DNA of 64,000 nucleotides. Origin: Hyalangium ruber (GTDB taxonomy: Bacteria > Myxococcota > Myxococcia > Myxococcales > Myxococcaceae). Below, piece after piece: positions 1 through 64,000 of this stretch. The notes beneath the pieces are model-generated. The model was not told where the DNA came from and searched no databases. It saw only the letters and a list, made by a program, of their open reading frames with translations. Positions within the stretch are counted from its first letter, which is position 1; every line of letters begins with the position of its first letter. Made by a program: the position numbers and the translations under genes. The DNA is taken from the NCBI RefSeq assembly GCF_034259325.1, contig NZ_JAXIVS010000005.1:434001-498000 (forward strand). Reading direction: 5' to 3'.

Positions 1-2715
1 CTCGTGCGAGAACGCCGGCGCGGGACGCTCTCCGCCCTGCCGCAGGCTGCGCGCGGCCAGGGCCCGGAGCCGATCGAACCCCGGAGGCGGTGTCGGCGGG
101 GGCGCATCCGCCATGAAGGCCGCCAACGGATCTCCCTCCGGAGGCGGAGGCTCGGGGCGCCAGGGCTTCCGCGTGTCCTCGGCCTCCCGAGGGGACGGGG
201 ACTCCTCCGCCGGACGCACGAGGAAGCGCCGGCGACCGCGGCCCCCCTCGGACGCGGGGGCTTGCTCCCTGGGAGGGGCACGCCGGGACTCCTCGTAGCG
301 CTCCGTGGGGCGCTCGGCCTTCCAGCGCTTGCGCTCGGCCTTGCTCGGCGCCGCCTCCTCGCGCTGCCCCGCGCGAACGAACCGCCCCCGGCGAGGCTCC
401 TCGAACCGAGGCGCCTCTTGCCGCGCCTGGGGCCGCACCACGCCAAACCGCGGCGCCTCGTCGAAGCGGGCGGAAGGCTGCCACTCCTCGCGCGGCCCAC
501 GGCGCTGGGGCCGCTCGCGGCGCGTCACCGGCTTGCCGTCGATCTCCAGCGCCTCGAAGTCCATCTGCCGCCGCTCGGGGTTCACGGACACCAGCCGCAC
601 CCGGCACCGCTGCCCCACGCGGATGCGCCGCCCGTCCGGGAACACCAGCGCGTGCAGCAGCTTGTCCAGCCGCCCGCCGAAGCCGATCGACTCGGTCTTG
701 ATGAGCCCCTCCACGTGCTCGACCTCCAGCTCCGCGAAGAAGCCGAAGTCGGTGATGGAGGAGACGGTGGCGTCGAACTCCTCGCCCACCCGGTCCTGCA
801 TCAGCAGCGTGGCGTAGAAGGAGACCACCTCGCGCTCCACCTGCATGGCGGCGCGCTCGCGCTCGGAGCTCTGCTCGGCCATGTCCTCGAGCTGGGACTC
901 CTCGCGATCCAGCGCCGCCTGGGAGCGCTTCTTGCCCTTGCGCAGCCAGTGGGCCTTGAGCAGCCGGTGGACCAGCAGGTCCGGGTAGCGGCGGATGGGT
1001 GAGGTGAAGTGCAGGTAGTGCTCGGCGGCCAGGCCGTAGTGCCCCACGCGCGAGGCCGAGTACACCGCCTGCATCATCGAGCGCAGCAACAGCTGGTTGA
1101 GCGCGCGCTGCTCCGGGTGGCCCTCGAGCTGGGAGATGAAGGCATCCAGCTCCTTGGAGGTGACGCCGTCGTCGAAGCGCAGCTTGAAGCCGTACGCCTG
1201 GGCCAGCGCGGCGAAGGCGGCCAGCTTCTGCTCGTCCGGCTCGCCGTGGAAGCGGTAGACGGAAGGCAGGCCCTCGTCCTGGAAGAACTTGGCCACGGCC
1301 TCGTTGGCCGCGAGCATGCACTCCTCGATGAGGCGGTGGCTCTCCTTGCGCTCGCGCTTCTCCATGCGCTCGGGCATGCCATCCTCGCCCACCACCACCT
1401 TGTGCTCGGGCAGGTCGAAGTCGATGGCGCCGCGCTCCTTGCGCATCTTTCGCAGCGCGCGGGAGACGGCCAGCAGCCGCTCGAACAGCGGGCGCAGCGC
1501 GTTGCGGTGGGGCACGTCCTTGCCATCCAGGACGTCCTGCACCTCGTTGTAGGTACACCGGGCCACGCTGCGCATGACGCCCGGGTACAGCTCATAGGAG
1601 CGAAGCTGGGCGCGCGCGTCGAACACCATGTCGGCGACCATGCACAGCCGATCCTCCTCGGGGCGCAGCGAGCAGATGCCGTTGCTCAGCCGCTCCGGGA
1701 GCATGGGCAGCACGCGGTCCGGCAGGTACACCGAGGTGGCGCGGCGCAGCGCCTCCGCGTTGAGCGGGCTGCCCTCGCGCACGTAGTGCGTCACATCCGC
1801 GATGGCCACCACCAGGCGCCAGCCATTTCCGTGGGGCTCGGCGTACACGGCGTCGTCGAAGTCGCGCGCGTCCTCGCCGTCGATGGTGATGAGCGGCAGG
1901 GTGCGCAAGTCCTTCCGCGCCTCGCCGCGCGCCTCCTCCTCGGAGACCGCCGCGCCCACCGCGTCCGCCTCGTCCATCACCTCGGGCGGGAACTCGTCGT
2001 TGAAGCCCTTCCCGTAGGCGATGGAGAGCACCTCCACGCTCGGGTCTCCCGGTCGTCCCAGCGAGCCAGCCACCTCGCCGAAGAGCCCCTGGCCCGGGTC
2101 CAGCATCCGCGCGCCCACGCCCAGGCGCACCTTCACCATGTCCCCATCCCGCGCCATCTGCGTGCGCGGTACCCGGATGGGCCCTTGCAGGCTCGTATCG
2201 CTCGGCACCACCTGCGCGTGCCGCCCGCCCTGCTCCTGGTACTCGCCCACCACCAGCTCGCGCCGGCGCTGCACCACGGTGACCAGCCGGCCCTCGAGCC
2301 GGCCCGGCCGGCCCGCGACCTCCACCACCACGCGATCCTGGTCCAGGGCGCGCGCGGCCTCCGCCGGCGGCAGGAAGACATCGTCCCCCTCGCCCGAGAG
2401 CGGGCGGACGAAGCCGAAGCCGTCCCGGTGAACGGAGAGGATGCCCTCCACCTGGTTGCGCTCCGGGCGGGTAGGCAGGGGCTCCTTGCGACCCTTGCGA
2501 CCCTTCGGCTCGGCGGGCGCGGGGCGCCGCTCCTCGAGCCGGAAGCGCTTGCCCTCCTTGAGGATCTCCCCGCCGCGCACCAGATCGCGAAGGGCGCGCT
2601 TGAGGGCGGTCTGCTGCCCGGGGTGAAGACCGGCGAGCCTGAGGAGTTCCTTCACTCCCAGGGGGTGATCGGCATCGGAGAGGATCTGCTTCAGCTGTTC
2701 AGGCGAAGGATTCAC
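1..2715 (-). CDS. rnr: Ribonuclease R (VacB/RNB family), C-terminus beyond the left edge
   Basis: Processive 3'-5' exoribonuclease of structured RNA. 905 codons are visible and stay open to base 1. A winged-helix domain lies at about residues 5-65 and cold-shock/OB segments at about 85-230. The RNB catalytic domain is at about 245-590 with the metal-binding motif GEDARDFDDAVY near residue 275. An S1 domain (DATVSSITDFGFFAEL) sits at about 640-725. After S1 comes a tail of at least 180 residues rich in Arg, Glu, Pro and Gln, longer than in the roughly 813-residue E. coli enzyme. The GTG at 2713-2715 is chosen because the frame has no ATG upstream and the protein then opens with the expected helix-turn-helix. 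No clear Shine-Dalgarno precedes it. A perfect 9-bp inverted repeat lies directly upstream. Confidence 0.93.
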   Translation of the reverse strand, partial: MNPSPEQLKQILSDADHPLGVKELLRLAGLHPGQQTALKRALRDLVRGGEILKEGKRFRLEERRPAPAEPKGRKGRKEPLPTRPERNQVEGILSVHRDGFGFVRPLSGEGDDVFLPPAEAARALDQDRVVVEVAGRPGRLEGRLVTVVQRRRELVVGEYQEQGGRHAQVVPSDTSLQGPIRVPRTQMARDGDMVKVRLGVGARMLDPGQGLFGEVAGSLGRPGDPSVEVLSIAYGKGFNDEFPPEVMDEADAVGAAVSEEEARGEARKDLRTLPLITIDGEDARDFDDAVYAEPHGNGWRLVVAIADVTHYVREGSPLNAEALRRATSVYLPDRVLPMLPERLSNGICSLRPEEDRLCMVADMVFDARAQLRSYELYPGVMRSVARCTYNEVQDVLDGKDVPHRNALRPLFERLLAVSRALRKMRKERGAIDFDLPEHKVVVGEDGMPERMEKRERKESHRLIEECMLAANEAVAKFFQDEGLPSVYRFHGEPDEQKLAAFAALAQAYGFKLRFDDGVTSKELDAFISQLEGHPEQRALNQLLLRSMMQAVYSASRVGHYGLAAEHYLHFTSPIRRYPDLLVHRLLKAHWLRKGKKRSQAALDREESQLEDMAEQSSERERAAMQVEREVVSFYATLLMQDRVGEEFDATVSSITDFGFFAELEVEHVEGLIKTESIGFGGRLDKLLHALVFPDGRRIRVGQRCRVRLVSVNPERRQMDFEALEIDGKPVTRRERPQRRGPREEWQPSARFDEAPRFGVVRPQARQEAPRFEEPRRGRFVRAGQREEAAPSKAERKRWKAERPTERYEESRRAPPREQAPASEGGRGRRRFLVRPAEESPSPREAEDTRKPWRPEPPPPEGDPLAAFMADAPPPTPPPGFDRLRALAARSLRQGGERPAPAFSHE

Positions 2716-2720
2716 AAGGA

Positions 2721-2748
2721 CTCGTAGCGTGGACCTGTCCGCTACGAG
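2721..2748. repeat. 9-bp perfect inverted repeat just upstream of rnr
   Basis: CTCGTAGCG at 2721-2729 is followed after 10 bases by CGCTACGAG at 2740-2748. It begins 5 bases upstream of the rnr GTG, so in the transcript it would form a hairpin beside the ribosome-binding region. It could be an operator or a 5'-UTR hairpin; RNase R makes feedback on its own mRNA conceivable, but that is inference. Confidence 0.6.
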
Positions 2749-2764
2749 AACGGGTAGGCCCTGT

Positions 2765-2791
2765 CTCGCTGGAGGGGAACCCCCCAGCGAG
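2765..2791 (-). terminator. Hairpin terminator after the 2828-4273 gene
   Basis: CTCGCTGG at 2765-2772 pairs with CCAGCGAG at 2784-2791, and the loop contains GGGG and CCCC that extend the stem with one bulge. It lies 37 bases beyond the stop at 2828. No U-run follows, so it may be weak or factor-dependent. Confidence 0.5.
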
Positions 2792-2827
2792 CGGTTGACT
2801 CCTGGCCTGCCCCAGCGGGAGCGGGCT

Positions 2828-4273
2828 TCAGGGCTTGACCGTCACGTTGATCTTGAACGAGCGCTCCACCACGCCCGGCGTGAAGGCCTTGGCGAGGAAG
2901 AACTCCATCTCGCTGGCCCCGGGGCTGCGCGGGGTGAAGAAGAACTCGCGGGTGGCCGTGCCGCCCTCACCCGTACCCGGCTCGAAGCGCGCCTCGCGCA
3001 GACCCACGCGCTTGGCCATCGTCGGCTCGACGGCCCAGGTGTAACCGGGCTGCTCCTGCAGGCGCACCGTGAGGCCGTTGTTGAGCTTCACGTCCACCGA
3101 GGTGGGCACCTCGCCCTCCACGTGGACGATCTCCATGTCCTCGCGGGACACGCGCGCCTCGACCGGCCGCGGCTCGAAGTTCTCCACGCTCACCCGACCG
3201 CCCCACCCGGAGGCCTTCTCCACCACGCCCGTCACCTGGAGCAGCTGCCCCACGTTGCGGCGCATGCCCTTGGTGCCCTTGCCCTCGAGGATGAAGGACA
3301 CCTGCTGCCGGGTACCGGCGTTGGAGACCACGAGCACGAAGTCCTCGCCCGTCATCTCCAGGTTGCCGCGCAGCGAGGCGAAGCCCTTGATGCCCGCGCC
3401 CATTCCGGCGCTCACCACCATGGACACCTCGCCGGGCGACAGGAAGCGCAGCTTGGCCTCCGTCTCGACCGGAGCGACGACAGGAACCTCGGCCTCTGGC
3501 TTCTTGGCGGAGTACTTCCGGACATCCACCGTGCCGCCGTAGTTCGTCGTCTTGCGGATCAGCCCGCTGACGGAGACCTTGTGGTCCACGTACGCGGGCA
3601 GCACTTCCTGATCCGGGCCCATCAGCAGGAACGTCAGCTCGCGCTTGTCGCGGCCCACGACGATCAGCTGCGGCAGGCCCTCTTGGACGACCAGGCGGCC
3701 CTTGAGGCTGCCCTCGCCGAAGACGCCCCGGCCCTCGCCGGCGGTGAGCAGTTGCTCCATCTCACGCTTGGTGAGCGGATCTCCCGGAGGAGGCAGCTTC
3801 GTGGCGCGCGGCCGCTGGCGCTCGGGCGGCGGCGCGACCGGAGCGGCCGCGGCCTTGGCGCCCTTGCCCCCGGCCTTCCCCTTGGGAGCGGCCTCGGCCT
3901 TCTCGCCCTTCTCAGCCTTCTCGGGCTTGGTGGCTTCGGCCTTCTCGGCCTTCTCGGCCTTCTCAGCCTTCTCGCCCTTCTCAGCCTTCTCGGGCTTGGT
4001 GGCCTCGGCCTTCTCAGCCTTCTCGCCCTTCTCGGCCTTGGCTGCCTTGCCCTTGGCAGGGGCCTTGGCGGCGGGAGCCTTGGCGGCGGGAGTCTTGGCG
4101 GCGGGAGCCTTGGCGCCCTTGCCTCCAGTGACCTTCTCCTTCACGGCCTTCGCCACCTTCGTCGCCACTTTCGCCACCCGCTTGCTCGCGTTCTTGAGAA
4201 GTTCCAGCCGCGCTGCCTTGTCCTTCTTGGCTGCGGAGGTCGCCTTCTTGGCCCCGGACTTGGGCTTGGCCAT
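2828..4273 (-). CDS. Lys/Ala/Glu-tailed protein with two OB-like repeats and a chagasin-like C-terminus
   Basis: 481 residues, no family recognised with certainty. Residues 1-155 are a histone-H1-like low-complexity tail (AKPKSGAKKATSAAKKDKAA at the start, then Ala-Pro-Lys and Lys-Ala-Glu repeats). Residues 189-254 and 300-367 resemble each other. Each starts LKG or LRG, has an alternating hydrophobic core and ends in V-x-G-[LV]-[IV]-x-K, then GGxVxV, which suggests a duplicated OB-type beta barrel. Residues 388-480 look like the chagasin/I42 protease-inhibitor fold: QPGYTW in the NPTTGYxW position and GEGG in the GxGG position, but no RPW. There is no signal peptide, so a cytoplasmic or nucleoid-associated role is more likely than secreted inhibition. 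ATG 4273 is preceded by GGGAGAC at good spacing. It is transcribed divergently from moeA. Confidence 0.75.
   Translation of the reverse strand: MAKPKSGAKKATSAAKKDKAARLELLKNASKRVAKVATKVAKAVKEKVTGGKGAKAPAAKTPAAKAPAAKAPAKGKAAKAEKGEKAEKAEATKPEKAEKGEKAEKAEKAEKAEATKPEKAEKGEKAEAAPKGKAGGKGAKAAAAPVAPPPERQRPRATKLPPPGDPLTKREMEQLLTAGEGRGVFGEGSLKGRLVVQEGLPQLIVVGRDKRELTFLLMGPDQEVLPAYVDHKVSVSGLIRKTTNYGGTVDVRKYSAKKPEAEVPVVAPVETEAKLRFLSPGEVSMVVSAGMGAGIKGFASLRGNLEMTGEDFVLVVSNAGTRQQVSFILEGKGTKGMRRNVGQLLQVTGVVEKASGWGGRVSVENFEPRPVEARVSREDMEIVHVEGEVPTSVDVKLNNGLTVRLQEQPGYTWAVEPTMAKRVGLREARFEPGTGEGGTATREFFFTPRSPGASEMEFFLAKAFTPGVVERSFKINVTVKP
3900..4019 (-). repeat. 69-bp-offset direct repeat inside the acidic/basic tail
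   Basis: About 51 bases starting at 3900 recur at 3969 with one mismatch, encoding two copies of KAEATKPEKAEKGEKAE. The repeat is in frame and changes tail length in 23-residue steps, which makes it a likely site of length variation between strains. Confidence 0.8.
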
Positions 4274-4435
4274 CGACGCTGTCTCCCTAGGGTTTCCCGT
4301 GTGATTTCAACGGGTTGGCGGGTCGCCTCCCCGACTTGAGGCGTGTCACGCGATCAACGGAGCTTGTAACGGTGATCAGCGGGACTGTCAAACAAAGTCT
4401 TGAATTTCCTAGAGACTTCGATCTCAGTGCCCCCC

Positions 4436-5671
4436 ATGAGCATTGGATCCGATCTGTTGCCGGTGGAGGACGCGCGTGCGCGCGCGCTCGCCCTCGCCTC
4501 TCCCCTACCCGCCGAGTGGGCCCGCCTCGAGGAGGCCCTGGGCCGGGCGCTCGCGGCGGATGTCCGCGCCCAGCGGACGCTGCCCCCGTGGGACAACTCC
4601 GCCATGGACGGCTACGCGGTGCGTAGCGCGGACCTTACCGGGCAACTGCCCGCGCGGCTCACCATTCTGGAGACGATCCACGCTGGCGGCACGCCCCGCC
4701 ACGAGCTGCGTCCTGGCACCTGCGCCCGGATCATGACCGGCGCGCCGCTACCGGCGGGGGCGGATGCGGTGGTGATGCAGGAGCGCACGAAGCCCGGAGC
4801 CCCAGGCGAGACGCCACCCACCGTGGAGATCCTCGAGGCCGTCGCGGCGGGCGCCTTCGTCCGCCCCCGAGGAGAGGATGCCCGGGCCGGAGAGCCCCTG
4901 CTCGTCCAGGGTACGCCGCTGGGCATTCCGGAGGTGGGGTTGCTGACCGGCCAGGGGATGTCCCTGGTGCCCGTGCCTCGCCGCCCCCGGGTGGCGATCC
5001 TCTCCACCGGAGACGAGCTGTGCCGGGCGGATGAGCCCCCCGAGGGCCGCATCGTCGACACCAATGGCCCGGCGCTGGCGCTGGCCGTCTCTCGCGCGGG
5101 CGGCCTGCCCACCGTGCTGGGCATCGCCCGGGACACGCTGGAAGAGGTGTCCTCGCGCCTGGCGGCCGCGCAGGGCTTCGACGTGGTGCTCACCAGCGCG
5201 GGCGTCTCGGTGGGCGAGCGGGACTTCGTCAAGGCGGCCCTCGAGCAACAGGGCGTGGAGATGAACTTCTGGCGGGTGGCCATCAAGCCCGGCAAGCCCC
5301 TGGCCGTGGGCCGACGCGGTGCCACGCTGTACTTCGGGCTACCGGGCAACCCCACCTCTTCCCTGGTGACCTTCGAGCTGTTCGTCCGGCCCGTGCTCCG
5401 CCGCCTGCAGGGCCACACCGACGTGGAGCCCCCTCGCGTGCCCGGCCGCCTGGAGGGAGAGCTGCGCAAGCCACCTGGGCTGGCGCACTACATCCGTGTA
5501 GCGGCCTCCTGGCGGGAGGGCGAGCTCTGGGTTCGTCCGCTCGCCACGCAGACCTCCGGGGCTTTGCGCTCCGCGGCATCGGCCACTCACCTGCTGCACT
5601 TTCCCCGCTCCGCCAACAGTCTGACTCATGGGGCGCATGTGGAACTCTTGCCGGTCTCCTGGAGCGCCTGA
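4436..5671 (+). CDS. moeA: Molybdopterin molybdenumtransferase MoeA
   Basis: Inserts molybdate into adenylylated molybdopterin, the last common step of Mo-cofactor synthesis. The 411-residue frame shows the family signatures in order: DNSAMDGYAV near residue 50, MTGAPLPAGADAVV near 100, ILSTGDEL near 187, SAGVSVGERDFVK near 250, KPGKPLAVG, and FGLPGNPTSSLVTFELF near 300. Length is normal for the family. The ATG at 4436 directly follows a run of C and has no clear Shine-Dalgarno. A TTG at 4400 would add 12 residues with no better site. moaA lies far away at 49805, so the cofactor genes are scattered here. Confidence 0.95.
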   Translation: MSIGSDLLPVEDARARALALASPLPAEWARLEEALGRALAADVRAQRTLPPWDNSAMDGYAVRSADLTGQLPARLTILETIHAGGTPRHELRPGTCARIMTGAPLPAGADAVVMQERTKPGAPGETPPTVEILEAVAAGAFVRPRGEDARAGEPLLVQGTPLGIPEVGLLTGQGMSLVPVPRRPRVAILSTGDELCRADEPPEGRIVDTNGPALALAVSRAGGLPTVLGIARDTLEEVSSRLAAAQGFDVVLTSAGVSVGERDFVKAALEQQGVEMNFWRVAIKPGKPLAVGRRGATLYFGLPGNPTSSLVTFELFVRPVLRRLQGHTDVEPPRVPGRLEGELRKPPGLAHYIRVAASWREGELWVRPLATQTSGALRSAASATHLLHFPRSANSLTHGAHVELLPVSWSA

Positions 5672-5781
5672 AGAACATCGGGGGGATTGGCTCATCCAAC
5701 CTGTTGGTTCCCGTGGGCCTCACTTGACTTGAACCCCAACGAACCCTGAAAAGGGCTCTCTCGACTGGAGAACGGTTCACC

Positions 5782-6453
5782 ATGTCTGACACCCGTCCAC
5801 CCCAGGTCCTCCCGGCCCGCAAGCCCACTCAGCACCTGGAGCGCTACTCCGAAGCGGACATTCCCACCGAGCGGGGCGTGCTGCGGACGGTCGTCTTCAA
5901 GGATCGCCGCAACGGGCGGGAGCACGTGGCGCTGGTGGTGGGCGAGGTGGCGGGCGTGGAGGGCGTGCCGGTCCGGGTTCACTCCGAGTGCCTGACCTCG
6001 GAAGTCTTCGGCAGCCTGAAGTGCGACTGCCGGGAGCAGCTGGATCGGGCCCTGGACTTCATCTCCCAGGGGGGATGTGGGGTCGTCCTCTACCTCCGCC
6101 AGGAAGGCCGAGGCATCGGCCTGGGCAACAAGATCAAGGCGTACGCCCTGCAGGCCAAGGGGTACGACACGTACGAATCCAACCGGCAATTGGGTTTCGC
6201 GGACGACCTTCGCAGCTATGATATCGCCGCGGAGATGCTCCGGTCGCTGGACGTGCGGTCGGTGGACCTCATAACGAACAACCCATTGAAGATCGCGGGG
6301 CTGGTGGAGGAAGGCATCCCCGTGCGGCGTCGAATCCCTTCCCGGACCGAGCACAATCCGCATAACGTCGGCTACCTGAAGACCAAGCGCGAGCGTACGG
6401 GGCACCTGATTGAGCTCTTCGCCGAGGAAGACACGGAAGCAAAAGCCGGCTGA
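5782..6453 (+). CDS. ribA: GTP cyclohydrolase II
   Basis: Converts GTP to 2,5-diamino-6-ribosylamino-pyrimidinone phosphate, formate and pyrophosphate, the first step of riboflavin synthesis. 223 residues. The zinc ligands appear as C(x10)CxC in SECLTSEVFGSLKCDC, the GTP/active-site motif is LRQEGRGIGLGNK, and NNPLKIAGL near residue 175 is typical of RibA. It is monofunctional: no RibB domain is attached. ATG 5782 has GGAGAA about 10 bases upstream. Its 3' end overlaps the next gene by 44 bases. No FMN riboswitch is visible in the 110 bases before it. Confidence 0.95.
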   Translation: MSDTRPPQVLPARKPTQHLERYSEADIPTERGVLRTVVFKDRRNGREHVALVVGEVAGVEGVPVRVHSECLTSEVFGSLKCDCREQLDRALDFISQGGCGVVLYLRQEGRGIGLGNKIKAYALQAKGYDTYESNRQLGFADDLRSYDIAAEMLRSLDVRSVDLITNNPLKIAGLVEEGIPVRRRIPSRTEHNPHNVGYLKTKRERTGHLIELFAEEDTEAKAG

Positions 6454-7375
6454 CAAGCCGCTGCGCGAGTACCGCGCGCGCGAGTCGGCACGCCGAGTCC
6501 AGGCCGCTGAGCGCGCCTCGAAGGACGGCGCCGGCAAGGTGCCGTTCCACGTGCGCTTCTGGGGCGTGCGTGGCTCGATTCCCTCTCCGGGACCGCACAC
6601 GCGGATCTACGGCGGCAACACCCCGTGCGTGGAGATGCGCGTGGGGGACGAGCTGCTGGTGTTCGATCTGGGCACGGGCGCGCTGCCGCTGGGCGATAGC
6701 CTGCTGGCGTCGGGCAAGCCGGTGCAGGCCTCGGTGTTCCTGTCGCACTACCACTACGACCACCTGCAGGGCCTGCCGTTCTTCAAGCCGATCTTCGTGC
6801 CGCAGAACGGGTTCACCTTCTACGGCGCGCCTCGCAACGGGCAGTCGGTGAAGCAGATCCTCTCGGGGCAGATGACGCAGCCCTACTTCCCGGTGACGGC
6901 GGAAGGGGTGTTCCGGGCGCAGCTGAGCTACCACGACATCCAGCCGGGCTCGGTGTTGACGGTGGGTCCGGCGCGGGTGCGCACGGTGGAGCTGAACCAC
7001 CCGGGCGGCAACCTGGGCTACCGGGTGGAGTGCGAGGGCCGCTCGGTGGTGTACGCGACGGACATCGAGCACAGCGACGAGGAGAACGCGCGCTTCTTCG
7101 AGTTCGCCAGGGGCGCCGACCTGCTCATCTACGACTCGATGTACACCGAGGATGAGTACTGCGGGCGGCACGGACCGCCGCGCACGGGCTGGGGACACTC
7201 GACGTTCCAGGCGGCGGTGCATGCGGCCAACGAGTGCCAGGCGAAGACGTTGGTGCTCTTCCACCATGATCCGGGGCGTGACGACGCGAGCATGAACCGG
7301 ATGCTGCGTCAGGTGCGCAAGCACCGCCCCGAGGCCATCGCGGCCAAGGAAGACATGGTGCTCAAGCTGCCCTGA
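6410..7375 (+). CDS. MBL-fold metallo-hydrolase
   Basis: 321 residues. After a basic N-terminal 45 residues comes a metallo-beta-lactamase fold beginning RFWGVRGSIPSPG. The di-metal motif is HYHYDHLQG (HxHxDH), followed by a His in ELNHPGG, an Asp in YATDIEH and a late His in LFHHDPGRDD, so the metal site looks complete. It resembles the PhnP/cyclic-phosphodiesterase-like branch, but the substrate cannot be read from sequence. The start is uncertain. TTG 6410 has GGGG 7 bases upstream and lies inside ribA, while GTG 6539 would begin right at the fold. The overlap with ribA suggests co-transcription. Confidence 0.85.
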   Translation: MSSSPRKTRKQKPADKPLREYRARESARRVQAAERASKDGAGKVPFHVRFWGVRGSIPSPGPHTRIYGGNTPCVEMRVGDELLVFDLGTGALPLGDSLLASGKPVQASVFLSHYHYDHLQGLPFFKPIFVPQNGFTFYGAPRNGQSVKQILSGQMTQPYFPVTAEGVFRAQLSYHDIQPGSVLTVGPARVRTVELNHPGGNLGYRVECEGRSVVYATDIEHSDEENARFFEFARGADLLIYDSMYTEDEYCGRHGPPRTGWGHSTFQAAVHAANECQAKTLVLFHHDPGRDDASMNRMLRQVRKHRPEAIAAKEDMVLKLP

Positions 7376-7396
7376 GCCCCGGGTGGCTCACGGGGC
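7373..7396. terminator. Hairpin between convergent genes
   Basis: GCCCCG at 7376-7381 pairs with CGGGGC at 7391-7396. An alternative stem TGAGCC (7373-7378) with GGCTCA (7385-7390) overlaps it. It occupies the 12-base gap between two convergent stop codons and could serve both strands. Confidence 0.45.
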
Positions 7397-8428
7397 CTTG
7401 GCGGCGGGGGCGGCGCGGGTGAACTCCGGCAGCAGGTACTCGTCCACGGGCGGGGCCTTCTCCAGGAGGCCCAGGTCCACCAACTGCTGGCCCAGCGTCT
7501 CCCAGCGCTCACGGCTCTGGGTGCCCAGGCCCTTGGCCTTCGTCTCCTCGGTCTCGATGAGCGGCTTCTGCACCTCGGCCACGGCGGCGAAGGTCTCCGG
7601 ATCCATGGTGGTGTTGAGCTTCGCCATCACGTCATTGGCCGGCTTGGGGTCGTCCAGATAGGCCCGCCAGCCCTCGCGCACGGCCTCGATGAAGGCGCGC
7701 ACGCGCTCGGGCGACTTCTGCACCAGATCCTTCCGGGCAATCACCACCGTGGCGTAGGGGTTGAAACCCTCGTCCGCCAGCGCGAAGACGACAGGGTTGG
7801 CGCCCTCCTTCTTGGCCGCCAGCGGCTCGGAGGTAAGGAAGCACTGCTGGGCGAAGTCCTTGTCCGCCACGAAGCGGGCCACGCCCCCGTCGTAGGGCAC
7901 CACCTTCACCTTGTCGAAGCCGTACTTCTTCTTCAGGAAGATCGCGAAGGCCGCCCCGGGCTCCAGGGACACCGTCCCGCTGGAGAACACCTCCGCCATC
8001 GAGGTGAGCCCCCGGGAGGCGTGGGCCATGATGGCGCGCGGAGTCTTCTGGTACACGGCGAACAGCGGCACCAGATCCAGCCCACGGGCGCGCGCCACCA
8101 GAAGCTGGTCCGCGCCGGTGACGGCGAACTCCACCTGGCCCATGGCCACCATCTGGTTGACCGGGGCGCCGGAGCCACCGCTGATGACCTCCACCTCCAG
8201 CCCATGCCGGGTGAAGGCCCCGCTCTCGCGCGCGGCGTAGAAGCCGCCGAACTCAGGCTCGGCCACCCAGTCCAGCGCCAGCTTCATCCGGACCGGCGCC
8301 GGCGCGGGGCTCGCGGCCGCGGCAGTCCCCTCCCCGGCCGCCGGGGGTGGAGCCTTGTCCTTGCTGCAGCCCAGCACGCTCAGCGCCGCCAGGCACCCCA
8401 GCACCCCAACCCAGCACAGCTTCCTCAT
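7388..8428 (-). CDS. NMT1/THI5-like substrate-binding lipoprotein
   Basis: 346 residues. A lipoprotein signal with lipobox LSVLGC places Cys at residue 21, so the protein is membrane anchored in the periplasm. The mature part matches the NitT/TauT/THI5 solute-binding family: LALDWVAEPEFGGFYAARE at the start, then GSGAPVNQMVAMGQVEFAVTG and repeated helix-strand units. Ligands of the family include pyrimidine thiamine precursors, taurine and nitrate; the ligand here is not readable. No ABC permease or ATPase lies beside it. It is last in the minus-strand block and overlaps the SDR stop by 4 bases (ATGA), so it is translationally coupled to the dehydrogenase. Confidence 0.88.
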   Translation of the reverse strand: MRKLCWVGVLGCLAALSVLGCSKDKAPPPAAGEGTAAAASPAPAPVRMKLALDWVAEPEFGGFYAARESGAFTRHGLEVEVISGGSGAPVNQMVAMGQVEFAVTGADQLLVARARGLDLVPLFAVYQKTPRAIMAHASRGLTSMAEVFSSGTVSLEPGAAFAIFLKKKYGFDKVKVVPYDGGVARFVADKDFAQQCFLTSEPLAAKKEGANPVVFALADEGFNPYATVVIARKDLVQKSPERVRAFIEAVREGWRAYLDDPKPANDVMAKLNTTMDPETFAAVAEVQKPLIETEETKAKGLGTQSRERWETLGQQLVDLGLLEKAPPVDEYLLPEFTRAAPAAKAP

Positions 8429-9213
8429 GACCCCTCCAAATCGTCCGTGATGCCGACGTGCGCCGAGATGCCGCCGTCGATCGTATAGCTGGCGCCGTTG
8501 ATATAGCCGCTGTGCGGACCGACGAGATGCTCGATGAGCGCGGCGACTTCATCCGGCTGCGCGGTCCGTTTCACCGGACTCTTGGCCATGACCCGCTTCA
8601 TGTAATCGGCGATCGCGTCAGGCTGGACCCCGAGTGCGGTATCGACGTAGCCGGGACAGATGGCGTTGCACGTAATCCCATACGGGCCCCACTCGGCGGC
8701 GATCGTCTTCGTGTAGCCGATCATCCCGTGCTTGCTGGCCACGTAGGTCGACGAGTGCGCCGAACCGAGCAGGCCTTGGATGGACGCGACATTGACGATG
8801 CGGCCAAACCCCTGCTGCTTCATCTTGGGCAGCAGATCGCGCGTGAACAGGAACACGCTGCGCAGGTTCGTGCCGATGATCCAGTCCCACTCCTTGTCGC
8901 TGACTTCGTCGACGCGATGGAACGGGCCGCCGACGCCGGCGTTGTTGACCAGCACGAGCGGTGTCGTCCACCGCTGCTCCAGCGTCGCGATCACTCGCTC
9001 GACGTCTTCCCGCACGCTCACGTCGCCGCGCAGCGAGAGCGCACTGCCACCTTCGCGGGTAATGTCCGCGGCGACCTGCGCCGCTTCCTCCTCGCGAATG
9101 TCGACGACGCCGACGCGCATGCCGCCCGCGGCCAACCGTTTGGCGGTCGCCGCGCCGATGCCGCGGCCAGCCCCGGTAACGATGGCGGTCAACCCTCTCC
9201 TTGTCTCAGGCAC
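8425..9213 (-). CDS. Short-chain dehydrogenase/reductase
   Basis: 262 residues of a classical SDR. The NAD(P)-binding TGAGRGIG is at 13-20, NNAGVGG follows, then Ser in VASIQG and YVASK as the catalytic Tyr/Lys. The acidic VVDIRE after strand 2 favours NAD over NADP. It resembles FabG-type 3-oxoacyl reductases, but the substrate is unknown. The start is GTG 9213 with GGAGAGGAAGC upstream. Sample 60-base lines of this gene are about 60-62% G+C, against about 70-72% in the flanking genes, which suggests acquisition. It sits 21 bases after another SDR and overlaps the lipoprotein start. Confidence 0.9.
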   Translation of the reverse strand: MPETRRGLTAIVTGAGRGIGAATAKRLAAGGMRVGVVDIREEEAAQVAADITREGGSALSLRGDVSVREDVERVIATLEQRWTTPLVLVNNAGVGGPFHRVDEVSDKEWDWIIGTNLRSVFLFTRDLLPKMKQQGFGRIVNVASIQGLLGSAHSSTYVASKHGMIGYTKTIAAEWGPYGITCNAICPGYVDTALGVQPDAIADYMKRVMAKSPVKRTAQPDEVAALIEHLVGPHSGYINGASYTIDGGISAHVGITDDLEGS

Positions 9214-9234
9214 GCTTCGCTTCCTCTCCGTGCG

Positions 9235-9945
9235 CTACAATACGCCCTTGGGCGGCAGCAGCTTCACTTCATCGATGCGCACGTGCAGCGGCCTGCGGGC
9301 GATATCCAGCACCGACTCAGCGATGTCCTCTGGCTGCAACATGTCACGCGGGTCGAACCCTTCGCGCCCTTCCCAGATGTCCGTGTACGCCGCCCCCGGG
9401 CTCACCAGCGACACGCGAATGCTGTGCGCCTTGCCCTCTTCATTCAAGATTTTGCAGAACCCGCGCACGCCGTACTTCGAAGCACCGTATGCGCCGTTCT
9501 CCACGATCGGGATGTAGCCCGACACCGAGGCAATCGTGATGATGCGGCCTCCGCCCTGGCGCTGCATGCGCCGGAACGCTTCCTTGGAGCAGAGGAACGT
9601 GCCGGTCAGATTCGTCCGCAGCATCGTGTCCCACTCCGCCAGCGTCGTCTCGACCACCGGCTTGAAGACGCCGACGCCCGCGTTGTTGACGAGCACGTCG
9701 AGCCGCCCGTAGGCCGCGTCGACTTGCGCGAACAGTTCCTTCACGCTCGCTTCGTCCGTGACATCGAGCCGAACGGCGCGCACTTCGCCAGCCGCGGCCA
9801 CGAGCGACGGGTGCGGCGGCGGCGCCTGTCGCGACGTGACCCAGACGGCCGCGCCCTCTCGGGCCATGAAGTCCGCCATCGTCCTTCCAAGGCCACGCAC
9901 GCCGCCCGTCACAACGACGACCTTGGAGCGCATCGATTCCGTCAT
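9235..9945 (-). CDS. Short-chain dehydrogenase/reductase
   Basis: 236 residues, classical SDR: TGGVRGLG at 13-20, a strand-2 TSRQ that favours NADP, NNAGVGVF, Ser in IASVSGYIP and YGASK. C-terminal sequence DIWEGREGFDPRDMLQPEDIAES fits the cytoplasmic FabG-like group. ATG 9945 has a strong AGGAGAGGCAGGAGC leader. One sampled line is about 58% G+C, below its neighbours, like the following SDR. The two may have arrived together and been placed behind lipB, from which it is separated by 31 bases. Confidence 0.9.
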   Translation of the reverse strand: MTESMRSKVVVVTGGVRGLGRTMADFMAREGAAVWVTSRQAPPPHPSLVAAAGEVRAVRLDVTDEASVKELFAQVDAAYGRLDVLVNNAGVGVFKPVVETTLAEWDTMLRTNLTGTFLCSKEAFRRMQRQGGGRIITIASVSGYIPIVENGAYGASKYGVRGFCKILNEEGKAHSIRVSLVSPGAAYTDIWEGREGFDPRDMLQPEDIAESVLDIARRPLHVRIDEVKLLPPKGVL

Positions 9946-9976
9946 GCTCCTGCCTCTCCTCTCCAGGGAGCTTTCG

Positions 9977-11059
9977 TCACTCCGAGATCGCCACCGCGCG
10001 CTTCACGGTTCCGCGCAGGCCCTGGAACGGCAACCGCTCCATCGCGGCGCGCGGCTCCAGCCACTCGTAGGCATCGTGCTCGGGCCCGAGTCGCACCTGC
10101 TGATCCTCCGGGCACCACGCGACGAAGCCCGTCTCCTCCGCCAACACCGGCGGCAGGCGCTCTCCCAGGGCGAAGGAGTGCCGGTAGCCCAGGGCTCGCA
10201 TCGGGACACGAAGCCCAGTCTCCTCCTCCAGCTCACGGGCGGCGGCCTGCTCGGGAGACTCACCCGGCTCCACGCGCCCGGTGAGGGTCTGCCAGAAGCC
10301 ACCGCGCTCGGGGGTGCGGCGCACCACCAGCACACGGGCCTCGGGCCCTCGTCCCCGCACCAGCGCGACGCTCACCGTGCGCATGGGCGCGGCGGGCTCC
10401 TGGCGCTCGCTCTCGAAGACAGCGCAGAAGTGACGGGCGAGGGCCTCCTGCACGTCCGACATGGAGACAGGGTGGCCCAGCTCGCGCTTCAGGGAAGTGA
10501 CCCCCGCCTCGCGGATGCCGCACGGGACGATCAGCTCGAAGTGCGGCAGGTGCGTGTTGACGTTGAACGCGAAGCCGTGCGTCGTCAGCCAGCGAGAGAT
10601 ATGGATGCCGATGGCGGCGATCTTCCGTGCGTTGGGATCGCCCTCCTGCCCCAGCCAGACCCCCGGCCACTTGGGGATGGTGCCGGCGGAGAGCCCGTAC
10701 TCGGCCAGCGTGCGGATGATGCAGGACTCCACGTCGCGCACGTAGCGGCGCACATCCTGGCGGTGCTTCGGGAGCAGGAAGATGGGGTAGCCCACCACCT
10801 GACCGGGGCCGTGGTAGGTGACATCTCCGCCGCGATTGGTCTCGAAGAGCTCGACGCCCTCGGAGGCGAGGCGCTCATCGCTGGCGAGGATGTTCTCCCG
10901 CTTCGCGCCCCGGCCCAGGGTGAGGACGGGCGGGTGCTCCAGCAGCAGCAGGGAGTCGCCGATGAGCCCCTGCTTCCGCGCATCCGCGAAGCGCTGCATG
11001 AGCGTCAGGCCGTCCGCGTACTCCACCTGCCCGAGCTGGTACACCGTCAGCGTGTTCAC
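9977..11059 (-). CDS. lipB: Octanoyltransferase LipB fused to a C-terminal Nudix hydrolase
   Basis: 360 residues in two parts. Residues 1-215 are LipB, which moves octanoyl from acyl carrier protein to lipoyl domains. It has RGGDVTYHGPGQ at 76-87, the active-site Lys146 in ARKIAAIG, and Cys180 in VPCGIREAG. Residues 226-355 are a Nudix hydrolase with the complete box GRVEPGESPEQAAARELEEE then TGL (261-283). GGFWQTLTG just before the box resembles the dihydroneopterin triphosphate hydrolase NudB. Normal LipB is about 210-230 residues, so the fusion is real length added in one frame. GTG 11059 overlaps the upstream stop by 4 bases. lipA and E2 are in the same operon. Confidence 0.93.
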   Translation of the reverse strand: MNTLTVYQLGQVEYADGLTLMQRFADARKQGLIGDSLLLLEHPPVLTLGRGAKRENILASDERLASEGVELFETNRGGDVTYHGPGQVVGYPIFLLPKHRQDVRRYVRDVESCIIRTLAEYGLSAGTIPKWPGVWLGQEGDPNARKIAAIGIHISRWLTTHGFAFNVNTHLPHFELIVPCGIREAGVTSLKRELGHPVSMSDVQEALARHFCAVFESERQEPAAPMRTVSVALVRGRGPEARVLVVRRTPERGGFWQTLTGRVEPGESPEQAAARELEEETGLRVPMRALGYRHSFALGERLPPVLAEETGFVAWCPEDQQVRLGPEHDAYEWLEPRAAMERLPFQGLRGTVKRAVAISE

Positions 11060-12681
11060 GGCGCTCCCTTCCGGCGTCCGCGCCGAGCCGGTGGCTTGCC
11101 TCCCGCATCATCCTGCGAGTCCGGACTTGCCCCCTGGAGGCTCCAAGAGCCCGCCAGCACCCGGGAGAGCAGCGCGCTCAGCTCATGCCCGAAGCGAGGC
11201 GAGCGTGCGGCCTCGGAGGCGAAAGCGGCGAGCACCTCGTCCGAGAGGGAAACCTCTGGCCCACGAAGGGCCAGCCGTCGCCGGGCGATCTCGATGAACT
11301 CGGCTTCGGTGGGCTCCCGTAGCGGGATGACGAGCTGGACCTGATCGAGCAGCGCCATCGGCACCGCGCCGCGAAGGAGCGGGAACACCGCGCTGGTGGT
11401 GAACACGGGCAGGCTGCCTGCGGCCCCCTGCAAGCGCAGGCTGGGAACGTTCGAGGTGCCCCGGGCGCTCATCACCACCGTGCGCTCCGGATGACGGGCG
11501 AGGAAGGCCCCCAGCCGCGCCTGCTCCTCGGGCGAGAGCCGGTCCACGTCCTCCACGAGCGCCACGGGGCCGCCACCGCCCTGCTCCAGCGCCTCGAGCG
11601 TCATCAACGCCCCGCGCTCCTGGCTCGCCAGCTCGTGCAGCCAGACCGTCTTCCCGCAGCCCTCGGGGCCCATCACCAGCAACCGGCGCGCTCCGGCCTG
11701 AAGCCCTCGCTCCAGCAGCGCGCGGGCCTCCGCCTGACCGACGAGTTCCAGCACCCGAGCGTCATCCTTGCGTCGCGCGGGCTGGGGGCGCGCGGCGGGG
11801 GCGGCCCCCTCCAGTCCGAGCAGCCCCTGGGACTCGCCCACACAGGCGGCACAGATGAAGGAGCCCGTCGGCCCCGCGACCAGCTCGCCCACCTCGGCGC
11901 GAGGGCGGCAGCAGAACGAGCACCACGCATCCAGCGACGGATCGGCCCGGGTCGGCCCTCGGTCGAAGAGGGACGGGTCGGCGCGCGAAGGCTCCCGCGC
12001 GGGCTCGGACTCGGAGGACATCATCTCCTCGGGGAACGGCTCCTCGGGGTCGGACAGAGACGTGAGGGTCTCCACCTCCGCCACGAGGGCCTTCATATCG
12101 GCCCCGACAAGGGCCTTCACCTCCAGCGACACGCTGGCGGGGTTCGGGGCTCCTGCGATGGGAGGCGTACCCACGGGGAGCGCCTCCGCCGCGTCGCCTG
12201 ACCACTCGCGCAGGGCCTCCTCCTCCTCCGCCTCTTGCTGGGCCCACTTGAGCGCCCGCTCCCGGGCGGAGAGGAGATCCCTCGGCGCCCCTCGCCTGGC
12301 CGCCGAAGGCTCCTCGACGAGCCACCGCTGCACCTCGTCCTGGGCACCCTTCCCTGCCTCGTGTACCCCCGCCTCGCGCAAAGCCTCCTCGATGAGCCGC
12401 TGGCGCTCGGCCAGCTCCTCGGGGGAAGGCTTCAGCTCCAGCACCCGCTCCCCATCCTCGGAGGTCTCGGGCGCCTCTTCGGCCTGGCGGATCTCCTCGG
12501 AGAGCTCCTCACTGCTGGGATCCAACCCCTTCGCATGGCGCAGGAGGTGGAGCGCGCGGGCCGGGTTACCGGAGCTCCGGTAGAGCTCCGCCGCCTGACG
12601 CAGCTCGGCGATGGCGCTGGCCTTGTCCCCTCTCAGCTCCGCCGCCTGGGCCGCACGGATGTGGTCGCGAGGATTGGCCAT
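11056..12681 (-). CDS. TPR-like / ClpX-type zinc finger / P-loop ATPase protein
   Basis: 541 residues; no named family recognised. Residues 5-60 look like a TPR-type helical repeat. Residues 65-250 are acidic and low complexity. Residues 254-280 form a C4 zinc finger, CSFCCRPRAEVGELVAGP then FICAAC, with the spacing and GELVAGP core of the ClpX zinc-binding domain. Residues 310-520 are a P-loop ATPase with Walker A GPEGCGKT at 338-345 and Walker B VALVEDVD, plus a lid-like helical end. It is not ClpX: no ClpX pore loop or IGF loop motif is seen. It lies between E2 and lipB, 14 bases after E2 and overlapping lipB by 4, so a role around lipoylated complexes or their quality control is an inference from context. 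Confidence 0.8.
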   Translation of the reverse strand: MANPRDHIRAAQAAELRGDKASAIAELRQAAELYRSSGNPARALHLLRHAKGLDPSSEELSEEIRQAEEAPETSEDGERVLELKPSPEELAERQRLIEEALREAGVHEAGKGAQDEVQRWLVEEPSAARRGAPRDLLSARERALKWAQQEAEEEEALREWSGDAAEALPVGTPPIAGAPNPASVSLEVKALVGADMKALVAEVETLTSLSDPEEPFPEEMMSSESEPAREPSRADPSLFDRGPTRADPSLDAWCSFCCRPRAEVGELVAGPTGSFICAACVGESQGLLGLEGAAPAARPQPARRKDDARVLELVGQAEARALLERGLQAGARRLLVMGPEGCGKTVWLHELASQERGALMTLEALEQGGGGPVALVEDVDRLSPEEQARLGAFLARHPERTVVMSARGTSNVPSLRLQGAAGSLPVFTTSAVFPLLRGAVPMALLDQVQLVIPLREPTEAEFIEIARRRLALRGPEVSLSDEVLAAFASEAARSPRFGHELSALLSRVLAGSWSLQGASPDSQDDAGGKPPARRGRRKGAP

Positions 12682-12695
12682 GCGCGCATCAGGGG

Positions 12696-13976
12696 TCAGG
12701 CCATCGCCAGGAAGAGCATGTCCGGGTGCTCGAGGTACTTGATGACCTCGTACACGAACTCGGCGGCCACCGCGCCGTCGATGACGCGGTGATCGCAGGA
12801 CAGCGAGAGGTTCATCATCTCGCGAATGACGATCTCATCGTCCTTCACCGCGGGGCGCTTGCGCAGCCGATGCACGCCCATGATGCCCACCTCGGGGTGG
12901 TTGATGATCGGCGTGGCGAACAGGCCACCGCTCTGCCCGAGCGAAGTGATGGTGAAGGTGCCGCCCGTCAGCTCCTCCATCTTCAGCTTGCGCTCGCGAG
13001 CCGCCGTGCCCAGACGGGCAATCTCCTGCGCCAGGTCCCGCAGCGTGAGCCGGTCCGCGTTGCGAACCACCGCCACGGTGAGGCCGTCCGGCGTCTGCGC
13101 GGCGATGCCGATGTTGTAATCGCCCCGGACCACCAACTCCTGCGCGGACTCGTCGAAGTTGGCGTTGAGGTGCGGGTACTTCTTCAGCGCGGCGATGACC
13201 GCCTTCACGATGAAGGGCAGGTACGTCAGCTTCGTGTCGTCGCCCGTCGCCTGGAGCTGCGCGTTGAGGCGCTTGCGCAGCGCCACCAGGTCCGTGCCGT
13301 CCACCTCCTCCACGAAGGCGAAGTGCGGCATGGTGAACTTCGAGCGCACCATCTTCTCGGCGATCTTCTTACGCAGGCCGCGCAGGGGAATGCGCTCGTC
13401 GCCCTGCCCCGAAGCCACGGGCGGCGCCGAGGGCCGGGCCGCGGCCGGAGCCTGGGCCGCCGGGGCGACGACGTTGCCGGAGGACTTGCCCTCCAGCGCC
13501 GCCATCACGTCGGCCTTCGTCACCCGGCCCTGGGAGCCGGAGCCAGAGATCTCCGCGAGGTTCAGCCCGTGCTCACGCGCCATGCGGCGGGTGAGCGGCG
13601 TGGCCAGCACCTTGGAGGCGGGAGTCGCGCCATTGCCCACCGGGGCCGCCACCTGCGCGGCCTGAGGCTGCGCGGCGGCCGGAGCGCCATGGCTCGCGGG
13701 AGCGCCGTGGCCCGCGGCCTGAGCAGGCGCCGCGCCCTCCACCTCCAGCGTCACCATGAGCTGATGCACCTTGGCCATCTCGCCCTCCTTGCCGTGCGTC
13801 TTGAGGACGCGGCCGGCCTTCGGGCTGGGCACGGTGACGGTGGCCTTGTCGGTCATCACCTCGGCGAGCACCTGGTCCTCCTTGACCAGATCGCCCTCCT
13901 TCACGTGCCATTTGACGAGCTCGCCCTCCATGACGCCTTCGCCGAGATCGGGGAGCTTGAATTCAAAGAGAGCCAT
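12696..13976 (-). CDS. 2-oxoacid dehydrogenase E2 component (dihydrolipoamide acyltransferase)
   Basis: 426 residues. One lipoyl domain (1-80) carries Lys44 in MTDKATV. A peripheral-subunit-binding domain at about 122-162 reads ATPLTRRMAREHGLNLAE. The catalytic acyltransferase domain ends with DHRVIDGAVAAEF (His396, Asp400). Ala/Pro/Gln-rich linkers separate the domains. A single lipoyl domain and the sequence EVMTDKA fit a branched-chain or pyruvate complex; the substrate cannot be fixed without the E1 genes, which are not in this window. It is downstream of lipA by 45 bases and upstream of the zinc-finger ATPase by 14, so the lipoyl carrier is co-expressed with the lipoyl-making enzymes. 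Confidence 0.94.
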   Translation of the reverse strand: MALFEFKLPDLGEGVMEGELVKWHVKEGDLVKEDQVLAEVMTDKATVTVPSPKAGRVLKTHGKEGEMAKVHQLMVTLEVEGAAPAQAAGHGAPASHGAPAAAQPQAAQVAAPVGNGATPASKVLATPLTRRMAREHGLNLAEISGSGSQGRVTKADVMAALEGKSSGNVVAPAAQAPAAARPSAPPVASGQGDERIPLRGLRKKIAEKMVRSKFTMPHFAFVEEVDGTDLVALRKRLNAQLQATGDDTKLTYLPFIVKAVIAALKKYPHLNANFDESAQELVVRGDYNIGIAAQTPDGLTVAVVRNADRLTLRDLAQEIARLGTAARERKLKMEELTGGTFTITSLGQSGGLFATPIINHPEVGIMGVHRLRKRPAVKDDEIVIREMMNLSLSCDHRVIDGAVAAEFVYEVIKYLEHPDMLFLAMA

Positions 13977-14021
13977 GGGGAGTGGGTCCGTCCTGCCTGT
14001 GAGACGAGGAACTTGTGGGGG

Positions 14022-14951
14022 CTAGCCGATGCGCTCCAGGCGCTCGCGCTCCATGAGCCCCTTCATGAAGAACTCGGCGGCGCGATAGCTGGAGCGCACC
14101 AGCGGGCCGCTGGCGACGTAAAGGAAGCCGAAGGACTCGGCGAGCTTCTTGTATTCGTCGAACTGCGCCGGAGTGACGAAGCGCTCCACCCGAAGGTGGT
14201 ACTGCGAGGGCTGGAGGTACTGGCCCAGCGTGAGCACGTCCACGCCCGCGGCGCGCAGATCCTTGAAGGTCTGCTCCAGCTCGGCGTCCGTCTCGCCCAG
14301 GCCCACCATCACCGAGCTCTTGGTGTAGAGGCCCTCGGGGCGCTTCTTGAGGTACTCGAGCACCCGCATCGTCTGCCGGTAGCCGGCGCGCCGGTCTCTC
14401 ACCGTGGGCGTCAGCCGCTCCACCGTCTCCACGTTGTGGGCCACCACGTGCGGCCGGGCCTCGGCCACCGTGTCGAGGTCCTTCTCCACGCCCTTGAAGT
14501 CGGGGATGAGCACCTCGACGATCGTCTTGGGCGACTCGCGGCGCAGCTCGCGGATGGCCGAGGCGAAGTGGCTGGCGCCGCCGTCCGGCCGGTCATCCCG
14601 GTTCACCGAGGTGACGACGATGTACTCGAGGTCCATCTCCTTGACGGCCTGGGCCAGGTGGATGGGCTCCATCGGGTCCAGCGGCGGAGGCGCGCCCACC
14701 TTCACGTGGCAGAAGCGGCAGGCGCGGGTGCAGACCTCGCCCATCAGCATCACCGTCGCGGTGCCCCCGCCCCAGCACTCGGCGATGTTGGGGCAGCGGG
14801 CCTCCTCGCACACGGTGGACAGCTTCGTACGCTTCACGATGGCCTTCACCCGCTCGTACCCCTCGCCATGAGGGAGGCGCACCTTCAACCACTCGGGCTT
14901 GCGAGTGCTCTCGGAGACCTGGGGGAGCGGGAACCGATCGGGAGTCGCCAT
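14022..14951 (-). CDS. lipA: Lipoyl synthase
   Basis: Radical-SAM enzyme that inserts two sulfurs into protein-bound octanoyl groups. 309 residues from ATG 14951, chosen because AAGG lies about 10 bases upstream and the protein then starts at normal length; an ATG at 15029 would add 26 residues. The auxiliary cluster motif CEEARCPNIAEC (C-x4-C-x5-C) is followed by the radical-SAM motif CTRACRFCHV (CxxxCxxC). Typical LipA blocks such as TSVNRDDRPDGG, VMVGLGETDAE and YLQPSQYHL are present. The C-terminal SSYRAAEF carries the conserved Ser. First gene of the lipoylation operon. Confidence 0.97.
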   Translation of the reverse strand: MATPDRFPLPQVSESTRKPEWLKVRLPHGEGYERVKAIVKRTKLSTVCEEARCPNIAECWGGGTATVMLMGEVCTRACRFCHVKVGAPPPLDPMEPIHLAQAVKEMDLEYIVVTSVNRDDRPDGGASHFASAIRELRRESPKTIVEVLIPDFKGVEKDLDTVAEARPHVVAHNVETVERLTPTVRDRRAGYRQTMRVLEYLKKRPEGLYTKSSVMVGLGETDAELEQTFKDLRAAGVDVLTLGQYLQPSQYHLRVERFVTPAQFDEYKKLAESFGFLYVASGPLVRSSYRAAEFFMKGLMERERLERIG

Positions 14952-15079
14952 GGATCGCGGGCCTTGTAGGTTGGGGTCAAAACCAGGGTCAAGCGAGAAG
15001 CCTCTAACGCGGCGCATCAGCCGAGACAAAGGCTTCTGGAACGCGCTGTTTTCCTTAACGCCCGAAGGCCCCCACGGCA

Positions 15080-15113
15080 GCCCTGCACCCCCTGGCGGCC
15101 CTGCACCCCCTGG
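15080..15113. repeat. 16-bp direct repeat upstream of lipA
   Basis: GCCCTGCACCCCCTGG occurs at 15080-15095 and again at 15098-15113, an 18-base period, in the C-rich stretch between lipA and the surface-lipoprotein terminator. It could be a simple duplication or a paired protein-binding site in the lipA promoter region. Confidence 0.5.
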
Positions 15114-15169
15114 GCAGCCCTGCCCATGCCAGGCGGCCGTTCAGGCGCTGGCTGCTCCCATCGGCGGGC

Positions 15170-15217
15170 TCCAAAAAACAACAGGGCCAGCGCGACCCCG
15201 AGGGTGGCGCTGGCCCT
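15170..15217 (-). terminator. Strong intrinsic terminator of the surface lipoprotein gene
   Basis: On the minus strand an 11-bp perfect stem AGGGCCAGCGC / GCGCTGGCCCT (15217-15207 with 15193-15183) is followed by GTTGTTTTTTGG. It lies 32 bases after the stop codon at 15249 and separates this gene from the lipA operon. Confidence 0.9.
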
Positions 15218-15248
15218 GAGCTACTTCCCGAGCTGAGAGGCTAGCCGA

Positions 15249-17909
15249 TTAGTTCGGCTCCTCGACGCAGATGTCGCGGGGGTTCAGCGCGTTGATGTGA
15301 CCCTCGGCGTAGCCCGTGAGCGACTTGGCGTACATGCCACCGTCCCAGCTGCCGTTGCTGAAGTTCACGTCGGCGTAGGGCGCCAGCACCGTGCCCCAGA
15401 AGCCGAAGCCGTTGGCGGTGATGCTGGTGGTGTCCACGAAGTTGTACAGCACCCCGTGCTCATCGACGCCGGAGAACGAGTGGCCGAAGGCGCTGAAGTG
15501 GGCCGACGCGCCGTAGATGTTCACCACCGCGAGCGAGCTGGCCGGGGCCTCGATGTAGAGCAGCGTGGCGCCCGTGAAGGAGCTGGCGTTCACCGTGAAG
15601 ACGTTCACGTTGGCGTCCGTGCCGCGCAGCATGATGCCGCCCCAGGTCTCCAGCGTCGTGGTGCCGTTGACGGCCAGGTTGGCCAGCGACGAGGACAGGC
15701 TGCGCAGCTCGTTACCGCGAGCCGCGAAGTCGATCGGGGTGCCCTGCGTGGCGGGGCCGCGCGGGAAGAGCACGGTCTGGTCGGCCGTCAGGGTGCCGCC
15801 GTACGCCGCCTCGCCCCACACCGCGCCGTTGGAGAGCGTCAGGTTGCCACCCGCCACCAGCACGTTGGCCGTGTCGGTCTCCGGCAGGCGCGAGCCCACC
15901 GCGAAGTTGTTCATGGTGATGTTGCCACCCGCGGCCACCTTGCCCTCGACGTCCGTGCCCAGGTTGTAGTCCTCGAGCAGGAACAGGTTGTAGTCGTTCA
16001 GGCGCACCTGGATGCACGGATCGGTCGGCTCGGCGCTGCAGGTCAGGTCCAGCGTGGCCGAGGCGACGTTGTTGTCCTCGCGGCACTCCAGCTCGCGGCC
16101 GGTGCCCGTGCCGTCGTCATCCGCCACCACGTACACCTGGTGCAGGCCGCCCGGGGCCGGGCTCATCTGGTACGTCACGGTGCGGCTGGTGCCGGGGGCC
16201 AGCACGTTCGACAGCGTCACCACATCCAGCAGCGTGCCGCCAGCGGCCGGGTTGCCCATGTAGAAGGCCACCTTCATGCCCGCCGAGGTCGCCGCGTCAC
16301 CCTGGTTGGTCACCCGCGCCACCAGCGTGAGGATCTCCTCGCTGGTGTTGCACTGGGCCTGCACCTCGGAGGCGATCACATCCGGCGCCGCGAAGGGGCT
16401 GGTGGTGCCGGTGCCCTGGCTGTTGGAGCGGAAGGTGTTGAGGCCCGGCACGCGCCAGTTCTCCACCGGGTGGGCGGGGATCGTCCCGTTGTCGTTGACG
16501 TTGGTCACCGAGTAGGCGTGCTGGTTCCAGATGCGGCGGGTGTTCACCCAGCCGTCCGTGCGGTCACGGAACACGCGGATGCCCGAGTTCGAGGCAGCGC
16601 CGTAGTCGTTGACGGCGATGACGATCTCCGCGCTGTCGTCGGCGTCCACGTCGACGATGACGGGGTTCTCGTACGTGGTGCCCGAGCTGTGCGCCACATC
16701 GAAGCGCACCGCGCCGGTGGCGCCGTCATAGATGCGCAGCCGGGTCTCGTCCGCGTAGACGACCTCGGCCTTGCCGTCACCCTCGAAGTCGAAGGTGGAG
16801 GAGCCCGTGCGGTTGGAGCTCTGGTCCTGCGTGGCGCGCGACCACTTCACCGTGCCGTTGGTCTCGAACACGGAGTAGTTGGTGGCGCCGGCCACGCCGA
16901 TCTCCGCCTGCCCGTCATTGTCGAAGTCGGCGATGTTCGGAGCGCCACCCACGCCGCCGCCCGGGAGGAGCCGCGTCCACAGGTGCGCGCAGTTGTCGTC
17001 CAGCAGCGACACGTTGCCGTTCCACACCACGACGATCTCGCCGTGCGAGTCGCCATCGAAGTTGCCCACGCCCGCCAGGCCGTGGCCCACCGAGTTGCTC
17101 ATGCACTTGAGCGTGCCGTTGGCGCGGTACACGGCGCGGTCGTTGACGACCTCCTGGATGCCGTCGCCGTCGATGTCCGCCGCGAACGAGATCGGCCCGG
17201 TGCCGCCGTTGACGCCGCCCATGCCGTCGGAGCCCACCCACTTCAGCGCGCCCGTGGCGGAGAAGACGTGGTTGCCGTTGAGGATCTCCACGCTGCCGTC
17301 ACCTTCCAGATCCGCGAAGGACACGCCGCCCCAGTTGTTGGCGGGGACGCTGGTGCGGAACTTGAGGGAGCCGTCGTGCTCGAAGCAGATGATGCCGTTG
17401 CCGCTCTCGGGGATGGTGCAGAGCTCGACGCGGCCATCATTGTCGATGTCGCCGGCCGCGATGCTGGAGGCGCCGCGCACGCGCTGGGCGGTGTTGGTCA
17501 CCGTCCACAGCTCGCTGCCGTCCGCGCCGCTGATGGCGCGGATGACACCGTCGGTCGTGTAGTTGGTGCTCGCGAAGGAGTTGAACACCACGTCGGGGAC
17601 ACCGTCGCCGTTCACCTCCACCACCACCGGCGTCATCATCACCTGCTTGTACTGCGGCATGACCGCGGCGCCCGCCGAGGTGGCCGGCCACTTCCACTCC
17701 AGCTCGGGCTGGAAGTTCGGAGTGAAGGGCGGCTGCACCTCGCACGCATCCGCCGAGGCGACTACGCGCGCGCGCTGATCCGCCGCCTGCGCCTCGCCCT
17801 CCACCGTGCTGCCGCACGAGGCCGTTACCAGCAGGGCCATTGCCCCCAAGCCGTGACCGAACTTCCAGTTCCGAACCGCCGCCTTCTTGCCTCGAGTCGT
17901 TGCGCTCAT
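15249..17909 (-). CDS. Surface lipoprotein with VCBS/FG-GAP repeats, CARDB and choice-of-anchor A domain
   Basis: 886 residues. The N-terminus has a signal with LVTASC, giving a lipidated Cys at about 32. Residues 80-500 hold about seven FG-GAP/VCBS units with calcium-type loops such as VNGDGVPDVV, DIDNDGRVEL, DIDGDGIQEVV, NFDGDSHGEIV, DFDNDGQAEIG and DVDADDSAEIV, suggesting a beta-propeller. Residues 515-630 match CARDB (DVIASEVQAQC, then a beta sandwich). The C-terminal 240 residues match the choice-of-anchor A domain (LNDYNLFLLEDYNLGTDVEG, GGNITMNNF). An outer-surface role such as adhesion or matrix binding is inferred. ATG 17909 has AGGGGAGCTC upstream. A strong terminator follows. Confidence 0.88.
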   Translation of the reverse strand: MSATTRGKKAAVRNWKFGHGLGAMALLVTASCGSTVEGEAQAADQRARVVASADACEVQPPFTPNFQPELEWKWPATSAGAAVMPQYKQVMMTPVVVEVNGDGVPDVVFNSFASTNYTTDGVIRAISGADGSELWTVTNTAQRVRGASSIAAGDIDNDGRVELCTIPESGNGIICFEHDGSLKFRTSVPANNWGGVSFADLEGDGSVEILNGNHVFSATGALKWVGSDGMGGVNGGTGPISFAADIDGDGIQEVVNDRAVYRANGTLKCMSNSVGHGLAGVGNFDGDSHGEIVVVWNGNVSLLDDNCAHLWTRLLPGGGVGGAPNIADFDNDGQAEIGVAGATNYSVFETNGTVKWSRATQDQSSNRTGSSTFDFEGDGKAEVVYADETRLRIYDGATGAVRFDVAHSSGTTYENPVIVDVDADDSAEIVIAVNDYGAASNSGIRVFRDRTDGWVNTRRIWNQHAYSVTNVNDNGTIPAHPVENWRVPGLNTFRSNSQGTGTTSPFAAPDVIASEVQAQCNTSEEILTLVARVTNQGDAATSAGMKVAFYMGNPAAGGTLLDVVTLSNVLAPGTSRTVTYQMSPAPGGLHQVYVVADDDGTGTGRELECREDNNVASATLDLTCSAEPTDPCIQVRLNDYNLFLLEDYNLGTDVEGKVAAGGNITMNNFAVGSRLPETDTANVLVAGGNLTLSNGAVWGEAAYGGTLTADQTVLFPRGPATQGTPIDFAARGNELRSLSSSLANLAVNGTTTLETWGGIMLRGTDANVNVFTVNASSFTGATLLYIEAPASSLAVVNIYGASAHFSAFGHSFSGVDEHGVLYNFVDTTSITANGFGFWGTVLAPYADVNFSNGSWDGGMYAKSLTGYAEGHINALNPRDICVEEPN

Positions 17910-18044
17910 GAGCTCCCCTGCCAGGCAGGCACCACTGAATTGCGGGACACCAGCTTGCTACCTTCAAGTTGGATTTTTACCGCAAGACCGGATTCTCTGG
18001 CAAGCAGGAAATCGCTCAAGGCAGGATTTTTATGTCCCACCTGG

Positions 18045-18064
18045 AAAAAGACAGCAAATCTGTC
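18045..18064 (-). terminator. Intrinsic terminator downstream of lpd
   Basis: Read on the minus strand, GACAG-ATTTG-CTGTC is followed by TTTTT. It is about 96 bases beyond the lpd stop. Two further stems lie between (GAGAGGG/CCCTCTC at 18117-18135 and CAATGCCT/AGGCATTG at 18072-18099). The AT-rich stretch 17930-18044 after it probably holds the promoter of the surface lipoprotein, but no convincing -35/-10 pair was identified. Confidence 0.65.
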
Positions 18065-18159
18065 GGGATTTCAATGCCTTGGAGCCCTCGGAGGCATTGC
18101 ACCTCCGGGCCCCGGGGAGAGGGTCAGCCCCTCTCAACCCGGGGAGAACCGCGCGAAGC

Positions 18160-19557
18160 CTAGATGTGGATCGGGTGACCCAGCGTGGCCTCAGCGCCTT
18201 CCTTCATGATCTCGGAGAGCGTCGGGTGCGCGTGCATCGTGTGCGCGAGCTCCTCGGTGGTGATCTCCAGCCGCAGCGCGACGCAGGCCTCGGCGAGCAG
18301 CTCCGTGGCGTGCGGGCCCACGAGGTGAACGCCCAGCACCTCGTCGTACTTCTTGTCGGAGACGACCTTGATCATCCCGTGGCCCTCGTTGGAGATGGAG
18401 GCCTTGGTGACGGCGCTGAAGGGGAAGATGGCCGCCTTCACGTCGTAGCCGCGCTCCTTGGCCTTCTTCTCCGTGAGGCCCACCGAGGCCACCTCGGGGT
18501 AGCAGTACGTGGCCGAGGGAACCAGGTCGTAGTTGATGGGCTGCGGGTTCTTGCCGGCGATGTGCTCCACCGCGAGCACGCACTCGGCGCTGGCCACGTG
18601 CGCCAGCATCGCCGTCGGAATCACGTCGCCGATGGCGTAGACGTTGGGCTCCGAGGTGCGCATCATCGAGTCGACCTTGATGTAGCCACGGTCGGTCTGG
18701 ATGCTGGTCTGCTTCAGGCCGATGTCCTCGGTGACGGGCGCGCGGCCCACCGCCGACAGCAGCAGCTCGGCCTCGAGCGTCTTGGTCTCGTTGCCCACCG
18801 CCATGGTGACCTTCACGCCGGAGGCGGTGTGCTCGACCTTCTCCACCTTCGTGCCGGTGAACACGTCGATCTTCCGCTTCTTGAAGTACCGCTCCAGCTC
18901 CTTCGAGGCGTCGATGTCCTCGATGGGCAGCAGGTTGGGCATGTACTCGACGATGGACGTCTGGCTACCCACGTGGTTGAACACGGAGGCGAACTCGCAG
19001 CCCACGGCACCAGCACCCAGGACGATGATGCTCTTGGGGATGCGATCGATCATCAGGATGGAGTCGCTGTTGAGCACCCGCTTGTGGTCCACCTGGACGT
19101 TGGGCAGCGACTTGGGCACCGAGCCGGTGGCGATGATGATGTTCTTGGTCTCGAGGGTCTGCTTCGAGCCATCCTCGGCGGTCACCTCGACCTTGCCCTT
19201 GCCGGAGATGCGGCCATGGCCCTTGACCACCGTGATCTTGTTCTTCTTCATCAAGAAGTCGATGCCATTGGCACCCTTGGTGACCACCTTCTCCTTGTGC
19301 TTCTGGGCGTTGGCCCAGTTGATGGTCGGGCTGGCCACGTCGATGCCGAAGTCCGAGGCCTCGCGGATGTGGTGGAACAGCTCCGCGGTCCACAGCAGGG
19401 ACTTGGTAGGGATGCAGCCGCGATGGAGACAGGTGCCACCCAGGCGCTTGTCCTTCTCGATGATGGCCGTCTTCAGGCCCAGCTGGGCCGCTCGGATGGC
19501 TCCCACGTAGCCACCAGGACCGGAACCGATGATCACCACGTCGAACGACTCAGCCAC
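18160..19557 (-). CDS. lpd: Dihydrolipoamide dehydrogenase (E3)
   Basis: Re-oxidises dihydrolipoyl groups of 2-oxoacid dehydrogenases and the glycine cleavage system with NAD. 465 residues from GTG 19557, chosen because GGAGG stands 6 bases upstream and the FAD motif GSGPGG then lies at residue 11; an upstream ATG at 19620 would add a non-homologous 21 residues. The redox disulfide is C43-LHRG-C48 in GGTCLHRGCIPTKS. A second Rossmann motif (GAGAVGCEF) binds NAD, and the active-site His lies in HAHPTLSE near the end. It stands apart from the E2/lipA operon, is divergent from 19632, and has its own terminator. Confidence 0.96.
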   Translation of the reverse strand: MAESFDVVIIGSGPGGYVGAIRAAQLGLKTAIIEKDKRLGGTCLHRGCIPTKSLLWTAELFHHIREASDFGIDVASPTINWANAQKHKEKVVTKGANGIDFLMKKNKITVVKGHGRISGKGKVEVTAEDGSKQTLETKNIIIATGSVPKSLPNVQVDHKRVLNSDSILMIDRIPKSIIVLGAGAVGCEFASVFNHVGSQTSIVEYMPNLLPIEDIDASKELERYFKKRKIDVFTGTKVEKVEHTASGVKVTMAVGNETKTLEAELLLSAVGRAPVTEDIGLKQTSIQTDRGYIKVDSMMRTSEPNVYAIGDVIPTAMLAHVASAECVLAVEHIAGKNPQPINYDLVPSATYCYPEVASVGLTEKKAKERGYDVKAAIFPFSAVTKASISNEGHGMIKVVSDKKYDEVLGVHLVGPHATELLAEACVALRLEITTEELAHTMHAHPTLSEIMKEGAEATLGHPIHI

Positions 19558-19583
19558 GCTCGCCTCCGTTACAGGTAGAACTC

Positions 19584-19604
19584 GCGGGGGCTGATAACCC
19601 CCGC
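19584..19604. repeat. 7-bp perfect inverted repeat between divergent genes
   Basis: GCGGGGG at 19584-19590 and CCCCCGC at 19598-19604 with a 7-base loop. It is 26 bases upstream of the lpd start and 27 upstream of the 19632 start, almost exactly central, so it would be in both 5' leaders or act as a shared operator. Confidence 0.5.
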
Positions 19605-19631
19605 TCACGGTGGGAATCAAGGAGTTTGCAT

Positions 19632-20744
19632 TTGCGCCGCTTTCCGATCCGAACCCTTCTGCTGATGGCCCTGGCCCTTATCGTCTTCGGACGCCTGTGG
19701 TGGACCACCCACAAGGACGAGAAGCCAGAGGCGGGCCAGCCCCCCGCCGCCGCCTCGGGAATGGCCGTGGACGTGGCGCCCTCGCCCGCCTGCAACAGCC
19801 TCGAGCGAGCGCTGGAGGCGGTGGTGCGCAAGACGGAGGACCCCACGGTGCTGGCCGAGGCCCGGAAGAAGGTGGAGGCCTGCGCGCGGCCTCCCGCCCG
19901 AGCGTGTGAGTTGGGCGGGGCCTTGGATGTCCGCATGCCGCTGACGGAGAAGCCCTCGGCGGGCCGGGAGCTGCTGGGGGCGCTGTGCCAGCGCTGCCCC
20001 GCCGAGGCGAACACGTGCGCTGGAGTCGTCACCCGCGCGCTGCACGGCGGCCTCATCGGGCGGCAGGTAAGCCCCGAGGAGCTGCGCTGGAACCTGGAGA
20101 ACGCCGGGCCCGGGACGGCCTCGGCCTGTGAGGCGCTGGCCAGCACCGCGCTCGCCCCGGCGGCGGTGACGGGTGGGGACTTGAAGCCCACGTATCCTCC
20201 CCTGCTCAGCATGCTCGCGCCCGTGTGCGCGAAAGCCGGGCACCTGCCCACCGCCCTGGTGAACGCCGCGGTGATACAGCGTGGCGCCCAGGCCGGTGAC
20301 TTGTCCGGACTGGTGATCGCGGGCCCCGCCTACATCGCTCCCTCGGAGATAACGGGCGCGGAGAACGCTCGCCAGGCGTTCGATGGGAGCGACCGGAAGG
20401 GTGTGGAGCTGAGTCAGGCGAGCACGCCGCGCTGGGAGGCGGATGGAGCGCTGCGCGCGCAGTTCAAGCCGCCGCTCAAGCAGCTCACCGCCCTGCGCAT
20501 CAGCGCCAAGGGGGCTGGCACGCTGCGCGCCATCGTCCGCGCTCCGGCGGGCATGGGCCTGCGGGACGACGAGCGCGGCACCTCCTTCGTGAACCCCACG
20601 GTGTGCCAGTTCCAGGGCACGGGCCAGTGGGAGCTGTGTACGCTGCCGCTGCCGCTGCTGGAGGTGGAGGCGCTCAGCATCTTCCCCTCGGACCCGAAGA
20701 TCACCGTGCTCGAGGTGGACGTGCAGGGCACGCGCACGCCCTGA
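19632..20744 (+). CDS. Hypothetical membrane-anchored protein
   Basis: About 370 residues, not recognised. A basic N-terminus is followed by one membrane segment (IRTLLLMALALIVFGRLWW) with no lipobox, so it is likely a type II anchor with the bulk in the periplasm. The middle has many Cys (in CNSLERA, CARPPARACEL, CQRCPAEANTC, CEALAS), suggesting disulfides in a helical region. The last 140 residues read as a beta sandwich with alternating hydrophobics, resembling a discoidin-like module (NARQAFDGSD). TTG 19632 is preferred to TTG 19626 because AAGGAG is then 7 bases away. It is 24 bases before the next gene and probably co-transcribed. Confidence 0.65.
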   Translation: MRRFPIRTLLLMALALIVFGRLWWTTHKDEKPEAGQPPAAASGMAVDVAPSPACNSLERALEAVVRKTEDPTVLAEARKKVEACARPPARACELGGALDVRMPLTEKPSAGRELLGALCQRCPAEANTCAGVVTRALHGGLIGRQVSPEELRWNLENAGPGTASACEALASTALAPAAVTGGDLKPTYPPLLSMLAPVCAKAGHLPTALVNAAVIQRGAQAGDLSGLVIAGPAYIAPSEITGAENARQAFDGSDRKGVELSQASTPRWEADGALRAQFKPPLKQLTALRISAKGAGTLRAIVRAPAGMGLRDDERGTSFVNPTVCQFQGTGQWELCTLPLPLLEVEALSIFPSDPKITVLEVDVQGTRTP

Positions 20745-20768
20745 GGCTTCGGGGGTAGACTCCTCTCG

Positions 20769-22904
20769 ATGGTATCGAGCGACCAGGTCCGCCCCGCCCC
20801 TCCGTCCCTTCCCATGGAGGCGGACCCGAGCGGGTTCACCGAGCGCGCTCCGGACCTCGCCTCGCTGCTGCCGGACACGGCCCTCTCCCTGGCGCTGTCG
20901 CGGGGAGACGCGCTCGCCGTACACGCCGCCCTCTCCGCTCGCTTCGAACGTGAGCCGAAGGGCCCCGCGCGGGACACGCTCCAGCGGCTGCTCGCCCGAC
21001 CCGAGCTCTTCGCCGTGTCCGAGCGCCCTCCCCGACTGGGCGGCGCGCTGGGCACGGGGTTCGCGTTCGTCGGTCTCCCTCCCGTGGAGAAGCAGGAGGC
21101 GCCCTTCGTCGCCACCCGCGCCCTGCGCATCCTCGGAGTGCCCATCTGGCCGCTCAGCCAGCACCTCGTCCGCCGGGGACGGGACGGGCAGTTCGAGGTC
21201 CTCGGCCGCGTTCCTTCGAGCCTCGGCCTCGCGCGTGGGGTGGCCGTACTGGCCACGGTGGGCCTGGTCACCACGGGGCTCGTCGTCGGGCTGCTTCCGG
21301 CCGCCCTCCACGAGGTGAGCCTCGCCAACGGCCTCTCCCGGCCCGTGCAGGTGAGTCTGAACGGCCGGCCCATCACGCTGGAGCCCGGCGTCGTGATGAA
21401 GGAGCGGATCTTCAGCCTGGAGGCCACGCACCAGCTCGAAGCCCGGTGGCCGGGTGAGCCCAAGCCCTTCGAGACGCGCTCCATCCAGAGCGGCACGCGC
21501 GCCGTCTACAATGTCCTGGGCGCGGCCCCCCTGCAGGTGGATGACGCGAGTGACTCGGCCGCGCCCCGGCGGCTGCCAGGGACCATCGCGAGCCTCGCGC
21601 CCCATGAGGAGCTGGTCGCGGATCGCGGCGGCTGGGAGCTTCTGGTGCGCGAGTACGCCGAGGCGGGGAACTGGCAGCAAGCCGCGGAGCTCGCCCAGGA
21701 CGTGGCCATCGCCGACCCCACCGCGCTTCGCGCCCGGGAGGAGGCGCTGCGCTGGTCCCTTCCGTACGGATGGGATCGCGCGGAGACGTTCACCCAGGAG
21801 CTCACCGAGCGCTACCCCGACGACCTCACCGTCCACCACCTCGCCCAGGATGTCGCCTTCGCCCTGGGCCATGAGGAGACTTCGCGCGAGCACTACGCCC
21901 AGTGGGCCGCCCAGGCTCCCGACTCCCTGTTCCGCGCCCTCCTCCATGTCCGAAGCCGTCCGCCCAAGGAGCACATGGAGGCCTACTGGGTGCTGCGAAA
22001 CCGCTTCACCGAGTCCCCCGAGCCTCAGCGCGCGCTGGCCCGCCTCCACCTCGACGACGGCGATGCGGAGCACGCCCTGGAGCTGCTCGACTTCGCGCAG
22101 GCCAAGGCGCCCGAGTCCTCCCTGGAGGATCTCGAGTTTCGCGTGCGCACCCTGGTCTCCCTCAATCGCATGCGGGATGCCTCCAACGCCGTGCGCCAGT
22201 ACGCGAGCGAACCTCGCAACCGCACCTGGGAGCTCGCTGTGCTCGCGGGCCGGCTCGATCGCCTGACGGGGCCGACCCGCTCCCAGTACGTCACGCGCGA
22301 TCTGATCCCTCCTCAGGTCGCGCGCTCGCACGAGCACATGCTGGTCTTCAGCCTCCTCACCGGCGAGAGCACCGTGAAGGATGAGGAGCTCAAGGCCGTC
22401 GCCGATCCCGAGCTCCGCGAGGCCCTGGAGATCACGCGCGCGCTGCTCACCGACCTGGAGAAGGCCACGACGCGGGCCCGAGACACCTCGGATGCTGTGC
22501 TTCACCGCCTCCCCTTGGAAGCCGCCACGGTGCTCGCCCTGGAGTTCGCCCATACCGGAGACACCCGGAGCGCCCGGCGCGTCTACAGGTCCCACCTCGC
22601 CCTGTGGCTCGCCCGCGATCCGCTGGAGACCTATGTCCTCACCGGGGTGCGCAAGCCTCGCTTCGCGCTGCTGCCCCCGACGCTGGTCGCCGCCGCACAC
22701 CTCATCCGCGCCCACGAACTCGAGGACGAGAAGAGCCAGGGGGCGGAGCAAGCCCTGGCCGGGAAGAAGGACCTCCTCGGAGGCTTTGCCCGCCGTGCGC
22801 TCGACCCGGGCTACAAGGAATACGTCCCCCGCCGGCTTCCCCTGAACTGGAGGCGGTGGCACGAAAGGCAGATCACGATCATCAAGGGCCCCCCACCACC
22901 GTAG
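20769..22904 (+). CDS. Hypothetical membrane protein with TPR-like C-terminal region
   Basis: 711 residues. The N-terminal 155 residues are soluble and unassigned. One membrane segment lies at about 158-182 (VAVLATVGLVTTGLVVGLLP). About 90 residues of beta-rich sequence with NGLSRPVQVSLNGRPITLEP follow, like a PEGA-type or carboxypeptidase-regulatory fold. Residues 280-660 are helical and spaced like tetratricopeptide repeats (AGNWQQAAELAQDVAIADP; DGDAEHALELLDFAQAKAP). A scaffolding or assembly role at the envelope is inferred from architecture. Its end overlaps the convergent sensor kinase by 23 bases. Confidence 0.7.
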   Translation: MVSSDQVRPAPPSLPMEADPSGFTERAPDLASLLPDTALSLALSRGDALAVHAALSARFEREPKGPARDTLQRLLARPELFAVSERPPRLGGALGTGFAFVGLPPVEKQEAPFVATRALRILGVPIWPLSQHLVRRGRDGQFEVLGRVPSSLGLARGVAVLATVGLVTTGLVVGLLPAALHEVSLANGLSRPVQVSLNGRPITLEPGVVMKERIFSLEATHQLEARWPGEPKPFETRSIQSGTRAVYNVLGAAPLQVDDASDSAAPRRLPGTIASLAPHEELVADRGGWELLVREYAEAGNWQQAAELAQDVAIADPTALRAREEALRWSLPYGWDRAETFTQELTERYPDDLTVHHLAQDVAFALGHEETSREHYAQWAAQAPDSLFRALLHVRSRPPKEHMEAYWVLRNRFTESPEPQRALARLHLDDGDAEHALELLDFAQAKAPESSLEDLEFRVRTLVSLNRMRDASNAVRQYASEPRNRTWELAVLAGRLDRLTGPTRSQYVTRDLIPPQVARSHEHMLVFSLLTGESTVKDEELKAVADPELREALEITRALLTDLEKATTRARDTSDAVLHRLPLEAATVLALEFAHTGDTRSARRVYRSHLALWLARDPLETYVLTGVRKPRFALLPPTLVAAAHLIRAHELEDEKSQGAEQALAGKKDLLGGFARRALDPGYKEYVPRRLPLNWRRWHERQITIIKGPPPP

Positions 22905-24426
22905 GCGTGGCGCGCGGGGCCAGCGCCTCCAGCAGGCGCCCCAGGTGGTCCAGGTCGAGCGGCTTCTCGACGTGCGGGTTGGACACCGTGCCCAGGAAGG
23001 TCCGCGTCTCCTCCGTGAAGGCGCCCCCGGTCATGAAGATGACGCGCCGGGCCTGCTCCGGGTTGACCCGCTCCAGCGCCACATGGAACTGGGAGCCGCT
23101 CATCTCCGGCATCATCAAGTCACAGAGGATCGCATCGAAGGTCCGGCCGGTGGAGATGAGCGCCAGCGCGTCCGGCGCGCGCACGAACACGGTGACATCG
23201 TGCTGCCGGCCCAGATAGCGCTGCAGGGCCCGCCCCACGGGCACCTCATCGTCGATGATCAGCACCCGCAGCCCCTGGGCGAGCTGCTCTGGAGACTTCT
23301 CGCGAGCCTTGGGCACGGGGGCCGGAGCCGCGTGCAGGCGGACCCAGAACGTGGTGCCCTGCCCCGGCTCGCTCTTCAGGCCCATGCTCCCCCCCACCTC
23401 GGAGATCAGCCGCCGGCAGATGAACAGGCCCAGGCCCGTCCCCACGCCGGCGGGCCGGGTGGTGAAGAACGGCTCGAAGATGCGCTCCTGCAGCTCGGGG
23501 GGGATCCCCGGCCCCGTGTCCCGGACCTCCACGACGACGGTGTCGCTCCCCTCGGCACGCGTCGACACCCGGATCTCGTGCCCGCGCAGGCCACCATCCT
23601 GAAGGGACTGCGCCGCGTTGAGGATGAGGTTGAGGAAGACCTGCCCCAGCCGGGCCTCGCTGCCCTGGACGCGGGGGATCTCCCCGAAGTCCTTGACGAC
23701 GCGGGCGCGGTGGATGACGTGGTTCCACGCCATGCGCAGCGACGAGTCGAGCACCCGGTGCAGATCCGTCGGGCCGGACTGCTGCACCTCCGGGCGCGAG
23801 AAGACCTTGATGTCGCGGATGGTGTCCCGAACGCGCTCGGCGCACTCGATCGCCTCCCGGAGCGGCTGCGTCCCCTCGACGGAGATGTCCTGTCGCTGGA
23901 GGGAGCCCAGCGAGACCTCCAGGTTCATGATCAACGAGGCCAGCGGGTTGTTGATCTCGTGAGCCACGCTGGCGGCCAGGATGCCCAGCGAGGAGAGCCG
24001 ATCCGACAGCAGCAGGTGCTCCTGGAGCCTCCGGCGCTCGGCGCGCTCCTGGGCCTCGCGGATCTCCCGTGCCACCGCGGGCGCCAGCCGCCCCAGTCGA
24101 TCCTTGAGCACGAAGTCGTGGACCCCCGCCCGCATCGCCGCCACCGCCACGTCCTCGCCGATCTTCCCCGACACGATGATGAAGGGCACATCCAGCCCCC
24201 GCTTCTTCACCTGGGCGAAGGCCGCCAGGCCATCGAAGCGCGGCAGCGCGTAGTCGGTGATGATGACGTTCCACCCGCCCTCGTCGAGCGCGGCCTCGAG
24301 CCCCTCGGGGGTCTCCACCAGGGTGTGGCTCACCTCATAGCCGCCACGACGCAGCTCGAGCAGCACCAGCTCGGCGTCATTCTCCGAGTCCTCGATGAGC
24401 AGCAGTCGCAACGGCAGCAGGGTCAT
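22882..24426 (-). CDS. REC-HisKA-HATPase-REC hybrid histidine kinase
   Basis: 514 residues, no membrane segment. REC1 (5-125) has the phospho-acceptor Asp58 in IITDYALP. A dimerisation helix carries His156 in ASVAHEINNPLASL. An HATPase domain at about 210-370 has NLILNAAQ, DTGPGIPPE and GTGLGL. REC2 (385-505) has Asp in ILCDLMMPEMSG. The receiver-first, receiver-last layout suggests an intermediate in a phosphorelay. It is a close paralogue of the gene at 26126-27655. ATG 24426 overlaps the PAS kinase stop by 4 bases, so the two are co-translated. Confidence 0.93.
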   Translation of the reverse strand: MTLLPLRLLLIEDSENDAELVLLELRRGGYEVSHTLVETPEGLEAALDEGGWNVIITDYALPRFDGLAAFAQVKKRGLDVPFIIVSGKIGEDVAVAAMRAGVHDFVLKDRLGRLAPAVAREIREAQERAERRRLQEHLLLSDRLSSLGILAASVAHEINNPLASLIMNLEVSLGSLQRQDISVEGTQPLREAIECAERVRDTIRDIKVFSRPEVQQSGPTDLHRVLDSSLRMAWNHVIHRARVVKDFGEIPRVQGSEARLGQVFLNLILNAAQSLQDGGLRGHEIRVSTRAEGSDTVVVEVRDTGPGIPPELQERIFEPFFTTRPAGVGTGLGLFICRRLISEVGGSMGLKSEPGQGTTFWVRLHAAPAPVPKAREKSPEQLAQGLRVLIIDDEVPVGRALQRYLGRQHDVTVFVRAPDALALISTGRTFDAILCDLMMPEMSGSQFHVALERVNPEQARRVIFMTGGAFTEETRTFLGTVSNPHVEKPLDLDHLGRLLEALAPRATPTVVGGP

Positions 24427-26039
24427 GGGTCGCTCGGGGAGGCGGTGGTCCGCGGCGGCCGCGGGAACTCATTCAGGGTGAAGAAGAAACTGGCGCCCTG
24501 CCCCGGCTGACCCTCGCCCCAGATGCGCCCGCCATGGCGGCGGATGATGCGCTGCACGGTGGCCAGCCCTACCCCATTGCCCTCGAACTCCCTCTGGGTG
24601 TGCAGCCGCTGGAAGACGCCGAAGAGCTTCTCGCGGTAGGCCATGTTGAAGCCAGCCCCGTTGTCGCGAACCGTGTACGTCCGCGCGCCCCCCGCCTCGC
24701 CCGTCGCCCGAAACTCGATCTCGGCCACGTCGCGCTCGCGGGTGAACTTCCACGCGTTGCCCAGCAGGTTCTCCAGCACGGCGCGCAGCAAGTTCGGGTC
24801 TCCCTGATCGATCAATCCCTCCTGGATGTTCACCTTCACGATGCGCTCGGGCTGCTCGGACTGGAGCTGCTCGATGACCCCGCGCGCCATGCGAGAGAGG
24901 TCACACGCCTGGGCCGACAGCGGGGTGCTGTTGACGCGCGACAACTGGAGGATGCCGTCGATGAGTTCGGCCATGCGCCGGCCGCCATTCACGATGCGCC
25001 GCACGTAGTCGCGGCCCACCTCATCGAGCTTGTCCCCACAGTCCTCGACGAGCGCCTGGCTGAAGCTGGAGATGCTGCGCAGCGGGGCCCGCAGATCATG
25101 CGCCACGGTGTAGGCGAAGGACTCCAGCTCGCGGTGGGAGAACTCGAGCTGGGAGGTGCGCTGGGCGATACGGCCCTCCAAATCCGCGTTGAGCTGGCGC
25201 ACCTGCGCCTCGGCTTCCCGGCGCCGGGTGATGTCGGTGAGCATCGCCAGCGAGCCGGCATAGCCCCCCTCGTCGTTGAACAAGGGCGTGGTGGACATGC
25301 TGGTCCAGAGGACCGTTCCATCCTTGCGCAGGAAGGCGGTGTCCTGGGCCTTGACCGGGGGGGCCCGGCCTTTGAGCGAGAGCCCTCGTTGGGCCACCTG
25401 CCATGCCTTCTCGTCCATGAACGAGGACAGGTGCATGCCCAGCATCTCCTCGACGCGATAGCCGAACATCTCGGCCATGTAGCGGTTGGCGTAGGTGATG
25501 CGCCACTCGGGATCGATGGTCCCGATCCCCTCCTGGGCCGTCTCCACCAGCAGCCGGAAATGCTGCTCGGTGCGGCGCTTCTCCTCTTCGATTCGACGCT
25601 GCGTGTCGACGTCCCGCACGAGGGCCATGGCGCCCAGCAAGCGACCCTGCTGATCCTGTACGGGGATGCACTTGGCGCTGACGTGGATGCCATCCGGCGA
25701 ACCCGCGTTGCGGATGAACAGCTCCACCTCGCCCGACTCCTGGCCCTTCAAGGCCTTCCAGATCGGCATCTGTTCAATGGGCAACGGTGTCCGCTCGTCG
25801 GGCAGGAAGATGCCGTACCGGGAGCTCCACTCCTCCGAGACGGAGCGCTCACTTTCACCTACCCCGAACACCCTACTGGCGAAGGGGTTGCTGTAGATGA
25901 AGTTCCCCGACGCCTCTGAGATGGAGACCCCCTCGGAGATGTTGTCGAGGATGGCCCGGATGAGCGCATGGTGCCGAGCGTGGAAGAGCTCCTCGCCCAG
26001 CTTGTCCGAGGGCGACGCGGGAGGCGGTGCGTCATTCAT
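24423..26039 (-). CDS. PAS-PAS sensor histidine kinase
   Basis: 538 residues from ATG 26039; a longer frame start at 26204 would lie inside the upstream gene and is rejected. PAS1 spans about 25-145 and PAS2 about 160-272 (ending LTDITRRREAEAQ). A coiled coil to about 300 leads into HisKA with His314 in AYTVAHDLRAPLRS. HATPase at about 400-525 has the N-box LENLLGNAWKF and GNGVGLATVQ. The phytochrome-kinase-like HDLRAPL motif differs from the HEINNPL of its two neighbours. No membrane helices, so it senses a cytosolic cue. It lies between two duplicated REC-HK-REC genes. Confidence 0.92.
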   Translation of the reverse strand: MNDAPPPASPSDKLGEELFHARHHALIRAILDNISEGVSISEASGNFIYSNPFASRVFGVGESERSVSEEWSSRYGIFLPDERTPLPIEQMPIWKALKGQESGEVELFIRNAGSPDGIHVSAKCIPVQDQQGRLLGAMALVRDVDTQRRIEEEKRRTEQHFRLLVETAQEGIGTIDPEWRITYANRYMAEMFGYRVEEMLGMHLSSFMDEKAWQVAQRGLSLKGRAPPVKAQDTAFLRKDGTVLWTSMSTTPLFNDEGGYAGSLAMLTDITRRREAEAQVRQLNADLEGRIAQRTSQLEFSHRELESFAYTVAHDLRAPLRSISSFSQALVEDCGDKLDEVGRDYVRRIVNGGRRMAELIDGILQLSRVNSTPLSAQACDLSRMARGVIEQLQSEQPERIVKVNIQEGLIDQGDPNLLRAVLENLLGNAWKFTRERDVAEIEFRATGEAGGARTYTVRDNGAGFNMAYREKLFGVFQRLHTQREFEGNGVGLATVQRIIRRHGGRIWGEGQPGQGASFFFTLNEFPRPPRTTASPSDP

Positions 26040-26125
26040 GGGGCCGAGGCTCCAACCCTCGGGGCACTGAGCTATTGGCACTCGCCGCGATCTTTGGATC
26101 TGTCCTGTCCTGGAAGGAGCGTCTC

Positions 26126-27655
26126 CTAGTTCCCAGGGGCCTTGCGAGGTACGGAATCCAACAAATGGGCCAGCCTCTGCATATCGATGGGCTTCTCGAT
26201 GCACGAGGCTTGGGTCCGGTCCAGGAAGGACCGCGCCTCCTCTGAGAAGGCGCCTCCGCTCATGAAGGTGATGCGCTGGGCCTGCTCCGGGTCCAGCTGT
26301 CCCAGGGCCTCGTGGAACTGGGGGCCGCTCATCTCGGGCATCAACATGTCACAGAGGATGGCGTCGAAGCGGCGCCCGGAGGTGATGAGCCGCAGCGCCT
26401 CCTGCGCGCGGGCGAGCGCGGTGACCTCGCACTGCTCTCCCAGCAGGCGCTTGATGGCGCGGGCCACGGGCACCTCGTCGTCGATAATGAGGACGTTCAG
26501 GCCCCGCGCGAGCTGCTCCACGCTCTCGCCGGGCGCGGCGCTCACCGCCGCCTCGGCCGTGCGCAGGCGGACCCAGAACACGCTGCCCCGCCCCTCGTGG
26601 TTCTCCACGCCGACGCTGCCCCCCATCTCCACGATGAGGCGCCGGCAGATGGACAGGCCGAGCCCGGTCCCCACCCCCACCGGCTTGGTGGTGAAGAACG
26701 GCTCGAAGATGCGCTCATGCAGCTCGACGGGGACGCCGGGCCCGGTGTCGTGGATCTCCACCCGGACGCTCTCGGCCGACTCACGCCGCGTCACCACGCG
26801 GATCTCGTTCTCGTGAACGCGGCCGTCGGGGATGGCCTGGGCCGCGTTGATGATGAGGTTGAGGAAGACCTGCCCCAACCGGGCCTCGCTGCCATGGACG
26901 GGAGGAATGTCTCCATAGTCCTTGGAGAGCCGGGCGCGGTGGAAGACGTGGTTCCACGCCATGCGCAGCGACGAGTCGAGCACCCGGTGCAGGTCCGTCG
27001 GGCCGAGCCGGTGTTCGTCCGAGCGGGAGAAGAGCTTGATGTCGCGGATGATGTCCCGGATGCGCACGGCGCAGTCGCGCGAGTCGCGCAGGGCCTGCAC
27101 GCCTTCGTCGGGGATCGTCTCGCCCCGAATCGAGCTCAGGGCGAACTCCAGGTCCATCATCAGCGAGGCGAGCGGGTTGTTGATCTCATGGGCCACGCTG
27201 GCCGCCAGCAGGCCCAGGGAGGCGAGCCGGTCCGACAGCAGCAGCTGCTCCTGGATGCCGCGGCGCTCGGCGCGCAGGGCCGCCTCGCGCAGCTCCCGGG
27301 CCACGGCGGGGATCAGCCGCCCCAGCCGGTCCTTGAGCAGGAAGTCGTGGACCCCGCTCTTCATCGCGGCGACGGCCACCTCTTCGTCGATCTTCCCCGA
27401 CACGATGAAGAAGGGCACATCCAGCCCTCGCTGCTGCACCTGGGCAAAGGCCTCCAGACCATTGAAGAGCGGCAGCAGATAGTCGGCGATGACGAGATCC
27501 CACGTCGTCCCTCCGCTGAGCGCACTCGCGAGCTCTTCGGGGGTCTCCACGCGCGTAGGGTTCACGCTGAAGCCACGCTGGAGCTCATCCAACAACAGCG
27601 CGGCATCCTCCTCGTCGTCCTCGATGAGGAGCAGGCGCAGTGGCGCAACTTTCAT
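26126..27655 (-). CDS. REC-HisKA-HATPase-REC hybrid histidine kinase (paralogue of 22882-24426)
   Basis: 509 residues from ATG 27655, which has GAGGGAAG upstream; a start at 27958 would read through the previous gene. Order is REC (Asp in VIADYLLP), HisKA with AASVAHEINNPLASL, HATPase (NLIINAAQ, DTGPGVPVE, GTGLGLS) and a final REC (ILCDMLMPEMSG). Protein and DNA are strikingly similar to the gene at 22882, including the HRVLDSSLRMAWNHV block, which indicates a tandem duplication. It is 86 bases upstream of the PAS kinase start and probably in the same operon. Confidence 0.93.
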   Translation of the reverse strand: MKVAPLRLLLIEDDEEDAALLLDELQRGFSVNPTRVETPEELASALSGGTTWDLVIADYLLPLFNGLEAFAQVQQRGLDVPFFIVSGKIDEEVAVAAMKSGVHDFLLKDRLGRLIPAVARELREAALRAERRGIQEQLLLSDRLASLGLLAASVAHEINNPLASLMMDLEFALSSIRGETIPDEGVQALRDSRDCAVRIRDIIRDIKLFSRSDEHRLGPTDLHRVLDSSLRMAWNHVFHRARLSKDYGDIPPVHGSEARLGQVFLNLIINAAQAIPDGRVHENEIRVVTRRESAESVRVEIHDTGPGVPVELHERIFEPFFTTKPVGVGTGLGLSICRRLIVEMGGSVGVENHEGRGSVFWVRLRTAEAAVSAAPGESVEQLARGLNVLIIDDEVPVARAIKRLLGEQCEVTALARAQEALRLITSGRRFDAILCDMLMPEMSGPQFHEALGQLDPEQAQRITFMSGGAFSEEARSFLDRTQASCIEKPIDMQRLAHLLDSVPRKAPGN

Positions 27656-27741
27656 GGTGGCTTCCCTCGGCGCGGCCTCCAGACGTACGCTCCCGGCCCT
27701 GCGCGTACTACTGGCCCTGCGGACAATAGCGTACCGGGAAT

Positions 27742-29088
27742 TCAACGAGCAGTGACTGCCAGCTGCACTGGCAGGCGGAGTCTGGCCCTGCACCCGGGCC
27801 CCTCGGTCCGGTTCTCCAGCCGGAGCGTGCCCCCGTGCGCCTCGGCGATCTGCCGGCTGAGCGCCAGGCCGATCCCGCTGCCCTGAGGCTTGGTGGTGAA
27901 GAAGGGCACGAAGAGGTTGCCCGTGTCCGCCAGCCCGGGGCCCTCGTCCTCCACCCACAGCTCCACATCGTCCGGCCCGGGCATCGTCCAGGACACCCAG
28001 ACGCGGCCCTGCCGCTCCTTCGCCGCGTCCACCGCGTTACGCACCAGGTTGATCAGCAATTGCTCGAGCTGATCCCCATCCCCGCTCAGCGTCAGCGCCG
28101 GACCGGGGCGGACCTCCACCGCCTGCCGCGTCTCCAGCGCCACCACGCGCCGCACCCAGGGCTCCACCTCCACCGGCCCTGGCTTCGGCGGCGGCAGGCG
28201 CGCCAGCTTCGCGTACGCCGACATGAAGCGCGCCAGCGACTCACTGCGCCGCTCGATGATGCCCAGCCCGCCGCGCGCGTCCTCTTCCCAGTCCGAGGGC
28301 CGAGGCGCCTGCGTCAACGCGTCGCGCAGCGCGCCGGCGATGGATTGGATGGGCGTCAGCGAGTTGTTGATCTCGTGGCTCAGCACCCGGACCAGTCGCC
28401 GCCACGCCTCGCGCTCCTCCTCGCGCAGCGCCAGCCGCAGGTCCGCCAGCACCACCAGCTGGTGCGGCAGGCCCCCCTGCCGGAACGTGCTCCGCCGCAG
28501 CTCGTACGGTCCGCCCTCCACCGCGAACGTGCGAGTGAGCCGCCGAGGCACCGGGCCCTCCAGCAGATCCGCCAGCCCCAACACCCTCGCACCCTTGTTC
28601 ACCAGGTGCGCACGCGGCAGCCCCAGCAGCCTCTCGCCGGCGTGGTTCACCAGCCTCAGCGCGCCCTCCGCGTCGAAGGCCAACACCGCCACGTCGATCT
28701 TCTCCATCACGTGGGTGAGCAGCGCGCCCGCCTCCAGCGCTCCCAGCCGCTGCTCGCGCAGCGTGTCGCCCAGCGCGTTGGCCTCCAGCAGCACCTCACC
28801 CAGCGGATCGTCCGCGCGCGCCCCGCGCCCGCGCACCGAGTAGTCCCCTTCTCGCAGCGCGGCGAGCAGGTTGGCCACCGTTTGCAGCGGCCGGGCCACG
28901 CGCTCGCGCACCGCCAGCGCCGCGCCCAGGTGTACCGCCACCACCAGCACGGAGAAGGTCCAGCGCACCTTGGCGCTCGTGTCCTGCCCCCACAGCAGCC
29001 CCAGCGTGACGACCGAGCCCGGCAACCCCGCCAGCAGCGCCAGCAGGAAGATCTTCAGGTCATGCGCGAGGGGCTGGCGGCGGCTCAC
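27742..29088 (-). CDS. NtrY-like membrane sensor histidine kinase
   Basis: 448 residues from GTG 29088, which overlaps the response regulator stop by 4 bases (GTGA); the longer open frame upstream of this is a shadow of that regulator. Two membrane segments lie at about 10-30 and 40-60, with no periplasmic domain of size. A HAMP-like region (VARPLQTVANLLAALREGDY), a PAS-like segment, HisKA with LVRVLSHEINNSLTPIQ, and HATPase with NLVRNAVDAAKE, DEGPGL and GSGIGLALS follow. The HEINNSLTPIQ motif is typical of NtrY-type kinases. Cognate partner: the sigma-54 activator encoded just upstream. Confidence 0.93.
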   Translation of the reverse strand: MSRRQPLAHDLKIFLLALLAGLPGSVVTLGLLWGQDTSAKVRWTFSVLVVAVHLGAALAVRERVARPLQTVANLLAALREGDYSVRGRGARADDPLGEVLLEANALGDTLREQRLGALEAGALLTHVMEKIDVAVLAFDAEGALRLVNHAGERLLGLPRAHLVNKGARVLGLADLLEGPVPRRLTRTFAVEGGPYELRRSTFRQGGLPHQLVVLADLRLALREEEREAWRRLVRVLSHEINNSLTPIQSIAGALRDALTQAPRPSDWEEDARGGLGIIERRSESLARFMSAYAKLARLPPPKPGPVEVEPWVRRVVALETRQAVEVRPGPALTLSGDGDQLEQLLINLVRNAVDAAKERQGRVWVSWTMPGPDDVELWVEDEGPGLADTGNLFVPFFTTKPQGSGIGLALSRQIAEAHGGTLRLENRTEGPGCRARLRLPVQLAVTAR

Positions 29089-30491
29089 CGCGCGCCCTTG
29101 ATGCCGTAGTGCTGCATGCGGCGGTACAGCGCGCTGCGCGACAGGCCCAGCGCCTTCGCCGCGTCGCTCACGTTGCCCTCGTGCCGGGTGAGGGCGCGCT
29201 CGATGAGGTAGCGCTCCACCTCCTCCAGCGTCATCTCCTCCAGCCGCGAGGCGCCCTCCCGGCTCGCGCGCCGCAAGAGCAGGTCCTCCGCCGTCACCTC
29301 GTCCCCGCTGGCCATGAGCAGGGCGCGCTCCACGCTGTGCTCCAGCTCGCGCACGTTGCCCGGCCAGGGGTAGGCCATCAGCGCCTCCAGGGCTCCCGGC
29401 GACAGGCGCATGTTCGGACGCCCGTAGCGTCGACCCTGCTCGCCCAGGAAGTGCGCGGCCAGCAGCGGGATGTCCTCGCGCCGGTCCCTCAGCGGCGGCA
29501 GTTGCACCTCCACCGTGTTGAGGCGGTAGAGCAGATCCTCCCGGAAGCGGCCCTCGGCCACGGCCCGGGACAGGTCCGCGTTCGTCGCGGAGATGACGCG
29601 CACCGACACCCGGCGCACCTTGGAGGAGCCCACCGGGTGCAGCTCGCCCGTCTGCAGCACGCGCAGCAGCTTGGCCTGCTGGCCGAGCGGCATGTTGCCG
29701 ATCTCGTCCAGGAAGAGCGTGCCGCCGTCGGCCAGCTCGAAGCAGCCGATGCGGTCCGTCTTCGCGTCCGTGAAGGCGCCCTTCACATGGCCGAACAGCT
29801 CGCTCTCGAAGACGCCCTCGGACAGCCCGCCCGAGTTGACGGCGACGAAGGGGCTGTCCGGGCGGCCCGAGGCGGCATGAAGGGCGCGCGCCACCACCTC
29901 CTTGCCCGTGCCGTGCTCTCCGGTGATGAGGACGTTGGCCCCCGAGGGCGCCACGCGCTCCACCAGCCGGCGCACCGTCTGCATCGCCCGGGACTCGGAG
30001 AGGAACGAGGGCCGCTCCCCGCCCTTGCGCAGGTGGGTGTTCTCCTCCTCCAGCCGCCGGGAGCGCCGCAGCGCCCGCCGCAGCTCGAGCTGGGTGCGCA
30101 GCAGGGCCAGCAGCCGCGTGTTGTCCCACGGCTTCTGCACGTAGTCCCGGGCGCCGCCGCGCATGGCCTCCACCGCGCCCTCCACGCTGCCCCACGCCGT
30201 CATCACCACCACCGGCAGCGTCGCGTCGAGCTGGCGCACGCGTGCGAGCAGGTCCAGCCCCTCTCGCCCGGAGGTGGTGTCGCGCGCGTAGTTGAGGTCC
30301 ATCAGCAGCACGTCCACGTCCTCGGCCTCCAGGGTGGCCAGGACCCCCGCCGGGGACTGGGCCGTCACCACCGTGTACCCATCGCGCTTGAGCAGCAGGC
30401 GCAACGCCTCCAGCACGTCGGCCTGATCGTCGGCGACGAGGATGCGGGCGCGGGGGGCACTGTCAGCGACTGCGGGGGCGATTTCGGACAC
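29085..30491 (-). CDS. NtrC-type sigma-54-dependent response regulator
   Basis: 468 residues. The receiver has Asp65 in LLMDLNYARD with an insertion after it. The AAA+ domain has Walker A GEHGTGKE, Walker [11 protein letters not shown] and the sigma-54 contact loop as GAFTDA instead of the usual GAFTGA. A Fis-type helix-turn-helix (NVSDAAKALGLSRSALYRRM) ends the protein. Start GTG 30491. It is coupled to the downstream NtrY-like kinase by a 4-base overlap. It follows the ABC operon by 102 bases, but a strong hairpin separates them. Confidence 0.94.
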   Translation of the reverse strand: MSEIAPAVADSAPRARILVADDQADVLEALRLLLKRDGYTVVTAQSPAGVLATLEAEDVDVLLMDLNYARDTTSGREGLDLLARVRQLDATLPVVVMTAWGSVEGAVEAMRGGARDYVQKPWDNTRLLALLRTQLELRRALRRSRRLEEENTHLRKGGERPSFLSESRAMQTVRRLVERVAPSGANVLITGEHGTGKEVVARALHAASGRPDSPFVAVNSGGLSEGVFESELFGHVKGAFTDAKTDRIGCFELADGGTLFLDEIGNMPLGQQAKLLRVLQTGELHPVGSSKVRRVSVRVISATNADLSRAVAEGRFREDLLYRLNTVEVQLPPLRDRREDIPLLAAHFLGEQGRRYGRPNMRLSPGALEALMAYPWPGNVRELEHSVERALLMASGDEVTAEDLLLRRASREGASRLEEMTLEEVERYLIERALTRHEGNVSDAAKALGLSRSALYRRMQHYGIKGAR

Positions 30492-30569
30492 GACGACACC
30501 CAGGAGAAAGAGACTCTGCCAGAAGAGCCCCGAGGCAGGGAAAGGCGATTGGGGGCGCTGTGTGCCCGG

Positions 30570-30590
30570 CCCGTCTGGAGGCCAGACGGG
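30570..30590 (-). terminator. Hairpin terminator of the ABC export operon
   Basis: CCCGTCTGG (30570-30578) and CCAGACGGG (30582-30590) form a perfect 9-bp stem with a 3-base loop, 3 bases past the permease stop at 30594. No U-run is seen on the minus strand. Confidence 0.6.
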
Positions 30591-30593
30591 GGC

Positions 30594-32999
30594 TCACCCT
30601 CGCCTCAGCACATCGGCGGGATCCGCGCTGGCGGCCCGGTGCGCCGGCAGCCAGCTGGCCGCGAGCGCGACGGCCGTGAGCAGGGCCGGCACCCCCACGA
30701 AGACCGAGGCATCCAGCCCTCCCACGCCATGGAGGAAGCCCTCCAGCAGGTGGCGCGCGGCGACCGCCCCCACCAACCCCACCCCGACGCCCAGCCCCAC
30801 CCGGCGCAGCGACTGGCCCACCACCAGGCGCAGCACGTCCTCGCGCCGGGCGCCCAGCGCCATCCGGATCCCCATCTCGCGCGAGCGCTGCGCCACCGCG
30901 TAGGACATCACGCCGTAGATGCCCACCGCGGCCAGCACCAGCGCCAGCAGGCCGAACGTGCCCAGCAGCACGGTGCGGAAGCGGGGCTGCCCCAGGCCCG
31001 CTTCCAGCATCGCCTCCAGCGTGTCGGCCTGGGCGAGCGGAACCCCCGCGTCCAGCGCGCGCAGCTCCGAGCGCACCACGGAGGCCAGCTTCGAGGCCTC
31101 GAGCCCTCGCGCGGCGCGCACCACCAGGAAGCCCCCGGGATGGGGATCCTGCGCTTGCGGCACGTACACCGTGGGCTCGAGCCCTTGCTCGAAGCCCGAG
31201 TACGCCACGTCCCCCACCACACCGACGATGGTACGCCACTCGGGCTGGCCGCCCACCGCGCGGAAGGTCACCCGACGCCCCACCGCCTCCTGCCCGGGTA
31301 AGAACTGCCGGACGAAGGCCTCGCTCACCACCAGCACCGGCTCCGTGCTCGCCTTGTCCGCCTCCGCCAGCGTGCGGCCCTCCCGCAGCGGCACGCGCAG
31401 CGTCTCCAGGAAGCCGGGAGTGGTAATGACATAGAGGGTCGAAGGCGGCGCGTTGCTCTCCGGGGCACCCTCCCAGGTGAAGCTGGTCCTGCGCTGATCT
31501 CCGCCCGGCGGCAGGCTCAAGCTCAACCCCGAGGAGGCCACCTCGGGACGCATGGCGAGCCGCTCCCGCAGCGCGGTGTAGAAGCCCACGATGCGCGCGG
31601 GCTCCTGATAGCGATCCGGCGAGAGCACCAGCCTCGCCACGAAGACGCCCTCGGAGTCCACTCCTGGCTCCACCTGGTGCAGGCGCCAGAAGCTCTTGAG
31701 CATCAGCCCCGCGCCGATGACCAGCACCAGCGCGAGCGCCACCTCGGCCACCACGAGGCCTCCGTGGGTGCGGCCCCGCGAGACCTCGGTGGCGTTGTGG
31801 CCCAGCATCGCCTGGGGCGTGAGCCGGCTGCGCTGGAGCGCCGGAATCAGCCCCACCCCGACTCCAGTCACCAGCGCCACGGCCACGGCGAACAGCAGCA
31901 CCCGCCCATCCACCGTCACCTCATGTCCCCGAGGGAGCGCGCTGGCCCCCAGGGCGAGCAGCAGATCCGTGCCCCACATGGCCAGCAGCACGCCCCCGCC
32001 CGCTCCCAGCAGGCACAGGATGATGCTCTCGGTGAGCAACTGGCGCACGAGCTGCCCCCGGCTGGCCCCCAGCGCCACGCGGATGCCGAACTCGCGCGCC
32101 CGTCCCGCGGCGCGCGCCAGCTGCAGGTGCGCCACGTTCACCGCGGCGATCATCAGCACCAGGGCCACGGCCCCCAACAACACCAACAGCAGCAGGCGCA
32201 CGTTGCCCACCAACTGATCCCGGTAGCCCACCGCGCTCAGCCGAAGCTGGGACTGCGTGTCCGGGAACTCCTGAGCGAGCCGCGCGGCGATGGTCGCCAG
32301 CTCGGCACGGGCCGACGCCAGGGTGGCGCCGGGCGCGAGCCGACCGTTCACGATGAAGCCATGAAACGAGCGCAGGGTCCGCGCTGGCGAGCTCGCGGCA
32401 CCGGGCAGGCTGGCGTGGTTCACCCAGAGCAGCGTCCTCGCGTCAGGGACCTGGAAGGCGGAGGGCATCACCCCCACCACGGTGTAGGGCTGGCCTCCGA
32501 GCGTCAGCGTGCGCCCCACCAGCTCCCTCCGTCCTCCGAGCCGCTGCCACAGGGACTGGCTGAGCACCACCTGGGGCGCCTCGCGCTCTTCCGGCGTGAG
32601 CGTGCGTCCAAGCAGCGAGGCAATCCCGAACGTCTCGAAGAAGGCCCCCTCCACCACCGCACCCCGTACCTGCTCCGCGTCCCCTTCCCCCGTGAGGTTG
32701 AAGAGCTGGTTGCCGTAGGCGGTAAGCGAGGAGAACTGTGTGCTCTGCTCGGCGATCGCATCGAACTGGAAGAAGCTGAAGCGCTGAGCCTGCGGCCGCA
32801 CCGTGTCCGCGCCCAGCACGAGCAGCCGGTCCGCCTCCGGAAAGGGCAGCGGCCGCAGCAGCACCGCGTACACCACGCTGAAGAGCGCCGTGGTGGCGCC
32901 GATGCCCAGCGACAACGCCAGCACCGCCGCCAGCGTGAAGCCCGGCGCCTGGCGCATCAGCCGCAGGGCGTAGCGAATGTCCCGCAGGAGGTTGGACAT
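30594..32999 (-). CDS. MacB/FtsX-type ABC permease (ADOP family)
   Basis: 801 residues. The N-terminal DIRYALRLMRQAPGFTLAAV and [25 protein letters not shown] are hallmarks of the duplicated orphan permeases (ADOP). Two FtsX membrane blocks flank large extracytoplasmic MacB-like regions: about residues 270-440 hold three or four helices with ARAAGRAREFGIRVALGASRG, and the C-terminal block repeats [20 protein letters not shown]. These proteins typically act in export or in lipoprotein or envelope stress functions. It lies 9 bases after a paralogous permease and probably forms a heterodimer with it and the ATPase upstream. Confidence 0.92.
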   Translation of the reverse strand: MSNLLRDIRYALRLMRQAPGFTLAAVLALSLGIGATTALFSVVYAVLLRPLPFPEADRLLVLGADTVRPQAQRFSFFQFDAIAEQSTQFSSLTAYGNQLFNLTGEGDAEQVRGAVVEGAFFETFGIASLLGRTLTPEEREAPQVVLSQSLWQRLGGRRELVGRTLTLGGQPYTVVGVMPSAFQVPDARTLLWVNHASLPGAASSPARTLRSFHGFIVNGRLAPGATLASARAELATIAARLAQEFPDTQSQLRLSAVGYRDQLVGNVRLLLLVLLGAVALVLMIAAVNVAHLQLARAAGRAREFGIRVALGASRGQLVRQLLTESIILCLLGAGGGVLLAMWGTDLLLALGASALPRGHEVTVDGRVLLFAVAVALVTGVGVGLIPALQRSRLTPQAMLGHNATEVSRGRTHGGLVVAEVALALVLVIGAGLMLKSFWRLHQVEPGVDSEGVFVARLVLSPDRYQEPARIVGFYTALRERLAMRPEVASSGLSLSLPPGGDQRRTSFTWEGAPESNAPPSTLYVITTPGFLETLRVPLREGRTLAEADKASTEPVLVVSEAFVRQFLPGQEAVGRRVTFRAVGGQPEWRTIVGVVGDVAYSGFEQGLEPTVYVPQAQDPHPGGFLVVRAARGLEASKLASVVRSELRALDAGVPLAQADTLEAMLEAGLGQPRFRTVLLGTFGLLALVLAAVGIYGVMSYAVAQRSREMGIRMALGARREDVLRLVVGQSLRRVGLGVGVGLVGAVAARHLLEGFLHGVGGLDASVFVGVPALLTAVALAASWLPAHRAASADPADVLRRG

Positions 33000-33008
33000 A
33001 AGGCCGCT

Positions 33009-35438
33009 CTACTCCGCGCGCAGGGTGATGGCCGGGTCCACCCTCGCGGCGCGACGTGCCGGTAGCCAGCTTGCCACCAGCGCCACGCCCGTCAGCAGCG
33101 CGGCCACGCCCAGGAAGGTCAGCGGATCATGGGCCTGGATGCCATAGAGCATCGCGCTCAACAGCCGCCCCAGCGCCAGCGCCAGCGCCAGGCCGATGCC
33201 CACGCCCAGCAGCGTCAGGCGCAAGCCATGCCCCACCATCAACGAGAGGACCTCCCCCTGCCGCGCGCCCAGGGCCATGCGGATGCCCAGCTCCCGGGTG
33301 CGCAGGGTGACGGTGTAGGCGATGACGCCGTAGATGCCGAGCGAGGCGAGCACCACCGCTCCCGCCGCGAACATCATCAAGAGCAGCATGGAGAAGCGGC
33401 GCTGGCTCACCGAGTCGTCCACCACCGACTCCAGGGGCGCCACGTCGAACAGCGGCAGGTTCGAGTCCACCGCGCGCAGCTCCGTCTGGAGCGAGGCCAG
33501 GAGCGCCTCGGGGCCCTGGCGGGTGCGCACCACGAGGTAGGCGCCCGACATGCCCTGCTGCAGCGCCGCGTGGTAGGCGACGGGGCGCGCGGGCTGATCC
33601 AGTCCCCACTCCTTCACGTCCTGCACGACGCCCACCACCGTGGCCCAGGGCCCCTCCCCGTCGTTGCGGTGGAGCCGGATGCGCCGGCCGATCGGGTCCT
33701 CCCCCGACCAGAGGGCCTTGGCGGTGCTCTCGTTGATGACGACCGAGTGAGGCGCCTCGAAGCTGTCCGCTTCGGTCAGCAGCCGCCCCTGGAGCAGCGG
33801 GATGCGCAGCACCTTATGGTAGTCGGGGCTCACCACCCGGTACTCCACCGCCGGCCAGGGCGTGTCGGTCGGCCCCTTGGGCTTGCCCTCCACGTCCAAG
33901 CTCCGGTCCGAGTGGCCCGTCAACGGCAACAGGTTGACCACGCCCGCGCTCTCCACGCCGGGCAGCGCCTGCACCCGTGCCACGAAGTCACGCATGAAGT
34001 TGGCGCGCTGAGCGACCTCCGGATACCGCTCGGTGGGCAGCGACAGGCGCGCGGTGAGTACACCCTGGGAGTCGAAGCCCGCGTCCACCGCCTGCAGCGC
34101 CAGGAAGCTGCGCATGAAGAGACCCGCGCCCACCAGCAGCACCAACGCCAGCGCTACCTGGGACACCACCAGCACGGCGCGCGTCCGTCCCGATGCCCGG
34201 CCCCCCGTTCCCCGCGTCCCCTCGCGCAGCGCGCCATGGAGATCCGCGCGGCTGGCCTGCAGCGCCGGCACCAGGCCGAACATCACCCCCGTCAGGACCG
34301 AGACGCCCAGGGTGAACAACACCACCCGGCCATCCAGCCGCACCTCGGTGGCCCGCGGCAGCCCGTCGCCAATGAGGGCCAGCAGCGCGTCGAGCCCCCA
34401 CATCGCCAGCAACAGCCCCAGGGCCCCGCCCGCCAGCGCGAGAATCAGACTCTCGGTGAGGAACTGCGTCACCAGCCGCTGGCGTCCCGCCCCGAGCGCC
34501 GCGCGGATGGAGATCTCCCGACCGCGCGCCGCCGCCCGGGCCAGCAGCAGGTTGGCCACGTTCGTACAGGCGATGAGGAGCACGAAGCCCACCGCGCCCA
34601 ACAGCACCCACAGCGTGCCCCGTACGTTGCCCACCATCTGCTCGCCCATCGGCACCACGGAGATCGCCCACCCGCTGCTCTGGCTGTAGTTGTTGGGGTG
34701 GGACTGGACCAGCTCGCCGGAGACACGGTCCATGTCCCGCTGGGCGGCCTCCAGCGTCACCCCGGGCTTCAGCCGCGCCACCACGTCCAGGAAGCGCCGC
34801 CCTCGGAACCCCGGCGCGAGCGAGCTGGTCGGGGGCGCCAAGGGGATGTAGAGGTCCGTCCCCCGGGGGTACTCGAAGCCCTCGGGCAGCACGCCCACCA
34901 CCGTGTAGGAGTTTCCGTCCAGGCTCACCGTCGTGCCGAGGATGTTCGGGTTGGCACCGAAACGCCCGCGCCACAGCCGGTGCGTCAGCAGCAGCACCCG
35001 ATCCTGGCCAGGCGACTCCTCTTCCTCGCGGAAGTTGCGGCCCAGCGTCGGCGCCACGCCCAGCGTGGGCATCAGGGACGCGGAGGCGGTAATGGCGTTC
35101 AGCCGCTCGGGCGTGTCCTGGCCCGTGAGCGTCACGTCCACCTGGTCGTAGGCCGCCACCGAGCGCAGCGCCCGGGGCAGATCGCGGTAGTCCCGATACT
35201 CATGTATCGAGACGGAGATTCGCTCCAGGCCCGCGGCGCGGAAGTTGCCGAAGATGCGCACCAACTGCTCCGGCTCGGCGAAGGGCAGCGGGCGCAGCAG
35301 CACCCCATTCACCACGCTGAAGACGGCGCTGTTGGCGCCAATTCCCAGCGCCAGCGCCAGCACCGCCACCAGCGCGAAGCCAGGGCTCTTGCGGAGAACG
35401 CGCAGCGCGTAGCGGGCGTCCTGGAGGAAGCTATCCAT
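33009..35438 (-). CDS. MacB/FtsX-type ABC permease (ADOP family)
   Basis: 809 residues with the same layout as the next gene: [40 protein letters not shown], a MacB periplasmic region, [20 protein letters not shown], then a second FtsX block with [20 protein letters not shown]. Divergence from the downstream copy is clear, so the duplication is old. It starts 33 bases after the ATPase stop; the leader just before ATG 35438 is unusually AT-rich (CTATATATG). Confidence 0.92.
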
Positions 35439-35471
35439 ATATAGAGGTCGGGAGATCTCGCGAGAGCGCGC

Positions 35472-36239
35472 CTAGCGCAGGCGCTCGTCCTGGACGATGC
35501 GTCCGTCGAAGAGGCTCACCGTGCGCGTGCCCAGCCGCGCTTGCGCCGGATCGTGCGTCACCATGATCAGCGTCGCCCCACCCTGGTGCAGCTCCGACAA
35601 GAGCTGCATCACCGACTCGCCGTTCTTCGAGTCCAGGTTGCCCGTGGGCTCGTCCGCCAGGAGGATCAGCGGATCGCCCGCCACCGCGCGCGCCACCGCC
35701 ACGCGCTGCTGCTGACCGCCCGACAGCTGCCCGGGCATGTGCCGCGCCCGGTGGCTCATCCCCACCCGATCCAGCGCCTTCTCCACCCGCTTGCGCCGCT
35801 CGTCCGCGCCCATGCCCCGGTACGTGAGCGGCAGCTCCACGTTCTCGTACACGGACAGGTCGCCGATCAGGTTGAAGCTCTGGAAGATGAAGCCGATGTG
35901 CCGGTTGCGCACCAGCGCCCGCTCCGTGGGGGACAAGTCCAGCACCGACTTGCCGTCCAGCAGGTAGGTGCCCTTGGTGGAGGTATCCAGCAGTCCCAGC
36001 ACCGCCAGCAGCGTCGTCTTCCCCGAGCCGGAGGGGCCGACGATGGACAGCCACTCGCCCGGCCGCACCGTGAGGTGGACGTCCGAGAGGGCGTGGGTCT
36101 CCACCTCCTCCGTCTCGAAGACCTTCGTCACGGCCTCCAGCTGGATGAGGGCCTTCTGCGGCACCACCTCCGCCGCGCTCGAGGCCGCCGTCACCGTCAC
36201 GCCCTCGGGCTTCACGCTCTCAGAAACCGTCGTACTCAT
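35472..36239 (-). CDS. ABC transporter ATP-binding protein (MacB/LolD type)
   Basis: 255 residues from ATG 36239, which overlaps the adaptor stop as ATGA. Walker A GPSGSGKTTLLAVLG, Q-loop FIFQSFNLIGDLS, signature LSGGQQQRVAVARA, Walker B LILLADEPTGNLDS and switch His in MVTHDP are all intact. The FNLIGDLSVYENVELPL stretch is characteristic of the MacB/LolD subfamily that powers FtsX-like permeases by mechanotransmission rather than classical transport. Operon partners are the adaptor upstream and both permeases downstream. Confidence 0.96.
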   Translation of the reverse strand: MSTTVSESVKPEGVTVTAASSAAEVVPQKALIQLEAVTKVFETEEVETHALSDVHLTVRPGEWLSIVGPSGSGKTTLLAVLGLLDTSTKGTYLLDGKSVLDLSPTERALVRNRHIGFIFQSFNLIGDLSVYENVELPLTYRGMGADERRKRVEKALDRVGMSHRARHMPGQLSGGQQQRVAVARAVAGDPLILLADEPTGNLDSKNGESVMQLLSELHQGGATLIMVTHDPAQARLGTRTVSLFDGRIVQDERLR

Positions 36240-37492
36240 CGCACTCTCACTCGCTCCACCGCGTCCCACGCGGTCATGTCCGAGAGCACCACCTGGTCAC
36301 CCTCGGTAAGGCCCTGCACCACCTCGATGGCGTTCACAGAGCCCCGCCCCAGCTGCACCGGCACCCGCACCGCCTCGTCGCTGCCCGGCAGCAGCCGGAA
36401 GAGCGTCATGGTGGAGTTGGGCTGCGCGCCCGCCGGCCGCCCCACCGAGAGCACCTCGCCCAGCCGCTCCAGCTCCACCGTGCCCTCCACCGTGAGATCC
36501 GGCCGCGCGCCCCGGGGCAGCTCTCCCGGCAGCGTCACTTCCACCCGCACCGTGCCCTGGCTCGCCGCAGGCGCCACGCGCGACACCGTGCCTTCCACCA
36601 CCCCGTTGCGCGTGTCCACCTGGGCCTTCTGGCCCACCTGGATGTCGCGCGCCTGCGTCTCCGCGATGCGCAGCTCCGCCTTCAGCCGCTCGGGCTTCAC
36701 CACCTTGGCCAGCACCGTGCCCGGCGTGACCCACTGCCCCAGCTCCAGCGGCAGCTCGGTGAGCACCCCCGCCTCCCCGGCCTTCACCTGCATCGACTCC
36801 ACCTGGGTACGGCGGAAGCGCGCCACCGCTTTCAATCTTTCAATCTGCCCCCGCTGAGCCGCGAGCTGCTCTTGGGAGCTGGCCTGCAGGACGCTCAGGC
36901 GCTTGCGCTCCAGGGCCAGGCGCTGGCCCATCTCGCCGGCCTTCTCGCGCGCCTGCTGGGCCTCCAGCGTGGGCACATAGGACCGGTCCAGCAGCGCCAC
37001 GGTGGCCTGGGCCTGACGGCTGGCGTGAGCGGAGTCGGCCTCCAGGCTGGCGAGGGCGACCTCCTGGGAGATGCGCTGCGTCTCCAGCGTGGTGCGCAGG
37101 GCGATGAGCTCCGCCTCGGCGCTGGCGAGCTGCCGCTCGGCCTCGAGCGCCTGCAGCTGCACGTCCGGGTTGGACAGCTCCATGAGCACGGTGTCCGCCT
37201 CCACGGGGGCGCCGGGGCGCACGTGGATGCGCTCGACGCGGCCGGCGGTGTCGGCGGTGAGCCAGCGGATGTGCTCGGGGACGAGGGTACCCGCGCCCTT
37301 CACCTGGCGCAGCATGGGCCCCCGCTTCACCGTATCCAGCCACACGCTGCCGCGCTCCACGGTGGGCGCGGCGGCCCGCAGCCGCGACAGGCCCACCGTG
37401 ATGGCCACCAGCGCGAGCACTCCGGCAGCCGCGAAGAGCCAGGGCTTGCGATTGGGTTTGCGAGTCCGAGGAATGTCCACGGCACGCCTCAT
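36236..37492 (-). CDS. HlyD/MacA-like periplasmic adaptor
   Basis: 418 residues from ATG 37492. A basic cytoplasmic start (RTRKPNRKPW) precedes a membrane anchor at about 18-38. A lipoyl-like half (AGTLVPEHIRWLTADTAGRVERIHVRPGAPV) leads into a coiled-coil hairpin at about 115-235 rich in Gln, Glu, Ala and Leu. The second lipoyl half is VKAGEAGVLTELPLELGQWV, and a beta barrel and membrane-proximal domain follow. This is the membrane-fusion subunit that would link the ABC pump to an outer-membrane channel; no TolC-like gene is present nearby. First gene of the operon. Confidence 0.92.
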   Translation of the reverse strand: MRRAVDIPRTRKPNRKPWLFAAAGVLALVAITVGLSRLRAAAPTVERGSVWLDTVKRGPMLRQVKGAGTLVPEHIRWLTADTAGRVERIHVRPGAPVEADTVLMELSNPDVQLQALEAERQLASAEAELIALRTTLETQRISQEVALASLEADSAHASRQAQATVALLDRSYVPTLEAQQAREKAGEMGQRLALERKRLSVLQASSQEQLAAQRGQIERLKAVARFRRTQVESMQVKAGEAGVLTELPLELGQWVTPGTVLAKVVKPERLKAELRIAETQARDIQVGQKAQVDTRNGVVEGTVSRVAPAASQGTVRVEVTLPGELPRGARPDLTVEGTVELERLGEVLSVGRPAGAQPNSTMTLFRLLPGSDEAVRVPVQLGRGSVNAIEVVQGLTEGDQVVLSDMTAWDAVERVRVR

Positions 37493-37856
37493 GAGCGAAG
37501 GCCGTGCCAAAAGTGAATGAGACTGTAAGTCCCTGGAATCCCTCGGGATTGAGGCGTCCTGCCCGGAGAACCTGCCCGCTTGCGAGAAGGCGCGTCCCAA
37601 TATCGGACACTTCGCCGTGTCCAGTGATGGGACGGCGCTTCCCAGAGGCGGTCAGTCCTCGCTGGGACAAGACTGGCGCGCGCCACCGGAGCGAGTGCTC
37701 CAAGGACACCCTCTCCGGTGGCACGGCCAGGAGCTTCGAGGAGCCGGGACCTCGAAGCTGCCTTGCAGTTCAGCCATCGGGAGCTGACAAGGAAAGCTGC
37801 TCGCAGTCAACCTGCTGGGTAGCCTGACCGAGCGCGTCGAGCCCAGGTTCCGAGGG
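37493..37856. other. Intergenic region with two adjacent 10-bp inverted repeats
   Basis: 364 bases without a gene. GCCACCGGAG at 37682-37691 pairs with CTCCGGTGGC at 37713-37722 (21-base loop). Ten bases later AGCTTCGAGG at 37732-37741 pairs with CCTCGAAGCT at 37750-37759 (8-base loop). Both stems are perfect. A smaller AATCCC/GGGATT palindrome lies at about 37537-37550. They may terminate the deacetylase transcript or regulate the export operon; no promoter was recognised with confidence. Confidence 0.6.
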
Positions 37857-38579
37857 TCAACCTCGTGCCGGGGCCACGCCCCCCAGAGCGAGCAGCTCGG
37901 ACACGGTGACGAAGCGGTACCCCTGGGCCTTCAGGCTCTCGATGATGCGCCCGGCGGCCTCGATGGAGCCCGGCTTCGGGGCCCAGCCATCGTGCAGCAG
38001 GATGATGGAGCCGGGCTGTGTGGCCTCGAGCACCCGGGAAGTGATGAGCGCGGCATCCTGCGTGGCATGGTCATCGGGCACCACGTCGAAGGTGACGTGC
38101 GGGCGCCCCTGGCGCGAGAGCACCCAGGGCAGGACGAACAGCTTCTTGCCGAAGGGAGCGCGGAAGGGAATGTCCCCGCGCACGCCCACCTCACGCAGCA
38201 GGGCATCGGTCCGGGAGATCTCCTGCTCGACGAAGGAGGGAGAGCGGAGGACGAGCCGCTCGTGCGAGTAGGAATGGTTGCCGAGCTGGTGCCCCTCGGC
38301 GAGCACCCGGGCGGCGAGCTCCCGGTGGCTCTCGATGTTCCGACCCACCATGAAGAAGGTGGCCTTCACCTGGTGGCGCGAGAGCAGCTCGAGGACGGCC
38401 GGCGTATTGGCAGGGCCGGGCCCATCATCGAAGGTGAGCGCCACCACGCGCTCGGAGATCTCCACCCGGTGGTGCAGCGCTCCAAAGAGCTGGAAGCCGC
38501 GCGCGTTCGACAGGCGCCACAGGCCGATCAGCCCTCCCAGGACGAGCAGGACTCCCACACCCCATCGTTTCCAGTGCAT
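37857..38579 (-). CDS. Polysaccharide deacetylase (NodB homology)
   Basis: 240 residues. A membrane anchor at about 7-24 is followed by a CE4 deacetylase domain. Motif 1 TFDDGPGP carries the catalytic base Asp and metal Asp, motif 2 GNHSYSHERL is the HSxxH metal pair, motif 3 RAPFGKK is R-x-P-[FY]-G, and motif 5 LLHDG is intact. The substrate is probably peptidoglycan or a surface polysaccharide GlcNAc. It is a single gene: the upstream his operon ends at a strong terminator before it. Confidence 0.93.
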   Translation of the reverse strand: MHWKRWGVGVLLVLGGLIGLWRLSNARGFQLFGALHHRVEISERVVALTFDDGPGPANTPAVLELLSRHQVKATFFMVGRNIESHRELAARVLAEGHQLGNHSYSHERLVLRSPSFVEQEISRTDALLREVGVRGDIPFRAPFGKKLFVLPWVLSRQGRPHVTFDVVPDDHATQDAALITSRVLEATQPGSIILLHDGWAPKPGSIEAAGRIIESLKAQGYRFVTVSELLALGGVAPARG

Positions 38580-38623
38580 GGTGACGCTGCGCTGCAGGAA
38601 TCGAACCGGTCTTCAACCCCGCG

Positions 38624-38685
38624 AAAAGAGGAGCCCGCGCTCCAGGCGCCCACGGGCTGCGTGGGCAGCGAGCCACGGGCTCCTC
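38624..38685 (-). terminator. Branched intrinsic terminator of the his operon
   Basis: On the minus strand GAGGAGCCCG (38685-38676) pairs with CGGGCTCCTC (38637-38628) and is followed by TTTT. Inside the loop GCCCAC and GTGGGC form a second stem. It begins 12 bases after the hisIE stop. Confidence 0.8.
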
Positions 38686-38697
38686 GGAAGGCTCCCC

Positions 38698-39312
38698 TCA
38701 ACGGGGAGGACTGGCGGCGCGCTTGGAGAGCACCTGTTTCACGTCCTCCAGGGTAAGGCCCAGGGGGCGCACGGCCACGAGCAGGTGGTAGAGGACGTCG
38801 GCCGCCTCCTCCACCGCGCGCGCCTTGTCACCATCGGCGCAAGCGGTGACGAGCTCCGCGCCCTCCTCGCCGATCTTCTTCAGCCGCAGGTTCCGGTCGT
38901 CCAGGAGCCGCCGCGTGTAGCTGGGCTTCTGTCCGGGCTCGGGCGCCTTGGCGGCCCGCTCGGAGATGGTGGCATCCAGCGCCACCAGGGCATCGAACCG
39001 GCCCGGGCCGAAGCACGTCTCCTCGCCGGTGTGGCAGGCAGGGCCCGCCTTCTGGACGCGCGCGAGGACAGCGTCTCCATCACAGTCGGCGCTGAGGGAC
39101 ACCACGCGCTGCACATTGCCGCTGGTGGCGCCCTTGTGCCACAGCCCTCGGGTGCGCGAGCGGTAGTGCATCTCGCCGGTGGCCAGGGTGCGCTCCAGGG
39201 CCTCGCGGTCCGCGTGCGCCACCATCAACACGTCACCGGAGGCCGCGTCCTGCGTCACCACGGTGACCAGCCCGTTGCCCTTGGTGAAGTCGAGCTTGGA
39301 GATGTCCAGCAT
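38698..39312 (-). CDS. hisIE: Bifunctional phosphoribosyl-AMP cyclohydrolase / phosphoribosyl-ATP pyrophosphatase
   Basis: 204 residues covering steps 2 and 3 of histidine synthesis. The HisI half (1-115) has the metal sites in SADCDGD and CHTGEETC. The HisE half (about 125-195) has the helical SYTRRLLDD start and the Glu motif [13 protein letters not shown] with [15 protein letters not shown] overlaps the hisN stop by one base (TGATG). It is the last gene of the operon. The fused HisIE order is the usual one. Confidence 0.96.
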
Positions 39313-40094
39313 CAGGCCCTCTTGTTCGCGCCCAGCAGCTCACGCACCTGGGAGGAGAGCGCCGCGTTGGTCGCGATGCCATTGCCACCGAACGAGGTGC
39401 GCGCCCCCGCCCAGTCGGTAAAGACGCCCCCAGCCTCCTCGATAATGGGCTGCAGCGCCGCCGCGTCCCAGGGCGAGAGCAGCTCGTCCACCATCACCTC
39501 GGCACGACCGGTGGCCACGAGCAGGTAGCCGTAGCAATCGCCCCACGTGCGATCCATGGACACCTTGGCGGCGAGTTCCCGCCACGCCTTGCCCCGCTCG
39601 GGGAACTGGAGGAAGCGCTCGTCCGTGGACAGCACCACCGCCTGGGAGAGCTGGGCCACGGAGGACACCTGGGTGCGCTTGTCATTCCAGAAGCAGCCAG
39701 CGCCGGGAGCAGCCACCAGCAGATCATTCACGGCCGGGAAGTACGCGGCGCCCGCGAGGATGCGCTCGCCCTCGGCCACGGCCACCAGCGTGCCCCACAG
39801 CGGCACGCCGCGGATGAACGTCTTGGTCCCGTCGATGGGATCGAGGATCCACCGGCGCCGGGCGCCGGGCCGTGTTTCCCCGAACTCCTCGCCGAGAATG
39901 CCGTCCTGGGGGAAGCGCGCCTCGATCCAGTCGCGAGCCGTCTGCTCGGAGGTGCGGTCGGCCACGGTGACGGGGGTGCCGTCTCCCTTGATGTCCACGG
40001 TGACGCCTCGGCGGAAGAACTCGAGGGCCACGTCCCCGGACTTCCGAGCCACCTCGGCGGCGGCCTGCATCAACCCTTGCGCTTCGGTCGTCAT
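39312..40094 (-). CDS. hisN: Histidinol-phosphate phosphatase, inositol-monophosphatase family
   Basis: 260 residues. Metal-binding motifs of the IMPase superfamily are intact: GEEFGE near 68, [15 protein letters not shown] near 82-96 and [15 protein letters not shown] near 215. Within a complete his operon that lacks a HAD-type HisB-N phosphatase domain, it is the obvious candidate for the histidinol-phosphate step. Start overlaps the hisF stop by 4 bases and its end overlaps hisIE by one. Confidence 0.92.
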
Positions 40095-40852
40095 GCGACG
40101 CTCCTGATCTTCAGGCCGCTCGTTTGGAGCAGCGACTTGATCGCCCCGACGGTGGTGAGGCCGTCATGAAGGATGCCGGCCACCAGTGCCGCGTCCGCCC
40201 TGCCCTCCGTGAGCGCGTCGCGCACGTGCTGTGCGTTCCCCGCTCCCCCCGAGGCGATGACCGGGACGTCCACCCCCTCGGCGACGGCCCGCGTCAGCTC
40301 CAGGTCATACCCCGAACGAGCCCCGTCGCGATCGATGCTCGTGAGGAGGATCTCCCCGGCGCCGCGTTTCACACACTCGCGGGCCCAGGCCACGGCCTCC
40401 AGGTCCGTGGGGGTGCGACCTCCACGCGTGTAGACGCGCCAGCCGGTGCCCTCGCGCCGCGCGTCGATGCTGGCCACTACGCACTGGGCGCCGAAGCGCT
40501 CGGCGCACGCGGTGAGCAGCTCGGGGTTCGTCACCGCCGCCGAGTTGATGCTCACCTTGTCCGCGCCGGCGCGCAGGGCGCGGCCCACGTCGTCCACCGT
40601 GCGCACCCCGCCGCCCACGGTGAGGGGGATGAAGAGGCGCTCGGCGGTGCGTTGGACGACGTCCCAGAGTGTCTCGCGCTCATCGGCGGTCGCGGAGATG
40701 TCCAGGAAGGTGATCTCGTCCGCTCCCGCCGCCTCGTAGCGCGTGGCCAGCTCCACCGGGTCGCCCACGTCGCGCAGCCCCTCGAACTGGACGCCCTTGA
40801 CCACGCGCCCGCCCTTCATGTCGAGGCAGACGATCAGCCGTCGCGTCAGCAT
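40091..40852 (-). CDS. hisF: Imidazole glycerol phosphate synthase, cyclase subunit
   Basis: 253 residues from ATG 40852; the longer open frame reaching 41458 only reads a shadow of hisB. The TIM barrel has both halves: [13 protein letters not shown] with the catalytic Asp11-type residue, [19 protein letters not shown], and [15 protein letters not shown] with the second catalytic Asp, plus ASGGAGN near the end. It pairs with HisH, which supplies ammonia. One-base overlap with the hisB stop. Confidence 0.96.
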
Positions 40853-41388
40853 CACTTCACCTCCAGGGCGACCGAGCCCTTGGTGCTGAACACGGTGCCT
40901 GAGTCCACCATGGCGTCTCGCAGCGCCAGGCCCACGGCCTTGAAGGCGGCTTCGGTGACATGGTGGCTGTCCTTGCCCCGGAGGATGCGCACGTGGAGCG
41001 TCACCTTGGCGTGCTCGCAGAAGGAGCGCATCCAGTGGTTGTAGAGCTTGTTGCGCAGCGGGCCGCGGTAATAGAAGCGCCCGCAGGTGTCGATGGCCGC
41101 ATGCACCAGCGCATCGTCCATGGGGATGGTGCGCTCGCCGTATCGGGCGGCGGTGGGCGGAATCACCTGGTACACGGCGGTGCCCACGGCGATGGCGACG
41201 TCCTCCATGATGTGGTGGCGCAGGTCCCCGCGCGCGTGAAGCTTCATGTCCAGGCCAGCGTAGCGGGCGAAGGTTCCCAGCATGTGGTCGAAGAACTTCA
41301 GGCCGGTGTCCACCTCGGCGACACCCTTGCCGCGCACCAATTCGACGCGAATCTGCGTCTCCTTCGTCTCTCGAGTCACGACCGTCAT
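40852..41388 (-). CDS. hisB: Imidazoleglycerol-phosphate dehydratase
   Basis: 178 residues from ATG 41388, slightly shorter than the usual 190-200 but complete. Manganese-binding motifs are [12 protein letters not shown] and [12 protein letters not shown], with [17 protein letters not shown] at the start. It is monofunctional, without the HAD phosphatase half of enterobacterial HisB, which agrees with a separate hisN downstream. ATGA overlap with hisA. Confidence 0.95.
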
Positions 41389-42098
41389 GCGAACTCCCGT
41401 GCGACCGTGGCCGCATCCAGTGTGCCGGTGTAGAGCGCCATGCCGATAACGGCGCCATAGGCCCCGGCTTCCGCCAGGGCGCGCAGGTCCTCCAGGGTGG
41501 TGACGCCGCCCGAGGCGTACACGCGGTGTCGGCAGCCTCGCACCACCTCCTGCATCAGCGGCAGGTCCACGCCTCCCATCTGTCCCTCCTTGTGGACGGC
41601 GGTGACGAGCAGCCCTCCCAGGGGCAGCGGGTCCAGGACAGCCAGCACGTCGGCCACGTCCCGGGCGCTGCCAGCGGTCCAGCCGCGCGTCACCACCTCG
41701 CGGCCCTTCACGTCCGCGGCCACCACCACGCGGCCAGGGAAGCGGCTCGCCATCTCGGAGAGCCACGCGGTGTCCTCGATGGCGCGCGTGCCCACGACGG
41801 CGTACGAGGCGCCGCTGGCGAGCACTGCCTCCACCCGGGCCGTCTCGCGTACGCCTCCGCCCACCGTGAAGGTGATGCCTGGCTCGTGCCCCAGCAGCCG
41901 GGTGATGACCTCCATGTTGGAGCCCTTGCCCAGCGCCGCGTCGAGATCCACCACGTGGAAGGTGCTGAAACCGAAGCCGCGCCAGCGCTTCAGGGCGTCG
42001 ATCGGATCCTTTACCCGCACCTTCTCGGCGTCATACGAGCCGCCCACGAGCTGTACACAGGCGCCCTCGCGCAAGTCGATGGCTGGGATGGCGATCAC
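41385..42098 (-). CDS. hisA: Phosphoribosylformimino-AICAR-P isomerase
   Basis: 237 residues, (beta-alpha)8 barrel paralogous to His[18 protein letters not shown] carries the catalytic Asp8; the second Asp is absent from the expected KDGT motif and the loop reads [11 protein letters not shown], so the catalytic residue at this point should be inspected. Phosphate loops are VGGGVRET and [10 protein letters not shown]. Four-base overlaps join it to hisH and hisB. Confidence 0.93.
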
Positions 42099-42691
42099 GG
42101 CGCCACCTCCTTGAGGAACGCCTGCACGAAGGCGACGCCGGCGGTGGAGCTCTTCTCCGGGTGGAACTGCACCCCGAGCACCTTGCCGCGCCGCACCGAG
42201 GCGGGGAAACGGTCCTCTTCATGGGTGGTCCAGCCCACCACCACCTCGGGCTCCTCGGCGCGGCAGACGAAGCTGTGCGCGTAGTAGACGGTGTCCAGCT
42301 TCGTGCCCTGCACGGCGGCGTCCTCGTCCACGGAGTTCCAGCCGATATGGGGCACATGCCTGGCACGCAGCCGCGTCACCCGTCCCTTGAAGACGCCGAG
42401 CCCCTGGCCCTCGCCCTCGTCGCTGCCCTCGAAGAGCAGTTGCATGCCCAGGCAGATGCCGAGACACGGCAGTCCATTCTCCAGAGCCTGGCGCATCTTC
42501 TGGCGACCGGGCTCCATCCGGGCCGCCGCGGCGCCGAACGCGCCCACACCGGGCAGCACGAGGACGTCCGTGTCCAGTGCCTTCACCGGGTCAGTCTGCA
42601 CGCGCACGTCCGCGCCCACCACCGTGGCGATTGCCTTGGCCAGCGAGTGCAGGTTGCCCGCGCCATAGTCGAACAGGGTCACTCTCCTCAC
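42095..42691 (-). CDS. hisH: Imidazole glycerol phosphate synthase, glutaminase subunit
   Basis: 198 residues from GTG 42691, which overlaps the hisC stop (GTGA). Class-I glutamine amidotransferase: FDYGAGNLHSL at the start, nucleophile Cys in CLGICLGMQLLFEGS, oxyanion region LPGVGAFG, and the His-Glu pair in GVQFHPEKSS. It feeds ammonia to HisF, encoded three genes downstream. Confidence 0.96.
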   Translation of the reverse strand: MRRVTLFDYGAGNLHSLAKAIATVVGADVRVQTDPVKALDTDVLVLPGVGAFGAAAARMEPGRQKMRQALENGLPCLGICLGMQLLFEGSDEGEGQGLGVFKGRVTRLRARHVPHIGWNSVDEDAAVQGTKLDTVYYAHSFVCRAEEPEVVVGWTTHEEDRFPASVRRGKVLGVQFHPEKSSTAGVAFVQAFLKEVAP

Positions 42692-43725
42692 CGCCGTGCC
42701 TCCCGCAGCGCCTGGAGCGCCGCCTCCATCATGGGCCAGGGTCCACAGCCGATTCGGAGCGCATCCCCTACCCCGGTCAAGCCTTGGAATGCCCGGACGT
42801 TCACATCCAGCTCCCGCATGCGCGACGCGATCCGAGGCGCGTCTGGCAGCGGGACGAAGAGGAAATTGGCCTCGGACGGCATGGGCTCGAGGCCCTGTGC
42901 CTTCAGTGCCTCCGCCATCCGCTGGCGATTCGCCTTCGCCTCCTCGGCGCGCGCCTTCATCCAAGCGACATCCTCGGTGAGGGCGGCGATGGCCATGCGC
43001 TCGGCGATGCCGCTGTGCTTGTACGGGCCGCGCGCCTTCTCCACCTCGGCCACCAGCTCGGGACGCCCGATCGCATAGCCCACGCGCATGCCCGCCAGGC
43101 CAAACGCCTTGGAGAGCGTCCGGGTGACGAGCACGTTGGGCCGCGAGCGCACCAGGTCCACGTTGCTGGAGCTGGCGAACTCCACATACGCCTCATCCAC
43201 GAGGACGATGCCGGGGGCCGCGTCCACCAACCGCTCCAGGGCGGCGCGCGAGGCCACCGTGCTGGTGGGGTTGTTGGGTGAGCACACGTAGAGGAGCCGG
43301 GAGCCCGTGGCGAGCATCGCATCGACGTCGATGTCGAAGTCTGGGCGGAGCGGCACTGGGGTGAAATGCAGGCCGTTCACCTTCGCGAAGTAGCCCATCA
43401 TCGAGAAGGAAGGATCCGGCACGGCGATGCGCTCGCCGGGCTCCAGAAAGGCGCGCAAGGCACAGTCGATGAGATCATCCGAGCCGCAGCCCGTGGTCAG
43501 CCAGGAGGGCTCGAAGCCCGTGTACGCGGAGAGCGCCTGCTTGAGGTCCGGCGCGTAACTGATCGGGTACCGGGTGACGGTGGAGGTGGCGGCGTCGCGA
43601 AGGGCGCGCTCGGCGGCCGGGGGCATGCCGAAGAGGTTGGTGTTGTCGCTCAGGTCGACACGGCACGGCACCACGGGCGGAGCATAGAGCGAGATGTCCC
43701 GGTAGGAGGGTCGGGTGCGGATCAT
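42688..43725 (-). CDS. hisC: Histidinol-phosphate aminotransferase
   Basis: 345 residues, fold-type I PLP enzyme. NTNLFGMPP near 28, CGSDDLID near 80, CSPNNPTS near 150, VDEAYVEFA near 175 and the PLP-binding Lys in TRTLSKAFGLAGMRVGY near 205 are all in place. Located between hisD and hisH with 4-base overlaps on both sides. Confidence 0.95.
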   Translation of the reverse strand: MIRTRPSYRDISLYAPPVVPCRVDLSDNTNLFGMPPAAERALRDAATSTVTRYPISYAPDLKQALSAYTGFEPSWLTTGCGSDDLIDCALRAFLEPGERIAVPDPSFSMMGYFAKVNGLHFTPVPLRPDFDIDVDAMLATGSRLLYVCSPNNPTSTVASRAALERLVDAAPGIVLVDEAYVEFASSSNVDLVRSRPNVLVTRTLSKAFGLAGMRVGYAIGRPELVAEVEKARGPYKHSGIAERMAIAALTEDVAWMKARAEEAKANRQRMAEALKAQGLEPMPSEANFLFVPLPDAPRIASRMRELDVNVRAFQGLTGVGDALRIGCGPWPMMEAALQALREARR

Positions 43726-45023
43726 GGATTCCTCCAGGCCCGGGCGGCTTCGGCGTGAGCGAAGAGGCCCTCACTGTCGGCCAGGGCGCCCACGTCATCG
43801 GCGAGCCGCGCCGCCGCGTCCCGGTCCACGCGCTGGTAGGTCGTCCACCGGTAGAAGTCGAGCACGGACAGCCCCGAGTAGGCGTGCCCCAGGCCCGCGG
43901 TAGGAAGCACGTGGTTGGCGCCCGTCATGTAGTCACCGAAGGCCACGGAGGCGCGCTCGCCGAGGAACACGGTGCCACAGTTGCGCACGAGGGAGAGGTG
44001 CTCCTGGGGTGCGGCGGTGGCAATCAGCAGATGTTCGGGCGCGAAGTCCGAGACGAAGGGCCACGCCTCGTCCAGAGAGCCCACACTGAGCACGGCGCCG
44101 CGCTCGCGCAGGGCGGTAGCAACGATCTCCCGGCGTTGAGCCCGGGCCGCCGCGCGCTCCACCGCCGAGGCCACGGCTTCGGCCAGCGCGGAGCCCACCG
44201 CGAGCGTCACACAGCAGGCGTCCGGATCGTGCTCGGCCTGGGCGAGCATTTCGCGGGCCACGGCCTCTGGATTCGCCGATCCGTCGGCGACGACGAGGAT
44301 CTCACTGGGCCCGGCCGGCGCGTCGATGGCGACGGCGTCCACCACCTGGAGCTTGGCCGCGGCGACATAGGCATTGCCGGGGCCGACGATGCGATCCACG
44401 CGCGGCACGCTCTGGGTGCCATAGGCCATGGCCGCCACGGCGCCCGCTCCGCCCAGGGCGAAGACTCGGTCCGCGCCCGCGAGCGCCGCCGCCGCGAGGA
44501 CACCCGCCGCGGGCAGCCCATCCGGCCCTGGAGGCGAGCAGACGATGACCTCCCCTACTCCGGCCACCTTCGCCGGCACCACGCCCATGAGCACGCTGCT
44601 GGGGTACACGGCCCGGCCACCTGGTGCGTATACGCCCACGCGTCCGAGCGGATCGGGCCGCCGACCCACGACGACACCAGGCTCGGTCTCCACCTCGGTG
44701 GCGTGGGGGCGCTGAGCGGCGTGCGCCTTGGAGATGTTACGAGCGGCGCGCTCCAAGGCGTGGCGCACCTTCGGATCGAGCGAGGCGAGCGCCGCCTCCC
44801 AGCGGGACCGAGGCACCTCCACGGCGGTAAGGGTGGCACGGTCGAACTCTCGTGCCATCTCCAGGAGCGCCCGGTCCCCGTCACGGCGGACACGCTCGAT
44901 GATGTCGCGAGTGCGGGAGGCAACCTGGGCGTCGGACTGGCCCGAGCGGTCCAGGAGGCGACGTCGGTCCTCGGTGGACAGGGCGGCCAGGGGGCCGCGG
45001 TACTTGAGGGCGTCGGCGCTCAC
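43722..45023 (-). CDS. hisD: Histidinol dehydrogenase
   Basis: 433 residues. Zinc-dependent four-electron oxidation of histidinol to histidine. Signatures: VYAPGGRAVYPSSVLM, FALGGAGAVAAMAYGT, GPGNAYVAAAK, DAPAGPSEILVVAD, AQAEHDPDA, and FAPEHLLI with the catalytic Glu-His pair. The C-terminal SGLSVLDFYRWTTYQ is typical. Four-base overlaps with hisG and hisC. Confidence 0.96.
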   Translation of the reverse strand: MSADALKYRGPLAALSTEDRRRLLDRSGQSDAQVASRTRDIIERVRRDGDRALLEMAREFDRATLTAVEVPRSRWEAALASLDPKVRHALERAARNISKAHAAQRPHATEVETEPGVVVGRRPDPLGRVGVYAPGGRAVYPSSVLMGVVPAKVAGVGEVIVCSPPGPDGLPAAGVLAAAALAGADRVFALGGAGAVAAMAYGTQSVPRVDRIVGPGNAYVAAAKLQVVDAVAIDAPAGPSEILVVADGSANPEAVAREMLAQAEHDPDACCVTLAVGSALAEAVASAVERAAARAQRREIVATALRERGAVLSVGSLDEAWPFVSDFAPEHLLIATAAPQEHLSLVRNCGTVFLGERASVAFGDYMTGANHVLPTAGLGHAYSGLSVLDFYRWTTYQRVDRDAAARLADDVGALADSEGLFAHAEAARAWRNP

Positions 45024-45874
45024 GGCATCAACCTCTCGATGCGGGTGACGAGGATACCCTCGCAGCCCAGGGCCTTCAGGGCGTTGATGGTGCGGTAGAT
45101 GGTCTTGGCGGGGACGACGGCATGCACGGCGACGTAGTCACTGTTCAGGATGTCCACGACCGTGGGGCCATTCAGTCCGGGGAGCACTTCCCGTACGCCG
45201 GAGAGCGCCTTCCGAGGCACGTTGGCCATCAGGTAGCGCTTGCCCCGAGCGGCGAGCACCGAGCCCAGCGCCTGCTTCAGCTCCTCCAACTTGCGAGCGG
45301 CCTCTGGGGTGTTGCTCTTGCTGGCCACCAACCGGGCGCTGGACTCCAGCACGGTGACCACTTCGCGCAGACCGTTCATCTTGAGGGTGGAGCCCGTGGA
45401 GGTCAGGTCCACGACGATGTCCGCGATGCCCAGGTGGGGAGCAATCTCCGCCGCTCCGGACACGGGCACCACGGTGACCTGCTGCCCCCGCTTCTCGAAG
45501 AACTCCTGGGTGAGCCGGGGGAAGCAGGAGGCCACGCGCATCCCATTCTTCACATCGTCGGCGGAGGTGATGCCGCTCTCCTCACGGGCGGCGACGACGA
45601 GTCGGCACTTACCGAACTCCAGGTCCATCAGGAGGTCCAGCTCACGGCCGGCCTCGTTGACCAGGTCCCATCCGGTGACGCCGGCCTGGGCGGCGCCATC
45701 GGCGACGAACTCGGGGATGTCCTGAGCGCGGACGAAGATGGCTTCGAATTCACCGCCGAGGGAGGCAGTGAGCGCCCGCTCGCCACGGACGCGGACCTCG
45801 AGTCCGGCGTCATTGAACAGCTCACGAACCTCTTCGGAGAGGCGACCTTTGTTGGGGAGGGCGATCTTCAGCAT
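45020..45874 (-). CDS. hisG: ATP phosphoribosyltransferase, long form
   Basis: 284 residues from ATG 45874; a start at 45952 would run through the attenuator hairpin and is rejected. First and committed step of histidine synthesis. LKIALPNKGRLSEEV, AGVTGWDLV and the phosphoribosyl loop DLTSTGSTLKMNGL are present. The C-terminal 70 residues form the ACT-like regulatory domain of the long HisG_L form, so no HisZ is needed and feedback inhibition by histidine is expected. A perfect intrinsic terminator ends 41 bases upstream, and a His-rich leader ORF precedes it. Confidence 0.95.
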   Translation of the reverse strand: MLKIALPNKGRLSEEVRELFNDAGLEVRVRGERALTASLGGEFEAIFVRAQDIPEFVADGAAQAGVTGWDLVNEAGRELDLLMDLEFGKCRLVVAAREESGITSADDVKNGMRVASCFPRLTQEFFEKRGQQVTVVPVSGAAEIAPHLGIADIVVDLTSTGSTLKMNGLREVVTVLESSARLVASKSNTPEAARKLEELKQALGSVLAARGKRYLMANVPRKALSGVREVLPGLNGPTVVDILNSDYVAVHAVVPAKTIYRTINALKALGCEGILVTRIERLMP

Positions 45875-45915
45875 CGGGGGATTCCAGGGTGGTGTGTGGA
45901 GAGAACGCTGAAACG

Positions 45916-45945
45916 AAAAAAGCCCGTCCTGGGGGGACGGGCTTT
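45916..45945 (-). terminator. Attenuator terminator of the his operon
   Basis: On the minus strand AAAGCCCGTCC (45945-45935), a 5-base loop, then GGACGGGCTTT (45929-45919) running into a T tract: an 11-bp perfect stem ending in six U. It lies between the leader ORF and hisG and points towards hisG, which has no other gene upstream to terminate. A leader segment GACGGG (46021-46016) is identical to part of its 3' arm and could pair with the 5' arm (CCCGTC, 45941-45936) as an antiterminator. Confidence 0.88.
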
Positions 45946-45979
45946 CGGTCACTGCGGCAGGGCCGGGAGGGTGGTTCTT

Positions 45980-46069
45980 CTAGGCAGTCACCCAGGCATG
46001 CGCGCGGCGAGCGGTCCCGTCAGGGCCGAGCCGATGATGCGCATGATGGTGATGCACGGAGAGACGCAC
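45980..46069 (-). CDS. hisL: his operon leader peptide (attenuator)
   Basis: Short frame GTG 46069 to TAG 45980, 29 codons, starting MRLSVHHHHAHHRLG; a second in-frame GTG at 46057 gives 25 codons. Six of seven consecutive residues are His (CAT CAC CAT CAT GCG CAT CAT, 46054-46034), and another His follows near the end. It sits directly before a perfect intrinsic terminator and hisG, the classical layout of ribosome-mediated attenuation. Within it CATGCGC (46045-46039) is complementary to GCGCATG (46003-45997), a candidate pause stem that a ribosome stalled on the His codons would open. No good Shine-Dalgarno is placed for either GTG. The his-run and context are direct observation; the mechanism is inferred. 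Confidence 0.8.
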   Translation of the reverse strand: MRLSVHHHHAHHRLGPDGTARRAHAWVTA

Positions 46070-46078
46070 GGCTCCATG

Positions 46079-46106
46079 AGTATCGGAAAGCGCCCCGACC
46101 CGTCAA
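46079..46106 (-). promoter_or_regulatory. Candidate sigma-70-type promoter of the his operon
   Basis: TTGACG (46106-46101), a 16-base spacer, and GATACT (46084-46079) on the minus strand match the -35 and -10 consensus at 5/6 and 4/6. The start would fall near 46073, only a few bases before the first leader GTG, so the leader might be translated nearly leaderless. The remaining bases 46107-46250 up to the divergent Rpn gene showed nothing else. Confidence 0.5.
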
Positions 46107-46250
46107 CCAGGACGCCCCCCAACCCAAGCGTCCCGAATGAGAGACTCAGCATCTCCCGAGCGGGACTGTCGCTGTCTGCGGCAAGTCCTCAACGCTGCCG
46201 TTTGCCTGCACGCCAGCGCTGGCCCGTCTCATGCTTGAGCGCTGCGGGCG

Positions 46251-47267
46251 ATGTCCGGCCCGCACGATCTCTTTGTTCGCTTCACCTTCGGCCACCCCGA
46301 GCGAGCCGCCGCCGAGCTGCGGGCTGTGCTGCCACCCGAGGTGGTGGCCCAGGTGGACTGGTCCACGCTGAATCGTGAGCCAAGCTCGGTGGTGGACCCG
46401 GAGCTACGAGAGACCGAGAGCGATCTGCTGTTCTCAGCCCGCGTTCGGAGTGGCCGTTCAGTCCTCTTCTATGTGTTGCTGGAGCACCAGTCGTCGGTGG
46501 ACCCGTGGATGGCCCTGCGCATGCTGCGTTATGTCGTTCGCCAGCTCGACCACTGGCGCAAACAGCACCCTGAGCGCGTGCGGCTGCCAGTCATCATCCC
46601 GCTGGTCATGTACCACGGGCCCGAAGGCGCCTGGTCCGCGCCTCGCCGTATCGAAGAACTCTTCGACTTCCCTCAAGAGGGTGCGCGCCCAGAGACCTGG
46701 AAAGCGCTGGTGCCGCACTTCGGATATCGGGTGGATGACCTGACCTCTGAGCGAGCAGAGGCATGGATGGCGCGTCCCGGCCCACCGCTGGTGCGGCTGG
46801 CGTTACTGGCCCTGCGCTTCGGGCGCACCCTGGAACTGGCTCAGCAGTTGCCGGGTTGGACTGCGCTCTTCGAGCAGGTGAGCGCGGCTCCGGGCGGGGT
46901 CGAAGAGGTAGGTACGGTGGTACACTACCTACTACGGGTAGGAACTCCCTCCTCACAGACCCTCGTAGTGGGCATGCTACGTTCTGTGGTGGGGGTGCAA
47001 CGAGCGGAGGAGTTGATGGGAACCTGGGGTGAGGAATTCCTTGAAAAAGGCCGCCAGCAAGGTTGGCTCAAGGGATTGGCCGAGGGGCAAGCCAAGGGAC
47101 GTGCCGAGGGTGTTCTCCGGATTCTGGCCACGCGCGGCGTGCAGGTGGATGACACCACCCGGCAACGCATACTGGCATGCACAGACTTGGCGACCCTCGA
47201 TCGCTGGTTCGACCGCGCCCTGGCAGCCACCCGCCTCTCGGATGTGCTGGAAGACAAAGGACAGTGA
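46251..47267 (+). CDS. Rpn-family recombination-promoting nuclease / putative transposase
   Basis: 338 residues. N-terminal PD-(D/E)xK-type nuclease domain: SGPHDLFVRFTFGHPE, then ETESDLLFSARV with the metal Asp and FYVLLEHQSS with the E-x-Q site, followed by MALRMLRYVVRQLDHW and PVIIPLVMYHGP, all diagnostic of the Rpn (YhgA-like) family. The C-terminus carries the usual Gly/Lys/Glu-rich helix (GWLKGLAEGQAKGRAEG). Known members cut DNA and stimulate RecA-independent recombination. No inverted repeats or partner gene were seen, so it is a stand-alone copy divergent from his. Confidence 0.88.
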   Translation: MSGPHDLFVRFTFGHPERAAAELRAVLPPEVVAQVDWSTLNREPSSVVDPELRETESDLLFSARVRSGRSVLFYVLLEHQSSVDPWMALRMLRYVVRQLDHWRKQHPERVRLPVIIPLVMYHGPEGAWSAPRRIEELFDFPQEGARPETWKALVPHFGYRVDDLTSERAEAWMARPGPPLVRLALLALRFGRTLELAQQLPGWTALFEQVSAAPGGVEEVGTVVHYLLRVGTPSSQTLVVGMLRSVVGVQRAEELMGTWGEEFLEKGRQQGWLKGLAEGQAKGRAEGVLRILATRGVQVDDTTRQRILACTDLATLDRWFDRALAATRLSDVLEDKGQ

Positions 47268-47292
47268 CCCCAAAGCGTCGTAAGCAGGCGCC

Positions 47293-48411
47293 ATGAGTGT
47301 CACGGACGTCATCATCGTGGGCGGCGGAGTCATGGGCTGTGGCATCGCCCTGCGCCTGCGCCAGGCCGGTGTGAAAGTCACCGTACTGGAGCGCTCCATC
47401 CCCGGCGCCGAGGCCTCCAGCGCCGCTGCGGGCATCCTCGGCCCACAGATGGAAGCCGAAGGCCCTGGCCCCTTTCTCGAGCTGTGCCTGCGCAGCCGCG
47501 CCCTCTACGCCGGCCTCGCCTCCGAGCTGCGCGAGCTCACCGGCGTGGACATCGCCTACCTCCCCTGCGGCGTCCTCAAGGCCGCATTCACCGAAGGAGA
47601 GGTCCACCACCTGGAGGCCGCCGCCGCCTGGCAGCGGGCCATCGGCCTGCGCGCGGAGCTGCTCGACAACGCTCAGGCCCGCGAGGTCGAACCCCAGCTC
47701 TCCCCGCTCGTCCTGGCCGCCCTGCGCTTCCCCGACGACCACCAGGTCGACAACCGGCTCCTGGTCCGCGCCCTCTCCATGGCCGCCGCGCGCGTGGGCG
47801 CCACCTTCCGCAGCGGCTACGTGCGCGGGGTCATCGAAGAGCGCGGCCGCGCCGTCGGCGTGGACCTCGACGGAGAGCCCCTCCGAGCCGACGCCGTCGT
47901 CATCGCCGCCGGCTCCTGGTCCGGCCTCGTGCAGGGCAGCGCGCTCGACCCGCGCATCGTCCGCCCCGCCCGAGGGCAGATGGTTCAGCTCCAGACACGG
48001 CTGCCCGTCATCACCCACATCCTTACCTCCGAGAAGGGCTACCTCGTGCCTCGCACGGACGGGCGCCTCATCGCCGGCAGCACCATGGAGTTCGCTGGCT
48101 TCGACAAGCAGGTGACCGCCGAAGGGCTCGCTCGCATCCTCGCCATGGCCGTGGAGCTGTGCCCCACCCTCGGCCACGCCTCCGTCACCGAGTCCTGGGC
48201 CGGCTTCCGCCCCTACACCGAGGATCGCCTGCCCATCCTCGGCCCCGGCCCCCTGCCCGGCCTCTTCCTGGCCACCGGCCACTTCCGCAACGGCATCCTC
48301 CTGGCGCCCCTCACGGCCAAGCTCGTGACGCAGTGCCTCCTGGGAGAGCGCCCCTCGGTGGACCTCACACCCTTCCGGTATGACCGTTTCAGTGCTAGGG
48401 CACCAGCCTGA
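47293..48411 (+). CDS. thiO: FAD-dependent glycine oxidase (ThiO-like)
   Basis: 372 residues, DAO family. FAD-binding DVIIVGGGVMGCGIALRL at the start with ERSIPGAEASSAAAGILGPQ, and late SWAGFRPYTEDRLPILGP and GHFRNGILLAPLTAKL as in ThiO. Glycine oxidase supplies dehydroglycine for the thiazole of thiamine. ThiC lies 4 kb away on the other strand but thiG, thiS and thiF are not in the window, so other amine-oxidase functions cannot be excluded. ATG 47293, 25 bases after the Rpn gene. Confidence 0.85.
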   Translation: MSVTDVIIVGGGVMGCGIALRLRQAGVKVTVLERSIPGAEASSAAAGILGPQMEAEGPGPFLELCLRSRALYAGLASELRELTGVDIAYLPCGVLKAAFTEGEVHHLEAAAAWQRAIGLRAELLDNAQAREVEPQLSPLVLAALRFPDDHQVDNRLLVRALSMAAARVGATFRSGYVRGVIEERGRAVGVDLDGEPLRADAVVIAAGSWSGLVQGSALDPRIVRPARGQMVQLQTRLPVITHILTSEKGYLVPRTDGRLIAGSTMEFAGFDKQVTAEGLARILAMAVELCPTLGHASVTESWAGFRPYTEDRLPILGPGPLPGLFLATGHFRNGILLAPLTAKLVTQCLLGERPSVDLTPFRYDRFSARAPA

Positions 48412-48529
48412 AGCACCCTGAAGCAACCTGCCGCATCCCGGATAGGGGGGCGACCGGCAAGGCAGGGAAGGTGGTAAATACGCGTACCTGTTGGCGATCG
48501 AAACCCGGAAACCTCTAGAATCCCCCCCC

Positions 48530-49726
48530 GTGGAAGCCATTCCCCCCGCTCCTCCCCGCATCCTCATCGTGGACGACGACGACTCCGTCCGCGACGTCAT
48601 CTCCGTCCTCCTCACGGAGGAGGGCTACAACTGCGTCGTCGCCAGCGGCGCCGAGATGGCGCTGGACGTCGCCAGCGAGGCCGAGACGCCCCTGGTGATC
48701 AGCGACATGAAGATGCCGGGCCGGGATGGTCTCTGGCTGCTGGAGAACCTGCGCGAGCGGCTCCCGGACACCTCGGTCATCATGCTCACCGGCTACGGCG
48801 ACACCGAGTCCGCGGTGGACTGTCTTCGCCGCGGCGCGGTGGACTACCTGCTCAAGCCACCCAAGCTGACGGACCTCATCCGCGCCATCGAGCGCGCCCT
48901 GGCCAAGCGCCGGATCGAGCTGGCCCGGAAGCGGTACCAGAAGAAGCTCGAGCGCAAGGTGCGTGACCGCACCGCCGAGCTGCGCACGGCACTCAAGGAC
49001 ATCGCCAACACGTACCAGAACACGCTGCTGGCGCTGGTGGCGGCGCTGGACGCGCGCGAGCACGAGACGTCGGACCACTCGCAGCGCGTCGTCTCCTACA
49101 CCTCGGCCATCGCCCACCGCATGAGCATTGGCGGCAAGGATCTCGACGAGATCGGCCGCGGGGCGCTGCTGCACGACATCGGGAAGATCGGCGTGCCGGA
49201 CGCGGTGCTGCTCAAGCCGGGCAAGCTCACCCCGGACGAGTGGATGGAGATGCGCAAGCACCCGGACATCGGCTTCCAGATGATCCAGAACATCCCCTTC
49301 CTGGACACGCCGGCGCAGATCGTCCTGTCGCACCAGGAGCGGTGGGACGGGGCCGGCTACCCGCGCAACCTGCAGAAGCACGAGATCCACATCGGCGCGC
49401 GCATCTTCGCGGTGGCGGACACGCTGGACGCGATGACGAGCGACCGGCCGTACCGCAAGGGCACCACGTTCGCCAACGCCATCCAGGAGATCAAACGCTG
49501 CGCCAACACGCAGTTCGATCCCGAGGTGGTGCGGGCGTTCCTGGACATCGGCGAAGAGGGCCTGGTCCGCATCAAGATGGAGATGGCCGAGCGCAAGCTC
49601 AAGCCGCTCGAGGTGGAGGCGCAGGCCCAGGAGGCCGAGGCCGAGCTGGAAAAGCTCACCGAGGACGACGACATGGAGCTGACGCCCGCTCCCGAATCGG
49701 CCCTGCCCTACCTCCCCAAGAACTAA
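48530..49726 (+). CDS. Response regulator with HD-GYP phosphodiesterase domain
   Basis: 398 residues. REC at about 10-125 with Asp59 in LVISDMKMPG and Lys in LLKPPKL. A coiled coil (about 135-175) links to an HD-GYP domain: SDHSQRV, HDIGKIGVPD, KHPDIGFQM and HQERWDGAGYP, which is complete for cyclic-di-GMP hydrolysis. The tail is acidic (EDDDMELTP). GTG 48530 follows a C-run after AGAATC, like the hisG leader; TTG 48491 would add 13 residues and also lacks a clear ribosome site. Expected to lower c-di-GMP in response to an unlinked kinase. Confidence 0.92.
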   Translation: MEAIPPAPPRILIVDDDDSVRDVISVLLTEEGYNCVVASGAEMALDVASEAETPLVISDMKMPGRDGLWLLENLRERLPDTSVIMLTGYGDTESAVDCLRRGAVDYLLKPPKLTDLIRAIERALAKRRIELARKRYQKKLERKVRDRTAELRTALKDIANTYQNTLLALVAALDAREHETSDHSQRVVSYTSAIAHRMSIGGKDLDEIGRGALLHDIGKIGVPDAVLLKPGKLTPDEWMEMRKHPDIGFQMIQNIPFLDTPAQIVLSHQERWDGAGYPRNLQKHEIHIGARIFAVADTLDAMTSDRPYRKGTTFANAIQEIKRCANTQFDPEVVRAFLDIGEEGLVRIKMEMAERKLKPLEVEAQAQEAEAELEKLTEDDDMELTPAPESALPYLPKN

Positions 49727-49804
49727 GGCTCCCGGGCACCGCTGAACGTTTCCCCGCGCGGAGGACTGTTCCCCGCGTGGAAGGCTGTTAAAGAGAAGCC
49801 CGTG

Positions 49805-50812
<1,008 letters not shown>

Positions 50813-50826
50813 GGCCACAAACGCCA

Positions 50827-50865
50827 CGGGCGAGCACGGCGCCCCGAGGGGAGCCGCCTCGCCCG
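50827..50865. terminator. Bidirectional terminator between moaA and the DUF4870 gene
   Basis: CGGGCGAG (50827-50834) pairs with CTCGCCCG (50858-50865); inside, CGGC pairs with GCCG and CCCC with GGGG around a 2-base loop, making one long interrupted stem in the 72-base gap between convergent genes. Confidence 0.7.
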
Positions 50866-50884
50866 CGAGAGCCGCTGTCCCGAG

Positions 50885-51253
50885 CTACTTCACCAGCCGC
50901 ATGGTGGCCGGGTAGCGGTAGAACTGGCCTTCCTTGGCCTTCAGCCCGGCGATGATGCCGAGCACCGTGGCCCCGATGAACACCACCGGCAGCAGCAGCG
51001 CGCCGATGCACACCGCGGTGAGCACGGTGGAGACCACGTAGCCGATGAAGACGCCGATCTGGAAGTTGAGCGCCTCGACCGCCTGAGACTTCACCCAGGG
51101 CGACTGCTCGCCCTTGGTGGCCATGATGATGGCCGGCACGATGATCGGGAAGACGATGCCACCAATGTGCGCCAGGAGCGCCATGGTCTTGTCATCCTCA
51201 GTCGGTGCCGGTGAGCCCGTCAGGAACGGCGAGCCCTGCTGTTGCTGCTCCAT
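50885..51253 (-). CDS. DUF4870 (Tic20-like) small membrane protein
   Basis: 122 residues. A Gln-rich start and DDKTMALLAHIGGI lead to about three membrane helices (IVFPIIVPAIIMAT; FQIGVFIGYVVSTVLTAVCIGALLLP; VVFIGATVLGIIAGL), with SPWVKSQAVEALNFQI between, which is the DUF4870 signature. Function unknown. It is a single gene between moaA and thiC. No nearby regulator was recognised. Confidence 0.85.
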   Translation of the reverse strand: MEQQQQGSPFLTGSPAPTEDDKTMALLAHIGGIVFPIIVPAIIMATKGEQSPWVKSQAVEALNFQIGVFIGYVVSTVLTAVCIGALLLPVVFIGATVLGIIAGLKAKEGQFYRYPATMRLVK

Positions 51254-51371
51254 GGAAACCCCCTACAAAAGTGTACGGGCGCGTGTACCGCGCCCTTTCG
51301 CCGCATTCTTGCCAGTGCCCGGCTGAAATGTCACGCAACGGGTAGCGCAGTGTGTCAACGGGCCCAGGGTC

Positions 51372-53390
<2,019 letters not shown>

Positions 53391-53580
53391 ACGAGGCGAG
53401 GGTGTAGCGCACGGGGGAGCACCATTCAACCTGCCCCGCAGGATCTGCGGAGTGTCCGTTGGGGACGCAAACCTTGCGCCCCTCCCGCCTCGGTCCCACC
53501 GTCCTTCTGGGGGACCGTGGCCTGGACCCGAAAGTGCATTGCCGAATCTCGAAGCCATTTCGAGCTGGAGTCACTTCATC
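53391..53580 (+). other. Leader region of the CBS gene with several hairpins
   Basis: Four perfect stems: CCGCAG/CTGCGG at 53436-53450, CGCAA/TTGCG near 53466-53478, CGGTCCC/GGGACCG at 53491-53517 and CTCGAA/TTCGAG at 53548-53564; the last ends one base before the CBS ribosome site GGAG. No convincing promoter hexamers were seen. Confidence 0.45.
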
Positions 53581-54009
53581 ATGAAGACTGTCGGCGAGTT
53601 GATGACCCGAGAGCTGGTCACGCTCAAGGAAACGCAGAACCTGGCCATCGCGGACGAGCTGCTGCGCCTCAACCGCATCCGGCACCTGCCCGTGGTCCGG
53701 GGTGGAAAGTTGGTGGGGCTCATCACCCACCGCGACCTGCTCAAGGCCACGGGCCTCAAGTGTCCGGACCCGGCCCGGCAGCCGCTGTGGGCCGCGGACA
53801 TCATGAACCGCGAGGTACGCACGGTGCGTCCGGACACCCCGCTGCGCGAGGCCGTGGCGGTGATGTTGGACAACAAGTTTGGCTGCCTGCCTGTGGTGGG
53901 CGAGGAAGACGCGCTGCTGGGCATCGTCACCGAGGCGGATCTGGTGCGCTACGCGCAACAGCTCATCGCCGACCTGGACCGCCTGAGCGAGGCAGCCGAG
54001 TACGAGTAA
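53581..54009 (+). CDS. CBS-pair domain protein
   Basis: 142 residues from ATG 53581, which has GGAG 10 bases upstream; a start at 53452 would add unrelated sequence. Two CBS motifs fill the protein: residues 5-62 (MKTVGELMTRELVTLKETQN, IRHLPVVRGGKLVGLITHRD) and 75-135 (IMNREVRTVRPDTPLREAV, FGCLPVVGEEDALLGIVTEAD). Stand-alone CBS pairs usually bind adenine nucleotides or SAM as energy sensors. It precedes a universal-stress gene by 57 bases, so a stress role is plausible. Confidence 0.93.
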   Translation: MKTVGELMTRELVTLKETQNLAIADELLRLNRIRHLPVVRGGKLVGLITHRDLLKATGLKCPDPARQPLWAADIMNREVRTVRPDTPLREAVAVMLDNKFGCLPVVGEEDALLGIVTEADLVRYAQQLIADLDRLSEAAEYE

Positions 54010-54066
54010 CGCGCATAGCGCCAGGCGCTCCCCCGGGCACGGGAAGGAGCATGGAAGGGAGCTCCC

Positions 54067-55419
54067 ATGGCCATCGTCTTCGGAACGGACTTCTCGGAGC
54101 AGGCGACTGTCGCGGCCTATGCCGCGGCGGCCCTCGCCCATCGCGGGGGCGAGGCGCTCCACCTGGCGCACGTGCTGGACTTTGGGAGCGCGGGTCGCTC
54201 ATCCGCCACGGAAGAGACCTTGCGCCGGGAGGCAACCTCGCGCCTGGAACAGCAGGCGGTGGAGCTGCGGCGCCGGGAAGTCCCCGTGACGACGCACCTG
54301 CTGGACGGCGCCCCGGACGAGGTGCTCATCGAGCTGGCCGCCCAGGTCCATGCCCCACTCCTGGTGCTCTCCCACCACGGGCAGCGGGCGCCGCGCTGGC
54401 GCATCGGCAGCGTGGTGGAGCGGGTGGTGCAGTCGGCACGCTGCCCGGTGCTCGTACTGCGCTCCCCTCACCCCATCGAGGCCTGGGCTCGCGGTGAGCG
54501 CTCGCTACGGGTGCTGCTCGGGCTGAACTTCTCCACGCCCTCGGATGCCGCGGTAGCGTGGGTGCGCCGGATGCGAGCGCTCGGCCCCTGCGAGGTGATC
54601 GCCGCGCACCATTACTGGGGCGCGGATGCGCACGCACGCTATGGCGTTCCCCTCCACTCGGGAGCGGAGGTAGCACCCGAGGCCGAGCAGGCCCTGCGCC
54701 GGGATCTCACGGCGCGCCTGGGCGACATGCCGGGCAGCGGCGCCGTCTGGGTACACCTGGAGCCCGGGCTGGGGCGCCCCTCGGAGGCGCTGGTCCACCT
54801 GGCGCGCAAGGAGGCGGTGGATCTGGTGGTGGTCGGTACGCACCAGCGCGCCGGAGCGAGCCGGTGGTGGCATGGCTCCGTGTCCCAGCGGGTGCTGCAC
54901 GAGGCACCCACCTCCGTGCTCTGCGTGCCTACCAGCGCCGCCTCGACGCGCGCCATCCCCCACACGCGCCGGGTGCTGGCGCCCACGGATCTCTCCGAGG
55001 AGGGCTCCGAGGCCGTGCGTTACGCCTATGCCCTGGCCCCCGCCGGCGGCACGGTCCACCTGCTCCACGTGCTCCCGCTTCCCGCCGGAGCGCCCCCCAT
55101 GGGGACCGGCTACGCCTTGCCCGAGCCCTCCACCGCTCAGGAGCGCAGCGATCGGGATCAGCTCACCGCGGAGCTCCGGGCCCTCATCCCCCCCGAGGCC
55201 ACCGCGCGCGGCATCACCACGCGCGTGGAGCTCGTCACCGGACGCAAGGTCTCCGAGGCCATCTGCCAGGCCGCCGAACGCCTGGACTGCGATGTCATCT
55301 GTCTGGCCACGCACGGGCGCTCCGGGCTGGCGCGCACCCTGGCCGGTTCGGTGGCCCAGGAAGTGCTTCTGCGTGGCAGCCGACCGGTGTTCATCGTGCG
55401 CCCCTCGCCGAACGAGTGA
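54067..55419 (+). CDS. Triple UspA-domain universal stress protein
   Basis: 450 residues made of three Usp folds: about 1-132 (GTDFSEQATVAAYAAAAL), 146-292 (LLGLNFSTPSDAAV) and 303-447 (VLAPTDLSEEGSEAVRYAYA). The ATP-binding motif G-x2-G-x9-G-S/T is incomplete in each: SHHGQRAPRWRIGS, GTHQRAGASRWWHGS and ATHGRSGLARTLAGS. Most Usp proteins have one or two domains. The DASS permease starts 3 bases after the stop, so the pair is co-transcribed, which may make the Usp protein a regulator of the carrier. Confidence 0.9.
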   Translation: MAIVFGTDFSEQATVAAYAAAALAHRGGEALHLAHVLDFGSAGRSSATEETLRREATSRLEQQAVELRRREVPVTTHLLDGAPDEVLIELAAQVHAPLLVLSHHGQRAPRWRIGSVVERVVQSARCPVLVLRSPHPIEAWARGERSLRVLLGLNFSTPSDAAVAWVRRMRALGPCEVIAAHHYWGADAHARYGVPLHSGAEVAPEAEQALRRDLTARLGDMPGSGAVWVHLEPGLGRPSEALVHLARKEAVDLVVVGTHQRAGASRWWHGSVSQRVLHEAPTSVLCVPTSAASTRAIPHTRRVLAPTDLSEEGSEAVRYAYALAPAGGTVHLLHVLPLPAGAPPMGTGYALPEPSTAQERSDRDQLTAELRALIPPEATARGITTRVELVTGRKVSEAICQAAERLDCDVICLATHGRSGLARTLAGSVAQEVLLRGSRPVFIVRPSPNE

Positions 55420-55422
55420 GTG

Positions 55423-56823
55423 ATGAGCCTGAGTTCCCCCCACGAGATCCACGAAGAGCCCGCCCCCCACTCCACCGCACTCCCTGACTCCCGAAAGGGC
55501 TGGGTGCGCCCTGCCCTCGCCCTGGTTGGCGTGGCTGTCAGCGTCCTGGTGGCCTGGCTGGGGGTGGACAGCCCCATCGTGGCGCGCTCCGTCCTCATCG
55601 CCGGGGTGTGCCTGACGCTCTGGCTTACCGAGCTGGTGCCTCCCTTCGTCCCCACGCTGCTGCTCCTGGGAGCAACCCCCGCGCTGCTCGGCGCACAGGG
55701 CCCGGGCTACACGCTCCCCTCGGTGCTCGGGTGGTGCGCGGATCCGGTGCTCGCCCTCTTCCTGGGAGGCTTCACCCTGGAGGTGGCCGCCTCGCGGCAT
55801 GGGCTCGACGCGATGGTGGCGCAGCATGTCGTCCGGCTCGCGCGCGGCAGCCAGCGCCTGCTGATGCTGCTCGTCATCGGCGGGGTGGCCTTCCTCTCCA
55901 TGTGGATGTCCAACATCGCCGCCGCGGCGATGATGCTGGCCGCCCTGCGCCCGCTGCTCCAGTCCTCTCCCGAGGGCAGTGCCCTGCGGCGCGCCCTGCT
56001 GTTGTCGGTGGCGCTCGGAGCCAACTTCGGCGGCATGGCCACGCCGGTGGGCAGCGGCCCCAACGCGATCGCCATCTCCGCGGCCAGCCCACACGCCCAG
56101 GTCACCTTCGTGAAGTGGATGGCCTTCGCCCTGCCCCTGACCGGGCTCATGCTCGCCGTCGGCTACGCGCTGCTGGTGGTGGGTTACCGGGTCCGAGGCC
56201 GATTCGAGCCGCCCACCGCCTCCGCGAAGAAGCTGACGCCCCAGGCGCACCAGGTGCTCGGCATCTTCATCGCGTGCGCCGCCCTGTGGCTCACCGAGCC
56301 TCTGCACGGCCTGCCCGCGCCCATTGTGGCCCTGGGCGCCACGGTGGCCCTCTTCGGCACGGGACTGCTGCGGCGTGAGGACCTGGGCCGGATTGATTGG
56401 TCCACCCTCATCCTCATCGCCGGCGGCATCGCCCTGGGCCGGCTCGTGGAGCGCTCGGGGGTGGTGGCCACGGCGCTGGGAGGGGTGGACTGGAGCGCCT
56501 GGCCCCAGGTGGCCCAGGTCGGCCTGCTCGTGGCGCTGGCCGCCGTGCTCTCGGCGCTCATGAGCAACACCGGAACCTCGGCGCTCCTCATCCCCATCTC
56601 CCTGCAACTCTTCCCCTCGGCCTCCATCCCCGTCCTCGTGGCGATGGGGTGCTCCTTCGGCATCCCCTTCGTCATCAGCACGCCCCCCAACGCCATGGTG
56701 GCCGGAGAGGGAGGCGTGGAATCGTCGGACATGATGCGCCTGGGGCTGCCGCTCATGGCGCTTGGCTGCCTGGTCATCACCCTCACCGGGCCCTGGGTCC
56801 TTCGCCTGTTCGGACTGCCGTGA
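55423..56823 (+). CDS. SLC13/DASS-family anion transporter
   Basis: 466 residues, about 11 membrane helices. Duplicate sodium/substrate hairpins typical of DASS carriers are visible: MWMSNIAAAAMMLA with GGMATPVGSGPNAIA near 185-225, and ALMSNTGTSALLIPI with FVISTPPNAMVAG near 385-430. Substrates of the family are dicarboxylates, citrate, sulfate or arsenite-like ions and cannot be told here. ATG 55423 is 3 bases past the Usp stop. Confidence 0.92.
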   Translation: MSLSSPHEIHEEPAPHSTALPDSRKGWVRPALALVGVAVSVLVAWLGVDSPIVARSVLIAGVCLTLWLTELVPPFVPTLLLLGATPALLGAQGPGYTLPSVLGWCADPVLALFLGGFTLEVAASRHGLDAMVAQHVVRLARGSQRLLMLLVIGGVAFLSMWMSNIAAAAMMLAALRPLLQSSPEGSALRRALLLSVALGANFGGMATPVGSGPNAIAISAASPHAQVTFVKWMAFALPLTGLMLAVGYALLVVGYRVRGRFEPPTASAKKLTPQAHQVLGIFIACAALWLTEPLHGLPAPIVALGATVALFGTGLLRREDLGRIDWSTLILIAGGIALGRLVERSGVVATALGGVDWSAWPQVAQVGLLVALAAVLSALMSNTGTSALLIPISLQLFPSASIPVLVAMGCSFGIPFVISTPPNAMVAGEGGVESSDMMRLGLPLMALGCLVITLTGPWVLRLFGLP

Positions 56824-56877
56824 GCCCCCTCGCACGCGGGTTGAATCCATGTCTCCTTGCTCCCTCTGGAGGTCCTT

Positions 56878-57388
56878 ATGACGTCGATCGCCATCACTGA
56901 GTTCGAGACTCGCCTCCAATGGAAGGGGGCGCAGCGAGCGGAGAGCCGCACCGAGCAGGCCCCATCGCTGCCTCTCGGCTACATGGCCAGCGGGCAGTCA
57001 TCTCTGGATTGTTGGACGCCCGAGGCGCTGCTGGTGGGCGCCGTGGAGGGACGCACCCTGCTGAGCTTCCTGGAGCGCGCCAAGACCGAGGGGCTCGAGA
57101 TCCTCTTCTACCAGAGCTCCGCCATGGGCCGGCGCGTGGACAACCCGGGCGCCACCCCGCACTTCACGGACATCATCGTCCGGCCCCACGTGGCGGTCCG
57201 AAACGAGGAGGACGCGAAGCGGGCGCGGCACATCTTCGAGGAGCTGCCGCGCGGATGTTTTCCCAGCTCCATGATGCGGCTGCTGCCGCGCATCGAGCCC
57301 GTCGTGGAGATCTGGGAAGAGGCACGCGCCTCGGAGCGAGACGTCTTTGCGGCTCGCGGTATGAACACCTCTGTTACCTTGAGCAACC

Positions 57389-57399
<11 letters not shown>
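56878..57399 (+). CDS. OsmC-like protein lacking the peroxidatic cysteine
   Basis: 173 residues from ATG 56878, with a strong GGAGG leader. TPEALLVGAVEGRTLLSFL is the OsmC/Ohr helix, but Arg59 stands where the peroxidatic Cys is expected. The second site keeps Cys127 in LPRGCFPSS. Without the first Cys it cannot work as a normal peroxidase; a binding or sensing role is possible. Its last 11 bases overlap the sigma-54 regulator, coupling the two. Start at 56857 is unlikely. Confidence 0.82.
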
Positions 57400-58792
<1,393 letters not shown>

Positions 58793-58825
58793 AAGAAGAG
58801 GAAAAGGACCGAGTGAGGAGCGGGA

Positions 58826-58963
58826 ATGTGGCTGGAGATGCTACTGGGCGTCGTGCTGATGACCGCGCTCATCATCGTGCTGGTGCCGGGGTTGTGGAGC
58901 TCGCGCCTGCAACTGCACAAGTCGGATGATGCCAAGGACAAGCGCCCCAAGTCGGGCTCTTGA
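58826..58963 (+). CDS. 45-residue single-pass membrane protein
   Basis: ATG 58826 to TGA 58963, too short for most gene finders. GAGGAGCGGGA stands just before the ATG. The peptide begins MWLEMLLGVVLMTALIIVLV, a clean membrane helix, and ends in a charged tail SDDAKDKRPKSGS. Strong ribosome site, helix and codon use with G/C at third positions support it as a real gene. It lies 33 bases after the response regulator and is probably co-transcribed. Function unknown. Confidence 0.7.
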   Translation: MWLEMLLGVVLMTALIIVLVPGLWSSRLQLHKSDDAKDKRPKSGS

Positions 58964-58974
58964 GTCGACGCGTC

Positions 58975-59961
58975 TCAGGCCATGCCCAGGGTGAGCAGGA
59001 GCGCGAGCCCTGCCACGTACAGCTCTCCGTCGACCACGACGTCACAGAGGAAGTGCAGCGATTCACGCTGTCCGGTCTGGTTCAGGTACCACGAGGCCAG
59101 CGGAGTCCCGATGCCCAGTGCGGCGAAGGCCAGCGGCGCCAGGCCGAGCGCGGGGATGATGCCCAGGTAGAGGCCCAGCACCCCGTTGAGGACATGGAGC
59201 AGCCGCCGCGTGCGGTCCGGCCCTAGCACCACAGGCAGCGTGGGGATGCCCTTGAGCCGATCGCCATGCTCGTCCCGGATGTCGAAGACGACGGCGTTGA
59301 TGAAGTAGCGCAGGAAGAGGAAGCCGCACACGAGCGCGAGCTTGCCGGGGTCCGCCACTCCCTCGGCGGGGACCGCGGCCAGCGTGAGGGTGATGGCGAA
59401 GGTGCCCGCGACCACCAGGTTCTTGGCCAGCAGGATCTCCTTGATGCGGCGAAAGCCCAGCCGGCGCACCCATGGGCGAGGCACGAAGGGGAAGCTGTAG
59501 ACGAGCACCGCCGCCAGTGGCAGCAGCATGACCAGGACGCGCGCCACCCCACCCCGTGCGGCCAGCGCGATCGCACCCACGTACGCGGCGACGGCCAGCC
59601 CTAGCAACACCCGGGCATTCCGGCGGGCGAAGCGCTCGCGATCCGGGTGGTTGATGGCGTCCGTCTCGGGCTCCGCCGCGACCCGATCGAGCGTGTAGAT
59701 GGAGAAGAAGACGAGGAAGACGGACAGGCACGGCTCGATCGACAGCGGCAGCCCCGCCAGCACCTGCACCATCCACGTACCGAGCGCCGCAGCGCCGGAC
59801 ATGAGCACGTGGGTATGAGCCAGCGCCATCAACCCACCGCGGAGGCGTGTGCCCAGCCCCAGGGAGAGGGGAAGCTTCGGAGCAAGATCTGGGACGACGG
59901 CGAGGCGGACCGCCGAGGGACGAGCTGGGGTTTGCACCAACTGGCGCGCAGGAAGGCTCAT
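58975..59961 (-). CDS. UbiA-family prenyltransferase
   Basis: 328 residues with about eight membrane helices. The first aspartate-rich region is IYTLDRVAAEPETDAINHPD (Asp-x8-Asp spacing relaxed from the NDxxDxxxD norm), and the second is DIRDEHGDRLKGIPTLPVVLG (DxxDxxGD), the motifs that bind prenyl diphosphate through magnesium. Similar proteins attach prenyl tails to quinones, hemes or chlorophyll precursors; the acceptor is unknown. Isolated gene 76 bases after the spermidine-synthase-like gene. Confidence 0.85.
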   Translation of the reverse strand: MSLPARQLVQTPARPSAVRLAVVPDLAPKLPLSLGLGTRLRGGLMALAHTHVLMSGAAALGTWMVQVLAGLPLSIEPCLSVFLVFFSIYTLDRVAAEPETDAINHPDRERFARRNARVLLGLAVAAYVGAIALAARGGVARVLVMLLPLAAVLVYSFPFVPRPWVRRLGFRRIKEILLAKNLVVAGTFAITLTLAAVPAEGVADPGKLALVCGFLFLRYFINAVVFDIRDEHGDRLKGIPTLPVVLGPDRTRRLLHVLNGVLGLYLGIIPALGLAPLAFAALGIGTPLASWYLNQTGQRESLHFLCDVVVDGELYVAGLALLLTLGMA

Positions 59962-60012
59962 TGCTGAACACTATCTCCCGAAATGAAGTGGCTTTTGGCG
60001 CATTCTACCCAA

Positions 60013-60032
60013 CGGGTCCTTGAAAGGACCCG
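60013..60032 (-). terminator. Hairpin between spermidine-synthase-like and UbiA genes
   Basis: CGGGTCCTT (60013-60021) and AAGGACCCG (60024-60032) form a perfect stem. It is 6 bases after the stop at 60038 and has no U-run. Confidence 0.6.
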
Positions 60033-60037
60033 GGGGT

Positions 60038-62212
60038 TCAGGGCTCGCCTGGCTGCTCGGTGATTTCCTGGGTTGTCTGCGTCCAGCGGCTCTTCTGAAG
60101 CAGGGGGAGAACGCTGCCCTGTTCGTCTGTCCAGGTGACAAACGGGGCTCCAGCCAGTCTCAAGCGCCTCACACTGGAGGTCGCCCGACGGAAGGTGCGG
60201 CCCCAGGAGAACTCGGCATCCGGGCTGAGGATCATCCACACACTGCGCGCCCCGTCATCCTTCGGCTCGTGGACCACGAGCGTGGCGTACATGCTGAAGG
60301 CGTGCGCGTGCGAGAGCGTGACGGGCACCAGATCCAGGTGCGCGTTGCTGATGTGCAGCGCCAGCACGCCGTGGGGCGCCAGGTGCTGGAGGTAGACAGC
60401 CACCGCTTCCTCGGTGAGCAGGTGGACGGGAATGGAGTCCGAGCTGAACACGTCCACGGCGAGCACATCGAAGCCCTGGGCCTCGCGCCGCTCCAGCTCA
60501 CGCTCCAGGGAGATGCGGGCATCGCCCTCCACCACCTCGACCCGCGCGGGTGTGTCCGCCAGGTAGCTGAAGTAGCCGCCCTCACCTCGCGCCAGGGAGA
60601 TGATCTTCGGGTTGATCTCATAGAAGCGCACCGAGTCCTCGGCCTCGGCGAGCGCGGCGGTGGAGCCCACCCCCAGCCCCAGCACGCCGATTCGCAGGCC
60701 CGGCGGCAGCCCCACGGCCTCACGCAGGCGCCGGTGCTCGCCGATGGCCAGCCCCAGGCCGCTCTCCGGCGTGAAGTAGGACATGGGCATGCGACGACGC
60801 GTGGGCTCGGTGTACTGCACGCCGTGGGCGATGGCGCCGTGCTTGAGCGTGAAGCGGTGCTCGGCGGGATCCTTGCGGCCCTGCTCCAGCACCTGCACCA
60901 CTCCGAAGAAGTTGCGCGCTGTCAGCCGCACCTCGCGGCGGAAATCCGCCATCGCCACGCCCAGCCCCACCACCACGAAGGCCAACAGGAACATGCGCAT
61001 CAGTCGCCGCAGCCGCCCCGCGCCCTCCTGGCCGAGTGGATCGCGCAGCGTCGCCACCATCGCCACCACGCAGCACACCACCAGCGCCAGCGGGTACTCC
61101 GCATAGGTGTGGAACACCCGAGGCGCGACGATGCTGACGATGATGCCTCCGAGCACTCCACCCGCGGACACCGAGAGGTAGAAGGCGCTCAGGTGGCGTG
61201 GCGCCGGACGCAGCCGGTACAGCTCGCCGTGGCACACCATGCAGCCGGCCAGCAGCGCCGCCCCATACGCGAGGAGCTGGAAGCCCAGCGGCGTGTGGGG
61301 GCCTTCGAGCACCACGCGGGTGACGCCCGCCACCGAGAGGACCAGGAGCAGGGAGAAGAAGGCGCGCGAGTAGAGCGCCTCCCGCTCGAAGGCGATGATG
61401 AAGGTGAGCAGGTAGATCGCCAGGGGCAGCACCCAGAGGAAGGGGCCCGCCGCCACGTCCTGGGAGAGCTGGTTGGTGGTGGCCAGCAGTAGCACCGAGG
61501 CACAGGCGCTCAACACCAGCCACAGCAGGGTGCGCCCCAGCCCCGGCCGCGCGCCCTCCTCCGGCTCGACGCGAACGGCCACCTCCTGCGCGGCGGGTTC
61601 CCCGGCCCGGCGCCACACGTCCCTGGCGCACACGACACACCCCACGGCGAAGAGCACGAAGCCCACGCCCCAGCCCCAGCCCTGCACGGTGCGCGGCACG
61701 TTGGGCTCGACGAGGAAGGGGTAGCTCAGCAGCGCCAGCAGCGAGCCGGCGTTGGACAGCGCATAGAGCCGGTAGGGAGAGACACCCGGCCAGGCACGTG
61801 AGAACCAGCTCTGCACCAGCGGCGCCGTGGTGGACAGCACGAAGAAGGGCAGCCCGATGGTCACCGCCAGCATCGCCAGCAGCCGACCCGTGAGCCCCTC
61901 CACTTCCGAGGGGCGCCACTCCGGTTCCGGCGTCACCGGCGAACCCGAGAGCCATGCGCGCACGGCGAGCACCCCCACCGTGAGCACCAGCAACCCCACG
62001 TGCAGCCGCACCTGGGAGCGCGGCGTCAGTCGCGTGGCGACGGCGTGGGCGTAGGCGTAGCCCGCCAGCAGCGCCGCCTGGAAGAAGAGCATGCACGCCG
62101 TCCACACCGCCGGCGTGCCGCCAAACCAGGGCAGCGCGAACTTCCCCACCAGCGGCTGGACTCCAAAGAGCAGGAAGGCGCTGGCGAAGAGGGTGAAGGC
62201 GTAACGAACCAT
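60038..62212 (-). CDS. Membrane-anchored spermidine-synthase-like protein
   Basis: 724 residues. The first 400 hold about ten membrane helices (starting RYAFTLFASAFLLFGVQPLVGK) as in MFS-like fused spermidine synthases. The last 260 form a Rossmann methyltransferase fold of the polyamine-synthase type: VLGLGVGSTAALAE (SAM/dcSAM motif I), FYEINPKI, VEVVEGDARI and LAVDVFSSDSIPVHLLTEEA. The catalytic Asp of true spermidine synthases falls in VDVFSSD. Polyamine or related aminopropyl transfer is likely but not certain. Starts 12 bases after the kinase stop. Confidence 0.85.
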   Translation of the reverse strand: MVRYAFTLFASAFLLFGVQPLVGKFALPWFGGTPAVWTACMLFFQAALLAGYAYAHAVATRLTPRSQVRLHVGLLVLTVGVLAVRAWLSGSPVTPEPEWRPSEVEGLTGRLLAMLAVTIGLPFFVLSTTAPLVQSWFSRAWPGVSPYRLYALSNAGSLLALLSYPFLVEPNVPRTVQGWGWGVGFVLFAVGCVVCARDVWRRAGEPAAQEVAVRVEPEEGARPGLGRTLLWLVLSACASVLLLATTNQLSQDVAAGPFLWVLPLAIYLLTFIIAFEREALYSRAFFSLLLVLSVAGVTRVVLEGPHTPLGFQLLAYGAALLAGCMVCHGELYRLRPAPRHLSAFYLSVSAGGVLGGIIVSIVAPRVFHTYAEYPLALVVCCVVAMVATLRDPLGQEGAGRLRRLMRMFLLAFVVVGLGVAMADFRREVRLTARNFFGVVQVLEQGRKDPAEHRFTLKHGAIAHGVQYTEPTRRRMPMSYFTPESGLGLAIGEHRRLREAVGLPPGLRIGVLGLGVGSTAALAEAEDSVRFYEINPKIISLARGEGGYFSYLADTPARVEVVEGDARISLERELERREAQGFDVLAVDVFSSDSIPVHLLTEEAVAVYLQHLAPHGVLALHISNAHLDLVPVTLSHAHAFSMYATLVVHEPKDDGARSVWMILSPDAEFSWGRTFRRATSSVRRLRLAGAPFVTWTDEQGSVLPLLQKSRWTQTTQEITEQPGEP

Positions 62213-62224
62213 GAGGGGGACAAG

Positions 62225-63352
62225 CTATCCCACACCCTGGGGCGGAGCGGGAGCCGCTTTGGGCAGGCGCAGCACGAAGCGCGCGCCGCCCCCGGGCGCA
62301 TCCCCCACCACCAACGTGCCCCCGTGCTGAGTGACGATGGCATGCACGATGGAAAGCCCCAGCCCCGAGCCCTGCGCCTTCGTCGTGAAGAAGGGCTCGA
62401 AGATGCGGTCGCGGATCTCCACCGGGATTCCCGGGCCCGAGTCGTCCAACGTCACCCACACGCCCTGCTCGTCCTCACCCGCGGCCAGGCGGACCTGACC
62501 CTCGGACGGCGTGGCCTCCAGGGCGTTGAGCGCCAGGTTGATGAGCACCTGCCGCAGCCGCTCCTCCTCGCCAGGGACGCGGGAGGCGGGCACGGGCCCC
62601 ACCAGTTCGAGCCGCACCCGGCGCACCTCGGCCTGACTGCCCAGCAGATCCACCACCCGGCGCAACAGCGGCTCCACCTCCACCGGCTGGGGGCGGAACT
62701 CCCGGGGCCGCGCGAACTGGAGGAAGTCTTCCAGGATGTGATCCAGCCGACGGATCTCGTCGCGCACCAGGCTCAGCGGCTCCATCAGCGGGCCCTGCTG
62801 GCTCTCTGGAAGCTTGCGCAGGCGCCGCTCCAGCACCGACAGCTGCAGCGCCGCGGCGTTGAGCGGGTTGCGAATCTCGTGGGACAGGCCCGCCGTCATC
62901 GTCCCCACCGCCGCCAGCTTCTCCGTCATCTGGGCGCGGCGCGCCAGCTCGCGCTTGTCGGCGTGCAGCCGCACCTGCCGCATGGCCTGCTCCAGCGTGA
63001 GCAGCAGATCCTGGGGCGAGCACGGCTTCATGAGGTAGGCGCAGGCACCGGCGCGCACCGCCGCGACCGCCGTCTCCAACGTGGCGAAGCCGGTGAGCAG
63101 CACCACCTCCGACTCGGGCATCCCCGACTTCAGCTCGGCAGCCAGCGAGGTGCCCTCCCCGTCCGGCAGGCGCAGATCCACCAGCGCCACGTCGAAGCCC
63201 GCGTGGGCCCGCTCCCGGGCGGCGCGGCAACTGTCCGCCACGCTCACCTGGTAGCCCGCGTCGCTCAACAACTCCTGGAGGTTGTCGAGGAAGGAGGCCG
63301 CGTTGTCATCCACCACGAGGACACGCGGGAGGCGGGCATCCGGGCGGCTCAT
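62225..63352 (-). CDS. REC-histidine kinase hybrid
   Basis: 375 residues. Receiver at 8-125 with Asp in VALVDLRLPDG and LTGFATLETAVAAV. HisKA with AGLSHEIRNPLNAAALQLS, and an HATPase domain (NLALNALEATP, DDSGPGIPVE, GSGLGLSIV). No membrane segment, so it is driven by its own receiver, probably a relay partner of the tandem-receiver protein encoded upstream, whose stop it overlaps by 4 bases. Confidence 0.93.
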   Translation of the reverse strand: MSRPDARLPRVLVVDDNAASFLDNLQELLSDAGYQVSVADSCRAARERAHAGFDVALVDLRLPDGEGTSLAAELKSGMPESEVVLLTGFATLETAVAAVRAGACAYLMKPCSPQDLLLTLEQAMRQVRLHADKRELARRAQMTEKLAAVGTMTAGLSHEIRNPLNAAALQLSVLERRLRKLPESQQGPLMEPLSLVRDEIRRLDHILEDFLQFARPREFRPQPVEVEPLLRRVVDLLGSQAEVRRVRLELVGPVPASRVPGEEERLRQVLINLALNALEATPSEGQVRLAAGEDEQGVWVTLDDSGPGIPVEIRDRIFEPFFTTKAQGSGLGLSIVHAIVTQHGGTLVVGDAPGGGARFVLRLPKAAPAPPQGVG

Positions 63353-64000
63353 ACGCTGGCCAGCCGCGCGGCGTGAGCCTGCTCCAGCGCCTCCACGAGC
63401 GCCGCGGTGTCGAAGGGCTTGGAGAAGACGCGGTCGGTGGGCAACTCCGGGATCATCTCGGGGTAGGCGGTGATGACGAACACCGGCATGTCCGGGAAGC
63501 GGGCCTTGAGCCGACGCAGGGCCTCGCCATCGGGCCCGCCGGGCAGGCGCAGGTCCACCAGCGCGGCGAAGGGCTTCACCATGGAGAGCTGGTCGGCCTC
63601 CAGCACCGAGCGGGCCGTGGCGCAGGAGAAGCCCCGGCCGCGCAGCACCTCGGAGAGGTTGTCGCTCAGCGCTGGATCGTCCTCCACCAGCGCGATGAGC
63701 CCATCGCGGCGCGCCGTCGACAGCAGCCCCATCAGCGTCGGCACCGGCACGGGCTTGGGCAGCACGGCGAGCAGCCCCTCGCGCCGCGCCGCCTCCAGGT
63801 CGTTCTCCCCGGGGTAGGCGGTAACCACCAGCGCGGCGATGCCCGGATCCACCCGGCGGATGTGATGCACGGCCGCCGCCCCACTCATGCCCGGCATCTT
63901 CATGTCGGTGAGCAGCGCGTCGAAGCGGGTCGTCTTCGCCAGCGCCAGGGCATCGGCGCCATCCGTCACGACCGTCGCCGAGTCACCCGCGTCGCGCAGG
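63349..64000 (-). CDS. Tandem receiver-domain protein, N-terminus beyond the right edge
   Basis: The frame is open to base 64000; the visible 217 codons start inside a receiver (ALLTDMKMPGMSG, then AYPGENDLEAARREGLLAVLPKPV). A second receiver has VEDDPALSDNLSEVL, ALVDLRLPGGPDG and VFSKPFDTAALVEAL. The GTG at 63969 is an internal Val, not a start. Overlaps the kinase downstream as ATGA, so the two form one signalling unit. Confidence 0.9.
   Translation of the reverse strand, partial: LRDAGDSATVVTDGADALALAKTTRFDALLTDMKMPGMSGAAAVHHIRRVDPGIAALVVTAYPGENDLEAARREGLLAVLPKPVPVPTLMGLLSTARRDGLIALVEDDPALSDNLSEVLRGRGFSCATARSVLEADQLSMVKPFAALVDLRLPGGPDGEALRRLKARFPDMPVFVITAYPEMIPELPTDRVFSKPFDTAALVEALEQAHAARLASV

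Follow-up and report, generated by a model that had tools for sequence, protein, structure and literature searches.

The window analysed here, a 64,000-nucleotide stretch of the Hyalangium ruber genome, carries a his operon on its minus strand. The first gene of the operon, hisG, encodes an ATP phosphoribosyltransferase (45020-45874; TIGR00070 and TIGR03455, both above cut-off), and is followed by hisD, hisC, hisH, hisA, hisB, hisF, hisN and hisIE in that order (38698-45023), with hisC, hisA and hisB named by their best NCBIfam matches, which fall below the curated cut-off. The ATG at 45874 is the point where the matches of relatives begin; the longest ORF call for hisG (45020-45952, minus strand) begins at a GTG at 45952, 5' of the terminator described below, and would span it. 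The upstream neighbour (46251-47267, plus strand) adjoins the his promoter and resembles Rpn-family recombination-promoting nucleases (TIGR01784, below cut-off). Because this neighbour is divergent, no other transcript stands out as one that the terminator might end.

All features of the hisG leader lie on the minus strand. A promoter-like pair listed in an earlier note on this DNA, TTGACG (-35, 46106-46101) and GATACT (-10, 46084-46079) with a spacer of 16, was recovered by a promoter scan as the sole such site within 45800-46300 (501 bases), where 50 shuffles gave a mean of 0.0; if the conserved TA is the start of the -10 element, that element would be TACTCA (46082-46077). A predicted leader peptide ORF follows (45980-46069), comprising a GTG start, 29 codons and a TAG stop (VRLSVHHHHAHHRLGPDGTARRAHAWVTA), with the predicted transcription start at most about 3 nt from its first base. 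Within it is the frame CAT CAC CAT CAT GCG CAT CAT (46054-46034), encoding HHHHAHH, whose presence upstream of hisG had likewise been noted. Overlapping these His codons is strand 1 of a putative protector or pause hairpin, CATGCGC (46045-46039), complementary to strand 2, GCGCATG (46003-45997), which in the predicted antiterminator pairs downstream instead. GACGGG (46021-46016), the putative antiterminator strand, is complementary to CCCGTC (45941-45936), the core of the terminator 5' arm that is common to antiterminator and terminator, so that both complementarities put forward in the earlier note are present. As in ribosome-mediated attenuators, an intrinsic terminator (45946-45916) lies between the leader ORF and hisG, consisting of a GC-rich hairpin of 12 pairs (45946-45918) and a U6 tract (45921-45916). 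The whole leader folds better than its shuffles (z = -3.46). A terminator between the leader ORF and the first gene was detected by script in 114 of 116 leaders; the other two (L062 and L075), and nine duplicates among the 114, were dropped before counts were made.

Relatives that keep the window's type of hisG and lose the His codons, which would speak against a histidine-sensing leader, were not seen. Among named loci, which were the best 80 of 106 from a HisG search and belonged to the Myxococcaceae/Archangiaceae, the Gemmatimonadota, three Candidatus Eisenbacteria and some organisms of unclear title, a His-rich leader was found to precede hisG in 78, whilst the remaining two have just 20 and 190 nt of upstream sequence. 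The peptide was also present in all 34 fetched family loci with the HisG type of the window, a set that overlaps with the named loci. From 96 family genomes, 73 gave a HisG match, 71 of them of the window's type and the other two 36% and 34% identical. A leader model built from 49 myxobacterial leaders alone (R1) matched beside hisG in all 71 genomes carrying the window's type, again a set overlapping with the named loci. When the model was searched against the phylum under stricter filters, 72 of 179 genomes matched, these being the same 71, with one match each beside hisG, and G130, where the match (E 1.4e-4) lies away from hisG. Three genomes (G023, G027 and G031) have a second, weak match to the 3' part of the model.

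A rule independent of the model, namely a short ATG or GTG ORF with at least four His in eight residues upstream of hisG, was satisfied by 115 of the 137 loci with at least 300 nt of upstream sequence, and all 22 loci lacking such an ORF fall among the 25 in the set that carry another HisG type. The same rule was satisfied by 1/137 on the reverse strand and by 0-1/137 in each of ten dinucleotide shuffles, hence the His run in these leaders is not due to chance. Histidine is kept whilst both of its codons are used, with CAT 231 times and CAC 78 times in 56 myxobacterial leaders, and CAC 118 times and CAT 104 times in 46 non-myxobacterial leaders. A run of codons for the operon's own product, set in a short leader ORF as in ribosome-mediated attenuators, is thus conserved, and translation of that ORF is predicted.

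Normal promoter geometry relative to the -35 element is a guide to where transcription starts. The TTGAC motif begins 34-39 nt before the likely start codon in 51 of 54 distinct myxobacterial leaders (0.08 expected from the local background) and in 43 of 48 distinct others (0.15 expected), that is, in 94 of 102 overall, counted on unique 48-nt stretches (54 + 48 + 3). The best -10-like hexamer, picked as the best of five spacings, ends 5-11 nt before the start. With this geometry, transcription would begin at most about 3 bases from the start codon, and the leader mRNA is probably leaderless, a prediction made from promoter spacing. The TTGAC spacing is absent in L037, L066, L078, L044, L048, L061, L073 and L074. 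Shine-Dalgarno-like motifs are scarce, occurring between -16 and -5 in 2 of 54 myxobacterial and 1 of 48 other leaders, and between -20 and -1 in 6 of 54 (the window included, with a GGAG a few nt 5' of GTG 46069) and 2 of 48. The Cappable-seq paper on M. xanthus contains start-site data, and its main text mentions neither 'hisG' nor 'leaderless' (PMC8844925).

The window itself offers two starts, and the peptide most likely begins at GTG 46069, at or near the predicted transcription start, rather than at GTG 46057. On this point the reading of the earlier note, a ribosome-mediated his attenuator, probably has to be amended; conservation and predicted folds otherwise largely uphold it. A classical attenuator led by a Shine-Dalgarno sequence would operate the same switch with a peptide begun at the inner GTG 46057 and GGAG as the ribosome site. 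That motif ends 14 nt before GTG 46057, and alternative starts exist in 25 of the 54 distinct leaders from myxobacteria; when the start nearest the His run is taken, TTGAC stands at 34-39 nt in just 34 of 54. The start choice behind the larger counts did prefer starts with a -35-like motif, but leaders with a single possible start (29 of 54 myxobacterial, 41 of 48 other) avoid any such choice, and in these TTGAC lies 34-39 nt upstream in 26/29 and 37/41, respectively, which makes the Shine-Dalgarno-led version unlikely.

The consequences of translation for the leader RNA were explored by folding, with a stalled ribosome represented by a mask over all RNA as far as 12 nt beyond a His codon placed in the A site. 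In free, unmasked RNA, the CATGCGC of the His run pairs with GCGCATG, a local hairpin takes up GACGGG and the terminator forms. The predicted antiterminator is released when the His region is masked, a comparison that the earlier note had proposed: before the terminator 3' arm is made, the stalled RNA is predicted to form a long hairpin (-38.3 kcal/mol) that GACGGG/CCCGTC closes and that also draws in GCGCATG and the sequence around the stop codon. Once the 3' arm is present, the terminator is again the fold of minimum energy despite the mask on the His codons, and so the order of folding during transcription must decide the switch. In the predicted folding of the growing transcript, an antiterminator mutually exclusive with the terminator would thus be favoured by stalling, as in ribosome-mediated attenuators.

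In the window, upstream RNA captured a share of 0.78 of the terminator 5' arm in the stalled state, 0.33 in the free RNA and 0.33 when the ribosome stood at the stop codon, and the same script gave 0.78, 0.14 and 0.34 for hisL of E. coli. Means over the 56 myxobacterial leaders were 0.83 stalled, 0.40 free and 0.50 at the stop codon, whilst the contrast was smaller in the 46 others (0.77, 0.60 and 0.61). Shuffled leaders in the stalled state had mean shares of 0.61 (against 0.83) and 0.63 (against 0.77), and just 9/56 myxobacterial and 3/46 other leaders beat all 30 of their shuffles, hence this comparison is not decisive for single leaders. The antiterminator duplex was on average stronger than in dinucleotide shuffles, with -16.5 against -14.1 kcal/mol in the 56 myxobacterial leaders and -20.6 against -16.3 kcal/mol in the 46 others, though it ranked in the best 5 of 100 shuffles in just 10/56 and 22/46, and those of L037 and L078, with the arm chosen by script, were worse than most of their own shuffles. 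Swapping of terminators mattered in myxobacteria (p = 1.2e-4) and not clearly in the others (p = 0.12), p-values that overstate independence since the rows are relatives.

Relatives were aligned in two sets, A1 with 49 of the 56 myxobacterial leaders (leaving out L037, L064, L065, L066, L078, L110 and L112) and A2 with 40 of the 46 others (leaving out L048, L070, L072, L074, L076 and L079). The earlier note had proposed testing whether the His run and the terminator co-vary among relatives; both are kept, but covariation did not exceed that of column shuffles. Pairing holds in 97.3% of alignment cells for the pause stem (helix 1). Apart from one gapped cell, every one of the 49 rows of A1 pairs GACGGG with CCCGTC, without any variation, which amounts to conservation and not covariation; one pair further in (columns 68 and 130), G-U occurs in 26 rows, G-C in 19 and A-U in 4. 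Two of the 26 antiterminator pairs of A1 hold in just 6-7 of the 49 rows and another in 8, the poorly kept pairs including some in the apical part. The antiterminator covariation score was reached by 15/500 column shuffles in A1 and 111/500 in A2, and the share of paired cells by 262/500 and 190/500, because the strands hardly vary. In A2, pairing reaches 85.4% of cells, compared with 35-60% when the partners are slid.

In our view it is highly probable that ribosome-mediated transcription attenuation controls the his operon at this locus, and that the mRNA from which the leader peptide would be translated is probably leaderless; the leader and terminator would most likely switch the his genes on only under scarce histidine. 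RNA polymerase would start at or a few bases from GTG 46069, and a ribosome would load on the 5' end without a Shine-Dalgarno sequence and trail the polymerase. With ample His-tRNA, the ribosome would pass the six clustered His codons (46054-46034) and reach the stop codon, GACGGG would be recaptured in local hairpins, and the terminator (45946-45918) would form and end transcription before hisG. With scarce His-tRNA, the ribosome would wait on the His codons and block strand 1 of the protector hairpin, allowing GACGGG (46021-46016) and strand 2 (46003-45997) to fold with downstream RNA into the long antiterminator. This would tie up CCCGTC (45941-45936) before the terminator 3' arm is made, and with the terminator prevented the polymerase would read on into hisG-D-C-H-A-B-F-N-IE.

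The terminated leader RNA or the peptide could instead act mainly in trans, like rnTrpL and peTrpL of Sinorhizobium meliloti, for which such action of a leaderless trp leader has been published (PMC7298713). One-base indels in two loci (L021 2311-2465 and L105 344-504) shift the C-terminal frame of the peptide and leave the RNA strands unchanged, which hints at a role of the RNA in cis. A mainly trans-acting leader is very improbable, though an additional role in trans may exist. L021 comes from a MAG, where an assembly error is possible. A constitutive promoter-proximal terminator with no amino-acid sensing, beside which the His codons would be incidental, agrees with the free RNA already folding into the terminator; it is harder still to sustain, as it leaves unaccounted for a His run kept with both synonymous codons before hisG in three phyla and virtually absent from the shuffles (0-1/137). 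T-box leaders are not known to include a conserved run of His codons, and the window holds no T-box at the Rfam gathering threshold. Control by a T-box or a HisR-type protein, described for Firmicutes and Actinobacteria in passages of two papers (PMC9413887, PMC3896937), is scarcely credible here.

The his leader system is not confined to myxobacteria, being common to Gemmatimonadota and Candidatus Eisenbacteria as judged by leader sequence. Leaders from both groups were matched by R1 over its full length, with a best E of 1.8e-18 and a weakest of 0.0075 (L070), whilst in L048 and L052 the match was to the terminator only. For 14 genomes reached through their loci, the model gave one match each in 11 and none, at that threshold, in those of L048, L070 and L079. 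A search of 150 genomes of the Gemmatimonadota phylum yielded 31 with one match each, counted whatever the status or position of hisG, one of which was to the terminator only (G328). HisG relationships were sketched in a quick, unrooted tree that used 67 of the 81 rows, 14 closely related myxobacterial ones being omitted, and that has 22 open forks. It gives no direction of transfer; on it, two label changes are required for the myxobacterial rows and two for the three Eisenbacteria. Transfer of the window-type hisG and its leader between phyla appears likely, because the rest of the phylum's matched genomes carry distant HisG types. The HisG proteins of L005 (titled Comamonas) and L043 (titled Kuenenia) group with those of myxobacteria and Gemmatimonadota, and their titles or bins may be wrong.

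Loci with other HisG types (28-40% identical) were also fetched from the Myxococcota, 26 in number: 24 came from the 44 genomes with a match outside the family, and the other two were the family members with a divergent HisG. A leader was found by the four-in-eight His rule in three of these (L120, L121 and L128); relaxing the rule to three in eight added L127, L116 and L132, only the first of which is leader-like by eye. TTGAC lies 36 or 38 nt before the ATG in L120, L121, L127 and L128; all four have a GC hairpin, whose T run is good in L120 and L128 and poor in L121 and L127. Their 5' arm shares when stalled, free and at the stop codon were 0.88/0.86/0.02 (L120), 0.75/0.32/0.31 (L121), 0.87/0.87/0.62 (L127) and 1.0/0.8/0.42 (L128). 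These four, with different short His peptides, may form another class of his leaders with a leaderless start. The chances are about even that the leaderless his attenuator of Myxococcota, Gemmatimonadota and Candidatus Eisenbacteria is a shared module, either old or spread by horizontal transfer, that travels with one HisG type; as leaderless His leaders would also occur with unrelated HisG, a sensor ORF at the first base of the transcript may be the rule for amino-acid attenuators of these phyla. The odds of this reading are lowered by two of the four leaders, in which U tracts are poor and folds mixed.

The closest familiar arrangement is the enterobacterial hisL, in which a His codon run in a short leader and a terminator precede hisG and which behaved as the window leader did in the fold test. 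In a search of 26 kb, R1 gives the E. coli his leader (L147 2002-2143) 21.7 bits (E 3.1e-5), which reflects either a common layout or remote kinship. The promoter spacing differs: by eye, TTGCTT of E. coli lies 68 nt before the hisL ATG, compared with TTGAC 34-39 nt before the start in myxobacterial-type leaders. The Rfam His_leader model (RF00514) recognises the E. coli leader (131.6 bits), has no match in the window, L081, L041 or L034, and was absent even among 13 weak matches of the window leader at a permissive threshold. Nothing in Rfam exceeded its gathering score on this leader, the best weak matches being rnk_pseudo (20.4 bits against 55) and Thr_leader (19.3 bits against 55), the latter to the terminator hairpin only. 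The probable his attenuator, best read as leaderless, is found in lineages, and has an architecture, that the Rfam model does not cover.

Leaderless sensors of other amino acids offer parallels. Canestrari et al. in 2020 reportedly described mycobacterial leaderless polycysteine attenuators, with a leaderless short ORF carrying a run of the sensed amino acid, cysteine there as opposed to histidine in the window, a likeness drawn from the title of the report only. The trpL attenuator of S. meliloti is leaderless, its transcript beginning with the leader peptide start codon, but it senses Trp and is alphaproteobacterial (PMC7298713). Histidine leader peptides of Firmicutes (the B. cereus group, Eubacteriales and Erysipelotrichales; hisS/hisZ of bacilli) have His codons, a terminator and an antiterminator, but belong to a different phylum, and the passages on them do not mention a leaderless start (PMC9413887, PMC2965389).

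No description of a window-type his leader was found by title or abstract among the open-literature matches listed for Myxococcus, Gemmatimonas, delta-proteobacteria/Geobacter, and leaderless or his-operon attenuation, subscription papers being outside this scope. Ribosome-mediated his attenuation would thus be extended to three phyla for which those matches hold no report. The predicted leaderless start raises the question of how a ribosome loading on a bare 5' end couples with RNA polymerase within a few dozen bases, and the leader may offer a small, natural sensor of histidine in myxobacteria and a means of marking his operons that phyla have in common. A crude script was used to look for similar leaders at other amino-acid loci of this genome, three of them resembling trpE, one ilvB and one, weakly, leuA. 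No convincing leader emerged; the script listed just ORFs with Trp pairs, a long way upstream of two of the trpE-like genes, and a single short ORF free of His. Elsewhere in the window, a TPP riboswitch (Rfam RF00059, 82.2 bits) was identified at 53285-53396 on the minus strand.
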